From contig JAEUTO010000014.1 in NCBI GenBank assembly GCA_016787785.1, forward strand, positions 124,001-188,000: 64,000 nt of DNA, read 5' to 3'. This document shows, one piece after another, positions 1 to 64,000 of the stretch (positions are counted from its first letter, which is position 1; each line of letters opens with the position of its first letter). Under the pieces are notes generated by a model. It was not told where the DNA came from and did no database searches. It worked only from the letters and a program-made list of their open reading frames with translations. The DNA is from Bacteroidia bacterium. GTDB taxonomy: Bacteria; Bacteroidota; Bacteroidia; B-17B0; Aurantibacillaceae. A program made the position numbers and the translations under genes.

Positions 1-803
1 TTTGGGATGCGGCGCGTCATAACAGCTGCATCTTTATCGGTCACTTTTTCAAAATGGTCAATAATTTTAAAATCAACGTTGGCTGGTAAAAAATCTTCAC
101 CAATACCTTCGGTGATGTAAGGGTAAATTTCATTCTTGTCAAAAATGCCGGTCTCTTTGTATTTTTTAAATACCGAGCCGTAGGTATCAATTCCTAAAAT
201 TTTAATGTTAGGATTTTTTTCTTTTAAATATTTTCCGGTACCGCAAATGGTGCCGCCGGTACCAACACCCACTACTAAGTGTGTAATTTTTCCGTCTGTT
301 TGGTCCCAAATTTCCGGACCTGTTTGTTCGTAATGCGCTTGTGAGTTGCTTAAGTTATCGTATTGGTTGGGTTTCCAGGCATTAGGGATCTCGTTCACCA
401 AACGTGAGGAAACAGAGTAGTACGAGCGTGGGTCTTCCGGCTCAACATCTGTTGGACAAACAATAACCTCTGCACCAAAAGCACGCAGGGCATCTACTTT
501 TTCTTTACTTTGTTTATCGGTTGTAGTGAAGATACATTTGTAACCTTTAATTACTGCGCCAATAGCAAGGCCCATACCGGTGTTACCGCTGGTGCCTTCA
601 ATAATGGTTCCACCCGGTTTAAGGCGACCATCTTTCTCAGCGTCTTCGATCATTTTAATGGCCATGCGATCTTTAATAGAGTTGCCGGGGTTAAAGGTTT
701 CAACCTTTGCGTAAACATCGCAAGGCAGGTCTTTCGTGATCTTATTTATTTTTACCATTGGCGTGTTGCCAATTGTTTCGAGTATGGTTTTGCAAACTTT
801 CAT
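1..803 (-). CDS. Cystathionine beta-synthase-like PLP enzyme, 3' end outside window
   Basis: PLP-dependent beta-family enzyme of sulfur amino acid metabolism, cytoplasmic. The first 267 residues are visible; the C-terminus lies left of the window. The PLP-lysine motif NPGNSIKDR (Lys about residue 44), the substrate loop EGTSGNTGMG and the phosphate-binding GVGTGGTI are all present. The stretches MIEDAEKDGRLKPGGTIIE and LRAFGAE, and the long insert before the C-terminus, look more like cystathionine beta-synthase than cysteine synthase CysK. ATG start at 803. I cannot tell whether the C-terminal CBS-domain pair is present because that part is missing. A hairpin repeat separates it from ansA upstream. 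Confidence 0.85.
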   Translation of the reverse strand, partial: MKVCKTILETIGNTPMVKINKITKDLPCDVYAKVETFNPGNSIKDRMAIKMIEDAEKDGRLKPGGTIIEGTSGNTGMGLAIGAVIKGYKCIFTTTDKQSKEKVDALRAFGAEVIVCPTDVEPEDPRSYYSVSSRLVNEIPNAWKPNQYDNLSNSQAHYEQTGPEIWDQTDGKITHLVVGVGTGGTICGTGKYLKEKNPNIKILGIDTYGSVFKKYKETGIFDKNEIYPYITEGIGEDFLPANVDFKIIDHFEKVTDKDAAVMTRRIP

Positions 804-821
804 AGTTTCTGTTTTAATTCG

Positions 822-868
822 CTTCGACAAGCTCAGCGGCCTTTCCGGTGGCTGAGGCTCTCGAAGCC
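822..868. repeat. Imperfect palindromic intergenic repeat (CTTCGACAAGCTCAG family)
   Basis: Left arm CTTCGACAAGCTCAGC and right arm GCTGAGGCTCTCGAAGC face each other around a 12-13 nt loop. The core CTTC(G/A)ACAAGCTCAG recurs at 28619-28639 in inverted form. It sits between ansA and the cystathionine beta-synthase gene and may also act as a weak transcription barrier. Confidence 0.6.
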
Positions 869-878
869 ACATTATTAA

Positions 879-1919
879 TTATATCGTTAATTCACCTCTT
901 AAATTACTAAGAAGCTGTTTTTTTATTTGTGCGTTCGTTAATTTTTGTCCCAATAAGAACATCAGTTTTGTAATGGCGCTTTCAAAGGTCATATCGGCTC
1001 CGCCAATAACCCCAATTTTTTTGAGGTGCGAGCTGGTTTCGTACATGCCCTGTATTACTTTACCTTCAAGGCATTGCGTAATGTTTAAAATAATAATGCC
1101 TTTATCAATTGCTTTTTTTAATTCGTTGGTAAACCAGTCTTGCGTAGTAGAATTACCCGCACCAAAGGTTTCTAAAATAATAGCTTTAATGCCCGGCGTA
1201 TTTATAATGGCCGAAGTTATTTTTTTACTAATACCCGGAAATAACTTTAGTACCGCAATATCATTATCTAAATGCGTGTGCACCTTTAGTGCTTTGGCGT
1301 TGGCTTTTAGTATGGCGCTGTTGTTGTATTTAATATCCACACCGGCTTCTGCAAGGGCAGGGTAGTTGGGCGACTTAAATGCGTCAAAGTGCGACGAGTT
1401 GTATTTAAAAGTACGGTTACCGCGGTAGAGTTTGTATTCAAAATAAATACACACCTCGTTCACAACAGGTTTGCCTTTTATTTTTGACCCCGCAATTTCA
1501 ATAGCGGTAATTAAATTCTCTTTACCATCGGTGCGAATAATACCAATTGGTAATTGCGAACCGGTTAAAATTACAGGTTTGTTTAAATTCTCGAGCATAA
1601 AGCTGAGGGCACTGGCCGTAAAGCTCATGGTATCGGAACCGTGCAGGATCACAAAACCATCGTACTTAGCATAATTGTCTTTGATGATCTTTGCCAACTC
1701 TGTCCATACAGCGGGGTGCATGTTAGAAGAGTCTATCGGTTTTTGAAAAGCGATAGATGAAAGTGCGATATCAAATTTATTTAATTCAGGAATTTGATTG
1801 GTAAGCGTTTTAAAATCGAAGGGTCTAAGTTCTCCGGTAACTACATCCTGCATCATACCAATGGTGCCACCGGTATAAATTAAAAGTACAGAAGATCTTT
1901 TTTGGTTTGATTTTTTCAT
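879..1919 (-). CDS. ansA: L-asparaginase, type I (cytoplasmic)
   Basis: Hydrolyses L-asparagine to aspartate and ammonia. It is 346 residues, the usual length for the cytoplasmic type I enzyme, with no signal peptide. The first catalytic threonine lies in YTGGTIGM (residues 15-22) and the second in HGSDTMSFTAS (from residue 93), where Ser replaces the usual Thr of HGTDTM without removing the catalytic Thr-Asp pair. The C-terminal half carries ILETFGAGN, typical of the family. ATG start at 1919. Same strand as the cystathionine beta-synthase gene downstream, with a palindromic repeat between them, so co-transcription is uncertain. Confidence 0.92.
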   Translation of the reverse strand: MKKSNQKRSSVLLIYTGGTIGMMQDVVTGELRPFDFKTLTNQIPELNKFDIALSSIAFQKPIDSSNMHPAVWTELAKIIKDNYAKYDGFVILHGSDTMSFTASALSFMLENLNKPVILTGSQLPIGIIRTDGKENLITAIEIAGSKIKGKPVVNEVCIYFEYKLYRGNRTFKYNSSHFDAFKSPNYPALAEAGVDIKYNNSAILKANAKALKVHTHLDNDIAVLKLFPGISKKITSAIINTPGIKAIILETFGAGNSTTQDWFTNELKKAIDKGIIILNITQCLEGKVIQGMYETSSHLKKIGVIGGADMTFESAITKLMFLLGQKLTNAQIKKQLLSNLRGELTI

Positions 1920-1935
1920 AAGGAGATCAGGAATG

Positions 1936-1959
1936 AAGGGAACCAGTATGGGCTCCCTT
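1936..1959 (-). terminator. Hairpin between DUF3127 gene and ansA
   Basis: AAGGGAACC (1936-1944) pairs with GGCTCCCTT (1951-1959) across a 6-nt loop, with one G-T pair. It lies just downstream of the DUF3127 stop. The U-run is on the plus strand rather than the minus strand, so termination of the leftward transcript is only possible. Confidence 0.4.
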
Positions 1960-1973
1960 TTCCTGTGTCTTAA

Positions 1974-2375
1974 TTAAAATGGCAGATCATCATTATCACC
2001 TACATTTCCTGTAAACACAGGTGTTGTAGAGGTGTTCATGTTATTGTTGTTAGAGGCTGTGTTAGTGTTTTGTGTGTTTTGGCTTGATGTGTTACCACCT
2101 GTAACTTTTTCAATGCGCCATGCTTCTAAGGTATTAAAATACTTAATGCCTTGCGGACCATTCCACTCGCGGCCACGTAAATTGAACTGCACTTTTAATT
2201 CTTCGCCATCGCTAAATTGATCTAAGATGCTGCATTTGTCTTGCGTTACCTGGAAACTAACGTGTTGTGGGTACGGTGTGTTTGCTTCTGTGGTTAAGAT
2301 AAATTCGCGTTTTTGAAAACGATCGCTCACTTTTTGAGTATCGAATTTTGCTTTTAGTGTTCCTACTACTTCCAT
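1974..2375 (-). CDS. DUF3127 protein with SSB-like acidic tail
   Basis: A 133-residue cytoplasmic protein of the DUF3127 family, which is frequent in Bacteroidota and predicted to be OB-fold-like. Residues 1-90 form the conserved beta-rich domain (MEVVGTLKAKF, then VTQDKCSILDQF and REWNGPQGIKYFNTLEAWRIE). A disordered Asn/Thr/Ser linker (about residues 93-122) follows, and the protein ends in DNDDLPF. That order (OB-like domain, disordered linker, acidic tip ending in Pro-Phe) is the layout of single-stranded DNA-binding protein. The function is not established; a role on single-stranded nucleic acid is inference. ATG at 2375. Confidence 0.82.
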   Translation of the reverse strand: MEVVGTLKAKFDTQKVSDRFQKREFILTTEANTPYPQHVSFQVTQDKCSILDQFSDGEELKVQFNLRGREWNGPQGIKYFNTLEAWRIEKVTGGNTSSQNTQNTNTASNNNNMNTSTTPVFTGNVGDNDDLPF

Positions 2376-2540
2376 TATATATTTATTTTATTTGATTACT
2401 ATTTTAGTGCCTTTCCTGTTGAGGAACGGTAATCTACAAATTACCAAAAATTCTACTAAATTTTAAAATTATTTGCAAGCGGGTTATTGAGTTTTATTCA
2501 ACAAAAAAGCCTTCCCTGGCATTAAAAGCGGTTAAAAACA

Positions 2541-2571
2541 AAAAAGGCCGCCTTTTTGAGGCAGCCTTTTC
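2541..2571. terminator. Bidirectional-looking intrinsic terminator
   Basis: AAAAGGCCGCC and GGCAGCCTTTT pair (one G-T) around a short loop, with A-rich and T-rich flanks on both sides. It lies about 20 bases past the stop of the TRL-like lipoprotein gene and would end that leftward transcript. Confidence 0.75.
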
Positions 2572-2589
2572 TTTAAGATATATCAGGGA

Positions 2590-2871
2590 TTACTCTCCTG
2601 TTACAATACAAGTGCGTGTTTGGAAGATCATTAAAGCGTTAAAGCATTTAACGTCAACTGTAGATATTTTAGTGATACCACCATTTTTTGCAGCAGTTTG
2701 AACGCTGTAATCACCACCAAAAACTAAACCACAAATGATCTTAGCTTTTGCAGTACCTACTTTTTTACCTGCCGGATTACTTGTTGCGGCAAGAGGCATT
2801 GTAATTGAACAACTTGCCATTACTAATACTGCTACACATACTGCAGCTGCGCTTGTAATTTTTTTAATCAT
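2590..2871 (-). CDS. TRL-like family lipoprotein
   Basis: A 93-residue exported lipoprotein. The N-terminus MIKKITSAAAVCVAVLVMASC has a basic n-region, a hydrophobic core and a lipobox (MAS-C at about residue 20). The mature part (NPAGKKVGTAKAKIICGLVFGGDYSVQ then TAAKNGGITKISTVDVK) matches the pattern of the TRL-like family, a glycine-zipper-like small lipoprotein family named for a tRNA-associated locus. No tRNA is next to it here. Function unknown. ATG at 2871, followed by a strong terminator. Confidence 0.72.
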   Translation of the reverse strand: MIKKITSAAAVCVAVLVMASCSITMPLAATSNPAGKKVGTAKAKIICGLVFGGDYSVQTAAKNGGITKISTVDVKCFNALMIFQTRTCIVTGE

Positions 2872-2953
2872 GATTTTTGTTTTTTATATTTCCTACTCGT
2901 ATGGCTTTTCAGTTCCGCCCCGTTTGGCTGGTTGCTGGTCTCCAGGTGTATTA

Positions 2954-3601
2954 TTATTTAATTTTTCTTTTGGTTAATTTCATTTTACCGTTAACGTAAG
3001 TGGTGTCAATAGTATAACCTTCTTTTACTTCAAGCGTTTTTGGTGATTCGGTTTTCTTAGAACCTTTTTTCTTGGTCACTTTTAAAACTCCGTTTACGTA
3101 GGTTGAGTCAACGTCGGAGTTATTATTACTATTAGTTGATGAAGAACTGGTAGTTGATTTATTAGTGGTTGTACTATTGTTAGTAGTTGTAGCAGTATTT
3201 TTATTAGTAGTTACAGCAGCCGGAGTTGTGCTTGAGCCTGTTGAATTATAAACGATGTCAACCAAAGAGCGTTGTGATCTTTCGCCTTTTTTAGTGATAT
3301 TTGAAGTGATGGTCACATAATCCCTTGCTTTTCTGTTCACAATAAGGAACATGTCTTCGGTACGTTCTTGCGCATATTTTTTATAATCGCCTTTATCGTA
3401 ATAACAGATCACCTGTATATCTACTTTTTGCCCTTTTAGCTTCTTGGCCCATGCGCCCACCTTTGCATCAGAGCTATCAGGCAATTTTGTCTCAAAGCCT
3501 TTGTAATACACATGTAATGTGTCTTTCTGAGAAATTCCCGGCAAAGCTAAAAGCGTTAAGATCGACAAAACTAAAAGAGATCTAAGATTAAGTTTTTTCA
3601 T
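2954..3601 (-). CDS. Exported protein with Thr/Asn linker and duplicated YVNG motif
   Basis: A 215-residue protein with a cleavable signal peptide (MKKLNLRSLLVLSILTLL, cleavage about SQ-KD). Residues 25-120 form a folded domain in which RTEDMFLIVNRKARDYVTI recalls the helix spacing of OmpA-like domains, but key peptidoglycan-binding residues are not evident. Residues 120-165 are a low-complexity Ser/Thr/Asn linker. After it, two copies of a short unit appear, DSTYVNGVLKVTKKK and DTTYVNGKMKLTKRK, so the tail looks like an internal duplication. No named family recognised. ATG at 3601. Confidence 0.6.
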   Translation of the reverse strand: MKKLNLRSLLVLSILTLLALPGISQKDTLHVYYKGFETKLPDSSDAKVGAWAKKLKGQKVDIQVICYYDKGDYKKYAQERTEDMFLIVNRKARDYVTITSNITKKGERSQRSLVDIVYNSTGSSTTPAAVTTNKNTATTTNNSTTTNKSTTSSSSTNSNNNSDVDSTYVNGVLKVTKKKGSKKTESPKTLEVKEGYTIDTTYVNGKMKLTKRKIK

Positions 3602-3647
3602 TTCAAGCTGTTTTAAAAATGTAATTGAATCTATAAATATAATAAAA

Positions 3648-4499
3648 TTATAATAACGCCATCCAGGCTTCTTTTACCTTGTTAGCCTCTAATAAAGTCT
3701 TAGCAAACAGATGTTGTTCATCTTTTGAAGCAAAGGTTTTTATTGTTTTTTTGTAGGCCTCAATTTCGTCTACAGGCGGCAATTGCTCTACGCTGCCTAA
3801 GAGACCAAGATTATTACCGCTTAATATTCTAGAGTTTCTTATCTCAGCAGGTATTTGGTCATAACCAATGCCAATGGTCATAATAGGTTTTTCTACTTCA
3901 AAAAGGGCATCGCCCGACGCCCGGCAATACCAATTATCGCCCATGCGTGCCACAAGATCAATTTTATTTACATCAATTTGTTTCGCCTCGTTTAAAACCA
4001 ATTCTGAAATATGAATTCTAACGATCTCGCAAATAACCAGGTTACCAGCGCCACCGGCTTTACCAAGTTCTTTTACTTCAATGACTTTACATTCTAATTG
4101 CACCGGACTTTCTTTTACCCGTGGCGGTTTTACTAATTCTGATGGAATGGATGTAAAGCCTGCTTTTTTAAACTCGCTGGTGCCTTTAGGAAATGGGCTG
4201 CTGGCCAGACTGGTTTGTTGTACCATATCATAGCTCACCACGTTTATAACGCACTCGGGTACTTCTAAAACGTTCAAAAGTGTGTCTTTTGGCGCGCCGG
4301 TGCGACCGCTATAAGCAGGCGAAAAAATGGCTATAGGCGGGTTAGATGAAAATATATTAAAAAAACTAAAAGGCGCTAAATTCTCTTCGCCGCTTTTGCT
4401 TATTGTAGAGGCAAAACAAATAGGGCGGGGAGCAATTGCATTTTGCAAATATTTTTGCAAAACCGGGATGGTTAATTCTTTAGGATCTAATGATAGCAT
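3648..4499 (-). CDS. Flavin reductase-like (FMN-binding split-barrel) protein
   Basis: A 283-residue cytoplasmic protein of the flavoredoxin/flavin reductase-like domain family, which binds FMN and typically passes electrons from NAD(P)H or a partner reductase. The diagnostic N-terminal region IAPRPICFAST and ENLAPFSFFNIFSSNPP (residues 22-55) and the later PVQLECKV are present. The C-terminal 80 residues extend past the split barrel, as in many Bacteroidota homologues. ATG at 4499. The physiological substrate cannot be told from sequence. It is separated from the next gene downstream (lipoprotein at 4719, same strand) by a palindromic element in its own upstream direction. Confidence 0.82.
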   Translation of the reverse strand: MLSLDPKELTIPVLQKYLQNAIAPRPICFASTISKSGEENLAPFSFFNIFSSNPPIAIFSPAYSGRTGAPKDTLLNVLEVPECVINVVSYDMVQQTSLASSPFPKGTSEFKKAGFTSIPSELVKPPRVKESPVQLECKVIEVKELGKAGGAGNLVICEIVRIHISELVLNEAKQIDVNKIDLVARMGDNWYCRASGDALFEVEKPIMTIGIGYDQIPAEIRNSRILSGNNLGLLGSVEQLPPVDEIEAYKKTIKTFASKDEQHLFAKTLLEANKVKEAWMALL

Positions 4500-4579
4500 A
4501 GGTTTTAAAATTACAAAAAAGAGGAGAAATGATAGCGATTGTTAATAATTGATTGAAATGTGTATTTCGGTTTACGATT

Positions 4580-4714
4580 TTAACCACATAGACACATAGG
4601 TTTCTTTTAAAGGAAAAAAGATAGAGTACATAGGATTTCATCGCTTGGCGATGAAATTATGTGAACCTTAAATAGGCGTACAGCAATTAATTTTCTATGT
4701 GCCTATGTGGTTAA
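4580..4714. repeat. Nested palindrome, MITE/REP-like element (135 bp)
   Basis: Outer arms TTAACCACATAGACACATAG (4580-4599) and CTATGTGCCTATGTGGTTAA (4695-4714) are inverted copies with one mismatch. Near the centre, ATTTCATCGC (4635-4644) and GCGATGAAAT (4648-4657) form a perfect 10-bp stem with a 3-nt loop. No ORF of note is inside. The nested layout is that of a small non-autonomous element. Confidence 0.7.
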
Positions 4715-4718
4715 TTTT

Positions 4719-5474
4719 TTACGGTTTTATTTTGAAAGCCGTATTAACATACTGCAAGCCCGTTCGGAAATTGATGCGTTTGCCAGCAATGGTACGGTAA
4801 TGGTCTTTATTAAATTGTATGGAGATATAACCTGCATTTGTAGGATTTAAACCCTGCAATTCGCTCGCGCTAAAAGTGATCATGCTATCCGTTCCTGCAA
4901 TTAGCTTGTTTGGAAAAGATGTACTGCCACTACCACCCAAAATAAATATTTTAATTAAACTGCAATTGGTTGTGCCTTTTATTTTAAAACTAAAACCCGT
5001 GCTGAGTTTAATGGAGTCGGGTATGTTTGCGCTTGCTGTAAATGTTGGCGGCGGATTATTGTTTGAAAAAGAAAAACTACTTATGGCGCTTGTACCGCTT
5101 ACGATCCAAAGATACGGCAAGGTAAATTGGGTACCGGTAGTATCGTTATAATAAAAATTGGTAATGGCACTTTTGTTCTTAAAGAGCACAGAATCGAGGC
5201 TCACAATGCCCATGTCTTGCAGGTTGGAAGCTGTGTAAATTTCGTTTGTAATTAACTGACTAGAGTAATAAGCAGCCGTTTGTTTACCTGTAGGCATGAA
5301 CGAACCTGCTGTTTTTATATATAAATTTAAGCAAGAGAATAAAGCCTGATAGCTTGACGAATCGCTCGGCACCACATTCGGAACCTCTGTGCCTGAAGGA
5401 TCAGGATCAGTTTCTTTTTTCTTGCAGGCAAAAAAACTTACAATAACTAAAGCTATGAAAAGTGTTTTTTTCAT
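4719..5474 (-). CDS. Lipoprotein of unknown function
   Basis: 251 residues from the ATG at 5474. Starting there gives a clean lipoprotein signal, MKKTLFIALVIVSFFAC with the acylated Cys at about 17, then a charged KKKETDPDPSG tail; an in-frame upstream start at 5519 would add 15 residues lying in a palindromic repeat and is less likely. The mature part is beta-rich and Ser/Thr/Asn-rich (PDSIKLSTGFSFKIKG, SASELQGLNPTNAGYISIQFN), suggesting an Ig-like or jelly-roll surface fold. It lies directly downstream of the TonB-dependent receptor gene at 5599, and such receptor/lipoprotein pairs are common in Bacteroidota, but the repeat between them makes an operon uncertain. Confidence 0.65.
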   Translation of the reverse strand: MKKTLFIALVIVSFFACKKKETDPDPSGTEVPNVVPSDSSSYQALFSCLNLYIKTAGSFMPTGKQTAAYYSSQLITNEIYTASNLQDMGIVSLDSVLFKNKSAITNFYYNDTTGTQFTLPYLWIVSGTSAISSFSFSNNNPPPTFTASANIPDSIKLSTGFSFKIKGTTNCSLIKIFILGGSGSTSFPNKLIAGTDSMITFSASELQGLNPTNAGYISIQFNKDHYRTIAGKRINFRTGLQYVNTAFKIKP

Positions 5475-5502
5475 TTGAATAAAGATAGGGATTTTTAACG
5501 GG

Positions 5503-5579
5503 CTACGAATGCGAATCAATACGAATTTACGAATCGAAGCTACTATTTACTATTCGTACATTCGTATTCAAATTCGTAG
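5503..5579. repeat. Inverted repeat of TACGAAT units
   Basis: The left arm (5503-5534, CTACGAATGCGAATC followed by AATACGAATTTACGAAT) and the right arm (5551-5579, TATTCGTACATTCGTATTC followed by AAATTCGTAG) are inverted copies around a 16-nt centre. It fills the gap between a lipoprotein gene and the receptor gene and has no coding content. Confidence 0.7.
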
Positions 5580-5598
5580 TGATAAATTAATGCTATGT

Positions 5599-8067
5599 TT
5601 AAAACTTTATCTGCAACCTAACATTTACCTGCCGGTTAGTTAAGTAATTTGGAATGGCGTAGCGATTGCCCGTCACATCCTGGATCCAGGTATATGACAC
5701 CGTATTTTGTACTTGCAATAAATTAAAGATCTCTAAAAAGATCCAGCTTTCTTTTAAATGATTAATGATGTTCTTACGTTTTATCTCGCGGTTAAGTTTT
5801 AATAAATTATACGCAAAACCTGCATCAACTCTACGGTAAGGCGGCATACGCAAAATTTGCTGGTAACGTAAATGCGTTGGCGGACCAAAAGGTAAACCAG
5901 AACCAAACTGTAAATTTAAATTGAACTTAAAAGCAGGATACTTTGGTAAATAATCCTGAAAAAATAAGCCAAAGGTCACTAACTGGTCGGTAGGACGGGG
6001 GATGTAGCCAGGGTCGATAAGATTACTATCTGCTTTAACCTGGTCAAACGTGTAACCTTTAATAATTTCTTCACCGTCTTTATTAAAGTATTCGTAGTGA
6101 ATGTTGTCCGGCGATTTTTCGTAGGTCCTTAAAAAGCCAATTGTAGCCCAGCTTTCAACACCTTTTACAAATTCACCGTTGATGCGAACATCTGTTCCAA
6201 CGGTATATCCCTTTGCATTGTTGTTGGCAAAATAACGTATCCGCACATTGTCAATTTCGTAGGGAACAATGCTATTTAATTGTTTGTAGTAGCTTGAAAG
6301 TATCAGTTTAAAGGGCCTTTCCCACATTCGGAAGATATAATCGCCTGTTAATACAAAATGAATGGATTGCTGCGCTTTAAGATCTTTATTCAATTCGCCA
6401 TTGATGCCTCTTAACTCGCGGTAAAAAGGGGGTTGGTAATATACACCCGACGAGAATTTAAATAACCAATCGCGTTTCCAGTTTGGTTTAAAAGAAAGTG
6501 TAACCCGCGGCGAGATCAATAATTGTTGGTTCACCGTCCAGTAATTGGCCCTAGTTCCTGCAGCTAACGTAAATACAGAAGAATCTTTTAACTGCTTTGT
6601 AAAATTGTATTGCAAGTATGCCTGCGAGCGGTAACTTGGCAAAGAGATCTTTGTTTTGTAAACATCAATTAAATTAATGTCTGTAGGGCTGTACGGCACT
6701 ATAAACCCAGCAGAATCAACCGTGCGCCATTCGCTCAGTCGGTCGGTTATTTTTTCCATTTGCTGGCGCACGCCCCACAAAAATTCGTTGTTATTATTAA
6801 TGTAACGCGTGCCTTTGTGTTCGAAATTAAACACAGAAGCCTGCATGTAATTTCTTCCATTATTTAAAAAAGTACCAATGCCGCGGTTAAAAGAAACCTG
6901 TCCAAAATTTGGTTTACCAAGATCGGCCTCTAACTGATCGATGTAATATTGCCCTTGTACGGTATAAATTTCTTCTTCTTTAGCATGGTAGGCCGATGAA
7001 ATGAACTTTAATTTTGTTCTGCTGTTTGGTCGATAGGTGGCAGATACGCCGCTCATAAAGGTCATGTAATCCATTACTTCCCGCCCGTCAAAATATACGG
7101 TAAAGCGCAAAGCGTTATTAACCGTTCCAAAATTTGTCTGGCGATTGGTTGGTATTACCAAATATTTGTTGCTCGCAATGTTGCCTAAGAATTCGATTTT
7201 TAATTTTGGATTCACATCAAAGGTCAAAAAAGTTTGTACGTCTAATGCACTCGGACGGTATTCACCTTTAGTATCAAGCCCTTTTAATAAATAAGAATTG
7301 GTGCGGTAACGGGCACCAATGCTCCACGCAATTAAACGATTGTTGTTAACGCCTTCCAGTTGCACATTGCCGCCTAAAAAACTGCCTGAGGCATTGCCTG
7401 CAAATTTTAAAGGTTTACGGTAAGTAATATCTAAAACAGAACTTAATTTATCGCCATAACGTGCTTCAAAACCACCAGCCGAAAAATTAATATTTTGCAC
7501 CATGTTGGGGTTGGCAAAACTTAAACCTTCTTGTTGTCCGCTGCGCACTAAGAAAGGGCGGTACACTTCAATATCGTTAACATACACAAGGTTCTCATCA
7601 AAATTACCACCACGCACGCTGTAACCGCTGCTTAACTCGTTATTAGAGCTAACACCCATTTGTGTTTTAATGATATCCTCAATATTACCGGTTACACTTG
7701 GTAATTGATTAAAGACATACGGATCCAAACGCACAATTTCTTCTTTACGCGCCCCGCCATCGGTAACCTCTACTTCTGTTAAATTGCCCTTAAATTTTAT
7801 GCTTGGCGAGTACGTGATTTTTTCGCCTGTTTTTGCAATAAGCGTATGACTAAGCGTGCTGTAATTAACGTTAAAGAAAACCAATGTAATAGGCTTTCCA
7901 GCCTCAACCGTTAAACTGTAAAAGCCATTTGCTCCCGAAATAGTACTTTGATCCTGATTCTCTTTTACACCAACGGTTATCCCTTCTATAGGATCGCCGT
8001 CGCTACCTCTTACAACACCAGAAACGGTGGCCGTTTGCGAGTTAAATGCAGTCGCAAAAAAGAGCAA
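5599..8067 (-). CDS. TonB-dependent receptor with carboxypeptidase-regulatory N-domain
   Basis: Outer-membrane TonB-dependent transporter, about 820 mature residues. After the signal comes a carboxypeptidase-regulatory-like beta domain (VSGVVRGSDGDPIEGITVGV and onwards, about 80 residues), then the plug (GYSVRGGNFDENLVYVNDIEV) and the barrel ending RQVNVRLQIKF. The start is odd: the first usable codon in the family-like region is TTG at 8067, yet the frame stays open upstream to a TAA at 8142-8140 and encodes a signal-peptide-like KNFKFHILLILLFF with a basic n-region. No ATG lies in that part; ATT at 8103 or CTG at 8100 would give a proper signal peptide. Substrate unknown. A TATATTTG box at 8229-8222 may be its -7 element. 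Confidence 0.88.
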   Translation of the reverse strand: MLFFATAFNSQTATVSGVVRGSDGDPIEGITVGVKENQDQSTISGANGFYSLTVEAGKPITLVFFNVNYSTLSHTLIAKTGEKITYSPSIKFKGNLTEVEVTDGGARKEEIVRLDPYVFNQLPSVTGNIEDIIKTQMGVSSNNELSSGYSVRGGNFDENLVYVNDIEVYRPFLVRSGQQEGLSFANPNMVQNINFSAGGFEARYGDKLSSVLDITYRKPLKFAGNASGSFLGGNVQLEGVNNNRLIAWSIGARYRTNSYLLKGLDTKGEYRPSALDVQTFLTFDVNPKLKIEFLGNIASNKYLVIPTNRQTNFGTVNNALRFTVYFDGREVMDYMTFMSGVSATYRPNSRTKLKFISSAYHAKEEEIYTVQGQYYIDQLEADLGKPNFGQVSFNRGIGTFLNNGRNYMQASVFNFEHKGTRYINNNNEFLWGVRQQMEKITDRLSEWRTVDSAGFIVPYSPTDINLIDVYKTKISLPSYRSQAYLQYNFTKQLKDSSVFTLAAGTRANYWTVNQQLLISPRVTLSFKPNWKRDWLFKFSSGVYYQPPFYRELRGINGELNKDLKAQQSIHFVLTGDYIFRMWERPFKLILSSYYKQLNSIVPYEIDNVRIRYFANNNAKGYTVGTDVRINGEFVKGVESWATIGFLRTYEKSPDNIHYEYFNKDGEEIIKGYTFDQVKADSNLIDPGYIPRPTDQLVTFGLFFQDYLPKYPAFKFNLNLQFGSGLPFGPPTHLRYQQILRMPPYRRVDAGFAYNLLKLNREIKRKNIINHLKESWIFLEIFNLLQVQNTVSYTWIQDVTGNRYAIPNYLTNRQVNVRLQIKF

Positions 8068-8348
8068 AATTAAAAGAATATGGAATTTGAAGTTTTTCAG
8101 AATTTTATTGAGATAACGAATATACAGAGATATTATTATTTAAGAGCCCGTTTAAATTTTTTCTGATTATTTTGTTAAGTATTTTTTTGGACGCAATATC
8201 GTTCCTCCCCACAAGCTGGCTCAAATATACTAAGATATTTGCCCTTCGCCTAAGTAAGCAACTTCGGCAGCAAAACTTGCATCATTTCGCTTAAAAATAT
8301 ATAATAATAATTCTAAAACTAAAACTGAAGCAGGCGCTATTAAAACCT

Positions 8349-10244
8349 TTATTTTACTGTTGCCGAATTGTTGATAAGCGTTTGATTGTACAATTGAATA
8401 AATACTTTAAATTCTTCAGTTATTTTTTTATCAATTTCGGGATATTTATTAAGAATAGGGTGGTCTAAAGTACTATCGCGCTTATAATTATATACCATTT
8501 TAAGATCTGGTAACGAGAAGGAATACACCATAGAATCGTTATAAACATAATGTGTGCTGTTAGCATAAAAATAACTTTTACGTGCAACAGTGTCCAAAAA
8601 AGATCTGCCTAAAGAAAAAAAGGGTTTATTGTAGCCCATCATATTTAAAGCACTTGGCAAAATATCCATTTGATTCATTACCGCGCTGTTTTTCCCTGCT
8701 AAAGAATTATCCGGTTTAAAGAAAACAATCGGAATACTTTGATTACCCACTACATTCTTAAAAAAGCGATGGTCGGAAAGGCTGGCATGATCTGCGCACA
8801 AAATAAAAAATGTATTGTTATACCAACTTTGTTTTTTTGCTTCAATAAAGAATTGTTTTAAGGCATAGTCGGCATACTGAATAGATTCAGAGTTTTCGAG
8901 CGGACCTTTTTTGAATTTACCTTTGTATTTCTCGGGTACAAAATAAGGGTGATGTGAGCTTATGGTAAAGATAGCTGAGTGAAAAGGCGCTTTTAATTCG
9001 CTCATTTTTTTTGCAGTATATTTTAGATAGGGTTCGTCCCAAATACCCCAAAAGCCATCAAAGTCCGCATCGTTACCATATTCATTTCGTCCAAAATATT
9101 GGCTGTAACCGGCCGATGGTGCCCAGTCGTCAAAATTCATAGAGCCGTTAATGCCTCCATGAAAAAAAGCGGTTGAATAGCCTTCTTTACCAAGTATTGA
9201 TGCAAAGGATGTTTGTATATTATTTGCGTAAATAGAATTAATAAAAGGATTCTCCATTAAGGAGGGAAGGCTGGAAAGTATTGCAGGTATGCCTTCAATT
9301 GATTTTGTGCCATTTGAATAGGCGTTTGTAAATACCAGAGAATGATCCATTAAGCTATCTAAAAAAGGCGTTAGCTGTTCGTTAGTACCAATTTTTGTGT
9401 ATTCTTTTGCAAAGCTCTCCAGCATGATAACAACCACGTTTTCTTTTTTAAAAGTAGAATCTTTAAAATAATGTGTTGTGTTATAATGTGCTTTTAAAAA
9501 CGCATCGTTATAATAGCCGTAATCTATTAACGCTTTTTGACTCAGAGATTTTATTAAGGTAAAAGGCGTATTTAATACAATTGGAATTTCTTCCGGAACC
9601 GTTACAGAACCTGCATTCACAATATCTATGGGCCTGCGCTGCAATCCACCGCGCATACCAATAACAATGCAACCGCTAAAAAACAGAAATAATAAAGAGG
9701 TAAAAAGTACATCTTTTAAATTTGTAAAAACATATTTTTGAATTACCACCGGTTTTAAACGTTTGTATAACTTGATAAGGATATAAACAAGAAGAATATA
9801 GATAAGCAGCACCCACCAAAAATCTTTGATATACTGTGGCAGTAATTTGCTCATATCTGTTTGCCCGCCAATTTGCTCAAACAGGTCGGAAGTAGAACGT
9901 TTTTTTATGAAGGGGAAATAACCAATATCAACACAATTGGCCATAATAAAAAGCGAATTTGTAAACACAAACAACCATTTTAAAATGCTTTGGTAACTCT
10001 TTTTGTGATAAAGGTTGGATGGGATAGAAGAGAGCAGTATAAAAAGTGAATTACTGATAAAAATACTAAATGTGTCAAAGCGCAAACCGTAAAAGGCATC
10101 CTGCACAAAATCTGAAAAATTTACAGAAGGGAAGAGATTTGCATTAAAAACATAAAATAATACCCGGCATATAAAGTACAGCAGGTAGCATATAAGCAAG
10201 CGCTTAATTAAAAATAATAATTGGTTTATGTAATTTAAGGTCAC
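8349..10244 (-). CDS. LTA synthase-like membrane sulfatase/phosphoglycerol transferase
   Basis: Membrane protein with an extracytoplasmic alkaline-phosphatase-fold domain, as in lipoteichoic acid synthases and related phosphoethanolamine/phosphoglycerol transferases. Roughly five hydrophobic segments fill the first 200 residues. The catalytic domain follows, with VVIMLESFAKEY (metal site), NGTKSIEGIPAILSSLPSL (nucleophile Thr region), ISSHHPY and CADHASLSDHR (metal ligands). In a Gram-negative lineage the substrate is more likely an outer-envelope lipid or glycan than LTA. The start is uncertain: no ATG occurs in the first 100 codons. GTG at 10244 gives a sensible N-terminus and leaves 33 bases to divergent recQ; the TTG at 10310 would overlap recQ. 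Confidence 0.82.
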   Translation of the reverse strand: MTLNYINQLLFLIKRLLICYLLYFICRVLFYVFNANLFPSVNFSDFVQDAFYGLRFDTFSIFISNSLFILLSSIPSNLYHKKSYQSILKWLFVFTNSLFIMANCVDIGYFPFIKKRSTSDLFEQIGGQTDMSKLLPQYIKDFWWVLLIYILLVYILIKLYKRLKPVVIQKYVFTNLKDVLFTSLLFLFFSGCIVIGMRGGLQRRPIDIVNAGSVTVPEEIPIVLNTPFTLIKSLSQKALIDYGYYNDAFLKAHYNTTHYFKDSTFKKENVVVIMLESFAKEYTKIGTNEQLTPFLDSLMDHSLVFTNAYSNGTKSIEGIPAILSSLPSLMENPFINSIYANNIQTSFASILGKEGYSTAFFHGGINGSMNFDDWAPSAGYSQYFGRNEYGNDADFDGFWGIWDEPYLKYTAKKMSELKAPFHSAIFTISSHHPYFVPEKYKGKFKKGPLENSESIQYADYALKQFFIEAKKQSWYNNTFFILCADHASLSDHRFFKNVVGNQSIPIVFFKPDNSLAGKNSAVMNQMDILPSALNMMGYNKPFFSLGRSFLDTVARKSYFYANSTHYVYNDSMVYSFSLPDLKMVYNYKRDSTLDHPILNKYPEIDKKITEEFKVFIQLYNQTLINNSATVK

Positions 10245-10277
10245 AGTAAAATCAAAAAAATGTAATTTAGTACCATA

Positions 10278-12182
10278 TTGAACACAAATATAAAACAAGA
10301 TATTCAGCAAGTTTTAAAAAAGTATTGGGGCTACGATAGTTTTAGGCCTTTGCAGGAAGATATTATCCTGTCTGTGCTGGAGAAACACGATACATTGGCG
10401 CTTTTGCCAACAGGCGGCGGCAAATCGGTTTGTTTTCAAGTACCGGGTTTGTTAATGGGTGGCACTACCCTGGTTATATCTCCATTAATTTCTCTAATGA
10501 ACGATCAGGTTCAAAATCTTAAAAGCAGGGGCATTTCAGCGGTTGCAATTAGTGCTGCAATGAACTTTAAAGAAATTGATGTTGCGCTTAATAACGCTGC
10601 ATTAGGACACGTTCAATTTTTATATCTTTCTCCCGAGCGGATACAAAATGAAGTTTTTAGACAAAAATTAGCTTATTTGCCAATAACATTAATTGCCGTA
10701 GACGAGGCGCACTGTATATCACAGTGGGGTTACGATTTCAGACCGAGTTATTTAAAAGTAGCAGAGATCCGCTCTTATTTTACCGATGTGCCAATAATTG
10801 CTTTAACTGCAAGTGCTACAAAACATGTGGTAGAAGACATACAGGTGCAGCTCGAGTTCAAGGACCAGAAGGTGATACGCCAGTCTTTTGCGAGAAAGAA
10901 TTTGCGTTACGTTGTGCAACAAGAGGATGATAAGATTACCCGCCTGCTTAAACTTATTACTAATATTGGTGGTTCGGGGGTGGTATATGTTCGCAACCGT
11001 AAAAAAACAGAAGAACTGGCCATGATCCTCAAATCAAAAAAGATCTCGGCCCTGGCATACCACGCGGGTTTAAAGTTTGATGAAAGAGAGAATATACAAG
11101 AACAGTGGTTAAATAATCAAATACAGGTTATTTGCGCTACTAATGCCTTTGGAATGGGTATTGATAAGCCAGATGTGCGTTTTGTGGTGCACATGGATCT
11201 TCCGGAAAGTTTAGAAGCTTATTTTCAGGAAGCGGGCAGGGGCGGTAGGGATGGAAAGATAGCCTACTCAACCATTTTTTATACCACAGCCGATCAGTTG
11301 CGCTTGATAGATAATTTTCGTTTCGCATTTCCTGAACTCGATTATATAAAACAAAGTTACCAGGCCATCTGTAATTATTACCAGGTGGCAATTGAGTCAG
11401 GGCAAGGCTTGAGTGTGGAGTTTGATATAGACAAGATCTGCAACAGTTATAATTTATTACCCGTTCTGGTTTACAACAGCATTAAATTTTTAGAGAAAGA
11501 AAATTATTTATCGTTCTTAGATGCCGGCTTTGAAGCCTCGAAAGTGTTGATGTTGGGCAATAAGGAGGAATTGTACAGTTTTCAGATAAAATTTCCAAAA
11601 TATGAGCCGGTTATAAAAACGCTTTTAAGAAGTTACGGCGGCTTATTTGAAGATTATGTTTTTATCAACGAAAAGGATCTTGCTTATCGTGTAAAGACCA
11701 ATGCTACAGAGTTAACTGAACAATTAAAGTTCTTAGATAAACAAGGTTTGTTATCTTACGTGCCGCAGTCTGCCTTACCAAAATTAATTTTTGTGCAAGA
11801 CAGGGTTAACACAAAATATTTAGAATTTAATCCAGAGAACTATAAAAAATTAAAACAACGTTATTTAGAACGCATTAACGCAGTTATTGATTACACCAAG
11901 GAAGACAAGGTTTGCAGGCAAGTGCAACTATTGATGTATTTTAATGAATTTAATTATAACGACTGTGGCCATTGTGATGTTTGTATTAGTAAGCGACCGA
12001 AGGATTATGAAAAAGTAAAAGCAAAAATGCTGGAGCTATTAAAAGCGCAGGCTTCTACTTTAGAGGATCTGAAAGAACAAATGTATTCAGTAAACGATGA
12101 GACCTGGATAAAAGCCTTTAATGAATTAGTGGATGATGGCAGGATCTCGCAACACGAGGATATTTTTTATGTGAAGAAATAA
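10278..12182 (+). CDS. recQ: ATP-dependent DNA helicase RecQ
   Basis: 3'-5' DNA helicase of recombination and repair, 634 residues. Walker A LLPTGGGKS (about 42-50), the DEAH box VDEAHCISQWGYDFRPSY (from 141), motif VI QEAGRGGRDG and the RecQ zinc-binding Cys cluster (CRQVQLLMYFNE then CGHCDVC) are all present. A winged-helix region follows; a canonical HRDC domain at the C-terminus is not obvious. The only family-consistent start is TTG at 10278 (MNTNIKQDIQQVLKKYWGYD). Divergent from the sulfatase gene, so promoters must overlap the 5' parts of the genes. Confidence 0.95.
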   Translation: MNTNIKQDIQQVLKKYWGYDSFRPLQEDIILSVLEKHDTLALLPTGGGKSVCFQVPGLLMGGTTLVISPLISLMNDQVQNLKSRGISAVAISAAMNFKEIDVALNNAALGHVQFLYLSPERIQNEVFRQKLAYLPITLIAVDEAHCISQWGYDFRPSYLKVAEIRSYFTDVPIIALTASATKHVVEDIQVQLEFKDQKVIRQSFARKNLRYVVQQEDDKITRLLKLITNIGGSGVVYVRNRKKTEELAMILKSKKISALAYHAGLKFDERENIQEQWLNNQIQVICATNAFGMGIDKPDVRFVVHMDLPESLEAYFQEAGRGGRDGKIAYSTIFYTTADQLRLIDNFRFAFPELDYIKQSYQAICNYYQVAIESGQGLSVEFDIDKICNSYNLLPVLVYNSIKFLEKENYLSFLDAGFEASKVLMLGNKEELYSFQIKFPKYEPVIKTLLRSYGGLFEDYVFINEKDLAYRVKTNATELTEQLKFLDKQGLLSYVPQSALPKLIFVQDRVNTKYLEFNPENYKKLKQRYLERINAVIDYTKEDKVCRQVQLLMYFNEFNYNDCGHCDVCISKRPKDYEKVKAKMLELLKAQASTLEDLKEQMYSVNDETWIKAFNELVDDGRISQHEDIFYVKK

Positions 12183-12230
12183 AGCTGCAGATAAAGGATA
12201 AAAGACTCAAGACGCAGGACCCATCTCGAA

Positions 12231-13007
12231 TTAAAGGATTTTCTTTATCACCCTCAATGTATGCGAATACTTTTTGGTATCGGAACTAAAAATACCATAA
12301 TGATCAAATTTATCAATGCGTACCGAGCCGCTGGCATGAATGATCTGTTGGTTATCTATTAAAATGCCAACATGCACTATGTTGCCTTCTTCATTGTCAA
12401 AAAAGGCCAGATCGCCAGCCTCAGCCTCTTCTACAAAACTTAAAGGACTACCTAACTCAACCTGCTGTGAGGCGTCGCGCGGTAACTTATAACCGTTCAA
12501 TTTATAAACTATTTGGGTAAAGCCGCTGCAGTCAATACCCAGCGGGCTTTTGCCGCCCCATAAATAAGGTGCGTTAATTAATAAATAAGCAGTAGAGATA
12601 ATATCTTGCGCAGTTTTCTTTTTGTTAGAAGCAACTTGTCCTTCAAAAGCAAATTCAAAAGACTCAAAGGCCGATGTTTTGTCTTTTAAAAGCGGCAAGG
12701 TAGCACCAATGGTTATCGGGAAAGTGGTCTTTGTAATTTTATTGGTAATAACCTGCACCAGTTCATTAGAATAAGCAGGTATTTGTTTTTGCAACGTATT
12801 AAATGTTGTTTCCGAAATTTTTGAATGTTGTTTTATATTTATCCAGCATTCGTAATTATCGTAGGCTATTTTTATTTTTATCCAGCCTTCGCCCGTTTCG
12901 AGAATACTGTAATGCTCGCCAAACAAAAGCTGGGTTACCATTTCGGAAGTATTGCTCGCTTCTTTTCTACAAGGAACAACACTCAATAAACAAATGCCAT
13001 ATTGCAT
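12231..13007 (-). CDS. NlpC/P60 family peptidoglycan hydrolase with SH3 domain
   Basis: Cell-wall cysteine peptidase acting on peptidoglycan stem peptides. An SH3-like segment covers residues 1-70 (LLFGEHYSILETGEGWIKIKI), and the NlpC/P60 domain covers about 125-258 with the catalytic Cys in GIDCSGF, His in VHVGI and a third polar residue near IIHASGSVRID. The first ATG, at 13007, gives a start directly in the SH3 region (MQYGICLLSVVPCR); there is no classical signal peptide, as is common for this Bacteroidota group, so the export route is unclear. A TTG at 13025 is less likely. Confidence 0.85.
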   Translation of the reverse strand: MQYGICLLSVVPCRKEASNTSEMVTQLLFGEHYSILETGEGWIKIKIAYDNYECWINIKQHSKISETTFNTLQKQIPAYSNELVQVITNKITKTTFPITIGATLPLLKDKTSAFESFEFAFEGQVASNKKKTAQDIISTAYLLINAPYLWGGKSPLGIDCSGFTQIVYKLNGYKLPRDASQQVELGSPLSFVEEAEAGDLAFFDNEEGNIVHVGILIDNQQIIHASGSVRIDKFDHYGIFSSDTKKYSHTLRVIKKIL

Positions 13008-13043
13008 GGACACAAAATTAGGCAAAATTTTCGGAAAGTTTCA

Positions 13044-13063
13044 AGTTTCGGGTTTCTTGTTTC
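13044..13063. repeat. Dispersed GTTTCGGGTTTCT repeat fragment
   Basis: AGTTTCGGGTTTCTTGTTTC in the gap between the NlpC/P60 gene and fur. The same core GTTTCGGGTTTCT occurs at 26863-26875 between groES and groEL, and the complementary AAACAAGAAACAT occurs twice there. Confidence 0.45.
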
Positions 13064-13120
13064 TAATGAAAGCGGTTTTATTGACGATATAGTTTTAAAA
13101 ATAATCGACCTATTTTTTTA

Positions 13121-13152
13121 TTTGTTATAAACTTTAAAAATGTCTAAATTAG
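13121..13152 (+). promoter_or_regulatory. Candidate Bacteroidota-type promoter of fur
   Basis: TTTG (13121-13124), a 20-nt spacer and TAAATTAG (13145-13152) approximate the Bacteroidota consensus TTTG-N19-TAnnTTTG (one mismatch in the -7 box). The fur ATG follows 10 bases later, so the leader would be very short. Confidence 0.4.
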
Positions 13153-13162
13153 AATCGTAGAT

Positions 13163-13633
13163 ATGAGCCAGGAGACAAAAGACGCCGTAAACAAAATTTT
13201 AACTGAGTACTTGGAAAAGCAGCAGCACCGAAAAACCGCTGAACGTTTTGCCATTTTGAATGAAATTTATTCGCACGACGGCCATTTTGATATTGAACAA
13301 CTCTATCTGATGATGAAAAACAAAAAATATAGGGTGAGCAGGGCAACTTTATATAACAACATCGAGATACTTTTAGACGCCGGATTGGTTATCAAACATC
13401 AATTTGGTAAGAACATGGCCCAGTTTGAAAAAGCTTATAAATACAAACAACACGATCATTTGATCTGTAACGATTGTGAAAAGGTATTTGAATTCTGTGA
13501 TCCGAGGATCCAGCAAATACAGCGATCAGCGCAGGATATGCTCAATTTTGACATAATTAATCATTCGCTCAATTTTTTTGCAAAATGCAGGAATCTTAAA
13601 GAAAAAGGCGTTTGTGAACATTTTAAAAAATAA
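13163..13633 (+). CDS. Fur family transcriptional regulator
   Basis: A 156-residue metal-responsive repressor. The winged-helix DNA-binding half holds [26 protein letters not shown] and the recognition helix region [19 protein letters not shown]. The dimer/metal half carries [15 protein letters not shown] with the CxxC zinc site and a second Cys pair near the C-terminus ([10 protein letters not shown]). Which metal or peroxide signal it senses (Fur, Zur or PerR type) cannot be settled from sequence alone. ATG at 13163. The STAS gene starts 4 bases past its stop, so the two are very probably one operon. Confidence 0.9.
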
Positions 13634-13637
13634 TATT

Positions 13638-13985
13638 ATGGTTTTTGATTTTACAGTTGAAAAAAAAGAGAATCACGCAATTATAACAATTGGTGGTAAT
13701 TTAATTGAAAAAGGTCAGGCCACACCTTTACTCGAAAAAGCCGACGACTTAGTTAACGAGGGTTGCACCAAATGGGCAATTGATATGGAAAAACTAATTT
13801 ACATGAATAGTAGCGGATTAAATACATTGATACAACTCTTAACAAAAGCCCGCGTAGCAGGTGGTGAGGCTGTACTATTTAATATGAACAAAAAAATAAA
13901 TGAACTGATCTTAATTACAAAATTAAATACTTTATTCAAGGTTTCTGAAAGCAAAGCAGATGCTTTTAAATTACTTGAAATTTAA
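13638..13985 (+). CDS. STAS domain protein (anti-sigma-factor antagonist type)
   Basis: A single STAS domain of 115 residues. The conserved segment DMEKLIYMNSSGLNTLIQLL contains the Ser that is phosphorylated by a partner kinase in the SpoIIAA/RsbV class. Start chosen at ATG 13638, four bases after fur, because MVFDFTVEKKENHAII begins the fold directly; an earlier frame start at 13578 would lie inside fur. No anti-sigma kinase is adjacent, but a SpoIIE-type phosphatase lies 4 kb away (17570-19894). It ends two bases before the convergent TlpA-like gene. Confidence 0.85.
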   Translation: MVFDFTVEKKENHAIITIGGNLIEKGQATPLLEKADDLVNEGCTKWAIDMEKLIYMNSSGLNTLIQLLTKARVAGGEAVLFNMNKKINELILITKLNTLFKVSESKADAFKLLEI

Positions 13986-13987
13986 TT

Positions 13988-14467
13988 TCACTTCCTTTCT
14001 ATATCTGCTAAATGCTTTTGCAATTCTGACAAGTGCATTTTCTTCTCAATAAAAATTCTGTGCGCTTTATTTTTTATTAGTGTGGCTGGAATGCCCCCGG
14101 TCCAACTGTTGTCGATCTTATTAATAAAGTCGTTACCATTAATTTCATCCAATAAAACACATTCCATTTTAATGTTATGGCTTTTTAAAAAAGGATTTAC
14201 TTTCTTTTCAAGATCCTCTCTAAAATCAAGACTTACTAATAGTATCTTAACCTTAGAGATCTTTGAAAGGCTGTCAAAAGATGGTAATTCTGCAACACAA
14301 GGCTTGCACCAGGTTGCCCAAAAGTTTATGATATAGGTTGTATCAGGATTGTTTATCCTGTTCACGAGCCCATCTATCTTATATACCTTGCTTACGGTTT
14401 GTGCTTTGCCGTTAAGCAGAAAGAATACAAAACTAAGGGTGATGAAGTATCTCAAGCCTGTGGTCAT
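13988..14467 (-). CDS. TlpA-like thioredoxin-fold exported protein
   Basis: A 159-residue thiol-disulfide protein with an N-terminal signal (MTTGLRYFITLSFVFFLLNGKAQ) and a thioredoxin fold whose active site is WCKPC (Cys 54 and 57), preceded by IINFWAT. The cis-Pro region is GGIPATLI. It probably acts in the periplasm as a disulfide reductant. Its first 35 bases overlap the 3' end of the SCO gene, so the two are translationally coupled; TlpA/SCO pairs act in copper delivery and cytochrome oxidase assembly in known systems. Confidence 0.85.
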   Translation of the reverse strand: MTTGLRYFITLSFVFFLLNGKAQTVSKVYKIDGLVNRINNPDTTYIINFWATWCKPCVAELPSFDSLSKISKVKILLVSLDFREDLEKKVNPFLKSHNIKMECVLLDEINGNDFINKIDNSWTGGIPATLIKNKAHRIFIEKKMHLSELQKHLADIERK

Positions 14468-15107
14468 GATCCTGTATTAATAATTTAATTTCCATTATAA
14501 GCCGGTTAATTTCAAGACTATCAGTACCATCATAAAAACCTCTGATATGGCCGCTGTCGTCTAATAAAGCAAAATTTTGTGTATGAATAAAATCTTCGCT
14601 ATCGCCTTTTCCTTCTTCTGCATTCAAAACATAACCTTTTCTGGCCATCTCATATAACTTTGGTTTTTCTCCTGTTAAGAACAACCATCTTTTATCGGTA
14701 ACGCCATGCAGTTTTGCATAATCCATTAATACAGCTACTGAGTCAATTTCCGGGTCTACGGTATGTGAAAGTATCATAAACTTAGGCTCGTTCTTAAACG
14801 CTTTGTAAACACGCTCCAAATTGGTATTCATAACAGGGCAGATACTCTGGCAGGTTGTAAAAAAATACTCTGTAACGTAGATCTTACCGGCAACCGTTTT
14901 TTTAGTCACTTTTTCGTTGTACTGGTTGGTAAATTCAAAATCAGGAATGGAATGGTAGGTTGTGTCATTTACTTTTAGAGCTTTTTTGGGGCCAAAATAG
15001 GGCAGTTCCCTTAGTGGTGCGTTATCTTTCTCCCTTAAAAAGAACCAAACAATAAAAATTAAAGGAATTAAAATTAACAGCCAATAATAATTAAATTTAC
15101 CTTTCAT
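14433..15107 (-). CDS. SCO1/SenC family copper chaperone
   Basis: A 224-residue membrane-anchored protein, one N-terminal TM segment (residues 8-24), thioredoxin fold outside. Copper ligands are Cys 86 and Cys 90 of TTCQSICPVM, with the distal His in DFIHTQNFALLD. Characteristic ILSHTVDPEIDS is present. The family loads the CuA site of cytochrome c oxidase or acts as a thiol redox protein. The C-terminus is His-rich (DHDHRLEILHHP), which lies in the region that overlaps the TlpA-like gene. ATG at 15107, divergent from the Kir channel with only 29 bases between. Confidence 0.9.
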   Translation of the reverse strand: MKGKFNYYWLLILIPLIFIVWFFLREKDNAPLRELPYFGPKKALKVNDTTYHSIPDFEFTNQYNEKVTKKTVAGKIYVTEYFFTTCQSICPVMNTNLERVYKAFKNEPKFMILSHTVDPEIDSVAVLMDYAKLHGVTDKRWLFLTGEKPKLYEMARKGYVLNAEEGKGDSEDFIHTQNFALLDDSGHIRGFYDGTDSLEINRLIMEIKLLIQDHDHRLEILHHP

Positions 15108-15136
15108 TTGACAAAGTTACATAATAAAGGAATTTA

Positions 15137-16066
15137 ATGGCAATTTTAAAAAATAAAGAAGAACGTGAACTTGGGTTTGGTACAAAAAATTACGATAACC
15201 GCGTAAGATTTTTAGGCAAAGATGGCAAGATAAACGTACATCGCGCCGGGCTTGGAATTGGTAATATTGATATTTACCACTGGTTAATTACTACATCTAA
15301 AACCACTTTGGTATTCGTCATTATTTCAGGTTACGTTTTTGTGAATTTAGTTTTCGCCATCATTTATTTTATGGTTGGGCACGAGCATTTTGGCGGCCTG
15401 GATGCGACAACGCCTATGCAGCAATTTATGAACTTATTTTTCTTTAGCGCGCAAACCATTACAACGTTGGGTTACGGGCATATTTATCCTATTGGTAACG
15501 CCGCAAGTATTGCTGCTGCTGTTGAATCCTTATTAGGCCTCTTAACATTTGCTTTGGCAACGGGGGTGTTGTATGGTCGTTTTTCGCGTCCACAAGTACA
15601 CATGTTATACAGTAAGAATATACTTATTGCGCCATACAAGAATATTAAAGGCATAATGTTCAGGATAGCCAACCGTAAACAATACGAATTAATTGAATCG
15701 GAGGCAAGCGTTACCATCACGTTAAATAATCCGGAAACAAAAAAGCGTGAATTCATAAATTTGAAATTGGAATTAAATCGGATTAATTTTTTGCCGTTAA
15801 GCTGGACCATTGTTCATCCGGTTAATGAAGAGAGCCCTTTGTATGGTTTGACGAGAAAAGACCTTGAGGAGAGAGATGTTGAATTTATTATTTTGATCAA
15901 AGCTATAAACGATACGTATTCTCAAACGGTTTATTCGCGTAACTCATATAAGGCAGAAGATATTGTTGAAAATGCCAAATTTAAGCCTTTAGTGCCGGAA
16001 GTGAACAAACGCGGGCAATTACGACTAACCGTAACTGACATTCATAACTACGATATGGTCTCTTAA
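15137..16066 (+). CDS. Inward-rectifier (Kir-type) potassium channel
   Basis: A 309-residue inner-membrane K+ channel of the bacterial Kir (KirBac) family. An amphipathic slide-helix region precedes M1 (about 52-80), then the pore helix and selectivity filter TITTLGYG (filter TLGYG at 110-114), then M2 (about 120-147). Residues 150-309 form the cytoplasmic immunoglobulin-like Kir domain (FRIANRKQYELIESEASVTI, LPLSWTIVHPVNEESPL). All core elements are intact. ATG at 15137. The zinc-ribbon gene starts 11 bases after its stop, so the two are likely co-transcribed. Confidence 0.93.
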   Translation: MAILKNKEERELGFGTKNYDNRVRFLGKDGKINVHRAGLGIGNIDIYHWLITTSKTTLVFVIISGYVFVNLVFAIIYFMVGHEHFGGLDATTPMQQFMNLFFFSAQTITTLGYGHIYPIGNAASIAAAVESLLGLLTFALATGVLYGRFSRPQVHMLYSKNILIAPYKNIKGIMFRIANRKQYELIESEASVTITLNNPETKKREFINLKLELNRINFLPLSWTIVHPVNEESPLYGLTRKDLEERDVEFIILIKAINDTYSQTVYSRNSYKAEDIVENAKFKPLVPEVNKRGQLRLTVTDIHNYDMVS

Positions 16067-16077
16067 ATCATTTGAAC

Positions 16078-16698
16078 ATGAATCAGGAATTAAAACAAGA
16101 AGAAAGAGAAGTAATAAAATTGGTTGGCTTTTTTAAAAAGAAAGCCGAAAGTTGGTCTGCCGATGTTGAGATCTCTGAGGAATTTAAACAATTGATAGAA
16201 ACCTGCGATAAGCTCGTTGAACAAATTAATCTTCATGCGCAGAGTAGGGAAGTGATAATATCTGAACGGGAGTTATTAAAGAAATTAGTGAAGGATAATG
16301 CACTATGCCCGCGCTGTAATAAGAACGAAAATTTAAAGGTAATTGGCACCGAAAAGAATGAGAAAGGCTGGCAGAGCAATAAATACAAATGCCGTAAATG
16401 CAATATTACCTTTGTGTGGAACGCGCCAAATAATCCATGGGACATGATTCCTTATGTTGAATCTGTAGTTGCCGAGATCGAGAAAAAAGCGGCAGACAAG
16501 GATCTGGATGAAAGTGCAAAACAACATTATTCTGATTCGATAGCGCAAATGAAAGGTAATTTAGAAAAGTTGAAGCCTGTGGTTGAAAATTCAACAACAG
16601 ATATTGCTAATCTTGAATTAAGGGATAAAGAAATGGCGGAGATCGTTCATAAATTCAAAAAGCATTTGATGATCGAGAAAATAAAGCTTGAGGATTAG
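16078..16698 (+). CDS. Zinc-ribbon coiled-coil protein of unknown function
   Basis: 206 residues from ATG 16078 (a TTG lies 6 bases earlier). Two charged helical, probably coiled-coil segments (about 1-75 and 120-206) flank a four-cysteine zinc ribbon, CPRCNKNENL and then YKCRKCNITFVW. No signal peptide or TM segment, so cytoplasmic. No family name recognised. It follows the Kir channel closely and is the only candidate partner for it. Its TAG stop at 16696-16698 overlaps the restored TAA stop of the convergent barrel gene by 2 bases. Confidence 0.65.
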   Translation: MNQELKQEEREVIKLVGFFKKKAESWSADVEISEEFKQLIETCDKLVEQINLHAQSREVIISERELLKKLVKDNALCPRCNKNENLKVIGTEKNEKGWQSNKYKCRKCNITFVWNAPNNPWDMIPYVESVVAEIEKKAADKDLDESAKQHYSDSIAQMKGNLEKLKPVVENSTTDIANLELRDKEMAEIVHKFKKHLMIEKIKLED

Positions 16699-16775
16699 TA
16701 CAAAGTTAAGCCTAGCTTTAACCCAAAGCTATTGCTCACACCATATTTGTGATTAAATCCGCTCTTACCATACTG
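16695..16775 (-). other. Out-of-frame C-terminal strand of the adjacent barrel gene
   Basis: In another minus-strand frame this stretch encodes QYGKSGFNHKYGVSNSF followed by GLKLGLTLY and a TAA at 16697-16695. That is a normal outer-membrane beta-barrel ending, whereas the annotated frame stops early with LITNMV. Inserting one base between 16775 and 16776 (minus strand, after TTTGA) would join the frames as KRFDQYGKSG. Seen directly; whether it is a mutation or an assembly error is open. Confidence 0.6.
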
Positions 16776-17548
16776 TCAAAACGCTTGCCGTCAAATTCAG
16801 CATCTTTAAGATTGAGCTGTTCAAAATAAAAACTGAATGTAATAAGTTTCCAAAAATCTTTTTCAACCGGATTCTCGAGATCGATGTAAGCGTTTTTAAA
16901 AAATGCATAGGGCTTAAAAGAAATGTCTGCAGAGTAGTTTGATGTTAAATGAAACCATACGTTTTCTGCTTTACCATCACTGATATATTCGTTTCCGTAG
17001 GTCCCAAAGATCGGATAACCGCGATATCCCTTTTTAAATGTAACAAAAATGCCTCCGTATTTTTGTGGAAAAAGAGAGAACATAATCCCGATGTTACCAT
17101 AATAATTTCCCCAAAAACCTTTTCTAGTTACATTATTAAATGCATCTCTTACGGCGTATGCCTGAACGGAATCTTTTGTAGTAGGATATTCGGTAATAAA
17201 ATTGTCGTTAAAATCTTTTAGAAATTCACTTGAAAAATTCTGTTGTGTAAAGCCCTTTACACCTTTTAATTCAATATAAATACCCAGAATATGTTTATTT
17301 GTGAAGAGTCTGGCAAGATTAAACCCTGCTGAAGGATGAAGTCCTCCTGTTTTAAAAGAATTTATCCATGGGCAATGTAAATATTGCCAACCACATGTAA
17401 ATAATCTTGCTTGTGAATTATCATTAGGTAAAAAAAGAAAATTTAAATATTTATTTTTAAAAGAAAATTTTGTAGAGTCTTGTATGTTTGACTGAGCATT
17501 TAAGTGAATTGCAGTGATAATAAATATAGAAATAATTAATTTTCTCAT
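16736..17548 (-). CDS. Outer-membrane beta-barrel protein, apparent 3' frameshift
   Basis: 270 residues from ATG 17548 (a GTG at 17563 is less likely). The signal peptide is MRKLIISIFIITAIHLNAQ; the mature part is rich in alternating aromatic strands (GIYIELKGVKGF, GFWGNYYGNIGIMFSLF, WKLITFSFYFEQLNL), as in a small outer-membrane barrel. No named family recognised. The frame ends abruptly in DLITNMV, while an alternative frame continues to a proper barrel C-terminus (16695-16775); a single-base change near 16776 would restore about 284 residues. It begins 21 bases after the SpoIIE-type gene stop, on the same strand, so both are likely one operon and the barrel may be an output or a partner of that signalling protein. 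Confidence 0.65.
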   Translation of the reverse strand: MRKLIISIFIITAIHLNAQSNIQDSTKFSFKNKYLNFLFLPNDNSQARLFTCGWQYLHCPWINSFKTGGLHPSAGFNLARLFTNKHILGIYIELKGVKGFTQQNFSSEFLKDFNDNFITEYPTTKDSVQAYAVRDAFNNVTRKGFWGNYYGNIGIMFSLFPQKYGGIFVTFKKGYRGYPIFGTYGNEYISDGKAENVWFHLTSNYSADISFKPYAFFKNAYIDLENPVEKDFWKLITFSFYFEQLNLKDAEFDGKRFDSMVRADLITNMV

Positions 17549-17569
17549 TGCAGTAGCAATCACTTTTCA

Positions 17570-19894
17570 TTAAACCTTAACACCAATAACCAAAATATCA
17601 TCTATCTGTTCGTTATCGCCTTTCCAGTTATCAAAAAATTCAGCAAGATAGTTTTTCTGATCCTTTAAACTTTTTTCGTTTATAGAAACCAATAAGTCTT
17701 TAAAATTCTTTGTCATTAGTTTTTTTGAATTCTCGCCACCAAACTGGTCGGCAAAGCCATCGCTGAAGAGAAAGAAAGTGTCTTCTTTTTGTAATTCTAT
17801 CTGGTGCGTTTCAAAAACCTGTTCGTCTGGCGTTAAGCCGCCAATAGAGCATTTAGTAGCTTTATATTCGGTCAAGGCTTTAGTAGTATTATTTATTACC
17901 CATAAGGGCCGGTTAGCTCCTGCATAATCAATGGTTATTTTTTTCTCACCGTTCTTAATTATTGGCAAGGTGCAAAGCGAAAGGTCCATGCCATCGCGTG
18001 TTGCATTTAAATTATCGCCTGATTGGCGCAGGGCACCTTTTACGCCAAGATTAAGATGTTTTAATATTTCGCCAGGCCTGTATGATTCTTCAATAGCATC
18101 TTTTAATTTCTCCATGCCTATCATGCTCATGAAGGCGCCTGGCACACCATGGCCAGTACAATCAACCGCAGCAAAAATTATTTTGTTTTGGTCTTTAGCA
18201 TATTTATTGGAAAAGAAATAAAAATCGCCACTCACAATATCCTTTGACTTATAAAAGATAAAATAATCTTTTAAGTAGGGATCGATCTCTGAGTTGGGAG
18301 GCAAAATAGCATTTTGTATTCGTTTTGCGTAAATAATACTTTGCATCGTCTCCAGATTCTTCTCTTCAATTAAACGGCTCTTTTCTTCAATTTCTCCTTT
18401 CTGTTGGTTGATCTCAACGGCCTGTTTAGCTAATAAGGCATTTGCCTTTTTCTTTTGCATAATGTTCCTTATCAGGAAGAAGGAGAAGATGGCGATAATA
18501 AAAAAACCGCCCAACAAATAATTAAATACTTTTTTACGCTCCGCTATTTCCTGTTCTCTTATTTTCTTTTCTTTATTTGCTACGTTCAATTCCTTCTGCG
18601 ACATCTCCGTCAGGTATTTTTCTTTAAAGATCTTTTCTTTGGCATCTTTTAATTGCTTTTCTTTTAAAATTCCTTCCATCTGTTGCTGGCGGGTGATGAT
18701 CTTTAAATTCTCAATTTCTCTGGCGCGTTTTTCTGCTTCTAATTGTTTTTCGAGGATCTCTTTTTCTTTTTCAATAAATAATAAGCCTTTTATTTTTTTC
18801 TCTTGTTCAAACAAAGCCAGCTCATTCGCTTTTTTTTCTGCCTCCATTTTCTTGGCAAGCAATTCGGTTTCTTTTTCTTTAATTAGCGCCTGTTGCAGGT
18901 CCTGTTCTTTTTTAAGCATTTCAATTTCCTTTAGCTTATTTTCAGTCTGCATTCTTAAGTTATCTATTTCCAGTTTTTTGTTGCTCTCCATGGTAGAAGC
19001 AACTAATAGTTGTGTGGTTGCGCTAATGTCATTCAATTGTTTTTTAAACAGATGTTCGTACGAACCATCGGCATTAAATTCTTTTTTCTTTTTATTGAAA
19101 TAGATCTTGTTGGAAGGTTTATTGATGATGAAGCCCAAAACATCTTTAGTAGCGCCGGTTGCAAAGTTATCGCTTAGTGATACTTTCCAGTTCTCTAACT
19201 TATAAGCAACAGGATCGGAAACGTTAGCTGTTTTGGTACTTATAAGAATTGAGTTTTTAAGAAAGCCTTTTTTGTTGAAATGTATAATGTATTCCGATTG
19301 TAAATTCAATTTCAAATTAAAATTCCCATCTGCGCCTGTTGTTTGCTTTAAAACTGTGAGATCGTAATTATCTATTACTATTTCCACATCCTCCAGCGGT
19401 TTGCCATTTTTGGTTACCTGACCGGAGAAATTAAGCACCGATGTTTTTGTGTCATCTGCATTTTTTGAAAACGACTCTTCTTTTTCATTGTAAAAAGTTA
19501 TTTTACCATGCCATTGGTTATCTTTTAACGTGCCTTCTTGTTTTAGTTTCCCCCTTTCGGTATAGAATTTAGTTTTGCCGTTGGCAATGCCATTTTCGTA
19601 AGTTACTTCGCTTTTAATTTTATTGGTATTGGTGTGGTAGGTCTTCCAGAGACCATTCTTTAAATTGTTTTGAAAAAACCCGTCTTCAACAATTTGGTTG
19701 TGTTTAAGCAGTTTGTTCTTAATGCCTTTACTGTCTTTACCGAAATAGATCCAACGACCCTGTTTATCACCGTTCTTATCAATTTTATTAATAGTATCTC
19801 CTAAAAACAAGTCAAACTCTGTTTTGCTTTTTTGAGCCATTAGCTGGCTGAAGCCAGCGAGAAGGAAAAATAATATGGAGATCTTTAATTTCAA
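17570..19894 (-). CDS. MORN-repeat / coiled-coil / SpoIIE-type PP2C phosphatase membrane protein
   Basis: 774 residues, in order: signal peptide (1-20); MORN-like repeats of the YwqK type (about 40-135, KQGRWIYFG, NGLWKTY, NGKTKFY); a carboxypeptidase-regulatory-like beta domain (about 155-225); a long charged coiled coil (300-455); one TM helix (456-475); a second coiled coil; and a C-terminal SpoIIE/PP2C phosphatase (about 518-774) with SGDFYFF, AVDCTGHGVPGAFMSMIG, LFSDGFADQFGG and DDILVIGV, so the metal-binding Asp residues are present. It probably senses an envelope signal and dephosphorylates a Ser/Thr-phosphorylated partner such as a STAS protein. The start codon is TTG at 19894 with a TATCTTTA box at 19918-19911 just upstream. 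Confidence 0.85.
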   Translation of the reverse strand: MKLKISILFFLLAGFSQLMAQKSKTEFDLFLGDTINKIDKNGDKQGRWIYFGKDSKGIKNKLLKHNQIVEDGFFQNNLKNGLWKTYHTNTNKIKSEVTYENGIANGKTKFYTERGKLKQEGTLKDNQWHGKITFYNEKEESFSKNADDTKTSVLNFSGQVTKNGKPLEDVEIVIDNYDLTVLKQTTGADGNFNLKLNLQSEYIIHFNKKGFLKNSILISTKTANVSDPVAYKLENWKVSLSDNFATGATKDVLGFIINKPSNKIYFNKKKKEFNADGSYEHLFKKQLNDISATTQLLVASTMESNKKLEIDNLRMQTENKLKEIEMLKKEQDLQQALIKEKETELLAKKMEAEKKANELALFEQEKKIKGLLFIEKEKEILEKQLEAEKRAREIENLKIITRQQQMEGILKEKQLKDAKEKIFKEKYLTEMSQKELNVANKEKKIREQEIAERKKVFNYLLGGFFIIAIFSFFLIRNIMQKKKANALLAKQAVEINQQKGEIEEKSRLIEEKNLETMQSIIYAKRIQNAILPPNSEIDPYLKDYFIFYKSKDIVSGDFYFFSNKYAKDQNKIIFAAVDCTGHGVPGAFMSMIGMEKLKDAIEESYRPGEILKHLNLGVKGALRQSGDNLNATRDGMDLSLCTLPIIKNGEKKITIDYAGANRPLWVINNTTKALTEYKATKCSIGGLTPDEQVFETHQIELQKEDTFFLFSDGFADQFGGENSKKLMTKNFKDLLVSINEKSLKDQKNYLAEFFDNWKGDNEQIDDILVIGVKV

Positions 19895-19976
19895 TCTATA
19901 ATTTGAACTACTAAAGATAGATATAAATTAAAAATTAAAAAATAGGTTGTTTGAGGTCTTATTTACCTATATATGA

Positions 19977-21125
19977 TCACATAAAAACAGATTGCACCTG
20001 CTCGCGTAAATTATAATGATTGCTCATTACTTCACCGTAAGCCCCCGCCGTTCTTAATGCCATTAAATCTCCTCGTTCTGTTAATGGCAGTTCAACTGCT
20101 TTTCCAAAACAATCGCTGCTTTCGCAAATAGGCCCAACTACGTCGTATTTTGTGGTGTTTGGGGCATTTGGTTTTGAGATATTTTCGATCTTATGATAGG
20201 CCTGGTAAAGGGCGGGACGGATCAACTCGGTCATGCCGGCGTCTAAAATAGCAAAATTAGTGTTGATGCCGTTTTTAATATAAAGCACACGTGATATTAA
20301 ACTACCACTTTGCGCAATAATAGAACGGCCTAATTCAAAATGTATCTGTTGCGATGGCCCCAATTCAAGAAACTGTTTAAAAATGCCGAAATAAGCTTCA
20401 AAATCTACAACGGCCTTTGCTTCAGGCTGGTGATAATCAACACCCAAACCACCACCAACATTGATATGCGGCAATAGAAAGCCTTTTTGTATGAACCATT
20501 TATTTATTTCGTTGGCACGGATACATAAATTCTTAAAAGGGTTAAGGTCTTGTATCTGCGAACCAATATGGAAATGTAGGCCGGTGAAGTTTAAATTAGA
20601 TAACGTTCTTAATACATCCAGCACAGCGTCAAACTCGTAAGGGTTAATACCAAATTTGTTCTCTTCTAGTCCGGTAGTAATGTATTTGTGCGTGTACGCG
20701 TCAACGTTAGGGTTAATGCGTAACGCAATATTAGCTGTTGTATTTTTATTTTTAGCTAATTGATCTATTACTTTTAGTTCGTGAATACTTTCCACATTAA
20801 AACAAAAGATAGAATTATCCAATGCAAAATTTATTTCTTTATCGCTTTTACCAACGCCGGCAAAAGCAATATCAGTATTTTTAAATTTACATTCCAGTGC
20901 ACGTTTTACTTCGTTACCGCTTACGCAATCGGCTCCTAATCCGGCACTCCTGATCATTTCTAAAAGGGTAGGGTGTGCATTTGCCTTTAATGCATAATGT
21001 ATATGATAATTTGCGGGAGCCGCTTTTTTTAATTCTTCTAAAGTTCTTTTTAAAAGACTTAGATCGTAGAAATAGAAAGGTGTTTCGAGCGTGCTAAAAT
21101 GCTCTATATGTTTTTTACTGAACAT
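19977..21125 (-). CDS. lysA: Diaminopimelate decarboxylase
   Basis: Last step of lysine biosynthesis: meso-diaminopimelate to L-lysine and CO2, PLP-dependent, cytoplasmic. 382 residues, slightly shorter than the common 415. The PLP lysine is in YHIHYALKAN (about 41-50), the barrel motifs GADCVSGNEV, GLHFHIGSQI and NVGGGLGVDY are intact, and the active-site Cys lies in GPICESSDCFG. ATG at 21125. It starts 7 bases after the lysC stop and is surely co-transcribed with it. Confidence 0.94.
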   Translation of the reverse strand: MFSKKHIEHFSTLETPFYFYDLSLLKRTLEELKKAAPANYHIHYALKANAHPTLLEMIRSAGLGADCVSGNEVKRALECKFKNTDIAFAGVGKSDKEINFALDNSIFCFNVESIHELKVIDQLAKNKNTTANIALRINPNVDAYTHKYITTGLEENKFGINPYEFDAVLDVLRTLSNLNFTGLHFHIGSQIQDLNPFKNLCIRANEINKWFIQKGFLLPHINVGGGLGVDYHQPEAKAVVDFEAYFGIFKQFLELGPSQQIHFELGRSIIAQSGSLISRVLYIKNGINTNFAILDAGMTELIRPALYQAYHKIENISKPNAPNTTKYDVVGPICESSDCFGKAVELPLTERGDLMALRTAGAYGEVMSNHYNLREQVQSVFM

Positions 21126-21132
21126 TTTTGAA

Positions 21133-22455
21133 TTAGTTATAATTAAACAATCCTTTATTTAACGCTTTTAGGGCGTCGTTCTTTAAATTTCCATTTACTA
21201 AAACAGAAATGTTGTGTGAGCTTCCGCCGTAGGAAACCATGCGTAAAGGAATATCTTTTAAAGCCTCTAACACTTTATTGGCATAGCCGGGCTGATCTTT
21301 TGGTAACTGACCAACAATACAAATAATGGTTTGGTTCTCATCAATTTCAACCTGAGCAATTTCTTTAAGGTCTTTTAAAATTTCTTTTAGGTTCTTCGAA
21401 TTATCTATTGTTAATGACACCGCAACTTCAGAAGTGGTGATCATATCAATAGAAGTTTTGTAACGTTCAAAAATTTCGAATACGGCACGTAAGAAACCGT
21501 GTGCTAAAAGCATTCGATCGCTTTTTATGTTAATGGCGGTGATGCCGTCTTTAGCAGCAACTGCTTTAATACCTTCTTTAGTATTTATGTTTGCGATCAA
21601 CGTTCCTTTTGCTTCGGGCTGCATGGTGTTTTTTAACCTTACAGGAATATTACGTTTTTGTGCCGGTAAGATGCAGGTTGGATGCAGGATCTTTGCACCA
21701 AAATAAGCTAACTCGGCAGCTTCATCAAAACTCAATTCGCTAATGGGATGAGTTTTATTTACAATGCGCGGGTCGTTATTGTGCATACCGTCAATGTCCG
21801 TCCAGATCTGTACTTCGGGACTTCTGATAGCCGCACCAATAATAGAGGCGGTATAATCGCTGCCACCACGTTTTAAATTATCAATTTCGCCAAAAGCATT
21901 GCGGCATATGTAACCCTGCGTGATAAATAATTTTTGTCCTTTGTGTTTATTTAGTTCTTCGAGAATATATTTTTCAATGTAGTCAATGTTTGGTTCATCG
22001 TTCTCGTCAATGCGCATAAAATTAAGCGCTGGTGAAAGAACGGAATCTACATTAATTTCTTCGAGATAATAATGGAAGAGGGCAGTGCTTAATAATTCGC
22101 CCTGCGCTAAAATTGCTTTTTCTTCGTTGGTGGTAAACATGTCCAAAGTAAAAGCGGTAATGTAGCTAAAATGATTTTCGATTAAATTCTTTGCTTTTTC
22201 TAAACTTGTTTCTTTGCTGTATAGCGCTTTTATTTCGGTAAAGTATTTTTCTTTTAAGGCGTTTATTTGTTTGGTGGCCTGTTCTATATTTTTGCTGTAC
22301 AAAGAATTGCAAATTTCAACCAAAGAATTGGTGGTGCCGCTCATGGCGCTTAGTACAACAATTTTTGGCGTATCGTTAACGGTTAATTTTACCAGATCTT
22401 TTATTCTTTGGGCAGAACCCACGCTTGTGCCGCCAAATTTTAATACAAGTAACAT
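21133..22455 (-). CDS. lysC: Aspartate kinase
   Basis: First step of the aspartate family: phosphorylation of L-aspartate. 440 residues, monofunctional (no homoserine dehydrogenase domain). Kinase signature KFGGTSVGSAQRI at the N-terminus, SAMSGTTNSL, then LKRGGSDYTASIIGAA; two ACT domains lie at about 290-440 (AINIKSDRML, VSYGGSSHNISVLV), consistent with feedback control by lysine or threonine. ATG at 22455. A potential folded leader lies 45-108 bases upstream, and lysA follows. Confidence 0.94.
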   Translation of the reverse strand: MLLVLKFGGTSVGSAQRIKDLVKLTVNDTPKIVVLSAMSGTTNSLVEICNSLYSKNIEQATKQINALKEKYFTEIKALYSKETSLEKAKNLIENHFSYITAFTLDMFTTNEEKAILAQGELLSTALFHYYLEEINVDSVLSPALNFMRIDENDEPNIDYIEKYILEELNKHKGQKLFITQGYICRNAFGEIDNLKRGGSDYTASIIGAAIRSPEVQIWTDIDGMHNNDPRIVNKTHPISELSFDEAAELAYFGAKILHPTCILPAQKRNIPVRLKNTMQPEAKGTLIANINTKEGIKAVAAKDGITAINIKSDRMLLAHGFLRAVFEIFERYKTSIDMITTSEVAVSLTIDNSKNLKEILKDLKEIAQVEIDENQTIICIVGQLPKDQPGYANKVLEALKDIPLRMVSYGGSSHNISVLVNGNLKNDALKALNKGLFNYN

Positions 22456-22499
22456 AATTGTTTATTTTTTAATAAGGTGATTGATAAATTTAATTTTTG

Positions 22500-22563
22500 G
22501 TGTAAGAGAGACCGTAGCTCTCAAATAATTATTTAATGGCATGAGAGCCATTTACATTTACAC
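22500..22563 (-). ncRNA. Candidate structured leader of the lysC-lysA operon
   Basis: In the leftward transcript GUGUAA (22563-22558) can pair with UUACAC (22505-22500), enclosing two hairpins: AAUGGC-GCCAUU with a 6-nt loop (22552-22535) and GAGAG-CUCUC with a 7-nt loop (22522-22506). The loop of the first contains CUCUC, able to pair with the GAGAG arm of the second, so two exclusive folds or a pseudoknot are possible. It does not match the lysine riboswitch as I know it. Prediction by eye only. Confidence 0.35.
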
Positions 22564-22619
22564 TTTATCTGAAAATTAAATTTCATTTTGGATAACAAAG
22601 AAAAAAAATTCTTTAAGAT

Positions 22620-23453
22620 TTACAAAATTTTTGAAGCCGGTGTTTGTAAATAAAACTTGTAGTTAGTGTTTAAATGTATGTTTGGTGTTTTGTCAAAGAT
22701 CCCAAAAACACTGCTACCACTGCCACTCATGCACGCGTAAATTGCACCGGAATTGTAAAGCGCATCTTTTAGTTCTTTAATTTGTGGATATCTTTTAAAC
22801 ACCGTTTCTTCAAAATCATTCTTTAAATGATATTTCCATTCGCCAATAGGTATTTTTTCTACAACAAGCCTTAGGTCTTTTTCTGGTTGCCTTGGGATAC
22901 AATTACTATAAGCTTCTTTGGTGTTGCTATGTGTGCCCGGATAAACCGTTAAGATATAATAGTTGCGTAGATCAACCCTTACATCGGCAAAGGAATCGCC
23001 GCGGCCAGTAGCTAAAACTGGCGAGTTTTTAATAAAAAAACTGCAGTCGCTTCCTAATTTAGAGGCAAGCGCACTTTTTTGTGAGAACTTGAGGTTAAAC
23101 GCAAATTTCTTATCGATAAGTTCTATAAAAAAAGCCGCATCGGCGCTGCCGCCGCCTAATCCGGCGCCCATAGGTATGTTTTTATGCAAGTGCACTTTTA
23201 TGGGTGGAATTGGTTTTATTTCAGATAAAAGTTGCCATGCTTTATAGATAAGATTATCTTCTTTTTTACCATCAATTAAAATACCGCTTTGCGAAAAAGT
23301 AAAAAGTTCTTCAGAGTCATGGTTCTCAATCACCTCAAGGGCATCACGCCATGCAATAGGATAAAAAACGGTCTCAATATCATGAAATCCGTCGGCCCTT
23401 TTTTGGGTGATATTTAGTCCAAGATTTATTTTACTATTTGGAAAAACTAGCAT
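22620..23453 (-). CDS. ispE: 4-diphosphocytidyl-2-C-methyl-D-erythritol kinase
   Basis: GHMP kinase of the non-mevalonate isoprenoid pathway; phosphorylates CDP-methylerythritol with ATP. 277 residues from ATG 23453, which gives the family N-terminus FPNSKINLGLNI; an earlier start at 23525 would add 24 unrelated residues. The ATP loop NIPMGAGLGGGSADAA and the C-terminal ACMSGSGSSVFGIF are intact. It opposes the rightward lipoprotein gene at 23527 with a 73-base divergent gap. dxr of the same pathway is at 37178-38332. Confidence 0.94.
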   Translation of the reverse strand: MLVFPNSKINLGLNITQKRADGFHDIETVFYPIAWRDALEVIENHDSEELFTFSQSGILIDGKKEDNLIYKAWQLLSEIKPIPPIKVHLHKNIPMGAGLGGGSADAAFFIELIDKKFAFNLKFSQKSALASKLGSDCSFFIKNSPVLATGRGDSFADVRVDLRNYYILTVYPGTHSNTKEAYSNCIPRQPEKDLRLVVEKIPIGEWKYHLKNDFEETVFKRYPQIKELKDALYNSGAIYACMSGSGSSVFGIFDKTPNIHLNTNYKFYLQTPASKIL

Positions 23454-23526
23454 TTTTTTAACATATTTTGTTGGTTCAAATATTTTTGCTAAATTGCAAC
23501 AAATTATTTCAAAACTATTTATCAAA

Positions 23527-24519
23527 ATGAAAAAAATTACTTTAGGTTTATCAGTTTTAGCCGTTGCGGCTCTTTTCTTAACAAGCTGTAATAAAAAGGA
23601 AGCCCCATCTCCTGTGGCTGATACAGAATTTGAAAGCGCTGTTGACGCATCTTACGCTAATACTATAGCTACTGATATTGATGCTATTGCCGGTTTTTTA
23701 GGTGAGAACGCTTATGCAAAATTCTTTAACGTTGCCCCAGGTGGAACTACAATAACTCCAACAAATATTTCAGGCGTTTCATCGTCATTTACATGGCCAG
23801 CAAATACAAAATGTGCCGATGGTAAAGTGCGTTCCGGTACAATTGTAGTTACGTACTCATTTACTGACATTAACGCAAGTTACTATCGTGATTATGGATT
23901 TATTGGATTTATCTCTTTAAATAACTATGTTGTTGATGGATGGATGGTTGATGATTCAACTACTATGCCGGCAAACAATACAACGCCTCGTTTTACCGTT
24001 ACAAACTTAGCACCTTCTGCTAATCCAAATCCAGCTACTACTAAGTTAAAATGGCAAATTTCCGGTCATTTAAATATGACAAATGTTGCTGACCCTACTA
24101 AGAAAATGACATGGATCGGTAAATTGAACAAAACTATCTCTAACACGTCTTCTTTATTACCTCCTCCAAGCAACTTAACACCAATTACATGGACAATGGC
24201 TGTGGTTGAATACGATGGTGAGTTCAAGGGTGTTACTCCTGGTAATGTACCTTATACTTACACAGTAGGTACAGAAAAACCATTGGTAAGAAATTATACC
24301 TGTTCTCCTGATAAAGTTTTAGGTATTGTTACTACACCTTCAGTTTCGTCTATTAACTCTGAATTCCATCCTTTTATTTCAGGTGTTGCTTCGTTTACAA
24401 CAGCTGAAAAAGATCCTAGAGCAATCGATTATAATGGTACAGATGCTGTTTCTCCTTGCGATAACAGTGGAAGTATTACTATTAAAGGTATTGAATACAA
24501 AGTTGACTTTAAGAAATAA
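23527..24519 (+). CDS. Lipoprotein of unknown function
   Basis: 330 residues from ATG 23527, giving a clear lipoprotein signal MKKITLGLSVLAVAALFLTSC with the acylated Cys at 21. The mature part is Thr/Ser/Asn-rich with an all-beta look (SGTIVVTYSFTDINASYYRDYGF, LKWQISGHLNMTNV, MTWIGKLNKTIS). I recognise no named family. Codon use looks somewhat smoother, with many ACT/ACA codons, which fits a highly expressed surface lipoprotein. It ends before a strong terminator shared with the convergent gene. Confidence 0.7.
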   Translation: MKKITLGLSVLAVAALFLTSCNKKEAPSPVADTEFESAVDASYANTIATDIDAIAGFLGENAYAKFFNVAPGGTTITPTNISGVSSSFTWPANTKCADGKVRSGTIVVTYSFTDINASYYRDYGFIGFISLNNYVVDGWMVDDSTTMPANNTTPRFTVTNLAPSANPNPATTKLKWQISGHLNMTNVADPTKKMTWIGKLNKTISNTSSLLPPPSNLTPITWTMAVVEYDGEFKGVTPGNVPYTYTVGTEKPLVRNYTCSPDKVLGIVTTPSVSSINSEFHPFISGVASFTTAEKDPRAIDYNGTDAVSPCDNSGSITIKGIEYKVDFKK

Positions 24520-24533
24520 CCTTAAATAAATTA

Positions 24534-24567
24534 CAAAAAAAGCCGCTTCACAAGAGCGGCTTTTTTT
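24534..24567. terminator. Strong bidirectional intrinsic terminator
   Basis: A-run, then AGCCGCT (24541-24547), a 7-nt loop, AGCGGCT (24555-24561) and a T-run. The stem is perfect and flanked by A6 and T7, so it serves both the rightward lipoprotein gene and the leftward DUF481-like gene. Confidence 0.9.
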
Positions 24568-24571
24568 ATGA

Positions 24572-25318
24572 TCAAAATTTATAGCTTAAACCATTTTTTA
24601 GGGTGTAAGTAAGATCGGGAATACCAATTGGCTGTTTTGTATCGTACAATAAATTAAAACCCACTTTAAAATTAAAATGACCGGTGATTATTATTTCGAA
24701 GGCCGTATCATTTGCTATACGAAAATCATCAAAGTTAGCGAGGTTAGGCTGGTAAAATGTGGTTGAAGTGAACTCAACTTTTTTTGAACTCAAACTTAAG
24801 GTTAAATAACTACTTATACGGTTATTGTAGCTTTCAATAGAATCGTTATTCTGGCTTTGGTATTCATACATATACAATACGGCCGTATAAGCCCTGAAAT
24901 TGGGCTGTTTTACAAGTTTGAACCTTGGCCCGGTGCCTGCAAGATAACGTCTGTCGAGTAACAAAATGCGGTTGTATTGCGCTTGCACAAAAGCTTCCCA
25001 GGTTAAAACCTGCGAAAGCTTGTAATTGTATCTGAAATGCTGATAACCTGAGTTAACAAAATCCTGTTTACCCGCTTTAATAAAGGCGAGATCACCAATA
25101 GCTAAAACCCTGTGTCGATTGTGCACATATTGGCTGTGGATATTAACACCTAATGAAATAACCTGACTTGTGTTTTGATTGATGTTAAAGTTAAGGTCTG
25201 CCTTGCCAATAAAGCCGTTCGTATCCTTCAAAAAACGTTTGCTTTCAATATTTATAACCTGCGCAGTTATTTTAATTTGAAAAACGGATAAACAAAAAAG
25301 GCAAAAAATTAGTCTCAT
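24572..25318 (-). CDS. DUF481-like outer-membrane barrel protein
   Basis: 248 residues from ATG 25318, with signal peptide MRLIFCLFCLSVFQIKITAQ. The mature part alternates strands and turns (LNFNINQNTSQVISLGVNI, YRYNYK-type segments, WEAFVQAQYNRILLLDRRYLAGTGPRFKL) and ends TLKNGLSYKF with a C-terminal Phe, the normal ending of an outer-membrane barrel. The LAGTGPRF segment matches the DUF481 family. A start at 25396 would place 26 unrelated residues before the signal. Function unknown. Confidence 0.75.
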   Translation of the reverse strand: MRLIFCLFCLSVFQIKITAQVINIESKRFLKDTNGFIGKADLNFNINQNTSQVISLGVNIHSQYVHNRHRVLAIGDLAFIKAGKQDFVNSGYQHFRYNYKLSQVLTWEAFVQAQYNRILLLDRRYLAGTGPRFKLVKQPNFRAYTAVLYMYEYQSQNNDSIESYNNRISSYLTLSLSSKKVEFTSTTFYQPNLANFDDFRIANDTAFEIIITGHFNFKVGFNLLYDTKQPIGIPDLTYTLKNGLSYKF

Positions 25319-25400
25319 TTTGGAGTCCAAATTTATAAAGAGTCTGTTTATATTTATATAAAACTTTTGTTTATTATTGATTTTTGTGTGAAACAAGGCG

Positions 25401-25440
25401 AATTTTGCAGCAATAATGAGCTTAATTATTGCGAAAAATT
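25401..25440. other. Imperfect palindrome in divergent gap
   Basis: AATTTTGCAGCAATAAT (25401-25417) and ATTATTGCGAAAAATT (25425-25440) are inverted copies with a 7-nt centre. It lies between the divergent DUF481-like and SPOR genes and could be a regulatory site or a hairpin; no family is recognised. Confidence 0.35.
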
Positions 25441-25555
25441 AAACGATGTTGCAGGCAAAAATATGAAAGAACATTGCGTTAGATAAATTTTATACAGACT
25501 AGCAGATAAATCATATATTTTACTTCATTTTTATACCTTTGTTCAAAATCCCGGC

Positions 25556-26416
25556 ATGAAACATTTTTATCTTATCATTTTATTATTGGCAATTAGTCTT
25601 GGTCAAAAAGCACAGGTTACTATGGTAACAAATATGCCACCATCAGTTGCTCCTGAAGCAAACTTAACCATCGAGGTAAAAATAAATAAGGGCACTATTG
25701 GTAACTTTTCTAAATACGAAATGGAAGTACCCGAAGGCTTTACTGCTGCTGAAGGAGAATGCAGAACAGGTTACTTTACCTTTGAAAAGAACCGCATTAA
25801 AATTGTTTGGGTAACCATTCCTGCCGAAGCAGAATTTATAATTTCTTTTAAATTAAAAACCCCCGCAACAAACGGGCCTCATATTTTGTACCAGAAATTT
25901 TTTTACATAGAGAATGGTACAAAAAAGGAAGTAGTTGGTCAACAAATAGATGTGAAAGTAGCTGCTGATGGTGTTACAAAAACCTTAAGTTATTTACCTG
26001 AGAAACCGGCAGAACCGGCTGTTACAAATACTGTTGCGCCTGTAACAAACACATATATACCATTAACAGTTACCAATTCGGTACAGGCTATTCCAACCAA
26101 AACGTCGTTAGCCGTTGCTACTACTACAATAGCTGCGTCTGCAAATACAATAACAACTACTTCAAGTAATGCTTTAATTACTACACAGGCGGGCTTAACA
26201 TACCTTGTTCAAATTGGTACTTTTACTTCAGACCCGGGTAAAGCAAAATATGCTGATCTTGGTAAAGTAACCGTTGAAAAAGACGGAGCTGTTTATAAAG
26301 TTTTAATTGGCGAGTATCCCTCAAAAGAAGAAGCTTTAAAAAAGCGTGACGAGCTTGTTACCAAAGGTTATAATGGCTTTTTGGTTAAATATCAGAACGG
26401 TCAGAGGGTAAAATAG
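25556..26416 (+). CDS. SPOR domain-containing exported protein
   Basis: 286 residues. Signal peptide MKHFYLIILLLAISLGQKAQ, then an Ig-like beta domain (about 25-125, with a Cys in EGECRTGYF), a Thr/Ala/Val-rich linker (about 150-210) and a C-terminal SPOR domain (about 215-286, YLVQIGTFTSDPGKA, YKVLIGEYPSKEEA, GFLVKYQNGQRV). SPOR domains bind denuded peptidoglycan glycans, so the protein probably sits in the periplasm, possibly at the septum. A TACCTTTG box at 25534-25541 fits a Bacteroidota -7 element just upstream of the ATG. Confidence 0.85.
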   Translation: MKHFYLIILLLAISLGQKAQVTMVTNMPPSVAPEANLTIEVKINKGTIGNFSKYEMEVPEGFTAAEGECRTGYFTFEKNRIKIVWVTIPAEAEFIISFKLKTPATNGPHILYQKFFYIENGTKKEVVGQQIDVKVAADGVTKTLSYLPEKPAEPAVTNTVAPVTNTYIPLTVTNSVQAIPTKTSLAVATTTIAASANTITTTSSNALITTQAGLTYLVQIGTFTSDPGKAKYADLGKVTVEKDGAVYKVLIGEYPSKEEALKKRDELVTKGYNGFLVKYQNGQRVK

Positions 26417-26502
26417 CTACCTTTTGGGAGGTGTCACCTTGTCACCAAATCGTGTCAAAAATTTTATTCTTATGCACATTTTGACCAAATTCTATTAAAA
26501 AA

Positions 26503-26534
26503 TTGGCTTGGTACGATTTATGAAGTTACATTTG
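26503..26534 (+). promoter_or_regulatory. Bacteroidota-type promoter of groES-groEL
   Basis: TTGG (26503-26506), a 20-nt spacer and TACATTTG (26527-26534), an exact match to TAnnTTTG. The groES ATG is at 26565, giving a leader of about 25 bases. No CIRCE inverted repeat is seen. Confidence 0.6.
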
Positions 26535-26564
26535 CAAAAAAAATTCCTTAAACATTAAAATAAT

Positions 26565-26849
26565 ATGGCAAAATCAAGTGTAAATGTAAAGCCTTTAGCA
26601 GACAGAGTTCTTGTAGAACCTGCACCGGCAGAAACAAAAACAAGCGGGGGGATCATTATTCCTGATACAGCAAAAGAAAAACCAATGCGTGGTAAAATTG
26701 TGGCAGTTGGCAATGGTAAGCCTGATGAACCAATGACCGTAAAAGTGGGTGATATTGTACTTTATGGTAAATATGCTGGCACAGAGCTTAGCATTGAGGG
26801 TAAAGAATACTTAATAATGAAAGAAAGCGACATCTACGCGATCATTTAA
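26565..26849 (+). CDS. groS: Co-chaperonin GroES
   Basis: 94-residue ring-forming lid of the GroEL chaperonin. The family start [12 protein letters not shown], the mobile loop [17 protein letters not shown] and the end [13 protein letters not shown] are all present, at the usual length. Cytoplasmic. A Bacteroidota-type promoter lies just upstream and groL follows 91 bases downstream. Confidence 0.97.
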
Positions 26850-26853
26850 TCCG

Positions 26854-28575
<1,722 letters not shown>

Positions 28576-28618
28576 ACAAGCTCTTAGCTTTTGCGAAGCG
28601 AAAGATTAGATCTTGTTT

Positions 28619-28639
28619 ATCCTGAGCTTGTTGAAGGAT
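28619..28639. repeat. Short palindromic repeat (CTGAGCTTGTTGAAG)
   Basis: ATCCT and AGGAT frame CTGAGCTTGTTGAAG, the inverse of the CTTC(G/A)ACAAGCTCAG core found at 822-868. Confidence 0.45.
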
Positions 28640-28673
28640 CTGTTATAATTTTTACTTTTGCGAAAAGCTAGAT

Positions 28674-28708
28674 ATTATTTATCCCGAGCTTGCCTCGGGA
28701 TAAATAAT
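28674..28708. repeat. Perfect 15-bp palindromic hairpin repeat
   Basis: ATTATTTATCCCGAG (28674-28688) and CTCGGGATAAATAAT (28694-28708) are perfect inverted copies around a 5-nt loop. It lies between groEL and its A/T-flanked terminator and could stall transcription or protect the mRNA 3' end. Confidence 0.65.
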
Positions 28709-28730
28709 CGAAAAGTTCAATAAATAAAAT

Positions 28731-28765
28731 AAAAAAACCTCTATTCAAAAAATAGAGGTTTTTTT
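28731..28765 (+). terminator. Intrinsic terminator of groES-groEL
   Basis: AAAAAACCTCTATT (28732-28745), a 5-nt loop and AATAGAGGTTTTTT (28751-28764) form a perfect stem ending in a T-run. Confidence 0.85.
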
Positions 28766-28823
28766 ATTTATAATAAATTCAAGAGAGTTGCGTTATCTTA
28801 TAAAATCCATAAAAACTTTAAAA

Positions 28824-29132
28824 ATGAAAAAGACATTAGTTTTAGCAGCTATTGCAGGAATTGCATTTGCCTCATGTAAAAAAGACAGAACCTGCACTTG
28901 CACCAATAGTACGGTTTCTCAAACGTCAACTCAACCTGGTTATTCTTATACACCAACGGCACCATCAACCGATAAAGTAACGTATAAAAAAATAAAAAAG
29001 AATGGTGTAATGGCTCAAACATGTGTAAGTGAAGAAAGAACATATTCATATACTTATACAGATTTTACACCAACGGGCAGTGCTAATTATGTAATGACGA
29101 TAAACACTAAAAACGAGTGTGAATTAAAATAA
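28824..29132 (+). CDS. Small cysteine-bearing lipoprotein
   Basis: 102 residues from ATG 28824, with signal MKKTLVLAAIAGIAFASC and acylated Cys 18. The mature part starts KKDRTCTCTNS, so two more cysteines sit close to the anchor, and further ones occur in MAQTCVSEE and NECELK. It has a Tyr/Thr-rich middle (YSYTPTAPSTDKVTYK). No named family. It lies between two strong terminators and so is a monocistronic unit. Confidence 0.7.
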   Translation: MKKTLVLAAIAGIAFASCKKDRTCTCTNSTVSQTSTQPGYSYTPTAPSTDKVTYKKIKKNGVMAQTCVSEERTYSYTYTDFTPTGSANYVMTINTKNECELK

Positions 29133-29148
29133 ATAATTTGTTTGCATC

Positions 29149-29181
29149 AAAGGCCTTTGACCGTTTAAGTCAGAGGCCTTT
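29149..29181. terminator. Bidirectional terminator overlapping the GNAT stop codon
   Basis: AAAGGCCTTTGAC (29149-29161) and GTCAGAGGCCTTT (29169-29181) pair with one mismatch around a 7-nt loop. It ends the small lipoprotein gene and includes the stop codon of the convergent acetyltransferase. Confidence 0.75.
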
Positions 29182-29593
29182 ATTTAGAATATTTCATAAT
29201 TACATATTTTTCGGGCACTACCAATTCGCTCGTACAGTAATTTAATTTATCTTTTAATTCACTTGGGTAATCGGTTACAATCTCAAATCCGAGAGGGATA
29301 AACATTTTTGGAATAATACAGGCCAGATAAAGTGGTTGAGTGGATCGTTTGATAAGTTCATTTAACAGCATTTTTGCATAGCCTTTCCCCCTTTGATCAC
29401 CTACAACTCCTAAAGAACACATCTCATCACAGCCTTTGTGTTTTCTAATTCTACAAAAAGCAAAAATATTGTCTTTTACATCCTTTACAATTAAAAACTC
29501 TTCTTTATTCAGTTCGCGATCATCCAACTCAAACTTTGTAATATGATCTTTAATAAAATTAAACTCCTGTGTATTTGGAATGCAAACAATCAT
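29180..29593 (-). CDS. GNAT family N-acetyltransferase
   Basis: 137 residues. The acetyl-CoA pyrophosphate loop GDQRGKGYAKMLLNELI (about 72-88) and the preceding strand CSLGVV define the GNAT fold; it ends YVIMKYSK. Cytoplasmic. The acceptor substrate cannot be inferred; nearby genes give no hint. ATG at 29593; the stop is inside the shared terminator stem. Confidence 0.82.
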   Translation of the reverse strand: MIVCIPNTQEFNFIKDHITKFELDDRELNKEEFLIVKDVKDNIFAFCRIRKHKGCDEMCSLGVVGDQRGKGYAKMLLNELIKRSTQPLYLACIIPKMFIPLGFEIVTDYPSELKDKLNYCTSELVVPEKYVIMKYSK

Positions 29594-29669
29594 GTATACA
29601 AAATTACAAATACTCTTCTATAAACTGTTTTTTATTTTATAAAGGAGATTTGTATATTTAATAAATATT

Positions 29670-30944
29670 ATGAGAATACTATTACATCTATCCATTTCTT
29701 TTTTCATCCTTTTCTTTTCTTGCGGAAAGAGCGATGAGGATATGCGAAAAAAAGAACAAAAGAAAATGCAGGAACAATTGAGTAATCCAAAAATTCAATT
29801 GTATAAATCTATGAAGATCGCTTTGCGCTCAACGGCAACCGTTGGTCAAAATCCAGAATTAGATAGCGCAAGAAAAAGCATGTTTGTTTTGGTTGGCTCA
29901 GTTTTAAACGAAGGTGCTAGTTTATTGGATAAATCAAAACCGGTTGAGATCCACCCGCTGGAATTAGTTGTTTTGGCAAAAGAAGTGTACGATACTAAGG
30001 AAGTGCTTCTAAAAACAGACGAAGACTCTTTACCAACCTTATTGGCAAATATTTTTTATGTATTCACAGGCTCTTCAAAAATAGAATCTTCTTTTTTTCC
30101 AATGGCTTACAACAATAATCACGAACACATTATCCTCTCTCTCTTATGGCAAATAACACCTTCGGCACCTAAAGATTTTGCTTTATATGAAGTTTATAAA
30201 TCAGATGAAAAGGGAATTGAAGATCTTAATTTAAGATTGGTTTATCAACTTACAAAATCGTTTGTGCTTATGGAAAACGAATATTTCTATCATTCGTTCG
30301 ATAAGTGCAATGACTATTTAAAATATATGGAAGATAACAAAGATATGATCTCTAAAACGCCAATGATAAATATGGTTAACCAGGGCTTTGGTCCAAGTGA
30401 ACAAAGTTATTATCAGTTTCATGGGATGGGAGTTATTGTGCGTGCTTTGGATGAAGATAAAATGAAAAAAGAAAAAGAATCTTTAAATGATATGGAACTT
30501 TTTTTATCGGATATGCAAAAGGGTGGACTTGATAATGAATTAACCTGGTTAGTAGATGCCTACGTTCATATTAAAAAAGAGGAATATGAAAAAGCCATTC
30601 CCGCATTAGAAAAACTGGATAAGAGTGATAAGATAAGTGCGCCGGAAAAACAGGCAATTACGGAGCTGTTGGTATTTATTAAAGCAAGAAAAAAAGATAG
30701 CGCTTTGAACATGTTTAACGATAAATTAGCTTTTGGCAATATCGCTTTTCATTTAATGACGGAGCGTTTAAAAGCTTCAAAACAAATGGCAGATCTTGAG
30801 AAAAGCAAAGAAGGTAAAAAATTGGTTGAAGTGCAGCAACAAATAAACGATAAGATGCAGTATATTGAAAACGCCAGAACTTCTTTAAACACAGATAGTT
30901 TAAGCTCTAAAGCCAAGAACCTTGTAAAAGATATTTTTAAATAG
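29670..30944 (+). CDS. Lipoprotein, helical, unknown function
   Basis: 424 residues with signal MRILLHLSISFFILFFSC and acylated Cys 18, then a highly charged linker (GKSDEDMRKKEQKKMQEQ). The rest is helical; YVHIKKEEYEKAIPALEKLDKSDK resembles one TPR-like hairpin, and the C-terminal 60 residues look like a coiled coil. No named family. It stands alone between a leftward acetyltransferase and a convergent DUF3999 gene. Confidence 0.7.
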   Translation: MRILLHLSISFFILFFSCGKSDEDMRKKEQKKMQEQLSNPKIQLYKSMKIALRSTATVGQNPELDSARKSMFVLVGSVLNEGASLLDKSKPVEIHPLELVVLAKEVYDTKEVLLKTDEDSLPTLLANIFYVFTGSSKIESSFFPMAYNNNHEHIILSLLWQITPSAPKDFALYEVYKSDEKGIEDLNLRLVYQLTKSFVLMENEYFYHSFDKCNDYLKYMEDNKDMISKTPMINMVNQGFGPSEQSYYQFHGMGVIVRALDEDKMKKEKESLNDMELFLSDMQKGGLDNELTWLVDAYVHIKKEEYEKAIPALEKLDKSDKISAPEKQAITELLVFIKARKKDSALNMFNDKLAFGNIAFHLMTERLKASKQMADLEKSKEGKKLVEVQQQINDKMQYIENARTSLNTDSLSSKAKNLVKDIFK

Positions 30945-30964
30945 CGGTTTAATTTATCGGATCT

Positions 30965-32218
30965 TTATGTATTCTTCTCCTTTTTTCCTGCCATATCTTT
31001 TAAGAGGCTCTTAGAAAAGAAGAAGATAACAATAGTGCCAACTCCCAGGCAAAGCCATAAAAATTGCCTTGTCTCAAAAAATGATTTTTGTTTTTCTTCA
31101 ACCTTTACTGTAGACTGCGGCACTTGTTTAATAAAACCTATAGATGCTTCAGGTAATAGCTGCGGGATGCTTGAAACAAAGTTACTTAGATCATACTCCG
31201 GCACTTTTAAAGCTCTGTTTCCAAAACGTAGATGGTATTTGTTACCGGCATTTAAATCACACACAATATAGCTGGCTAATTGCTTACAGCTAATGCTCTC
31301 TATTTCTAATGGTGGATTGTCTTTATTTTCTATCTCAATAAACAATTCCTTCTCATTTAAGTTTGGTACATCAAAGAATAAAAGATCATCAGAACTTAAA
31401 TTAAACTCAAATAATAAGTCGCGGTATTTTTCTACTTTGTTATGTTTTAATTTACGTTCGCGGTTAGCATAAATCGCGGCGTGTCGCAGGTAGAGGCGGG
31501 GACTCTTGATTCTCAGATCTAAACGGTCTACTTCCTGATTATTTGGGAAAGATAATTGAATAATTGTTTTTTTATTGACTTTATCTTCCGTAATTGATTT
31601 TGTAAATACAACTTCGTTATGTTTTCCGGCAATAACTGAATTTCTGAACCAACCAGCTTTATTGATCTTTAAAGGCTGTGCATGCCAATCATCTACTAAT
31701 AATCTAAAGTAACTGTAATTGTTCATCGGAAAATAGATACACTTGTAAGTATTTGTATAAACTTCATTATAAGCCAGGCTCAGCTCCTGCGATGCGCTTA
31801 CACTATACCATTGCTTCATATCTTCGCTGCCTTCAATAGCACAATATTTATATGCATCCGAATTATTGATGTTAAAGGCAATGTTGCTGATCTTATCTTT
31901 ATTGGGATTATGAATGATTATTTCCGAATAGGTATTAAAATGTTTTTGTGAAACGATTGTATACTCAACAAAATCCGATTTAGCTTTTAATAATGGTTCG
32001 CTTAAAACAACGTATGGAACCTCTTGTTGTGCCGAATCGTGAATTCGGGTATCGTGCAGGTTAGCGCTCATGTATTGTTTAATATCGGGGTTAAGGGGTA
32101 TCTTATAAAGTCCGTTGGTCTTTATGTTCTCAATTACTGCCTGGTGCGAATAGGATTGTGCATTGATCTTACAAATGCTACCCATAATAAAAATTAAAAT
32201 ATAAAATATGTTTTTCAT
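30965..32218 (-). CDS. DUF3999 family protein
   Basis: 417 residues: signal peptide (MKNIFYILIFIMGSICKINAQ), a long extracytoplasmic beta-sandwich-like region (YRLLVDDWHAQPLKINKAGWF, LYLRHAAIYANRERK), and a C-terminal TM helix (about 385-405, FLWLCLGVGTIVIFFF) followed by a basic tail. DUF3999 genes are commonly next to DUF2339 genes, as here (19 bases downstream of it). The pair probably forms one envelope complex of unknown role. Confidence 0.8.
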   Translation of the reverse strand: MKNIFYILIFIMGSICKINAQSYSHQAVIENIKTNGLYKIPLNPDIKQYMSANLHDTRIHDSAQQEVPYVVLSEPLLKAKSDFVEYTIVSQKHFNTYSEIIIHNPNKDKISNIAFNINNSDAYKYCAIEGSEDMKQWYSVSASQELSLAYNEVYTNTYKCIYFPMNNYSYFRLLVDDWHAQPLKINKAGWFRNSVIAGKHNEVVFTKSITEDKVNKKTIIQLSFPNNQEVDRLDLRIKSPRLYLRHAAIYANRERKLKHNKVEKYRDLLFEFNLSSDDLLFFDVPNLNEKELFIEIENKDNPPLEIESISCKQLASYIVCDLNAGNKYHLRFGNRALKVPEYDLSNFVSSIPQLLPEASIGFIKQVPQSTVKVEEKQKSFFETRQFLWLCLGVGTIVIFFFSKSLLKDMAGKKEKNT

Positions 32219-32236
32219 GTTCTTTGTTTTAAAATT

Positions 32237-34747
32237 CTATTCTTGTTTAGTGTCTGTATCAGACAGATCTGTTTTTGCTTCAACAGTTTTATCTTTTCCA
32301 TCATCCAGTAGCAGAGCTTTTATTTTTTGATACATAAATGCTATGATCAATAATACAATTCCTAAAATAAAGAAGGCTATTATTTTTCCTGCCTGCGAAG
32401 CGTTATTTATATCATAGGCAAATAATTTAATTAAGGTTATAGCGATTAAAACTAATGACATTACCCTGAACGTCTTATTGTATTTTTTCATGCCAACAAA
32501 CAAGAATACGAATGCGAGAATACCCCAAAGAATAGGGAAGCCGATCTTTACAACATGTGTCTCTACCGAATCTATCTCCATTAATTTACTGGTATATTCA
32601 TAATCGTTGCTGTTAAATACGTTTATGAGGTTTAGTTTTAAAACATGCAGGATCAATTCTACACTGGCAAGGTAAACAATGGCTACAGAAGATAAAATAC
32701 TGTTTAATACTCTTGTGTTCGAAATGAAAGGATCTTTTTTGTGAATCATTTTATACATTCTGAATCCAATAAATACGACCGCCGCAATAGAAACATAATG
32801 AAAGATAAAACCAACATTATACATTTCAGGTGTAAGTAACTGGTCCGTAAATTCTGCAATTGGCAACCAGGCAAAACCTAAAAGGAAAACCGCAAGACTT
32901 ACAAAATTAAAGATGTACAAAGTAACCTGGGTACCTTTATTTTGAAGTTTAATTGCTGCCAGGTTTAAGATCGCTAAAAAGAGTATGTGGTACACGTGTA
33001 TAAGTATGGCAACATTTAACGAACCGCTAAACCATTCGCTTACCTGGTAGCCAACTTCTAATAACCCGGTAATATAAAGTAATACAATAAAACCAACTTT
33101 TAAAACAGCAGCATAATTTTTTGGGTTAAATGGAATACCAAGATATTTTACTGTCTCACTCTCTTTTCTTAATAACAAGGCAACGGCCAACAAAGATAAA
33201 GATGAAACAATACCTGTTATGAATGCTTTATTTAATAAGATCTTTACAGACTCTTCATGATAAGAACCATACACACTTACCCAGTCCATAAATAAACTAA
33301 TGCACATTAAAAAAGAAATTATTACAGAAGCAAAACGGAATAATACAATTTGTGATTTTTGTGCTAACCAAATTAGCAACACCGCTTCAAGTGCCCAGAA
33401 CAATGTTATATAATTACCGTGTAGCTGCACCGGAGCAGCAATGGTTATAAATGTTAGAGTTAAACCTATCATAAGGTAAACCAGCTTAACATCTGCCTTA
33501 AATTTCTTGTAGAGTAGGAATGAGCAGATCAAATTAAATCCGGCCAAAAGAACACAAAAGATCCCCTGTAATTCGTGATGATAATAGTTAAGGATCTGCA
33601 TTCCTGCTCCAAAGAACAAGAACGTGTTACTGATGAGAATTGAGAGATCTAGTGCAGCAAATTTCCTTTTTTCTTTAATGTTATTAATAATATTCATTAG
33701 CACAAACACTGTATAAAAAATAGCTGCAAAAATAATAGCCCCCTTATATGGCGCATTTACCTGTCCTATACATTTTGTCTGCAGCCAGCCGAAATAAAGG
33801 ATCATTGTAAAACAATAAGCCATAATATTGATAAGGTTCCATTTGCGCATGTATGCGAGTGCTAACATGCCTATATCAAGTATTAAGATGTAGGTAAACA
33901 GCACCTGGTAATTACCCTGACCGGTACTAACCATAAAAGGCGTTGCAAAACCACCGATAATAGATAAAGCTGCAAGTTCAACGCGATCATAAATAATGGA
34001 TATAAACACGCTGAATGCCGTTATTAAGAGCATGATAATAAAAGCGGTGGTCTGATCAAAGATATGGTATTGATGGAAAGCTATGCCAATGGTAAAATAA
34101 AAAATAGAAATACCCCCCGCAACAAGTACCGAGCTAAAGGCTTTAAAGTTCTTACGTAAATAGTGCGCAAAACCTAAAACTATACCTCCGCATAAAATAC
34201 CTATGCCAACACGTGCAATTTCGTTTATCCAGTTCTCATCAATAGCAAACTTAACAAACATAGCAATGCTTATTACTAAAATGGTAATTGCTATTTTACT
34301 TACGATGTTCTCGCCAATGAATTTTTCAAGATCCGGGTTATTCTTCCTAAACTTAGAATACCACCCTTCCTTTGGCACCACGGGTTTTACGGGTTGTTTT
34401 TGCGGCTGATTTACTTCTACCTTAATTGGTTCGTTTTGATTGACAACAACTTTTTCTACCTCTTTTACCGGTGGTGGAATTTCATCTTTTACAACAGGTG
34501 GCTCAATAATTTTTGGAGGTACAATGGTTGTTTTAACCGGTGGAACAACTTTTTCAGGCTCTTCTTTAACTGTTTCGGTTGTTGTTGTAGTTTGTGTGGT
34601 TGTTTTTGGAGCCTGGCTAAATTTAACGGCTTTGAGATAATTCTCAATATTGGTAAGCCTTTCTTCTGTTTTTTTCAGCTTAGCGTTTTTGTTCAGGTGA
34701 AAAAGTACAAGTAATAGTATAACTACCAGCAATAAAACAATTTCCAT
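32237..34747 (-). CDS. DUF2339 polytopic membrane protein
   Basis: 836 residues. An N-terminal TM helix, a coiled-coil/Pro-Val-Glu-rich linker (about 60-130, with many PPV and KPV steps), then some 20 hydrophobic segments to residue 810 and a short acidic tail. The conserved opening of the domain is ENIVSKIAITILVISIAMFVK. DUF2339 members are predicted transporters or scaffolds with no proven activity. Upstream partner of the DUF3999 gene. ATG at 34747. Confidence 0.85.
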   Translation of the reverse strand: MEIVLLLVVILLLVLFHLNKNAKLKKTEERLTNIENYLKAVKFSQAPKTTTQTTTTTETVKEEPEKVVPPVKTTIVPPKIIEPPVVKDEIPPPVKEVEKVVVNQNEPIKVEVNQPQKQPVKPVVPKEGWYSKFRKNNPDLEKFIGENIVSKIAITILVISIAMFVKFAIDENWINEIARVGIGILCGGIVLGFAHYLRKNFKAFSSVLVAGGISIFYFTIGIAFHQYHIFDQTTAFIIMLLITAFSVFISIIYDRVELAALSIIGGFATPFMVSTGQGNYQVLFTYILILDIGMLALAYMRKWNLINIMAYCFTMILYFGWLQTKCIGQVNAPYKGAIIFAAIFYTVFVLMNIINNIKEKRKFAALDLSILISNTFLFFGAGMQILNYYHHELQGIFCVLLAGFNLICSFLLYKKFKADVKLVYLMIGLTLTFITIAAPVQLHGNYITLFWALEAVLLIWLAQKSQIVLFRFASVIISFLMCISLFMDWVSVYGSYHEESVKILLNKAFITGIVSSLSLLAVALLLRKESETVKYLGIPFNPKNYAAVLKVGFIVLLYITGLLEVGYQVSEWFSGSLNVAILIHVYHILFLAILNLAAIKLQNKGTQVTLYIFNFVSLAVFLLGFAWLPIAEFTDQLLTPEMYNVGFIFHYVSIAAVVFIGFRMYKMIHKKDPFISNTRVLNSILSSVAIVYLASVELILHVLKLNLINVFNSNDYEYTSKLMEIDSVETHVVKIGFPILWGILAFVFLFVGMKKYNKTFRVMSLVLIAITLIKLFAYDINNASQAGKIIAFFILGIVLLIIAFMYQKIKALLLDDGKDKTVEAKTDLSDTDTKQE

Positions 34748-34849
34748 AGGGTTTGGCTTTTGTAGGATAAATATACAATATTCGTCAAAATAGATACTGT
34801 AATTTTAACGAACGTAATATCCCTTTTCATTCAAAAGAAGGTCAAACTC

Positions 34850-34875
34850 CTCGTCAATACTCAAATCCTGACGAG
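34850..34875. other. Small hairpin after the 34899 gene
   Basis: CTCGTCA (34850-34856) and TGACGAG (34869-34875), 7-bp perfect stem with a 12-nt loop, 24 bases past the stop of the leftward gene. No U-run follows, so a terminator role is doubtful. Confidence 0.35.
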
Positions 34876-34898
34876 AATTGCCTTATTATTAAAATAAG

Positions 34899-35699
34899 TT
34901 AATTAGGCTTTTTCGTGGTAGGCGCTAAACCTTTGTTTACCCTTTCAACAATAGTTGTTGCAATTTTAGAGAAGTGTTTATCGATGATCTTTTTAGGATT
35001 ATTTAAATTAACCGCAAATTCTTCTTCGGCAATGCCCGAATTTATTTCTCTGGCATCGTAGGTATAAACTGTATAGTGTACTGTTATTTTCCTGTTGCCA
35101 TTACCGTCGCCCAATTCTGCCGGACCTTTAGAGCCGCTGGCTTTAATATCCAATTGATTGATGAACACAAAAAGATCGGTTTTATATTTACCATAAAGTA
35201 ATGGAACAACTTTTGCGTTGGTAATTTTTGCGTTCATAAAACGTGCATCCGAATTACTTTCCACGTTTAACTGACCTTTTTCTATTTTCTTTTGTTCTTT
35301 TTCTTTTTTTGGTGGCTGGTAATTATTTTGATCCGGCACTTTTTGAAACTCGTAAGTAAGGTATTGATAAATACCTTCCAGATCTTTTTTATACTTGGTA
35401 GTATCCTCCATAAGATCTACCACGTTAAATTTATTTGTTTTAAAGGCTTTAAACAACTGCTCATTCAAACCATCCCTAAACTTGTATTTAATTTCTTTTG
35501 CTGTTAATTTGGTCTCTGCGTTAATATTCTGGTCTATTTCGCCCAGGTATAAACGCGTTTCGAAAGGAATGAGCATTACTTTGTGCGAAGCAGCAGTCTC
35601 TTTTTCATTTTTAGTTCCGGAAACGGTAGTGTTTTGCCCTATAAAATTTAAGGCCAAACAGTTTAAAATTAAAAAGAGAAAAAAGTGTTTCATCATCAT
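34899..35699 (-). CDS. Exported protein of unknown function
   Basis: 266 residues with a signal peptide (MMMKHFFLFLILNCLALNFIGQ; three ATGs in a row at 35699, 35696 and 35693). The mature part opens VMLIPFETRLYLGEIDQNI, then a charged helical middle (QPPKKEKEQKKIEK) and a beta-rich second half (KYKTDLFVFINQLDIK, KITVHYTVYTYDAREI). The strand order is vaguely like that of lipoproteins that assemble at the outer membrane (CsgG-type), but I cannot name a family. It starts 26 bases after rseP and is probably its operon partner. Confidence 0.65.
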   Translation of the reverse strand: MMMKHFFLFLILNCLALNFIGQNTTVSGTKNEKETAASHKVMLIPFETRLYLGEIDQNINAETKLTAKEIKYKFRDGLNEQLFKAFKTNKFNVVDLMEDTTKYKKDLEGIYQYLTYEFQKVPDQNNYQPPKKEKEQKKIEKGQLNVESNSDARFMNAKITNAKVVPLLYGKYKTDLFVFINQLDIKASGSKGPAELGDGNGNRKITVHYTVYTYDAREINSGIAEEEFAVNLNNPKKIIDKHFSKIATTIVERVNKGLAPTTKKPN

Positions 35700-35724
35700 T
35701 TCTTTTTAAAATTCACTAGCAAAA

Positions 35725-37056
35725 TTAGTCCCTCAACCAATCTGTATTTGCCCAAACCATTAAACCCAACACAAGAAATAAACCAACATTATTAGCGTAA
35801 TAAATTACTTTATCAGATACTTTTTTACCTGTAACCATTTCCCATAAAATAAACATAATGTAACCACCATCTAACATTGGGATAGGTAAAAAATTCATAA
35901 ATGCCAATGCTAAAGATAAAAAGCCTGTAAACAACCAAAAAGACTGCCAATTCCAGGTAGCGTTCATTTGTTGCACCATAGTATAAAAACCGCCCACTTT
36001 TTTATGCGCTTCTTTAACAGTAAATATTACTACAATTTGTTTTGCCTGCATAACTATTTGCTCCATGCCGTCTTTTATACCTTGTACAAACGCTTCACCA
36101 ATACCAAATTTTTGTTTTTCAAGATTAATTTCGGTTACGGAGGTTTGGTTAGCCCCCATGATTCCTATATCACTAACTTGACTAGAAGTTTTTACGGTAT
36201 CATTACCTCTTAAAATTGTTAGATTTACTTTTTTTGACTTATTTTTTATTAATTCAAATTGTAATTCATCAATAAAATGTGTTGGAATATTATTCACGGC
36301 AATTATTCTATCATCTTTTTTGATATCTGCATTTGCGGCAAAACTTGTACTGTCCAAACTTTCAACTTTTGGTATCCAGCGAGCGGAAACAAATGATGAT
36401 TTTTTTATGCGTTTTAAGATCTTAGAACGGTCTTCGTCGTTAACGGGTAAAGAGAATTTTTTTCCGTCAGCGTGCACCCCCTCAATAGTGCTAACACCAT
36501 TCATGATAATTTCTAAGGGAATGCGATTAATAGACCTAACAGGTGCTCCATCTAAAGAGGTAACAAAATCACCATTTCTTAAGCCCATTTCGTACGCAGA
36601 ACTATCTACAATTAAGCCATAAGGAATATTTGTAATAGGCAAAGTATCTTTTCCCCAAACAAATAAAACCATCCAAAAAATTAAGATCCCTAAAACAAAA
36701 TTTACAATGATACCACCCATCATTACCAATAAACGCTGCCACGCTGGTTTACTACGCAGTTCCCAAGGTTCAGCCGGTTTATCGATCATTGTTTTATCCA
36801 TTTGCTCATCTACCATACCGGCAATTTGCACATAGCCACCAAAAGGGAACCAGCCTATGCCATATTCCGTATCACCGATCTTCTTTTTGATCAGAGCAAA
36901 ATTCATGATATTGGCAAAGGGGAATAAAAAATCGAAGAATAAATAGAATTTATCTACACGGCATTTAAATCTTTTGGCAAACCAAAAGTGACCAAATTCG
37001 TGAAGGGTTACAAGTATTGTAAGACTTAAAAATAACTGAGCAATTTTAATAAACAT
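35725..37056 (-). CDS. rseP: RIP metalloprotease RseP (site-2 protease)
   Basis: 443 residues, inner membrane. The zinc site HEFGH (His 19, Glu 20, His 23) lies in the first TM helix and the third ligand region is FLPIPMLDGGYIMF near the C-terminus. Two PDZ-like domains lie between (GLRNGDFVTSLDGAP and ANADIKKDDRIIAVNN). It cleaves TM segments of anti-sigma factors or signal remnants. ATG at 37056, 121 bases after dxr on the same strand; dxr-rseP adjacency is common in Bacteria. Confidence 0.94.
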   Translation of the reverse strand: MFIKIAQLFLSLTILVTLHEFGHFWFAKRFKCRVDKFYLFFDFLFPFANIMNFALIKKKIGDTEYGIGWFPFGGYVQIAGMVDEQMDKTMIDKPAEPWELRSKPAWQRLLVMMGGIIVNFVLGILIFWMVLFVWGKDTLPITNIPYGLIVDSSAYEMGLRNGDFVTSLDGAPVRSINRIPLEIIMNGVSTIEGVHADGKKFSLPVNDEDRSKILKRIKKSSFVSARWIPKVESLDSTSFAANADIKKDDRIIAVNNIPTHFIDELQFELIKNKSKKVNLTILRGNDTVKTSSQVSDIGIMGANQTSVTEINLEKQKFGIGEAFVQGIKDGMEQIVMQAKQIVVIFTVKEAHKKVGGFYTMVQQMNATWNWQSFWLFTGFLSLALAFMNFLPIPMLDGGYIMFILWEMVTGKKVSDKVIYYANNVGLFLVLGLMVWANTDWLRD

Positions 37057-37177
37057 AGTATGGTTTTAATTTTAGTAACCAATTACAGTTTTAGTTGTAA
37101 TTAATTAAGCAGCTAAAGTTACAGTAATTTGGGCGGGTTTTAAAGGAAAAAGTGCTGTTTTAAGTATTATTATGAAC

Positions 37178-38332
37178 TTATAACTGTTGGTTGGCCAAAA
37201 GCCTTGCTTCCTTGTCGCAGTCAATATATTGCTGGTAGTCAGGGTTTTTAATGTACTGGCATTTTTCCATAGTATTACCAACAACATCACTCATTTGCAA
37301 AAAGCCTATTTTATCTTCTAAAAAGGCCTGCACAGCTACCTCGTTGGCCGCATTTAATACACAAGGCATATTGCCACCTTTTTCCATCGCACTGAAGGCT
37401 AATTTAAGGTTTGTAAATGTATCCAGGTCAGGCTTCTCAAAGGTTAATTGGGGGTAATTTAAAAAATCAAACCGCGGGAATTTATTTTTTATCCTATTCG
37501 GAAAACCGATAGCATATTGTATTGGTAATTTCATATCCGGCAAACCCATTTGAGCTTTCATACTACCATCTTCAAACTGAACGATACTATGTATAATACT
37601 TTGCGGATGAACGATCACATCAATTTTTGAAGGCTCCAGATTAAACAACCATTTTGCTTCTATTACCTCCAAGCCTTTATTCATAAGGCTTGCAGAATCT
37701 ATGGTGATCTTCGCGCCCATGGTCCAGTTGGGGTGTTTTAATGCCTGCGCCTTTGTAACTTGTATAAGATCTTTACGTGTTTTGCCTCTAAAAGGGCCCC
37801 CACTGGCGGTTAAATAGATCTTCTCGATCTTATTTTCCCATTCGCCTGCAAGACATTGAAAAATGGCAGAGTGTTCACTATCTACAGGATAAATATTTAC
37901 GGCATTCTCCAAAGCCAGTCGGGTAACCAGTTCGCCGGCAACAACCAATGTTTCTTTATTGGCAAGCGCAATTTGTTTTTTGTGCTTAATGGCATTAATG
38001 GTAGAGGCAAGGCCCGCATAACCAACAACAGCAGCCAATACAAGATCGATGGTCTCCATTTCAACAATTTGTTCAACGGCTTTTGCGCCGGCAAATACTT
38101 TAATATCTGATGCGCTTAAGGCTTCCTTTACCTGTTTGTATTTTGTTTCGTCGGCAATTACAACAGCGTTTGGATTAAATTCTAAAGCCTGCTTAATTAA
38201 AAGGTCGGCATTGCTATTAGCAACTAAAACCTCTGCAACAAAATGGTCAGGGTTCTCTTTTATAACTTCCAGGGCTTGTGTACCAATACTTCCGGTGCTA
38301 CCAATAATAGCTATGTTCTTCTTTTTTTCCAA
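37178..38332 (-). CDS. dxr: 1-deoxy-D-xylulose 5-phosphate reductoisomerase
   Basis: Converts DXP to MEP with NADPH; second step of the non-mevalonate isoprenoid pathway. NADPH motif IAIIGSTGSIGTQALEVI at the N-terminus, metal/substrate residues in YPVDSEHSAIFQCL, TASGGPFRG, SLMNKGLEVIEA and HPQSIIHS. I choose the TTG at 38332 (EKKKNIAIIG), giving 384 residues, the usual length; the frame is open to another TTG at 38353, which adds LIIALEL. No ATG is available. Confidence 0.93.
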   Translation of the reverse strand: MEKKKNIAIIGSTGSIGTQALEVIKENPDHFVAEVLVANSNADLLIKQALEFNPNAVVIADETKYKQVKEALSASDIKVFAGAKAVEQIVEMETIDLVLAAVVGYAGLASTINAIKHKKQIALANKETLVVAGELVTRLALENAVNIYPVDSEHSAIFQCLAGEWENKIEKIYLTASGGPFRGKTRKDLIQVTKAQALKHPNWTMGAKITIDSASLMNKGLEVIEAKWLFNLEPSKIDVIVHPQSIIHSIVQFEDGSMKAQMGLPDMKLPIQYAIGFPNRIKNKFPRFDFLNYPQLTFEKPDLDTFTNLKLAFSAMEKGGNMPCVLNAANEVAVQAFLEDKIGFLQMSDVVGNTMEKCQYIKNPDYQQYIDCDKEARLLANQQL

Positions 38333-38414
38333 TTCAAGTGCAATAATCAACAAAATTTTTTAGCTGTTAAAACTATTTTTTGCACAATGAATAATCAATT
38401 GTAAATTTGGCCTG

Positions 38415-38594
38415 TCTTAAGGGGTGCTTTTCATGATTTAAGATTGATGATATAAGATTTAAGATTGAATAATAAACAATCTAAAATCTGACTTCTAAAT
38501 TCATAAATCAGGAAGGCTGAGATTAAACCCGTTAACAGTTTACGCCAAACGTTGCTGTTAAACACCTGAACAGGATAATGCCTGCGGAGGGAAA
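38415..38594 (+). ncRNA. TPP (THI-box) riboswitch with long P3 arm
   Basis: The conserved thi-box parts occur in order: GGGGTGC (38421-38427), GGCTGAGAT (38515-38523), ACCCG (38528-38531 region), ACCTGAACAGGATAATG (38564-38580) and CCTGCGGAGGGAA (38581-38593). A side stem AACAG/CTGTT lies between ACCCG and ACCTGA. P3, normally a short arm, is about 87 nt here and contains its own inverted repeat (AGATTTAAGATTG with CAATCTAAAATCT). Senses thiamin pyrophosphate and very probably controls the receptor gene 59 bases downstream. Confidence 0.93.
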
Positions 38595-38652
38595 ACAATT
38601 AAAATAACACATGCCCCACGTGTTGTTATGTTTAATTAAAAAAAATAAAAAA

Positions 38653-41100
38653 ATGAACAAAAAGTTATTGGCAAAGACCTTCTTTGCAACCGCGTTCTTT
38701 AGCCTGGCTAAAGTAAGCGCGCAACACAGTATTTCGGGCACTGTTAAGACCGATAAAGGCGAAACCGTGCCATTTGCAGTAGTTGGGTTAAAGAACACAC
38801 AGCTTTCTGCCACAACCAATTCAGAAGGCGTTTTTAAATTCAAGAACGTAAAAGATGAAACTTACATTCTTATTACAAGATGTTTAGGCTTTCGAGAGCG
38901 TATTGATACAGTAATTGTTAGTGCTGACGTAGTTGTTGATCCTCAACTGACGCAATCAAACAAACAATTGGATGAAGTGGTTGTAAATGCTACACGCGTT
39001 GACAAAAATAATGGCATGGCTTTTAGCAATATTGATGCAGAAGCGTTGAAAAAACAAAACCTTGGGCAGGATGCTCCATACATGTTGAATCAGTTGCCAA
39101 GCGTGGTTGTTAACTCTGATGCCGGTGCCGGTGTAGGTTACACAGGAATTAGAATAAGAGGTTCGGATGGTACGCGCATAAACGTAACTATTAACGGCGT
39201 ACCGGTTAACGATGCAGAATCGCAGGGAACTTTTTTTGTGAACATGCCCGACTTTGTTTCTAGCACAAACAACATTCAGGTGCAACGTGGAGTAGGGGCT
39301 TCAAGTAATGGAGCCGGAGCTTTTGGCGCAAGTATTAATTTTCAAACAAACGAGTTAAAAGATAAGCCCTATGCTAATGTAATTTCAACAGCGGGTTCAT
39401 TTGATACTTATAGAAATACTTTAGCTGCCGGTACTGGGTTATTGAATGATAAATTTACATTGGATGCAAGAGCCTCAAGCATTACAAGTAATGGATACAT
39501 CGATCGCGCAAGATCAAATCTACAATCCTATTATTTAGCCGGAGGCTATTACGGTAAAAAAACAGTTATAAAATTAATTAATTTTTTAGGGCAGGAAAAA
39601 ACGTACCAGGCCTGGTATTATGTGCCGGAAGATTCTATAAAAAAAGGGAACAGAACCTATAATCCCGCTGGAGAATATTATGATGCTAATGGAAAGGTAC
39701 ATTATTATAAGAATGAGACCGATAATTACAAACAAAATAATTTCCAGTTGCATTTTATACATCAGGTAAATTCAAGAACTAGTTTTAATATAACTGGTCA
39801 TTACACAAAAGGAAAAGGCTATTACGAACAATATAAACAAAGCCAAAGCTTTGGATCTTACCACATGGAAGAGCCTATTTTGGCTTTAAATGATTCAACT
39901 AATTTAACCATCACATCAACTGATCTTATTCGTCGTTTATGGTTAGACAATGATTTTGCTGGTGGTATCTTTAATTTTAACTATACACCTAATTCGCAAT
40001 TAGCATTTACTATTGGCGGTGGCTATAACTCTTACTTTGGAAGACATTTTGGACGAGTGATGTGGGCACAATATGCTTCTAATTCGGAGATCGATCATCA
40101 ATACTATTTTCAAACTGCAAATAAGAACGACGGTAATATTTACTTTAAAACAAATTATAAACCGGTATCAAATTTTAATGTTTTTGTTGATCTGCAGGTT
40201 AGAAATGTGGATCATCGCTTTTTAGGCTTCGTTGATTCGTTAGCGACAGAAACTAAATTACAAAACCAGACCTATTCTTTCTTTAATCCAAAACTTGGTT
40301 TAAGTTATGATATAAACACACATTTAAATATGTACGCTTCTTTTGCTATTGCAAATAAAGAACCTAACCGAAACGATTTTGTGCAGAGTGCACCAAATAG
40401 TCGCCCGAAGCCGGAGCAATTAATGGATATAGAAGCGGGTGCAAAATACACGGTAAAGAATTTTTATTTTGCAGCCAATATTTATGATATGGAGTATAAG
40501 GACCAATTGGTTTTAAATGGCAAGGTAAATAACGTTGGGGCCTATAACCGCGTTAATGTAGCGAGTAGCTATAGGAGAGGAATAGAGATTGAAGCTAATG
40601 CCAACATTGGCAAATATTTTGCAATTGGTGGAAATGTAACTATATCGCAAAATAAAATAAATAATTTTGTTGATTATACCGATAGCAGCGATGCTGCATA
40701 CACAGTTTTTACCCAGTACAAAAAAGAATATAAGAATACTGATATTTCTTTTTCACCAAACGAAATCTCATCTATCTTTTTTGTTATTAAGCCTGTAAAA
40801 AACCTTGAGATCACTTTTATGAATAAATATGTTGGTCGCCAGTTCCTTGATAATACAACTAATATTAAGCGCAGTATTGCACCCTATTATGTAACCGATG
40901 CGCGATTGAACTATACCATTAAAACAAAATTGATACCTGAAATTGGAATACTGTTTGCGGTATATAATGTGTTTAGCTCAAAGTATGAAACAAATGGATA
41001 TACGTATAGCTATTATACAGATGCAGACCTTAATACGTTTAATTATAAGGCGCCTGCAGCACCAATACATTTTTTGGGTGGGATCAGTTTAAAGTTTTAA
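38653..41100 (+). CDS. TPP-regulated TonB-dependent receptor (thiamin-related uptake)
   Basis: 815 residues from ATG 38653, chosen for its signal peptide MNKKLLAKTFFATAFFSLAKVSAQ; the in-frame ATG at 38611 lies in a leader hairpin. Domains: carboxypeptidase-regulatory-like (25-100, ISGTVKTDKGETVPFAVVGL), plug (about 120-230, GYTGIRIRGSDGTRINVTINGVPV), then barrel ending GGISLKF. The TPP riboswitch in front implies import of thiamin or a precursor across the outer membrane, as known for omr1-type receptors of Bacteroidota. No inner-membrane thiamin transporter (PnuT/TenA type) follows; a terminator comes next. Confidence 0.9.
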   Translation: MNKKLLAKTFFATAFFSLAKVSAQHSISGTVKTDKGETVPFAVVGLKNTQLSATTNSEGVFKFKNVKDETYILITRCLGFRERIDTVIVSADVVVDPQLTQSNKQLDEVVVNATRVDKNNGMAFSNIDAEALKKQNLGQDAPYMLNQLPSVVVNSDAGAGVGYTGIRIRGSDGTRINVTINGVPVNDAESQGTFFVNMPDFVSSTNNIQVQRGVGASSNGAGAFGASINFQTNELKDKPYANVISTAGSFDTYRNTLAAGTGLLNDKFTLDARASSITSNGYIDRARSNLQSYYLAGGYYGKKTVIKLINFLGQEKTYQAWYYVPEDSIKKGNRTYNPAGEYYDANGKVHYYKNETDNYKQNNFQLHFIHQVNSRTSFNITGHYTKGKGYYEQYKQSQSFGSYHMEEPILALNDSTNLTITSTDLIRRLWLDNDFAGGIFNFNYTPNSQLAFTIGGGYNSYFGRHFGRVMWAQYASNSEIDHQYYFQTANKNDGNIYFKTNYKPVSNFNVFVDLQVRNVDHRFLGFVDSLATETKLQNQTYSFFNPKLGLSYDINTHLNMYASFAIANKEPNRNDFVQSAPNSRPKPEQLMDIEAGAKYTVKNFYFAANIYDMEYKDQLVLNGKVNNVGAYNRVNVASSYRRGIEIEANANIGKYFAIGGNVTISQNKINNFVDYTDSSDAAYTVFTQYKKEYKNTDISFSPNEISSIFFVIKPVKNLEITFMNKYVGRQFLDNTTNIKRSIAPYYVTDARLNYTIKTKLIPEIGILFAVYNVFSSKYETNGYTYSYYTDADLNTFNYKAPAAPIHFLGGISLKF

Positions 41101-41120
41101 TAACAAGATCCAAATAAAAA

Positions 41121-41143
41121 AGTCCCGGTTATTTGCCGGGACT
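41121..41143 (+). terminator. Intrinsic terminator after the TPP-regulated receptor
   Basis: AGTCCCGG (41121-41128), a 7-nt loop and CCGGGACT (41136-41143), perfect 8-bp stem between an A-run and a T-rich stretch. It could serve both the receptor gene and the convergent protease gene. Confidence 0.85.
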
Positions 41144-41164
41144 TCTCTTTTAATTACTTCTAGC

Positions 41165-43258
41165 TTATTTAATGTCGTTAATTACGTTGGTTGCTTCGTA
41201 AATATAAATGTCTTTTGTAACATTTTTAACCCATTTGTTCTCGCGGTTCAAGCGGGTTGTATCGCTTCCAAATTTGGCAACATCATCGCTCAATAGTTGT
41301 CCTGAAAAGCCTTTTATTTCTTTTTTCAGTTCATCGTATTTTTTATTTTGTTCTCGTAATTGTTTTTGTTCAGCTCTGAATTTTTCAAGATTCAAACTAT
41401 ATTTAGTATCGTCTCTCTTAGATTTTACTTCTTTAGCTTGTGACTCGATCAAATTGAATTGAGAACTTTTTTTAACGCGAGCCTGACTATTCTTGATCAC
41501 AGAAGAATAATTGATGTTCTTGAACTCTACGTAATCTGCTTTTGGTATCTCATCCCAAGGCATTGGATTATCCATTTCTTTTTCGCCAAGATCTATAAAT
41601 TCATATGGGTCTGGCAATAACACGTCAGGCATTACACCTTTTAATTGCGTTGCACCACCATTTATACGATAAAATTTTTGTTGTGTGATCTTTACTTGTC
41701 CAACCGGTTTAATAGTATCAAATTGCGGTAATAAAAAATTATCAAGGTCAACAAAAGACTGAACCGTTCCTTTACCAAAACTTTGTGTGCCAATAATTAC
41801 GCCGCGTTTGTAATCTTGTATTGCAGCAGCTAAGATCTCACTCGCACTGGCACTGTTATGGTTTACCATAATGGTTAACGGTCCATCCCAAACAACATCC
41901 GGCGCTCTGTCTTCCATTACATTGCGCATATTGTTCTTGCCTTGTACTTGTACAACAGGCCCTTTAGGGAAGAATAAACCTGCCATCATTACAACCTCCT
42001 GTAAAGATCCGCCACCGTTATCGCGAAGATCGATAATGATGCCCTTTACATTTTGTTTCTTTAGTTTTTCAATCTCTTTGCGCATGTCGTTCGAGCATCC
42101 ACGGGCGCCTGTACGGGTGAAGTCTGTGTAAAAAGATGGTAAATAAATATAACCGATCTTATTTTTGTTTTCAAGAACAGCACTCTTAGCAAAAGTTTCT
42201 TCAATCTCAATAACATCTCTAATAATTGGAATAACTTTAATAGTGTTATCGGTTTTTTTAACGGTCAATCTTACTTCCGTTCCTTTTTTACCCTTAATAT
42301 GTTCAATGGCCTCATCCATATCCATGTTGGTAATGTCAACTGGTTCTTTAACACCTTCACCAACTTTCATAATATGATCGCCTTTTTTTAATTCGCCTTG
42401 TTTGTAACTCGGACTTCCAACAATAATTTCACTAACGATCAAAGCACCTTCTTTAGATTCTAAACGGGCGCCAATGCCTTCAAACTGGCCGCTCATTATC
42501 TGGTCAAATTTCTTTTTCTCTTTAGGGGCAAAGTATTCTGTGTGCGGATCATAAACGCCGGTAATTGCGTTTGCAAATGTTGAAAAACGTTCGCGCGGTG
42601 TAATTTTATTTAAGCGTTTGAACCAGTCTTCATTTGCTTTTAAAGTTTTACGTCTTGCTTCAACTTCTAAAGTATCAATCGATTTTACTTTGTACGCCGT
42701 ATCTTTCTTTTCAATCGCTTTCTCCTGTCTGTCAAGCATTTCGTCTAAGCGTAGTAAAACCTGATACTTGATCATTTTACGCCATTCATTCTTTAGATCA
42801 GCTTCTGATTTTGAATAAACGGTTTTTTCATAATCGGTTTCGTATTCTTCATCAGTAGTAAAATCAATAGGCTTTGATAAGATCTCTTTACTCCAGTTTT
42901 CTTTTTCTTTTAAACGTTTGTTGTAAATATCAATTGACTTGGCATAAAAATCATGACGTTGGTTCAATAACTGATCGTCAATGTCGCGGCGAGATTTTGC
43001 CAGTTCATCAATATCACTTTGTAGCAAGAATTTTTTATTGTAATCTAACCGCTTAATATAAAGCTCAAACACTTTTTCACTAAAAGCGTCGTCTAATTTT
43101 ACAGGGGCGTAATGGTTTTGATTTAAACTTCCGAAAAGTAACTCAAAAATAACATCGTTCTTATCAAAAACGTACTTAAAGAACGTAAATGATGAAAGAA
43201 TAATAACCCCAACAAGTATAACTGTTTTGGTGGTTATTTTATTTATTAATTTTTGCAT
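41165..43258 (-). CDS. prc: Tail-specific (C-terminal processing) serine protease
   Basis: 697 residues, periplasmic. A TM/signal anchor (about 12-30), the Tsp N-terminal helical region, a PDZ domain (about 245-340, GIGARLESKEGALIVSEI, GELKKGDHIMKV) and an S41 peptidase core with the Ser-Lys dyad (NHNSASASEILAAAI with the Ser, then IGTQSFGKGTVQSF with the Lys). The C-terminal helical region is of the DUF3340 type. It degrades or processes envelope proteins from their C-termini. ATG at 43258. Confidence 0.94.
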   Translation of the reverse strand: MQKLINKITTKTVILVGVIILSSFTFFKYVFDKNDVIFELLFGSLNQNHYAPVKLDDAFSEKVFELYIKRLDYNKKFLLQSDIDELAKSRRDIDDQLLNQRHDFYAKSIDIYNKRLKEKENWSKEILSKPIDFTTDEEYETDYEKTVYSKSEADLKNEWRKMIKYQVLLRLDEMLDRQEKAIEKKDTAYKVKSIDTLEVEARRKTLKANEDWFKRLNKITPRERFSTFANAITGVYDPHTEYFAPKEKKKFDQIMSGQFEGIGARLESKEGALIVSEIIVGSPSYKQGELKKGDHIMKVGEGVKEPVDITNMDMDEAIEHIKGKKGTEVRLTVKKTDNTIKVIPIIRDVIEIEETFAKSAVLENKNKIGYIYLPSFYTDFTRTGARGCSNDMRKEIEKLKKQNVKGIIIDLRDNGGGSLQEVVMMAGLFFPKGPVVQVQGKNNMRNVMEDRAPDVVWDGPLTIMVNHNSASASEILAAAIQDYKRGVIIGTQSFGKGTVQSFVDLDNFLLPQFDTIKPVGQVKITQQKFYRINGGATQLKGVMPDVLLPDPYEFIDLGEKEMDNPMPWDEIPKADYVEFKNINYSSVIKNSQARVKKSSQFNLIESQAKEVKSKRDDTKYSLNLEKFRAEQKQLREQNKKYDELKKEIKGFSGQLLSDDVAKFGSDTTRLNRENKWVKNVTKDIYIYEATNVINDIK

Positions 43259-43397
43259 ATGTACAAATTTAAATTTTTAATACGTAATATCATATTGCAC
43301 AATCATATATTTTGCCATACTTGCTAAAAACTTGTTTAAATATTGTTAAATGTAAATTACGCAGGAATGCTATATTTAGCGGGTAATAAAGATAATT

Positions 43398-44453
43398 ATG
43401 ATAGATTTTTCACGTGCGGAACTAACACATTTTTGTGTGCATTTTGTTGGTAACAAAGGGCTGGGAGAAGAGCTGACATTGAGCGACAAAGTATTTAAAT
43501 TTAAGGACGATTTTGTAAAAGATACCGTTTTACGCTACTTTTTAAGTCCTTTTAAAACCGATATTTACTACCAGTTCAAAGGTAAAGTGGATGTTTCTTT
43601 GGCGAGTGTTGCCAACGCCTGCGAAGACCTTTTTACCGACCAAAAAGAGTTTGTAAAACAGAGCAAAAAGGTTGCAAAACAGCTTTACGATCAAAGCATA
43701 CACCCCAAGATAAAAGGCGGAGAATTTTACACGTGTTTCTTTAAAGATGCAGTTGTTGACGGCGAATTATGCAATGCTATAGGCTTTTTTAAGACCGAGA
43801 ATAAAGAAACGTACCTGAAAGTTTATCAGCACGTTGACAATTTTGACATAGACTGCGATAATGGCATAAATATTAATAAGCTTGACAAAGGTTGCGTAGT
43901 ATTTGAAACCGACAAAAAGAATGGTTATAAACTAAGCATTATTGATACCAATAACCGAAACGCTGAGTGCGCGCTGTACTGGGAGGAGGACTTTTTAAAC
44001 GCTACAATTAAACCAAATGCCTATTACCATACCAAAAACTTTATTGATACTTCACGTGGCTTTTGCGAGCAAATTCTTACTGAAGAGAATAATGTGAACA
44101 AGCAGGATCAAATGATGATGCTTAACAAAAGTACCTCTTACTTTAAGGAAAAAGACAGGTTTGACATTAAGGACTTTGAAAAAGAAGTTTTGGTAGAGCC
44201 AGAACTTATAGGTGCCTTTAAAGAGTACCGCAAGGATTTTAGTAAAAAAATGGATCTTACAGCAATTGATGAATTTGATGTTTCGCAAACAGCGGTGAAG
44301 AAGAACCAAAAGTATATGCGTAGTGTGGTGAAACTGGATAAGAATTTTCACATCTACATTCATGCCCGCCACGACTATGTTGAGCGCGGTTACGACGAAG
44401 AAAAAGGTTTAAAATACTATAAGTTGTTTTACGTGAACGAAGAGCAGGGGTAG
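43398..44453 (+). CDS. Nucleoid-associated protein (NdpA/YejK family)
   Basis: 351-residue cytoplasmic protein of the YejK/NdpA family (37-kDa nucleoid-associated). Hallmarks are the opening AELTHFCVHFVGNKGLGE and the middle KIKGGEFYTCFFKDAVVDGE. The family is DNA-associated but its molecular role is not settled. ATG at 43398 after a TATATTTAG box. It converges with the META-domain gene with a 3-base gap. Confidence 0.82.
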   Translation: MIDFSRAELTHFCVHFVGNKGLGEELTLSDKVFKFKDDFVKDTVLRYFLSPFKTDIYYQFKGKVDVSLASVANACEDLFTDQKEFVKQSKKVAKQLYDQSIHPKIKGGEFYTCFFKDAVVDGELCNAIGFFKTENKETYLKVYQHVDNFDIDCDNGININKLDKGCVVFETDKKNGYKLSIIDTNNRNAECALYWEEDFLNATIKPNAYYHTKNFIDTSRGFCEQILTEENNVNKQDQMMMLNKSTSYFKEKDRFDIKDFEKEVLVEPELIGAFKEYRKDFSKKMDLTAIDEFDVSQTAVKKNQKYMRSVVKLDKNFHIYIHARHDYVERGYDEEKGLKYYKLFYVNEEQG

Positions 44454-44456
44454 AAC

Positions 44457-44870
44457 TTACTTGTCCTTTTCTATTTTTTTATGATAGGTAAAAAATACGT
44501 TACCTCCTTTGCTTAGTATAAGTGATTCACCGACTTGTTTAAATTCCATTTGCGTAAAATCCTTCATGATATAATCTTCTGCTTTAGAATCTTCGGGTTC
44601 GGTACATAAATTATCGCTTACTTGCATACCCCCTAAAAAAATTAACTTATTGCCGCTTATCTTGTATTTACCGGAAAAAGCGTTGCAACCATAACCGGAG
44701 TAAGTACTGTCGTTAAAATGTAGTATTGAATGATCGTGGTGTAAAGTAACGGTTGTGTTTTCTCTTTTATCTTCAATTTTGGTTAATACCCAGGTAACAT
44801 CTTTAATACTAGTTTGCGCTTTAAAAGATAAAACATTAAGGTTTATAAAGATCATTAAGATCAGTTTCAT
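44457..44870 (-). CDS. META domain (HslJ-like) exported protein
   Basis: 137 residues, signal peptide MKLILMIFINLNVLSFKAQ, then one META domain. The conserved sequence YGCNAFSGKYKISGNKLIFLG, with the Cys that pairs with a second Cys in SDNLCTEPEDS, is typical of HslJ-like proteins. The role is unknown; some are linked to heat shock and novobiocin tolerance. It follows a zinc-ribbon gene on the same strand. Confidence 0.82.
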   Translation of the reverse strand: MKLILMIFINLNVLSFKAQTSIKDVTWVLTKIEDKRENTTVTLHHDHSILHFNDSTYSGYGCNAFSGKYKISGNKLIFLGGMQVSDNLCTEPEDSKAEDYIMKDFTQMEFKQVGESLILSKGGNVFFTYHKKIEKDK

Positions 44871-44891
44871 TTCATCAAAAATTAAGCAGCA

Positions 44892-45251
44892 TTAACTCTC
44901 TGCTTTCTTTTTAACAATCAAAACCATGTTTTGTTCAAGTGGTAAATAACCGAATTCGTAACAATAGATGTATGTGTGGTTATTTTTTGTAGTGATCTGG
45001 TTGGTATAAAAATTAAAATTAAACCCTTTATCGATCAATTTTTGTTTGGCAATTTTAGTAGTATCGCCATGTAAACTTTCCTCTAATATTCTGCGGTTCT
45101 TGCGCAACGAATTATTAATATTTCTAACGTAATTATTCGTATCGCTGTTTACCTTATTATTAAAGGCATTGCGGCACATATCGCTGCAAAATTTCTTATC
45201 AATACGGCCCTTAATAATTTCACCGCATTCAGGACAAGTGCGTTTTTCCAT
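44892..45251 (-). CDS. Zinc-ribbon protein (DUF2116-like)
   Basis: 119 residues. The N-terminal four-cysteine ribbon CPECGEIIKGRIDKKFCSDMCRN matches small DUF2116-type proteins; a basic helical stretch and a beta-rich end (TYIYCYEFGYLPLEQNMVLIV) follow. No signal peptide. Begins 2 bases after the purK stop, so it is in the purK operon. Function unknown; a nucleic-acid or ribosome role is speculative. Confidence 0.75.
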   Translation of the reverse strand: MEKRTCPECGEIIKGRIDKKFCSDMCRNAFNNKVNSDTNNYVRNINNSLRKNRRILEESLHGDTTKIAKQKLIDKGFNFNFYTNQITTKNNHTYIYCYEFGYLPLEQNMVLIVKKKAES

Positions 45252-45253
45252 AA

Positions 45254-46393
45254 TTAAGCTATAATTTTCAAAGTGTTCTTTACTAATTTGGCTTTTTGTT
45301 TTGCTTTTAAAATATCGTCATCCACAATAGTGGCGTGACCCATTTTGCGATAAGGCTTTGTGGTTGCTTTACCATATAAGTGCACATAAACACCACTAAA
45401 TTTTAAAACATCCTCTAAGCCCTGGTAAATAGCAGTTCCGGAATAACCAAAATCGCCAAGTAAATTAACCATTACCCCGGCTTTTATAATAGACGTGTCG
45501 CCCAAAGGCAGGTTTAAGATCGCGCGCCACTGCTGTTCGAACTGAGAGGTTATATTTCCTTCGATAGTGTGATGACCGCTATTATGTGTTCTTGGCGCTA
45601 TCTCGTTTACCAATACTTTTCCGTCTTTTGTCAAAAATAACTCCACGGCAAGCAAGCCAACAATACCAAGTTTTTCGGCTATATCAGCCGCTAATTTAAG
45701 CGCATCCTTCTCTACACTTTTTTTAATATTGGCCGGACTAAACAAGAACTCCACCAAATTTGCTTCGGAATTAAACTCACATTCAACTACTGGAAAACAC
45801 TTAATTTCGCCGCTGGCGCTGCGGGCTACAATTACCGAAAGTTCTTTATCAAAATCAACCAAACGTTCTAAAACTGATGGCGCATCAAAGGCTTTGTCAA
45901 TATGATGGGGGTTAACCAGTTTAACAACACCTTTGCCATCATAGCCGCCTTTACGCAGCTTTTGAAAGAAAGGAAAATAATCGGCGTATTTAGTAATTTG
46001 CTCTTTACTTTCTACTAAAAAAAAGTCAGGACTAGGAATATTGTTACGTTGGTAGAACATTTTTTGAAGACCTTTATCCTGTATCATTTCAATTATGTGC
46101 GGTTGAGGATATACCTTTTTTCCTTCTTTTTCGAGGTCTTTAAGTGCTTCTACATTTACGTTCTCTATCTCAATAGTGATCAGGTCTTTATCTTTTCCAA
46201 AATCGTATACAGTTTCATAATCATTTAAATTACCATGCGAGAATTTTTTGACAAGGTGCCTGCAGGGTGCATTTTTATCGGGATCGAGCACAGATATGGT
46301 TAAATTGAGGTTTATTGCGTTTTGAATAAGCATTCTTCCTAGTTGGCCACCACCTAATATGCCTATATTTATTTGTTGAATGGTTTTATTCAT
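45254..46393 (-). CDS. purK: 5-(carboxyamino)imidazole ribonucleotide synthase
   Basis: ATP-grasp enzyme of purine biosynthesis that carboxylates AIR with bicarbonate. 379 residues. GILGGGQLGRMLIQNA (residues 12-27), the ATP-grasp segments FPFFQKLRKGGYDGKGVV and LAVELFLTKDGKVLVNEIAPRTHNSGHHTIEG, and RAILNLPLG are all intact. ATG at 46393. The usual partner purE is not in the window. Confidence 0.95.
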   Translation of the reverse strand: MNKTIQQINIGILGGGQLGRMLIQNAINLNLTISVLDPDKNAPCRHLVKKFSHGNLNDYETVYDFGKDKDLITIEIENVNVEALKDLEKEGKKVYPQPHIIEMIQDKGLQKMFYQRNNIPSPDFFLVESKEQITKYADYFPFFQKLRKGGYDGKGVVKLVNPHHIDKAFDAPSVLERLVDFDKELSVIVARSASGEIKCFPVVECEFNSEANLVEFLFSPANIKKSVEKDALKLAADIAEKLGIVGLLAVELFLTKDGKVLVNEIAPRTHNSGHHTIEGNITSQFEQQWRAILNLPLGDTSIIKAGVMVNLLGDFGYSGTAIYQGLEDVLKFSGVYVHLYGKATTKPYRKMGHATIVDDDILKAKQKAKLVKNTLKIIA

Positions 46394-46461
46394 GTACCAA
46401 TAATTTGATGGGTAAAGATAATTAAAGTAAAATTGATACCTTTAAATAACTTATTAAATAC

Positions 46462-48492
46462 ATGAAAAAAATTTTACTATACAGCTTCTTATCATTTGGT
46501 GGAATTGTAACTGCGCAAGAAGGATTAAAATGTGGTTTTCTTGAAGCCAACGAATATTTGTTCAAAGAAGATCCAACAGCTAAACAGCGTTTTGATAAGT
46601 TAATACAGGAAGCTAATAATCAAGCAAATAATAGCTCCCAATTAAAAACTACTGCAACTACTTATACTATTCCAGTAGTGTTCCATATTTTACATTTAGG
46701 TGGTTCAGAGAACATCAGTGATGCGCAGATCAATGATGCGATGGTGATTTTAAACCGCGATTTTAGTAAAAAAAATGCAGATACAACAAGCATTATAGCG
46801 CAGTATAAACCTTTAGCCGCCGATTGCCAGATAGAGTTTAAATTAGCAACCCTTGATGAAAATGGTGTTTGTACCAATGGTATCACTCGTCATTACACGC
46901 CAAACACAAACTGGGTGCCAAGTGGTGGGTTTTATTTATACACCTGGGACCGTACAAAATATTTAAACATTTATGTTGTTAAGACCATGCAAAGTGGTGC
47001 GGCCGGTTACACATATTTACCGGGAACTGCCAGTGCTAATTCAGACGCTATTGTAGTTTTACATAATTATGTTGGAAGTATCGGCACCTCTAATGCTTTT
47101 ACCTCAAGAACATTAACGCATGAAACCGGTCACTGGTTTAACCTGCAACATGTTTGGGGTAGCACCAATAATCCAAATGTTGCTTGTGGCGATGATGGTG
47201 TTAGCGATACGCCAGTTACGAAGGGACACACAAACTGCAGTCTAAACTCAGCTGTTTGTACTTCGGGTGTTGTTGAAAATGTACAAAATTATATGGAATA
47301 CGCTTATTGCTCAAAAATGTTCACTATCGGTCAAAAAACCAGAATGCATAATTGTATCATTGGCGGTATCGCAGGCAGAGACAATCTTTCAACTAATGCC
47401 AATTTAATAGCAACCGGCGTAATAAATCCAAACTCTAATTGCGCACCAAAGGCAGAATTTATAAATAGTCCTGTTACCTGCGTTGGTAATACTTTTAGTT
47501 TTACAGATTACAGCTATAATGGTACGGTTACAAATTGGTTATGGAGCAGTCCTTCAGCAGCAAACACATCAACTGCTCAAAATGGAACATTAACGTTTAC
47601 TGCTTCCGGTATTGCTTCTGTAAAATTAAAAGTGGCTAATGCTTTTGGTGTAGATTCTATCACCAAACAAGTGCTTATAGTTTTAGCGGGTCCAAATAGC
47701 GGAACTTTAAATATTACGCAGGGTTTTGAGACCGTTTTTCCGGATAGTAACTGGATAGCCACTATACCGCAATACGGTGGCGGTTTTATTACCAACACCG
47801 TTACGGCTGCTACAGGAACAAATTGCGCCTGGGTAAATAATTTTTTCGATAATCCAAATGGACCCGTTAGTATTTATAGTCCTAATTATAATCTTCAAAA
47901 CATTCTTAACGTACCGCAATTTTCTTTTAAATATGCTTATTCACAGCAAAACGCAAGCAATAATGATGCTCTTAAAGTTTTTGCTTCTATTAATTGCGGT
48001 AGCACATGGACGCAGCTTTATGCTAAAAGCGGAGCGCAGTTAAGTACTACGGGCACTTTTTTAACATCAGCCTACTTAAATCCACAACCGTCAGAATGGG
48101 TTACTGAAGTTTTAAATCTTGCAAGTTATGTTGGTAACCCAATGGTTGCGTTTAAAATAGAGTTTACACCCTTCGCGTCGGGTCCGGGTAATAATATTTT
48201 TATTGACGACATTAACGTTAGCGGTATAGTGAGCGTTAAAGAAAATAATTCGGTATTAAGCGGGGTGGAAGTGTTTCCAAATCCTACTACCGGCATGTTG
48301 AATTTTAAGGTAGGAACTGCATATAATAAAAATGTAAAAGTTCAATTATTAAATTCACTTGGACAGATCTTAATGAATGATGATCTTGATCAACGTTTAT
48401 CATTTAACATCCAAAATTATCCTCAGGGTATTTATTTTGTAAAATTAAGTTCATCAGAAGGAAGCAAAATGCTTAAAATAATTAAGGAGTAG
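46462..48492 (+). CDS. M43 metalloprotease with T9SS sorting domain
   Basis: Exported zinc protease of the pappalysin/cytophagalysin family, 676 residues. Signal peptide (1-18), N-terminal pro-region, catalytic domain with HETGHWFNLQH (zinc ligands His 220, 224 and 230; Glu 221) and the Met-turn MEYAYCSKMFT. A PKD-like domain (about 335-410) and a galactose-binding-like region (about 420-590) follow, and the last 80 residues are a type A T9SS sorting domain (VFPNPTTGMLNFK to GSKMLKIIKE). It would be secreted by T9SS and its tail removed by a PorU-type sortase; such a gene lies at 53333. Confidence 0.93.
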   Translation: MKKILLYSFLSFGGIVTAQEGLKCGFLEANEYLFKEDPTAKQRFDKLIQEANNQANNSSQLKTTATTYTIPVVFHILHLGGSENISDAQINDAMVILNRDFSKKNADTTSIIAQYKPLAADCQIEFKLATLDENGVCTNGITRHYTPNTNWVPSGGFYLYTWDRTKYLNIYVVKTMQSGAAGYTYLPGTASANSDAIVVLHNYVGSIGTSNAFTSRTLTHETGHWFNLQHVWGSTNNPNVACGDDGVSDTPVTKGHTNCSLNSAVCTSGVVENVQNYMEYAYCSKMFTIGQKTRMHNCIIGGIAGRDNLSTNANLIATGVINPNSNCAPKAEFINSPVTCVGNTFSFTDYSYNGTVTNWLWSSPSAANTSTAQNGTLTFTASGIASVKLKVANAFGVDSITKQVLIVLAGPNSGTLNITQGFETVFPDSNWIATIPQYGGGFITNTVTAATGTNCAWVNNFFDNPNGPVSIYSPNYNLQNILNVPQFSFKYAYSQQNASNNDALKVFASINCGSTWTQLYAKSGAQLSTTGTFLTSAYLNPQPSEWVTEVLNLASYVGNPMVAFKIEFTPFASGPGNNIFIDDINVSGIVSVKENNSVLSGVEVFPNPTTGMLNFKVGTAYNKNVKVQLLNSLGQILMNDDLDQRLSFNIQNYPQGIYFVKLSSSEGSKMLKIIKE

Positions 48493-48494
48493 AT

Positions 48495-48998
48495 ATGGGA
48501 AAAAACTATAGCTATTTATTTACCCTTATTATTGCAAGTACTTTTTTTAATTGTTCGGGGCCAACTTCAGAAACTGATAGTAGTAATAATATTTCAGATA
48601 TTGAAAAAGCAAGCTGGCTTATTGGTTCATGGCATAATACATCGCCTGAAGTGAGTTCTACCGAAGTTTGGGAAAAGAAAAATGATTCAACTTTAGCGGG
48701 AATAAGTTTTGCTATTGTTGGTAAGGATACTGTTTCTTACGAAACGGTTAGTCTTGAAAAAAATGGAGCAGGCGTTTATTATATTCCAACTGTAAAAGAA
48801 CAGAACAATGCACAGCCAGTAAAATTTACCTTAACAAGTTCTACTGTAAATAAAATGGTTTTCGAAAATCCATCACACGATTTTCCAACCAAGATCACTT
48901 ACAATAAAATAACAAACGACTCGATGGTTGCTGAAATATCGGGAAAGATAGAAGGGAAGGAACATTCTGAACAATTCCCCTTTGTAAGGAAGAAATAA
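48495..48998 (+). CDS. DUF6265-like lipoprotein
   Basis: 167 residues; starts 2 bases after the M43 protease stop, so it is translationally linked to it. Signal MGKNYSYLFTLIIASTFFNC with acylated Cys 20. The mature part follows the DUF6265 pattern (WLIGSWHNTSPEVSSTEVWEK, then MVFENPSHDFPTKI). A lipocalin-like beta barrel is plausible. Function unknown; convergent with the glutamate-synthase-like gene with a 2-base gap. Confidence 0.75.
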   Translation: MGKNYSYLFTLIIASTFFNCSGPTSETDSSNNISDIEKASWLIGSWHNTSPEVSSTEVWEKKNDSTLAGISFAIVGKDTVSYETVSLEKNGAGVYYIPTVKEQNNAQPVKFTLTSSTVNKMVFENPSHDFPTKITYNKITNDSMVAEISGKIEGKEHSEQFPFVRKK

Positions 48999-49000
48999 TT

Positions 49001-50602
49001 TTACGTATACTTGATAGCGTTATCAAAGGTCTCTTCGTTGCTATGCATTACCTGCAATTCCCAGCCACTTGGATAGGGTGCTTCTAATAAAGAACCCTTC
49101 AATAAATAAGGATACATTTCTGCATAGGTTTGTATTTGGTTAGCACTTACCCTGCGGTAAATATGTGAGCGATGTAATTTTTCAGGATGATCAATCCCTG
49201 CAGCTGCCATTAATTCAACAGCGGCCTTAATTGTTTCGTGCTGATAATTTGCTACACGTACTTTTTTATCATCCACATCCAGCCCTTTATAAAGTTTTGG
49301 ATTCTGTGTTGCCACGCCGGTTGGGCAAGTATTTGTATTGCATTCCAATGCCTGAATACAACCAAGTGAAAGCATCATAGCACGAGCACCATTGCACATA
49401 TCTGCACCTAATGAAATATTCTTTACAAGATCAAAACCCGTATGTACTTTTCCTGAAGCAATAATTTTAATATTCTTTTTTAAACCAAAGCCATGCAACG
49501 CATCATAAACAAAAGCCAACGCATCTCTTAGCGGCATACCAACAGAGTTGCTAAACTCTAATGGCGCCGCACCTGTTCCGCCTTCGCCGCCATCTACAGT
49601 TATAAAATCAGGCATGATCTGTGTTTTTATCATGGCTTTACAAATTGCAATGAATTGACTTTTTTGTCCGATACACAATTTAAAACCGATAGGTTTTCCG
49701 CCACTTAGATCGCGCAATTGTTTAATGAACAATAATAATTCAATTGGGGTTTTAAAAGCAGTGTGGTAGGGTGGAGACAGAACATCTTTTCCTTTTTCAA
49801 CCAAACGTATCTTTGCAATTTCATCAGTTACTTTTGCTGCCGGTAAAATACCACCGTGGCCTGGTTTTGCACCTTGCGATAGTTTTATCTCTATCATTTT
49901 TACACTCGGCTGGTGCGCCCTTTCTTCAAAGGCTTTATAATTAAATGTGCCATCAGAATTCCTGCAGCTAAAATAACCGGTACCAATTTGCCAGATCACA
50001 TCGCCACCGGGTTCTAAGTGGTAAGGACTTAATCCACCTTCACCGGTGTTGTGCGCAAACTTTCCGATCTTTGCGCCACCATTTAGGGCCATAATTGCAT
50101 TCTTACTTAATGAGCCATAACTCATTGCAGACACGTTAAAGATGCTGGCAGAGTAGGGCTGTTTGCAATCGGGGCCACCCACTAAAACACGTGGGTCGTG
50201 ACTAACTTTATCGTGATGCAACGGACTAATGGAGTGGTTTAACCATTCGTAACCCGCCTGGTAAACATCTAGCTGGGTTCCAAAAGGGGTAGTATCATTA
50301 ACTTTTTTTGAGCGCTGGTAAATCACATTTCTGCTTAAACGATTAAATGGCGCTCCATCCGTATCCGATTCAATAAAATATTGATACACCTTAGGTCGCA
50401 TCCATTCGGCCCACCAACGCATGCGACCAATAATAGGAAAATTATATTTTAGAGAATGTTTTGTTTGTGTAAGATCTTTAATGCCTAATAAAATTAACGG
50501 ACCAATTAAAATAAAGGTCCACCAAACCCAATGAAAGAAATAACCTAAAGTGCCAATTATTAAACAAACAACAATTGAAATGATAGCGAATTTTGTCCTC
50601 AT
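49001..50602 (-). CDS. Membrane-anchored FMN-binding glutamate synthase-like protein
   Basis: 533 residues: two N-terminal TM helices (about 5-45) and then the FMN/Fe-S synthase domain of glutamate synthase (GltB C-terminal half): AMSYGSLSKNAIMALNGGAK, GEGGLSPYHL, SQGAKPGHGGILPA, VDGGEGGTGAAPLEF and the cysteine segment CIQALECNTNTCPTGVA. The amidotransferase domain and a GltD partner are absent, so it is not a complete glutamate synthase; members of this subfamily have no proven reaction. ATG at 50602. Confidence 0.88.
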   Translation of the reverse strand: MRTKFAIISIVVCLIIGTLGYFFHWVWWTFILIGPLILLGIKDLTQTKHSLKYNFPIIGRMRWWAEWMRPKVYQYFIESDTDGAPFNRLSRNVIYQRSKKVNDTTPFGTQLDVYQAGYEWLNHSISPLHHDKVSHDPRVLVGGPDCKQPYSASIFNVSAMSYGSLSKNAIMALNGGAKIGKFAHNTGEGGLSPYHLEPGGDVIWQIGTGYFSCRNSDGTFNYKAFEERAHQPSVKMIEIKLSQGAKPGHGGILPAAKVTDEIAKIRLVEKGKDVLSPPYHTAFKTPIELLLFIKQLRDLSGGKPIGFKLCIGQKSQFIAICKAMIKTQIMPDFITVDGGEGGTGAAPLEFSNSVGMPLRDALAFVYDALHGFGLKKNIKIIASGKVHTGFDLVKNISLGADMCNGARAMMLSLGCIQALECNTNTCPTGVATQNPKLYKGLDVDDKKVRVANYQHETIKAAVELMAAAGIDHPEKLHRSHIYRRVSANQIQTYAEMYPYLLKGSLLEAPYPSGWELQVMHSNEETFDNAIKYT

Positions 50603-50711
50603 AATATACGTTTCAAAAATTTAACTGATCATAAATATAATAAAAGAATTTTCTTAACGGAATAAAAAGTACTCTATCTTTTTGTAACTTGTTGTACTAA
50701 AGAGGTAACTA

Positions 50712-51254
50712 ATGAAAAAAATAACAATCATTTTTTTGGTCATTTTGCATTTATCAGGTTTTTCGCAAAAAACAGATAGGGATAAAGCTAAGGACGTTTT
50801 TATTGAGATTGTTGAATGCTATTTTAAGAAAGATTGTAATAAATTCTATTCTTATTTTGGCGATTCGGTGACAAATTTTGGCAACCATTTTATAAGTACA
50901 AAAAAAATGATGGTTAAAAAAGATCTGTGTATTAAGTTTGATACGACCATTAAAAAAACGATCAATAAAGAAATTTATCTTGAAAAGTATAATATTGAAG
51001 TTTTTTCATATAAAGAGTTTTCTTCTGCAACACAAAAATTTTTAAACGATTATATGATCGAAAACCAATATTCTAGCGGTGTTGCGGCTCTTTCTTCAAT
51101 GAAAGTGAATAAAAAGTTATATTCTGAAAGTGATTATTTAGTTATTGGTGACATCCCTAAAATTAAAAAATACGAAAATGCTATCGGATCAAGATATATT
51201 TTTGTTCTCCGGAAAACAGCAATGGGTTGGAAAATTGTAGGATTAGCAATATGA
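50712..51254 (+). CDS. Small exported protein, NTF2-like fold possible
   Basis: 180 residues with signal peptide MKKITIIFLVILHLSGFSQ. The mature part has a short alpha-helical start (DKAKDVFIEIVECYFKKDCNKFYSYF) followed by beta-rich segments ending YIFVLRKTAMGWKIVGLAI, the order of an NTF2-like (SnoaL-type) fold. No named family. A single ATG at 50712. It stands alone. Confidence 0.6.
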   Translation: MKKITIIFLVILHLSGFSQKTDRDKAKDVFIEIVECYFKKDCNKFYSYFGDSVTNFGNHFISTKKMMVKKDLCIKFDTTIKKTINKEIYLEKYNIEVFSYKEFSSATQKFLNDYMIENQYSSGVAALSSMKVNKKLYSESDYLVIGDIPKIKKYENAIGSRYIFVLRKTAMGWKIVGLAI

Positions 51255-51413
51255 AAATATGATATCAAAGAATTTTGCAGGTTCTTATTGCATCAGCATG
51301 CTTCGATAAGAAAACCGGCTGGAAGATAAGTGCTTTGCCGAATAAAGCTTTTTAAATGCCTAAATGTGCCTTCAAAAGCGTATCTTAGCGCAATAATTAA
51401 TAAAAAAAATACT

Positions 51414-52637
51414 TTGACATTCGACGATTTTAATTTTGAAAGTTCTTTACTGGAAGGTTTATATAGCATGGGATATAAAACGCCCACACCAATCCAGCAA
51501 CAAGCAATACCCGTTATTACAGATAACAAGGATCTTATAGCCTGCGCGCAAACAGGTACAGGAAAGACAGCGGCTTACCTTTTACCTATCATTAACCATA
51601 TTTTACATGCGCCAACAAGGCATTTAAATACGCTTATTATTGCACCAACACGTGAATTAGTTGTTCAAATAGATCAACAAATTGATGGTATGGGCTATTT
51701 TTGTTCGGTTGGTTCCATGTCTATCTACGGCGGTAGCGATGGCATGACCTGGGAAAAGCAAAAACACGCGTTAAAAGAAGGAGTTGATATTGTTGTTGCA
51801 ACCCCCGGGCGTTTAATCTCTTTATTACAGGCAGGTGATATTAATTTTGAACATTTACAGCATTTAGTTTTAGATGAAGCTGATAGAATGTTGGATATGG
51901 GCTTTTTTGACGACATTAAAGCTATTATAAGTTATTTACCTAAAAAGAGGCAGACCATTTTATTTTCGGCTACCATGCCTCCAAAAATGCGTTTACTGGC
52001 AAAAGAGATCTCTAACGATCCTGAGCAAATAAACATTGCTATCAGTAAACCGGCAGCAGGTATTGTTCAGCAAGCGTATTTGGTTTTTGATAATCAAAAA
52101 GAAGCTTTAATAAAAAGTATTTTAAAGAATGATGATTATCAATCGGTAATTATCTTTTCTTCAACTAAAGAGAATGTAAAATTGCTTGAAAAAACATTAA
52201 GAAGTGTTGACGGATCGATCAAAGCTTTTCACTCTGATTTGGAGCAACCTGAAAGAGAAGAGATCATGCGGGATTTTAAAGCAAAAAAATTAAGGATCTT
52301 GATAGGAACAGATATTTTATCGCGTGGTATTGACGTGGATGGTATTTCTCTGGTAGTTAATTATGATGCGCCCGGAGATCCAGAAGATTATATTCACCGT
52401 ATAGGAAGAACCGCCAGGGCTTCTAAAGCAGGCGTAGCAATCACATTCATTAATCAATACGATCAGCAAAAATTTGGCCGCATAGAAGCCTTAATGGGTT
52501 ATGATGTTACAAAGATGCCGTTACCGGAGGGTTTAGGTGTAGGCCCTGTTTACGATCCACATGCGGTAGTTAAAAAGCCATCTAAGTTTGGCAGCAAACC
52601 AAAAGGACGTTTTAATCAGAAAGACAGGAAGAGATAA
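51414..52637 (+). CDS. DEAD-box RNA helicase
   Basis: ATP-dependent RNA helicase. Q-motif FNFESSLLEGLYSMGYKTPTPIQ, Walker A ACAQTGTGKTAA, LDEADRMLDMG, SATMP and the C-terminal HRIGRTAR are complete, followed by a short basic tail (KPSKFGSKPKGRFNQKDRKR) typical of RhlE-type helicases. I choose the TTG at 51414 (LTFDDFNFES, 407 residues) because that is where homologues begin and because a TATCTTAG -7-like box lies at 51381-51388, after the upstream ATG at 51330. It may start elsewhere, but the core is secure. Confidence 0.93.
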   Translation: MTFDDFNFESSLLEGLYSMGYKTPTPIQQQAIPVITDNKDLIACAQTGTGKTAAYLLPIINHILHAPTRHLNTLIIAPTRELVVQIDQQIDGMGYFCSVGSMSIYGGSDGMTWEKQKHALKEGVDIVVATPGRLISLLQAGDINFEHLQHLVLDEADRMLDMGFFDDIKAIISYLPKKRQTILFSATMPPKMRLLAKEISNDPEQINIAISKPAAGIVQQAYLVFDNQKEALIKSILKNDDYQSVIIFSSTKENVKLLEKTLRSVDGSIKAFHSDLEQPEREEIMRDFKAKKLRILIGTDILSRGIDVDGISLVVNYDAPGDPEDYIHRIGRTARASKAGVAITFINQYDQQKFGRIEALMGYDVTKMPLPEGLGVGPVYDPHAVVKKPSKFGSKPKGRFNQKDRKR

Positions 52638-52641
52638 TAAG

Positions 52642-53199
52642 TTATTTCTTATTTAGAGTTTCTTTTATTTCAACCAACACGTTTTTAATATCACGTAAAA
52701 GTTCATCATTCATAGAGGAACTGCCAGTGTCGGTTGTAACAGAAGTAAACTGATATTTTTCTTTCATTACTTTTTCGCGTTGGTTAAGTATTTCTACTTT
52801 AAATTTTTCGGCGTCAATAATACCTAACATACTCATCATATTGTTATCGTGCTTGCCACCGCCACCGCCGGCAGTTTCAATACGAATAAGCGTTAATCCA
52901 AAAGAGCGGAGGATAGGTCCGCCATAAAAAGAAAGGTCTTGTATATTCTCTAAAGGAATTGTTTTTTCGATATGAAAGATCATGCCTTTTGAGAAACGAA
53001 GATTTTTTGTGGTCAACTGGCACTCTAGCGTATTGAAAAATTTATTGCTTATCCATTGCCCTAAACCGCACAACCAAAAAGGGAGTATTAACCAACCAAT
53101 TATGGAGATGAATAAATAAAATAGAACAATTAAAAAGATGTAGGTCTTAACTTTTGGATTAAATGTGGCTTTGTTTAATATTACTTCGTTGTCTATCAT
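52642..53199 (-). CDS. PH domain (DUF304-like) membrane protein
   Basis: 185 residues. Two adjacent hydrophobic stretches (about 18-50, YIFLIVLFYLFISIIGW) then a bacterial PH domain of the DUF304 type (TLECQLTTKNLRFSKGMI, TIPLENIQDLSFYGGPILRSFGLTLIRIETAG) and a short helical C-terminus. Membrane bound with a cytoplasmic domain. Function unknown. Convergent with the helicase, 4 bases apart. Confidence 0.75.
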   Translation of the reverse strand: MIDNEVILNKATFNPKVKTYIFLIVLFYLFISIIGWLILPFWLCGLGQWISNKFFNTLECQLTTKNLRFSKGMIFHIEKTIPLENIQDLSFYGGPILRSFGLTLIRIETAGGGGGKHDNNMMSMLGIIDAEKFKVEILNQREKVMKEKYQFTSVTTDTGSSSMNDELLRDIKNVLVEIKETLNKK

Positions 53200-53214
53200 A
53201 TTATTTTAAATTTT

Positions 53215-53300
53215 GTCAGTTCGAGTAGCGAAACGGAGTGGAGCATATCGAGAACGCTTCTCGATACATTCCTCCTCTCGTCAGAATTACTCGAAGTGAC
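53215..53300. repeat. Palindromic repeat with TCGAGAA hairpin
   Basis: Outer arms GTCAGTTCGAGTA (53215-53227) and TACTCGAAGTGAC (53288-53300) are inverted copies with one mismatch; an inner perfect stem TCGAGAA-CGC-TTCTCGA lies at 53248-53264. It fills the gap between the PH-domain gene and the PorU-like gene. Confidence 0.65.
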
Positions 53301-53332
53301 ATCGGCACATTCTAACCTTTCGCCTAAAATGC

Positions 53333-56300
53333 TTATCGCATTAGCACCATCTTCCCAAAATCCTTTACAAAATACTTATCGGCGGCATTACCGGCTTTTT
53401 CAATATCGTTTCCGTTGAGTTTGGTTACTATCTTGTATAAGTAAACGCCATTGCCCAATTTGTCGCCATAGTTGTCTTTCCCGTCCCAAGCGTAATCAGT
53501 AATATTTCTACCAATATGCACATTTCCTAATTCAGAGCGTTGTATCTCTCTTACAATTTTACCAGTAATAGTCATTATTTGTATGGTAAATACTTCCGGC
53601 ACCTCGCTACCCGTTAGAGTAAACACAAATTTTGTACTTGAACTAAAAGGGTTAGGGTAGTTCAATACATTAGTAACCGTTGGTTTGTTATTTATCTCAA
53701 ATTGGATCTTATAATCCTGGCTACCGGAGTTGTTGCGACTTCTATCTTTTGCCTGAACGATCAACATATATTTTCCGTCAACAGGAAAAGTAGGGTTATA
53801 CAAGATACTACAACTGTTCTTAGGTAAACTTGCCGGTGTAAATTGCAGGCCTTGCGTAAAATAAATGCGTTGTTGCAAACTTTGGTTGGGCGCCTGAATA
53901 TAAACTGCAAAAGAACCAGTATCGTTTAGGGCCAAAAATTTATTCTCATCTTTTAATGTCACTAAAATTGATGGTTTTGCTGAAACAATATCACCATTTA
54001 AAATGCGGATCCCATCAAAGGTTACATCCAGCAAAGGATTGGTAATGTCTTTAGATACCTTAAATGAGTATCTACCAATATTATTAAATTGTGTTTGCTC
54101 TTTTTGATATTTAGCGTTTGTTAAAGGATTTACGTAGATCCATAATGCGTTGTTACCAACGTATTGAAATGAGTTTATTTTCACTGTATCAATAAAAACC
54201 TGTCCCGGCACAAACGGCTTTGATTTCATTTTTTGTGGTAACGGCGTTTGGTTACGGTTATTATCTTCTATCCAATAGGTAACCACCAAGCTGTCGGTAA
54301 AATTTTTAACACCAATATTTTCTATGGGGAATTTAAAAGTTACTTCATCGCCTTCCTGTAAGGTATCATTTATACTTTGAAAGCCTTTTAATGGATTAAT
54401 AGCACATTCAGGTGCTTCATCATAAATTACCTGCCATTTTTTTAGTTGTGGTGATGTGGTGTTAACATTATCTTTCATAAAGGCCACCAATTTTAAATAA
54501 GGGTGTACAGCAGCATCTGCATAATTATAAAGCGCTAAAATATCGGTGCTATCCTGTACAAAAGTGTGCAGCGTATCTATTTGTCCGTTATTTCTAATAC
54601 CTACTAATTTTAAAACAGTTGTATCGCCTGCCAGCGCATCAAGACTTTTCACCCGCCAGTGCAAGCTGTTCCATTTGTATGATGGGCCAATGATCTCAGA
54701 AGCTATATAACCATTGCTCCACCTTGTTTTAATGCTATCATTTAAAGTTATAATAGACTGTTTATTGGTTCCCTTTACTTCATGTCCTTGCCCTGCAACC
54801 ATGCCTTTTTTACCGAATAAGATATACGGCACTGTGTCAGCCGTTGTGCGAATTGTTACAGCCCCGATACTTTCAAATGCATTATAAAGTGAGTTGTTGT
54901 AGGTAGTTATTTCCGCATAGGTTGGATTTTGAGCACCCATGGTGTAAGCCAAAACGTAATTATTTGCAGGAATAGCATTTAAAAAGTTCTGCATAGTAGT
55001 CTGAAAATTACCAAAGCCGCAGTAATTGGCTGCGCCAAAAGAATACACATGTAATACTTGATTTGGCACGCAAACACAGTTACTATAGGTTCCCGGACCG
55101 GCAGCGGGCCAGTTAACACTCACCACATCGTCAGGTTGGCCGCTAATTGAGTCGAACACAGCAAAATTCCAGCCATCAGGTGCACAGCCCCAACTTGAGA
55201 GTGTAAGGTTATTAAAAAAGAAATTAATGTTGGTTGAAAAAATTGCCGGATAAATTGCATTTCTGCAAGAGATACTTTGTTTATTATTTTCAAAAATAAA
55301 TTTCCGTAAGGCTTTTTTATAGTTTACGAATTTATAATTATCATTTTTAAATTGATGAAAATGCGCCTGAGCCCAACCGCGTTTTGTACCAATAGTTTGA
55401 AAAGAACTTTCACGCCAGAGAAACGGTGTAGTTGGTATTGTACTGTCTCTGCTCACACGCCAAAAATAAACAGTACTATCCGCGAATGGTAAATTCACGT
55501 TCCATTCTAAAACGCCGCCGCTGCTTGTAACCAAAGTTGATTGTATGGGAGTCAAAAATTTATCACAGGTATCCAATTGAAAGCGATAAGTTGCACTTGG
55601 CGCAAAAGGATCGGTTGTAGAGGCTTTTAAGGTAATGGTATTTGTTTTGGGCACTATCGCATATTTGTAAGGATAAACCGGTACAACATCGCCCCCGGGA
55701 ATAAAAATATCAACAGTGCCTAAGGTGTTGTTATTTGTTTCTATACTTTCCGCTATCTCATTAAATTCATCCAGTTTTACTTTAAATTTATTTAAACCAA
55801 TGCCACGGTTAAAATCAATTTGTGTAAAAAACACTAAGCTGTCTTTAAAGAATGGCGCCAGTTTTCTTTTAAAGATAATGTTCGAATCGCCATTAGGGAA
55901 ATAGCGTTCTACCTTAACAAAAATAGAATCACTTACAGCTTTTCCTAAATTCTTCATTTTGATAACCAAACCTAAAGAATCGGTATATTTTTTTATGTTA
56001 AATGCTACATCACTGTTTTTAATTTGATAATCTGGCAGAGCACCAACAGATATTTTTAATGAAGGATCGCCATGAAGGGTCATATCCAAACTTGTAAATT
56101 GAGTTACTTTATCAAATGATAGCGCGTTTTTAATGGCTGCTTCTTTCACAATATCGCCGATACCCTGATTGTAATGTGTTTTTGAAAGCGCCTGGTAAAG
56201 CCAATTATCATATGTGTTTAAAGCATGCACAAAGCCTAAAGACGTTGCCGCTAAAAAACCTATGCTTCCTTTTTGGTTTGAAAAGACAAACTTTTCGCTA

Positions 56301-58351
56301 ACGGAGATCCTTCCCGGAATATGAATATTGCCCGAGTAGCAAGAGTTTGCAATTACAAAAGGATATTTACCGGTATTATTATAAAGCTCGGGATCATCAA
56401 TTGCCTGGTCAAATCCCTGTTCTGAACCATGCCCGAAGAAATTTATAAGTGCAGCACCATTACTTATTATACCCTTTATACTATCACTTATAGCTGTTTG
56501 AATTGGTGCGGTTGTGTTTTTTTTGAAGGTAAACACCTCTGCACCGAAAAGTGTGTCTTTAACTATTTGCTCGTAACTTGCCATGTAAGAAGACAAGAGG
56601 TTGGCGAGCGTAATTTCATCGCCTCCAACAAAATGCAAAACGCGTTTTTTCCAGTCGGCGGGCGCTGTACTTTCGTGTTGCTGTACTTTGGCAAGGTAGA
56701 TATTCACATCTGTATTTGATAAAGCAGCGATCCTGCCAATAGGAATTTCCGGTGCAAATAAATTTGGATTGGTGGGGGTTAAAACAGAGGTTAAAAGGTT
56801 ATCACAGCTTGGAATGCCCATTGTTGGTACCAGATTCAATGATTGAGAACTGGCGCCAAGCGCATCACAACCAACAGCCTTTCCTATCAGAAAAACATAT
56901 TTTGGTACAGTGGTTAAACTATCTTTCAAAAATTTACAAAAGTTCCTTATTGCTAAAGGATGCTTGTTTACACCATAACAAAATTGCTCGTATAAAGCAC
57001 TAACGTCTGCCGAAATCACATTGTATGAGCCTCCCGCAATTGTTTGACGGTAATTTTTATAAGCTGTTGCCCCAGACTGCAAACTGTTATGATAAATAAT
57101 AACAAATGGATTTGCGGATAGTGAATTTTTGAAGTTAGTGAACGTACCGGTTTGATTTACCGGTGTTAATGCTGTAATGGCAATAGTTTGAGACTCCGCT
57201 GCCATGATGCACAATTTACGACCGGTACCGTTTGGTATTACAGCTCTTACCTGAGGTGTAGGTGTAAGTTTTGTGGTGATCTTTTTATTGTTGGTAATGT
57301 CGTATAATAAAACATTTGTTGATGCAGCTAAATTAAAATTAGAGAAATTAAAAAATGTTTTTGCAAAGGAAGCGTGATCATCTAAAAATAATTTATAGAA
57401 CGATTTGTTGCCAAGATCGGGGATCTGTGGATGAAAAAAATTGATATAGTGCAACATGGTATTGTTGCTTATGGATGCAAGTGAAGGCACAGCAACAGAA
57501 GTTAAGGAAATGTTCGTTGTATTATTTGTGTTCTGTGAATTTAATGTAAAGGTTTGTCGTATAGGCAAATAACCTGTAAAAACTGTATCTGCTAATTGCA
57601 CACTATTGTTGTTTTGATCGGTGTAAAACGTTTTTACCTGGTGATCTTTATAAAAGGTGAGATCAACGCTTAGTCCTGAAAAATTTATTGAAACAAAAAC
57701 CGGCAAGCTACTGGCCGTATAAGTATTTAAATTTGTAAAAGCCGTTGTAATGGAACTCCCTTTAACAAAAGACAAACCTTTACCTTCAGCCTGCGTATAC
57801 AAAGGGTCGCTTGCACCTGAATTGTATTCTGCAACTGAATTATAAACTGAATTACCGGCAAATATTTTTTCGGAATAGAAATAATTACCTAAGGGATAAC
57901 TGGCCGCTGTTGTGTCTCCTTCAATAACATAACGCTTGTTATTGGTGAGGTTATTTACAGTAATAAAACCGTAAAGGGTGTCATTAAAAATCGGCGCATA
58001 TTGATTGGGAAGGTAATTAATGCCCCGGTAAAGTAACGAGTCTACATCACCCATATTTGGACTTGCATAGAACTCAACATAATCGCCAATGTTTATTTTA
58101 TTATCAGCTTCGCCATTAATAAAAAGATGTTTTTCTTTTCCTTTAATAAATAATTGAAGGTTCTTTGGATTGAGCGTGCTTAGATTAAAACGTGTAGAAA
58201 GTGTTAGAGAATCAATTCTGTATATACCTTCTTTGGCAATTGGGAATTTAAAATACTGTTGAGAATAATTTATCCACTCATTACCATAATTTTGGGCTTT
58301 AATGGTAAATGCAACAAAACAAAATATGCTTATTGCGAGTAGTTTTCTCAC
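53333..58351 (-). CDS. Type IX secretion C25 sortase, long PorU-like (PorU2-type)
   Basis: 1672 residues. Signal peptide MRKLLAISIFCFVAFTIKAQ; a beta-rich pro-region (about 20-400); a C25 cysteine peptidase core (about 410-770) with catalytic His 641 in FFGHGSEQGF and Cys 671 in IANSCYSGN; repeated beta-sandwich domains; and a FlgD-like Ig end (NYPNPFSSSTKF to FGKMVLMR). C25 sortases at the outer membrane cleave the sorting domain of T9SS cargo and join it to anionic lipopolysaccharide. Standard PorU is about 1100-1300 residues, so this is the longer PorU2-like form. GTG start at 58351 overlaps the TGA of the PorV-like gene (GTGA). Confidence 0.9.
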   Translation of the reverse strand: MRKLLAISIFCFVAFTIKAQNYGNEWINYSQQYFKFPIAKEGIYRIDSLTLSTRFNLSTLNPKNLQLFIKGKEKHLFINGEADNKINIGDYVEFYASPNMGDVDSLLYRGINYLPNQYAPIFNDTLYGFITVNNLTNNKRYVIEGDTTAASYPLGNYFYSEKIFAGNSVYNSVAEYNSGASDPLYTQAEGKGLSFVKGSSITTAFTNLNTYTASSLPVFVSINFSGLSVDLTFYKDHQVKTFYTDQNNNSVQLADTVFTGYLPIRQTFTLNSQNTNNTTNISLTSVAVPSLASISNNTMLHYINFFHPQIPDLGNKSFYKLFLDDHASFAKTFFNFSNFNLAASTNVLLYDITNNKKITTKLTPTPQVRAVIPNGTGRKLCIMAAESQTIAITALTPVNQTGTFTNFKNSLSANPFVIIYHNSLQSGATAYKNYRQTIAGGSYNVISADVSALYEQFCYGVNKHPLAIRNFCKFLKDSLTTVPKYVFLIGKAVGCDALGASSQSLNLVPTMGIPSCDNLLTSVLTPTNPNLFAPEIPIGRIAALSNTDVNIYLAKVQQHESTAPADWKKRVLHFVGGDEITLANLLSSYMASYEQIVKDTLFGAEVFTFKKNTTAPIQTAISDSIKGIISNGAALINFFGHGSEQGFDQAIDDPELYNNTGKYPFVIANSCYSGNIHIPGRISVSEKFVFSNQKGSIGFLAATSLGFVHALNTYDNWLYQALSKTHYNQGIGDIVKEAAIKNALSFDKVTQFTSLDMTLHGDPSLKISVGALPDYQIKNSDVAFNIKKYTDSLGLVIKMKNLGKAVSDSIFVKVERYFPNGDSNIIFKRKLAPFFKDSLVFFTQIDFNRGIGLNKFKVKLDEFNEIAESIETNNNTLGTVDIFIPGGDVVPVYPYKYAIVPKTNTITLKASTTDPFAPSATYRFQLDTCDKFLTPIQSTLVTSSGGVLEWNVNLPFADSTVYFWRVSRDSTIPTTPFLWRESSFQTIGTKRGWAQAHFHQFKNDNYKFVNYKKALRKFIFENNKQSISCRNAIYPAIFSTNINFFFNNLTLSSWGCAPDGWNFAVFDSISGQPDDVVSVNWPAAGPGTYSNCVCVPNQVLHVYSFGAANYCGFGNFQTTMQNFLNAIPANNYVLAYTMGAQNPTYAEITTYNNSLYNAFESIGAVTIRTTADTVPYILFGKKGMVAGQGHEVKGTNKQSIITLNDSIKTRWSNGYIASEIIGPSYKWNSLHWRVKSLDALAGDTTVLKLVGIRNNGQIDTLHTFVQDSTDILALYNYADAAVHPYLKLVAFMKDNVNTTSPQLKKWQVIYDEAPECAINPLKGFQSINDTLQEGDEVTFKFPIENIGVKNFTDSLVVTYWIEDNNRNQTPLPQKMKSKPFVPGQVFIDTVKINSFQYVGNNALWIYVNPLTNAKYQKEQTQFNNIGRYSFKVSKDITNPLLDVTFDGIRILNGDIVSAKPSILVTLKDENKFLALNDTGSFAVYIQAPNQSLQQRIYFTQGLQFTPASLPKNSCSILYNPTFPVDGKYMLIVQAKDRSRNNSGSQDYKIQFEINNKPTVTNVLNYPNPFSSSTKFVFTLTGSEVPEVFTIQIMTITGKIVREIQRSELGNVHIGRNITDYAWDGKDNYGDKLGNGVYLYKIVTKLNGNDIEKAGNAADKYFVKDFGKMVLMR

Positions 58352-59430
58352 TTGTTCATTTTTTTATTGATATCGATTTTTAATGAAAAAATATTTGAAT
58401 ATAAAGCTATAGACCTGTCGCCAATATCGGTAAGTGCGTAATCAAGAGTAAAGATCTTGTACTTAACACCCACACCAAAGTTGGGTTGAAATGTGGTGAT
58501 GTATTTTGTGGCATCATCACTTAATTGTTTTTGAATATTGCCAATGCCGCCTCTTAAATAAACAAAACCTTTGTAACCAACTTCAGTTCCTAAAGCCGGT
58601 TCCATGCTCCAAAGATCTGTTTTTACTACTGTATTTCTTTTTCCGTCAAACGAGTTTATTAAATTTAATTCTCCTAAAACAGAGATCCTGTCTTTCCAGA
58701 ATAAAAAGCTACGCGCTGTTCCTAATATTAATTTTGGAGCAGTTACTTCGATAGAAGACGATGGAATTTCATTACCGGTTTGCTGAAAAGTAGCAATATC
58801 CTTATCACTTAAATTGTAACTCCAGGCATTAAAAGTGCCAGTAACATCCCTTGCCATAGCCGCAAATTTCCAATTCTTGTAATTGTATTTAGCACCGGCA
58901 TCCAGACCAAAACCCCAGGCGCCACCAAATTGGCCAAGTTTACGGCGAATGATCTTAAAATTACCACCTACTTCAACACCCTTTAATTGCGGAATATTGC
59001 GGGCATAACTTAATAATGCAGCAAAATCTACCGCGTTAAAAGTAGTTATGCGGTTATAATCCACATTGCCATTGGCATCCACCAGATCGAGCGTATTTGG
59101 AATATTATCTACACCAAAACGCAAAATAGAAATACCAGCAACACTATTACTATCAATTCTTTTAGAAACTCCTATGTAGTCGTACTTCGCAATGCCGGCA
59201 AAATACTCGGCATGCATTAAACTTACCTCAATATCAGATTTTTGCTTTAATAATCCTGCCGGGTTCCAGTAGCCTGAATTAACGCCCTCCACACTGGTAA
59301 TGTTTGCATTACCCATGCCTAAGGCTCTAGCACCAACACCAATATTTAAGAATTCGTTACTGTATTTACGAAATTGGGCTTTTGCAGCCAGCGAAAACAC
59401 TACTAAGAAGAGAATAAAAGACTTTTGCAT
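58348..59430 (-). CDS. PorV/PorQ-family outer-membrane protein (PorV2-like)
   Basis: 360 residues from ATG 59430 (a TTG lies 6 bases earlier). Signal peptide MQKSFILFLVVFSLAAKA, then KYSNEFLNIGVGARALGMGNA, the signature of PorV/PorQ-family barrels, and a barrel ending FSLKIDINKKMNK. PorV is the T9SS shuttle that carries cargo from the translocon to the PorU sortase. The long sortase gene overlaps it by 4 bases, which supports a dedicated PorV/PorU pair. Confidence 0.88.
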   Translation of the reverse strand: MQKSFILFLVVFSLAAKAQFRKYSNEFLNIGVGARALGMGNANITSVEGVNSGYWNPAGLLKQKSDIEVSLMHAEYFAGIAKYDYIGVSKRIDSNSVAGISILRFGVDNIPNTLDLVDANGNVDYNRITTFNAVDFAALLSYARNIPQLKGVEVGGNFKIIRRKLGQFGGAWGFGLDAGAKYNYKNWKFAAMARDVTGTFNAWSYNLSDKDIATFQQTGNEIPSSSIEVTAPKLILGTARSFLFWKDRISVLGELNLINSFDGKRNTVVKTDLWSMEPALGTEVGYKGFVYLRGGIGNIQKQLSDDATKYITTFQPNFGVGVKYKIFTLDYALTDIGDRSIALYSNIFSLKIDINKKMNK

Positions 59431-59471
59431 ATCCAATTACTAAAATTAAGCTAAAAAAATGAAATTCTACT

Positions 59472-60413
59472 CTATTTTAACGAAATAGTAGCGATTTTAT
59501 TGTTGAATAATGAACAAAAATGAGTGGTGAATTTCGTTGCTCCAAAATGGTTCAAATGATAATGGTCAACGAACAGATTTCGCTCTTTACAAAAGGGTAG
59601 AGACGAGAGATCGTAATAACGAATGTTATTTCTTTTTGCAATGTTTTGGAGTTGCTTAATGATCTGCTCTTTATTTTTCAGGTCAACCTTGCCGCCCGCA
59701 AAAATAGGCGAACTTACAAGGGTTATCTGTGTATTGCGTTGCTTGCAAATAGTAATTATCGAATCCAAATAACTGCGGTCGCTAACATTAAAAAAAGTAT
59801 AGTAAGGGGTAATATGATTAAATAAAAGACTTGGCCGCAACGATTCTTTAAAATAACCTTTGTAATACAAACTATCTATTTGGTTTGGAATGTTTAACCA
59901 ACCGTGAAGACTCGTACTTAAATTCTTAAAACCGGTGTAGGGAAAAGAATAGTAAGGGTTAAAATAAAAATGGGTCATGCGCGGATCAACTTTGCTGAAC
60001 TCTGATCGCAACTCAGGTTCGGATAAATATGGAAAGTAATTATTGAACTCCTTTATTTGATCGCTTTTGTATTTTAAGTAATGATAGTCTACTTCGTAGA
60101 TAAGGTATTTTGGCGCTTTACTTTTTTGTAAATAGATCTTAAGTGCTGCAAAAGCTATCTGTGGATTAGCGCCAGCAAGGCTTAAATTAAAGGAATTTAA
60201 CCCCGTTAAACTATCAAACAGTCTTGTATCGTAATGCATTTCCGCCCGAGAAGAGCCCAGAAACAAAATATTAAAATCGTTCTTCTTTAAAAAGGCAGTG
60301 TTGTATTTATCATAATAACCGGCAGTTTGTTTAAGTAAACCTTTGTAATGCAAGTACCTTAAGCCATAGAGCAGGGCAGTAACCATCAAAAAATATGTAA
60401 TTACCCTTTTCAT
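59472..60413 (-). CDS. SGNH-like acyltransferase partner (AlgJ/DltD-type)
   Basis: 313 residues, N-terminal TM helix (about 5-22) with an extracytoplasmic domain. The nucleophile motif FLGSSRAEMH (about 52-61) and the Asp-His end DHYHLNHFGATKF fit an SGNH hydrolase-like fold. Such proteins pair with MBOAT enzymes to move acyl groups onto exported polysaccharide. ATG at 60413 shares one base with the TGA of the MBOAT gene (TGATG). A TTG at 60416 is less likely. Confidence 0.75.
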   Translation of the reverse strand: MKRVITYFLMVTALLYGLRYLHYKGLLKQTAGYYDKYNTAFLKKNDFNILFLGSSRAEMHYDTRLFDSLTGLNSFNLSLAGANPQIAFAALKIYLQKSKAPKYLIYEVDYHYLKYKSDQIKEFNNYFPYLSEPELRSEFSKVDPRMTHFYFNPYYSFPYTGFKNLSTSLHGWLNIPNQIDSLYYKGYFKESLRPSLLFNHITPYYTFFNVSDRSYLDSIITICKQRNTQITLVSSPIFAGGKVDLKNKEQIIKQLQNIAKRNNIRYYDLSSLPFCKERNLFVDHYHLNHFGATKFTTHFCSLFNNKIATISLK

Positions 60414-61819
60414 CAAAACTGGAAATAAATAAAAGTGTTAGCAGAAAAATTTCCTAAAATAAAAAGGAGTACAACAAAACCTATATACACCATGGGTTTT
60501 AAGAATGTGTATGCGTTTTTGTATTTATTGATGATAGCATACTCTTCATTCAATTCTTTTAAGAATAAAATAGATATTGCTAAAAACAGGATGAAAAAAT
60601 AGAGCCTATCCTGATAATTTAATAATGTGCTTAACGAACAACTCCAATTACTAATTGAAAAAATGTGCTTATAGATGTAGTTTAGATCGGTAACATCATT
60701 CGCCCTAAAAGCAATAAGCGTGATGGTGTGGAAACCCAGTAAATATAACCTTCCCAGAAACGCAGGTACTTTTACATTTGGAAATTTTTTCATGAGCAGG
60801 ATCTCTAAAATGTAAAAAAGTCCGTGCAAAGTTCCCCAAATTACAAACGTAAAATTAGCGCCGTGCCAAAACCCACTGATCACAAATACAAGAAAAATAT
60901 TTAGTAACCAACGCTTATAACTTACCCTACTGCCACCTAAACCTATGTATAAATAATCTCTGAACCAGTTGGTAATGCTAATGTGGTTGCGTTTCCAGAA
61001 CTCGTGTAGCGATCTTGAGAAAAAGGGCCTTCGCCAGTTCAAGGTTAAATTAATATTGAACAATTTGGCTACGCCTGTAGCAATATCGCTATAGCCACTA
61101 AAGTCGCAGTATACTTGTATCACAAATAAAAACCCTGCGAGCAATAATTCTAAACTGCTAAATGCTGTTACATCATTAAAAACAGGGGTAACAATTAAAT
61201 TTAAATTATCGGCAATTACCAGTTTTTTAAAATAGCCCCAAATAACCAGCGTTGCAAAAGAAGACCAGTTTATATTCTTAAAATAAGTAATGATCTTTAA
61301 CTGCGGCATTAGATCGTTGTACCGTACAATTGGTCCGGCTACCATATGAGGAAAAAACGACACGAACAACAAAAAATCAGAAAATTTATCATCAGCCTTG
61401 TATTTTCCTCTGTAAACATCAATGGTGTAGCTTAATGATTGAAATGTATAAAAAGACAGACCGGCAGGAATTATAAACTGATGTAAAATGGAAGAGGGGA
61501 AATGGAAAATGTGATTAGATGAATTGTAAAAGAAAACAAAGTACTTAAAAATAAATAATACACCCAGGTTGCTTGCAAGGCTTAGGACCAAAAACAATTT
61601 CTTTCTTTTTTTACTCTCTGTAGAAGAGATCATTCTTGCCAAAAGATAATCTACGCCTGAAGTGCCAATTAAAAGCAACAAGAACCAGGGATCATAACTA
61701 TAATAGAAATAATAAGAGGCCAGTAACAAAAAGTAATTGCGGTATTTTGGCGGTGTTATCCAGTAAAGAATAAAAACTATGGGTAGAAAAACTGTAAATA
61801 TGAGTGAGTTAAATAACAA
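60413..61819 (-). CDS. MBOAT family O-acyltransferase (AlgI-like)
   Basis: 468 residues with about 11 TM helices. The start MLFNSLIFTVFLPIVFILYWITPP is the family N-terminus and is read from TTG 61819; no ATG is near. The MBOAT hallmarks SLHEFWKRNHISITNWFRDYLYIGLGG and SGFWHGANFTFVIWG (catalytic His) are present. It moves acyl groups across the inner membrane for O-acylation of a glycan or polymer. Starts 1 base after the arfB stop and overlaps the SGNH gene. Confidence 0.9.
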   Translation of the reverse strand: MLFNSLIFTVFLPIVFILYWITPPKYRNYFLLLASYYFYYSYDPWFLLLLIGTSGVDYLLARMISSTESKKRKKLFLVLSLASNLGVLFIFKYFVFFYNSSNHIFHFPSSILHQFIIPAGLSFYTFQSLSYTIDVYRGKYKADDKFSDFLLFVSFFPHMVAGPIVRYNDLMPQLKIITYFKNINWSSFATLVIWGYFKKLVIADNLNLIVTPVFNDVTAFSSLELLLAGFLFVIQVYCDFSGYSDIATGVAKLFNINLTLNWRRPFFSRSLHEFWKRNHISITNWFRDYLYIGLGGSRVSYKRWLLNIFLVFVISGFWHGANFTFVIWGTLHGLFYILEILLMKKFPNVKVPAFLGRLYLLGFHTITLIAFRANDVTDLNYIYKHIFSISNWSCSLSTLLNYQDRLYFFILFLAISILFLKELNEEYAIINKYKNAYTFLKPMVYIGFVVLLFILGNFSANTFIYFQF

Positions 61820-61820
61820 A

Positions 61821-62231
61821 TCAGATTATCTTTTTCCTTAATTGTTTTTGTTCGCTTTTATGTTTTTTACTTTCAATTTTTCTTTTAACAGATCCTTTTG
61901 TTGGTTTTGTGGCCAAACGTTTTTTAACCGGTTTTAATAGTTTATTTAAGAGAATGATCAATTTTTTTGAAGCCACTTCTTTATTGCCTAACTGCGAGCG
62001 GTCTGTATTTCCAAGCACTTTTATAAAGGTTCCGTCAATAAAGTCGGGGTATTTTTTAAAGATCGTCTTTTTTTGTTCGGGCTTTAAAGCAGCGGAAGTT
62101 TGGACATTAAATTCCAGCTCCACCTTTGTCTCAACCTTATTTACGTTCTGTCCACCTTTACCACCCGAGCGCGAAGTCTTAAAGCTGATCTCCTTTGTAA
62201 GTATAGTATTTACCTGTTCTTCAGTTAACAT
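61821..62231 (-). CDS. arfB: ArfB/YaeJ-type peptidyl-tRNA hydrolase (ribosome rescue)
   Basis: 136 residues from ATG 62231 (MLTEEQVNTILTKEISF). The RF-1-like GGQ motif sits in SRSGGKGGQNVNKVETKVEL (Gly-Gly-Gln about 26-28) and the C-terminal tail is Lys-rich (KKRLATKPTKGSVKRK), which inserts into the empty mRNA channel of stalled ribosomes. An in-frame TTG/ATG at 62261 is less likely. First gene of the leftward MBOAT/PorU block. Confidence 0.92.
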   Translation of the reverse strand: MLTEEQVNTILTKEISFKTSRSGGKGGQNVNKVETKVELEFNVQTSAALKPEQKKTIFKKYPDFIDGTFIKVLGNTDRSQLGNKEVASKKLIILLNKLLKPVKKRLATKPTKGSVKRKIESKKHKSEQKQLRKKII

Positions 62232-62345
62232 AGTGGTTTTGATAACAATTTGAAAGTACAAATAATTTTTGAGTGAATAATTTTAATTTTATAAACATGA
62301 TGCGCAGAATAATGTTACTGATTTAAGATATATGATTAAGGACTA

Positions 62346-63650
62346 ATGATAAAAATTATGATCACTAAATGTATTCTGTATTGCGTCTTCTGTCTTGCGT
62401 CTTTTATCTTTTTAGCGCAAACTCCGGTTCAGCGCTGCAAATACCGCTTTGATAATTATCTAAATTTTAAAGGTTCTTTAAATAACCGCGTCGAATTTCA
62501 AAAAGAGGTAATTTTTATTTTAGATAATAAAGGCAAAAAGATCTTCGCCTTTAATGAAAATGAAATTGACGTGGTTGCCAAATATTTTATAAATAACACA
62601 TTTGTAGCGCAGGAAAAATTTATAAAATTTAAGGGAACAAAAAGATTCTCTTCAACACAAAGAGACAGTATCTCTAAAAAGATCGTTGATAAAAGGATCA
62701 TTGCAAAAAAAGATAATGCCCTGCCGCTTAGCGGTTACCGCATTGCCATTGACCCCGGACATACGGGCACTAATTTGACCGATGCGCAAATAGAACAAAA
62801 ATTCCTGTATTTTGTGCAAGATAGTATCAATCATCCTTTGGATACAATTAAATTGTTTGAAAGCGTACTTACATTTAATACCGCACAGTTAGCACAAAAA
62901 ATGCTGGAAGAGCAGGGCGCAAAGGTTTTAATGACACGTTCGCAAAGTAATTTTAATTCGTTTAACCTCACTTACACGCAATGGATAGAAAAGCATAAAA
63001 AGAGAGTTTTGGATAGCCTGCAAAGAAAGAAAGTGCATACCAAAGCACAGCATAATAAGTTGATGAAAATGAGCGACAGAGATCTTTTCTGGGAATTTTT
63101 TAGGGATTTTGATCTGAACCATCGTGCAAAACTGATGAATGATTTTGATCCGCATGCCAGTTTGATCATTCATTACAATGTAGACGAAAAGAACGAACCC
63201 TGGAAACAAACCAGTAACCGCAATTTTACCATGGCCTTTATTGGAGGGGCTTTTACGAGCGATAATATTGATAAACCCGAGAACATGATACATTTTTTGC
63301 GCTTGTTATTGACAGATGAATTAAACCAATCAGAAAAATTGGCTTCTTTAACTGTAAGTAATTTTAACAAGAATCTTAATATTCCAATCGCTTCGCAATT
63401 TGACGCCAATTATTTGAAGGATAATTGTTTGTTTACAGCAAGCCCAGGCGTGTTCTCAAGAAACTTAAATCTGTGCCGTTTAATTAATTCGCCGCTGGTA
63501 TATGGTGAAAGCCTTTACCAGGACAATGAAAAAGAGTGTAAGGAGCTGATGAAGATGGAAAGCAATTATAAAGGCATTAAAACAAACGAACGTGTATTGA
63601 AAGTGGCAAAAAGTTATTACGATGCAGTTTTTAAGTTTTTAAAAAACTAG
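62346..63650 (+). CDS. N-acetylmuramoyl-L-alanine amidase (amidase_3-like)
   Basis: 434 residues. A Cys-rich signal peptide (ITKCILYCVFCLASFIFLAQ), a pro/N-terminal region (about 25-125) and an amidase_3-like domain: zinc-site motif AIDPGHTGTN (about 134-143), LMTRSQSNF, ASLIIHYNVDE, and a Glu in VYGESLYQDN. It cleaves the lactyl-peptide bond of peptidoglycan in the periplasm. ATGs at 62346 and 62358. The signal-peptide region overlaps repeat-like DNA. The response-regulator gene follows 17 bases downstream. Confidence 0.82.
   Translation: MIKIMITKCILYCVFCLASFIFLAQTPVQRCKYRFDNYLNFKGSLNNRVEFQKEVIFILDNKGKKIFAFNENEIDVVAKYFINNTFVAQEKFIKFKGTKRFSSTQRDSISKKIVDKRIIAKKDNALPLSGYRIAIDPGHTGTNLTDAQIEQKFLYFVQDSINHPLDTIKLFESVLTFNTAQLAQKMLEEQGAKVLMTRSQSNFNSFNLTYTQWIEKHKKRVLDSLQRKKVHTKAQHNKLMKMSDRDLFWEFFRDFDLNHRAKLMNDFDPHASLIIHYNVDEKNEPWKQTSNRNFTMAFIGGAFTSDNIDKPENMIHFLRLLLTDELNQSEKLASLTVSNFNKNLNIPIASQFDANYLKDNCLFTASPGVFSRNLNLCRLINSPLVYGESLYQDNEKECKELMKMESNYKGIKTNERVLKVAKSYYDAVFKFLKN
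62381..62408 (+). repeat. Tandem TTGCGTCTT repeat inside the amidase signal peptide
   Basis: Two 14-mers, TTGCGTCTTCTGTC (62381-62394) and TTGCGTCTTTTATC (62395-62408). The second, reversed, is nearly the GATAAAAGACTCAAGACGC stretch at 12197 (intergenic, after recQ). Confidence 0.5.
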
Positions 63651-63666
63651 TATATTAGAGTCATCA

Positions 63667-64000
63667 ATGGCAGGCAAAGTAAAAATATATTTAGTAGACG
63701 ATCATCAAATGTTAATTGATGGTTTAAAGGCAATTATTTCGAGCGAAAAAGATTTCGAAATAGTTGGTGAATGCACTTTGCCCTTATTGGCCTTTGAACA
63801 AATACAATTGCTAAAACCGGATATAGTTTTAACGGATATTAATATGCCCGAGCTTAGCGGTATTGAATTGGTGCGCAAATTAAAACCCCGTGTTGGCAAT
63901 ACAAAATTTATTGCGTTGAGTATGTTCGGCGAGCGCAGTTATATTAAAGATATGTTGCAGGCAGGTGTTAGTGGTTATATTTTAAAGAATACAGGCCGCG
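63667..64000 (+). CDS. NarL/FixJ-type response regulator, 3' end outside window
   Basis: The first 111 residues of a receiver domain: KIYLVDDHQMLIDGLKAII with the acidic pair, phosphoacceptor Asp in DIVLTDINMPELSG, conserved Ser in IALSMFG and the Lys in GYILKNTG. The start at ATG 63667 fits the family. A C-terminal LuxR helix-turn-helix would follow outside the window. It is 17 bases from the amidase, so it may respond to the same envelope state. Confidence 0.88.
   Translation, partial: MAGKVKIYLVDDHQMLIDGLKAIISSEKDFEIVGECTLPLLAFEQIQLLKPDIVLTDINMPELSGIELVRKLKPRVGNTKFIALSMFGERSYIKDMLQAGVSGYILKNTGR

Follow-up and report, generated by a model that had tools for sequence, protein, structure and literature searches.

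P3 of TPP riboswitches is already known as a variable and growing arm in fungi (PMC11683625) as well as in Klebsiella, Serratia and plants (PMC12632268). In the fungal switches the arm is expandable, with a mean length of about 150 nt and a maximum of 172 nt, and its length, typically beyond 60 nt, hampers detection with Rfam (PMC11683625). In bacteria, a 24-nt P3 extension from Klebsiella has been grafted into the E. coli thiC switch, which was still responsive to pyrithiamine (PMC12632268). The mode of action of TPP switches in the Bacteroidetes has been called uncertain (PMC5613172). In most genomes the long simple repeats are most often heptanucleotides, for which DNA polymerase slippage over about 7 nt has been proposed as a cause, and arrays of TAACTGA, mostly intergenic, occur in some Bacteroidetes (PMC4679880, reporting Mrazek et al. 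2007). All comparisons with these four sources refer to the excerpts of them that were available.

Here, we analysed a window of 64,000 nucleotides from a Bacteroidia genome, in which a TPP riboswitch leader is located between the minus-strand gene for DXP reductoisomerase (37178-38353) and an 829-aa ORF (38611-41100). Judged by its sequence and context the leader is a TPP riboswitch, with ligand binding predicted. The ORF, whose likely start is at 38653, encodes a TonB-dependent receptor (38653-41100, plus strand; Pfam TonB_dep_Rec_b-barrel 77.8 bits, Plug 43.4 bits), and a receptor of this kind 3' of the leader agrees with the thiamin gene context of RF00059. It is likely a thiamine receptor of the OMthi type, if its substrate can be read from the riboswitch.

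Compared with RF00059 (THI element), the leader has the same core motifs in the same order and differs in an 87-nt P3 and in an extra 30-nt hairpin in J2/4. The TonB-dependent outer-membrane receptor context is shared with OMthi of Bacteroides thetaiotaomicron (PMC5613172). As in the fungal long-P3 switches (PMC11683625), P3 is the expandable arm; unlike them, the present switch is bacterial, its arm is a palindrome of 7-nt repeats that appears to be exchanged apart from its flanks, and a J2/4 hairpin outweighs P3 in the failure of Rfam. An extended bacterial P3 is also common to the thiC riboswitches of Klebsiella and Serratia, although the grafted extension there was 24 nt and the excerpt makes no mention of arm replacement (PMC12632268). 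The 7-nt unit is shared with the heptanucleotide repeats and TAACTGA arrays, whereas the arm has degenerate units, a variable word and inverted repeats inside a structured RNA (PMC4679880). A literature search, judged by titles and the beginnings of abstracts, returned nothing on heptad arms in TPP P3 or on arm exchange. What is new here is the heptad fold-back build, the replacement of the arm alone and the recurrence of such arms in tonB-, pnu- and thiS-type leaders, the pnu- and thiS-type labels in relatives having been assigned by eye from sequence.

Our main reading, to which we give a probability of about 0.7, is that a palindromic heptad arm is tolerated in P3 of the TPP riboswitch, and that it comes, goes and is exchanged as one unit while the ligand core is preserved. 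The riboswitch would control a TonB-dependent, probably thiamine, receptor, and P3, which is expected to point away from the ligand pocket, would owe its length to palindromic 7-nt-repeat sequence, similar stretches of which may be scattered through the intergenic DNA of the genome. The core (P2, CTGAGA and P4/P5) could still bind TPP because the arm would fold on itself as an extension of P3. Gain, loss and replacement as a unit would account for different heptad words at the same place in close relatives and for near-identical arms in less close relatives, while the flanking leader is largely tree-like. The arm itself may be neutral, and it may have originated through heptanucleotide slippage and fold-back.

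The motif GGGGTGC (38421-38427, plus strand, read directly), which by the TPP consensus we take to be the 5' side of the THI box (the 5' strand of P2 and the start of P3), is separated from GGCTGAGAT (38515-38523, plus strand, read directly; the 3' side of P3 and the conserved CTGAGA) by exactly 87 nt (38428-38514, plus strand). An earlier note on this DNA had recognised the long P3 stem-loop and placed it at 38427-38515, one base off at each end. The arm is an imperfect inverted repeat with 38 nt per side (38430-38467 against 38477-38514, 74% complementary), a 9-nt loop and a period of 7; an internal inverted repeat had been described before, but the one present is larger. In the minimum-energy fold the arm extends P3, and both of the pairings named in the earlier note are found there. 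When folded alone, the segment 38424-38516 has an energy of -21.9 kcal/mol (z -3.46), and none of 200 shuffles was as stable.

Tandem Repeats Finder reported a GATTTAA heptad array in the left half of the arm (38435-38466, plus strand; period 7, 4.6 copies, 76% matches). Near-exact tandem copies are absent from the arm, as 76% matches over 4.6 copies indicate, and its second half is the reverse complement. The 7-nt tandem period of heptanucleotide simple repeats is present, and identity at lag 7 is 0.65 (z 6.2); no dinucleotide shuffle out of 1,000 reached this value. The remaining lags between 2 and 13 give 0.24-0.35, with harmonics of 0.58 at lag 14 and 0.52 at lag 21. On a scale of 80-nt windows, the arm is the strongest lag-7 stretch of the whole 64,000 nucleotides, and lag 7 gives the highest maximum among lags 4-12. 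Individual words were far less distinctive: the pattern AGATTTAAGATTGA has 5 matches in the window against 1.78 expected (equalled in 3 of 100 shuffles, a modest enrichment), and one heptad word searched genome-wide has 27 matches against 17 for its reversed control, which is weak evidence. The signal of the arm is carried by the 7-nt period and not by a word. This period, like the J2/4 hairpin, had been overlooked before.

The core motifs occur in the order GGGGTGC, CTGAGA and ACCTGA...GGATAATGCC...GGAGGGA, and most positions of the P4/P5 part, the pyrophosphate-side core (ACCTGAACAGGATAATGCCTGCGGAGGGA; 38564-38592, plus strand), show little or no variation across 33 leaders. The extra J2/4 hairpin (TTAACAG ... 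CTGTTAA; 38532-38561, plus strand), which covaries in relatives and is outside the Rfam consensus, lies between the CCC of P2 and ACCTGA. An Rfam search of the window gave no TPP match at gathering; a local RF00059 scan by E-value gave no full-length match but a partial one from 38532 with 32.2 bits against a gathering score of 54.3, and the rest of the genome yielded only two still weaker RF00059 matches (E 1.7 and 6.6). The earlier description of the THI-box core as intact is thus borne out by motif and not by Rfam score. A family covariance model, R1, was built from 29 family leaders (28 distinct) with the closest group of the window held out, and it matched 38517-38594 on the plus strand with 90.4 bits (E 2.6e-21; runner-up in the window E 1.7); as the model represents TPP-type leaders from that family and is limited to the region 3' of P3, the match is a measure of family membership rather than of ligand. 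In the 29-leader alignment 96.9% of cells form standard pairs and both sides change in 9 of 16 pairs, 8 of which are in the J2/4 hairpin. The covariation score was 0.476 against 0.123 for shuffles and was equalled in none of 500, the structure being predicted from the same alignment.

At gathering, Rfam found none of 16 family receptor loci, including L064, L069 and L071 with their short P3 (loops of 17-22 nt), compared with three of four outgroup loci, L096 being missed. It passed four of five leaders that combine an arm of at least 77 nt with an ordinary J2/4 (L254, L258, L279 and L336; 56.3-60.8 bits), and the fifth, L320, which has a divergent P4, fell below the cut-off. The long P3 was therefore rejected as the main reason for the failure. 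Since short-P3 leaders with the hairpin fail and long-P3 leaders with an ordinary J2/4 mostly pass, the low score of the leader comes mainly from the extra J2/4 hairpin, with the long P3 adding to it. The addition can be seen in the pnu type, where long-arm L254 and L258 score 56.3 bits against 64.0 for short-P3 L266, and in the thiS type, where long-arm L279 scores 60.8 against 76.1 for short-P3 L278; as the four long-arm leaders pass at some cost in bits, a long P3 is compatible with a TPP call. The earlier note had taken a low covariance score as evidence against a TPP aptamer with a long arm. The RF00059 score is indeed low, but this is largely due to the J2/4 hairpin and does not tell against the reading, and the held-out model scored the leader highly. 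Thiamin regulons in these bacteria are probably under-annotated, because the Rfam cut-off misses all 16 family receptor loci, mainly through this hairpin.

The J2/4 hairpin was rejected as a private feature of the family, given that 61 of the 77 leaders parsed from elsewhere in the class have a J2/4 longer than 20 nt, a share that is inflated by the leaders having been picked with a model that contains the hairpin; a long J2/4 appears to occur widely in the class. Two TPP leaders of family f41, L415 and L451 (genomes G233 and G363), have a J2/4 of 92 and 103 nt, a second site of growth. The predicted probability of the inner pairs of the hairpin in the window depends on the segment folded: 0.08 for 38405-38600, 0.24 for 38380-38660 and 0.99 for the leader from 38416. 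In the predicted ensemble the 5' flank at 38405-38415 can pair with the hairpin region and displace the hairpin, and this competition may reflect an alternative conformer or a limit of prediction.

The distribution of long arms was surveyed in 79 orthologous receptor loci and the window (L123 was left off the tree, its protein start being broken). P3 arms of 69-90 nt were found in 14 leaders, all within one clade of 18, in which the remaining P3 are of 17-22 nt in three and 8 nt in one; the other 62 leaders, outside this clade, have 11-14 nt. The lag-7 signal reached p <=0.001 in 9 of 13 long-armed receptor relatives, the others being L066 (0.013), L067 (0.107), L070 (0.458) and L065 (0.978). 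In the family of the window the 3' part of the leader was matched in 55 of 87 genomes.

A pooled set comprised 99 distinct parsed leaders, 49 with a J2/4 insert (all but L310 from the family of the window) and 50 without. The parser requires a standard P4/P5 and divergent leaders are missed. L285 was without a core found, L444 and L449 were unparsed, L244, whose arm contains CTGAGAT, was counted with its true arm as L067, and the arm of L065, 69 nt in the receptor survey, was entered as 79 nt. Arms of at least 55 nt make up 34 of the 99, and in 25 of these 34, which are not independent and include near-copies such as L254/L258 and L262/L264, lag-7 z is at least 3, with many different words. 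The remaining nine lie below z 3, seven of them below 1.5, so that P3 can also become long without heptads. Words read by eye include GATTTAA, AATTTAA/AATTCAA, GTTTAAA/GTTCAAA, GTTTCTG, GTTTTTA, TTATGAG and others. Most arms that are unrelated in sequence are built alike, with heptads on one side and the reverse complement of these on the other. The earlier note had supposed that a relative with an equally long but unrelated P3 would reduce the arm to an ordinary variable one; such relatives exist, and as their arms mostly share the heptad fold-back build they do not have this effect.

Long and short P3 occur in each of the tonB-, pnu- and thiS-type leaders, also within one genus. In genus g7, the pnu-type leader of G056 and G057 has an 80-nt heptad arm and the receptor leader a 15-nt P3, and in G058 the pnu-type leader has a P3 of 13 nt and the receptor leader one of 79 nt; in genus g9 the thiS-type leader has 84 nt in G070 and 13 nt in G067. 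Among the 77 leaders parsed from outside the family, which were selected largely by rank in model score and are not a random sample, P3 measures 9-93 nt, with at least 55 nt in seven (six in f21, one in f41) whose lag-7 z ranges from -1.6 to 4.6, one being above 3. Further long arms outside the family are those of G168 (f39; z 5.0) and G396 (f54; read by eye). A class-wide pattern scan gave 28 places in 27 of 395 genomes, against 4 places for the reversed control; nine places were taken as TPP leaders (six in the family, three outside it in G330, G396 and G168) and the rest as chance. When the parser was applied to the scan loci except L337, only G330 and G168 yielded a full TPP core among the places outside the family, and the leader of G396 was missed. 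Long P3 as a private feature of the family was rejected on the examples in f21 (six loci), f39, f41 and f54.

Arms and flanks were compared in the six nearest genomes, the flanks being 70 nt before and 125 nt after the arm. The flanks largely follow the gene tree and the arms do not. The sisters L062 and L063 share 89% protein identity (fourfold sites 52%) and arms only 64% alike, whereas the arms of L061 and L063 are 93% identical (protein 77%, fourfold coding sites 42%) and those of L062 and L073 89% identical (protein 80%, fourfold 47%), fourfold sites being near saturation in all pairs (0.40-0.65). The window shares 92% protein and 60% arm identity with L073, and 91% and 71% with L116. Flank identity is higher for the sisters L062/L063 than for L061/L063, both 5' (0.96 against 0.86) and 3' (0.98 against 0.95), with a tree-discordant 3' flank in the window, which is nearer to L061 (0.97) than to L073 (0.95). 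For scale, base-shuffled arms align at 52% (sd 4, maximum 61), and 61 of 66 pairs among 12 long arms (L065 and L070 left out) are 47-68% alike. Replacement of the arm alone accounts best for the discordance, and we infer that the swap proceeded by recombination anchored in the conserved aptamer.

The same comparison bears on the view that this is an ordinary variable arm, in which P3 drifts and the long A+T-rich arms go back to a single origin, having since diverged through point mutations and small indels. Diversity of P3 length and sequence is documented in fungi, plants, Klebsiella and Serratia in the excerpts cited above, the long P3 among receptor orthologues are confined to one clade (14 long, three intermediate and one short of 18), and several pairs, L262/L264 and L259/L267 among them, look like simple descent. 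Drift from a single origin is nevertheless unlikely, since arm similarity contradicts the gene tree with which the flanks largely agree, the 7-nt period persists across different words, and long arms are also found in pnu- and thiS-type leaders and in families f21, f39 and f54.

A bolder extension of arm replacement, which we regard as tentative and somewhat short of an even chance, is that fold-back heptads have landed repeatedly in P3 of TPP riboswitches across several Bacteroidota families, and that lineages exchange these arms as cassettes through short-tract recombination, with the invariant aptamer on either side as its anchor. If this is true, the riboswitch would be an RNA sensor with a modular, swappable arm.

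In the predicted ensembles the arm keeps largely to itself. In the window 1.8% of its pairing goes to the core and 98% to itself; over 34 leaders the median share going to the core is 1.9%, with more than 10% in five and a maximum of 22.5%. The overlap of core pairing with and without the arm has a median of 0.88, being 0.84 in the window and lowest in L116 (0.54). Downstream of the core, and before the start codon, a hairpin with CCCC in its loop (38603-38627, plus strand) is a candidate expression platform, with a conserved loop and a variable stem, and similar hairpins are found in Spirosoma and Pontibacter leaders. Among leaders with a J2/4 insert, 41 of 49 have such a hairpin with a stem score of at least 5 (base-shuffled controls 4%); among those without the insert, the figure is 18 of 50 (controls 6%). 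We can only guess at a platform model, in which, without TPP, the CCCC loop might base-pair with the P2 GGGG.

It is also conceivable that the arm is a functional add-on, such as a site for a protein (e.g. of the cold-shock type), a control of RNase or termination, or an anchor of the aptamer, with selection for a long 7-periodic stem and not for its sequence. The fold and period do recur as the sequence changes, and the P3 of the 49 leaders with a J2/4 insert fall into roughly discrete length classes (15 of 12-24 nt, four of 42-51 nt and 30 of 63-93 nt); in addition, CspB can bind heptamer repeats according to one literature passage, and in the Arabidopsis switch the distal part of P3 is described as a possible anchor for the aptamer (PMC12632268). 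A selected function is, however, quite unlikely in view of the 15-24 nt P3 that suffices in the close relatives L064, L069, L071, G056 and G057, the similar repeats scattered elsewhere in the genome of the window, and the lack of a shared arm motif evident to the eye.

Sequences related to the arms were also found at other places in several genomes. Relatives of the window, L073 and L116 arms elsewhere in the genomes searched are 71-85% alike where the match is at least 50 nt, including an L073-type copy in G002 (79% over 83 nt, E 1e-12). With 40 of 66-69 candidates scored at E <=0.01, a second copy of the L063 arm was absent from its own genome, G003, and from the L061 genome, G001, and with 40 of 66-70 first-look candidates scored at the same threshold no other copy of the L073 arm was found in G003. 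Among the candidates scored, matches of about 90% over 80 nt occur only from arm to arm, and a dispersed pool is not seen where it was expected for the L063 arm.

Lag-7 stretches were counted against other lags. In the genome of the window, 224 kb not chosen for matches contain six non-ORF stretches above the threshold at lag 7, the arm being one of them, whereas seven other lags give 0-2 each, and 240 kb chosen around matches contain 16 against 0-1. Elsewhere the counts are 3 against 0-1 in G008, 2 against 0-1 in G009, 3 against up to 3 in G396, 0 against 0-1 in G168 and 1 against 0 in a mixed set of others; the genome-wide excess is clear in the genome of the window and weak elsewhere. In the 79 orthologue loci, the 13 with long arms (87 kb) have no lag-7 stretch apart from P3 itself, and the remaining 66 have three against four at lag 8, which lends no support to a dispersed class. 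The earlier view of the arm as a small dispersed palindrome inserted into P3 can be kept as regards a dispersed, palindromic kind of sequence, but many 7-nt words are involved and not one palindrome family. The TTAAGAT-type words that had been pointed out near 62321 are part of another lag-7 stretch in the window (62315-62412, z 5.5), which has GATTTAAGATATATGATTAAGGA on one side and GTCTTCTGTCTTGCGTCTTTTATC on the other, two different heptad words. A same-genus genome carries a 324-nt array of CTTGNNT-type heptads with lag-7 identity of up to 0.77 (L367, G009:C1, 778-1101).

Dispersed related copies in some genomes, together with the palindromic body and the occurrence of long and short P3 in one genus, speak for insertion into P3 of a transposase-driven mobile element, such as REP or MITE sequences. 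Such an origin is very improbable, however: the arms have no common sequence (61 of 66 pairs only 47-68% alike) and one word family at a time has dispersed relatives, a 7-nt period is not expected of REP or MITE elements, and no target duplication was seen by eye in the few long/short pairs read. An assembly or binning artefact behind the arm discordance, to which the metagenome-assembled relatives, the names of L061 and L063 from one series (MGR_bin) and the coverage of 1.14 in the L063 contig title might point, is likewise very improbable, as 6 of 80 sites differ between the arms of L061 and L063, which are therefore not copied reads, the second discordant pair, L062/L073, bears names of two different series, and the window arm is inside a contig of 427,709 bases.

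The natural series of about 30 long arms at one point of the aptamer, with long and short P3 in one genus, indicates where a riboswitch tolerates growth and provides ready-made constructs. The suggestion that P3 is such a place was made in the earlier note and is supported here, although tolerance was already known from fungi, plants, Klebsiella and Serratia. The arms are also a case of intergenic-type 7-nt repeats entering a structured RNA. Elsewhere in the window, the Rfam DUF805 RNA motif was found on the minus strand at 2886-2950 (68.7 bits), just upstream of a 93-aa ORF (2590-2871) with a lipoprotein-like start.
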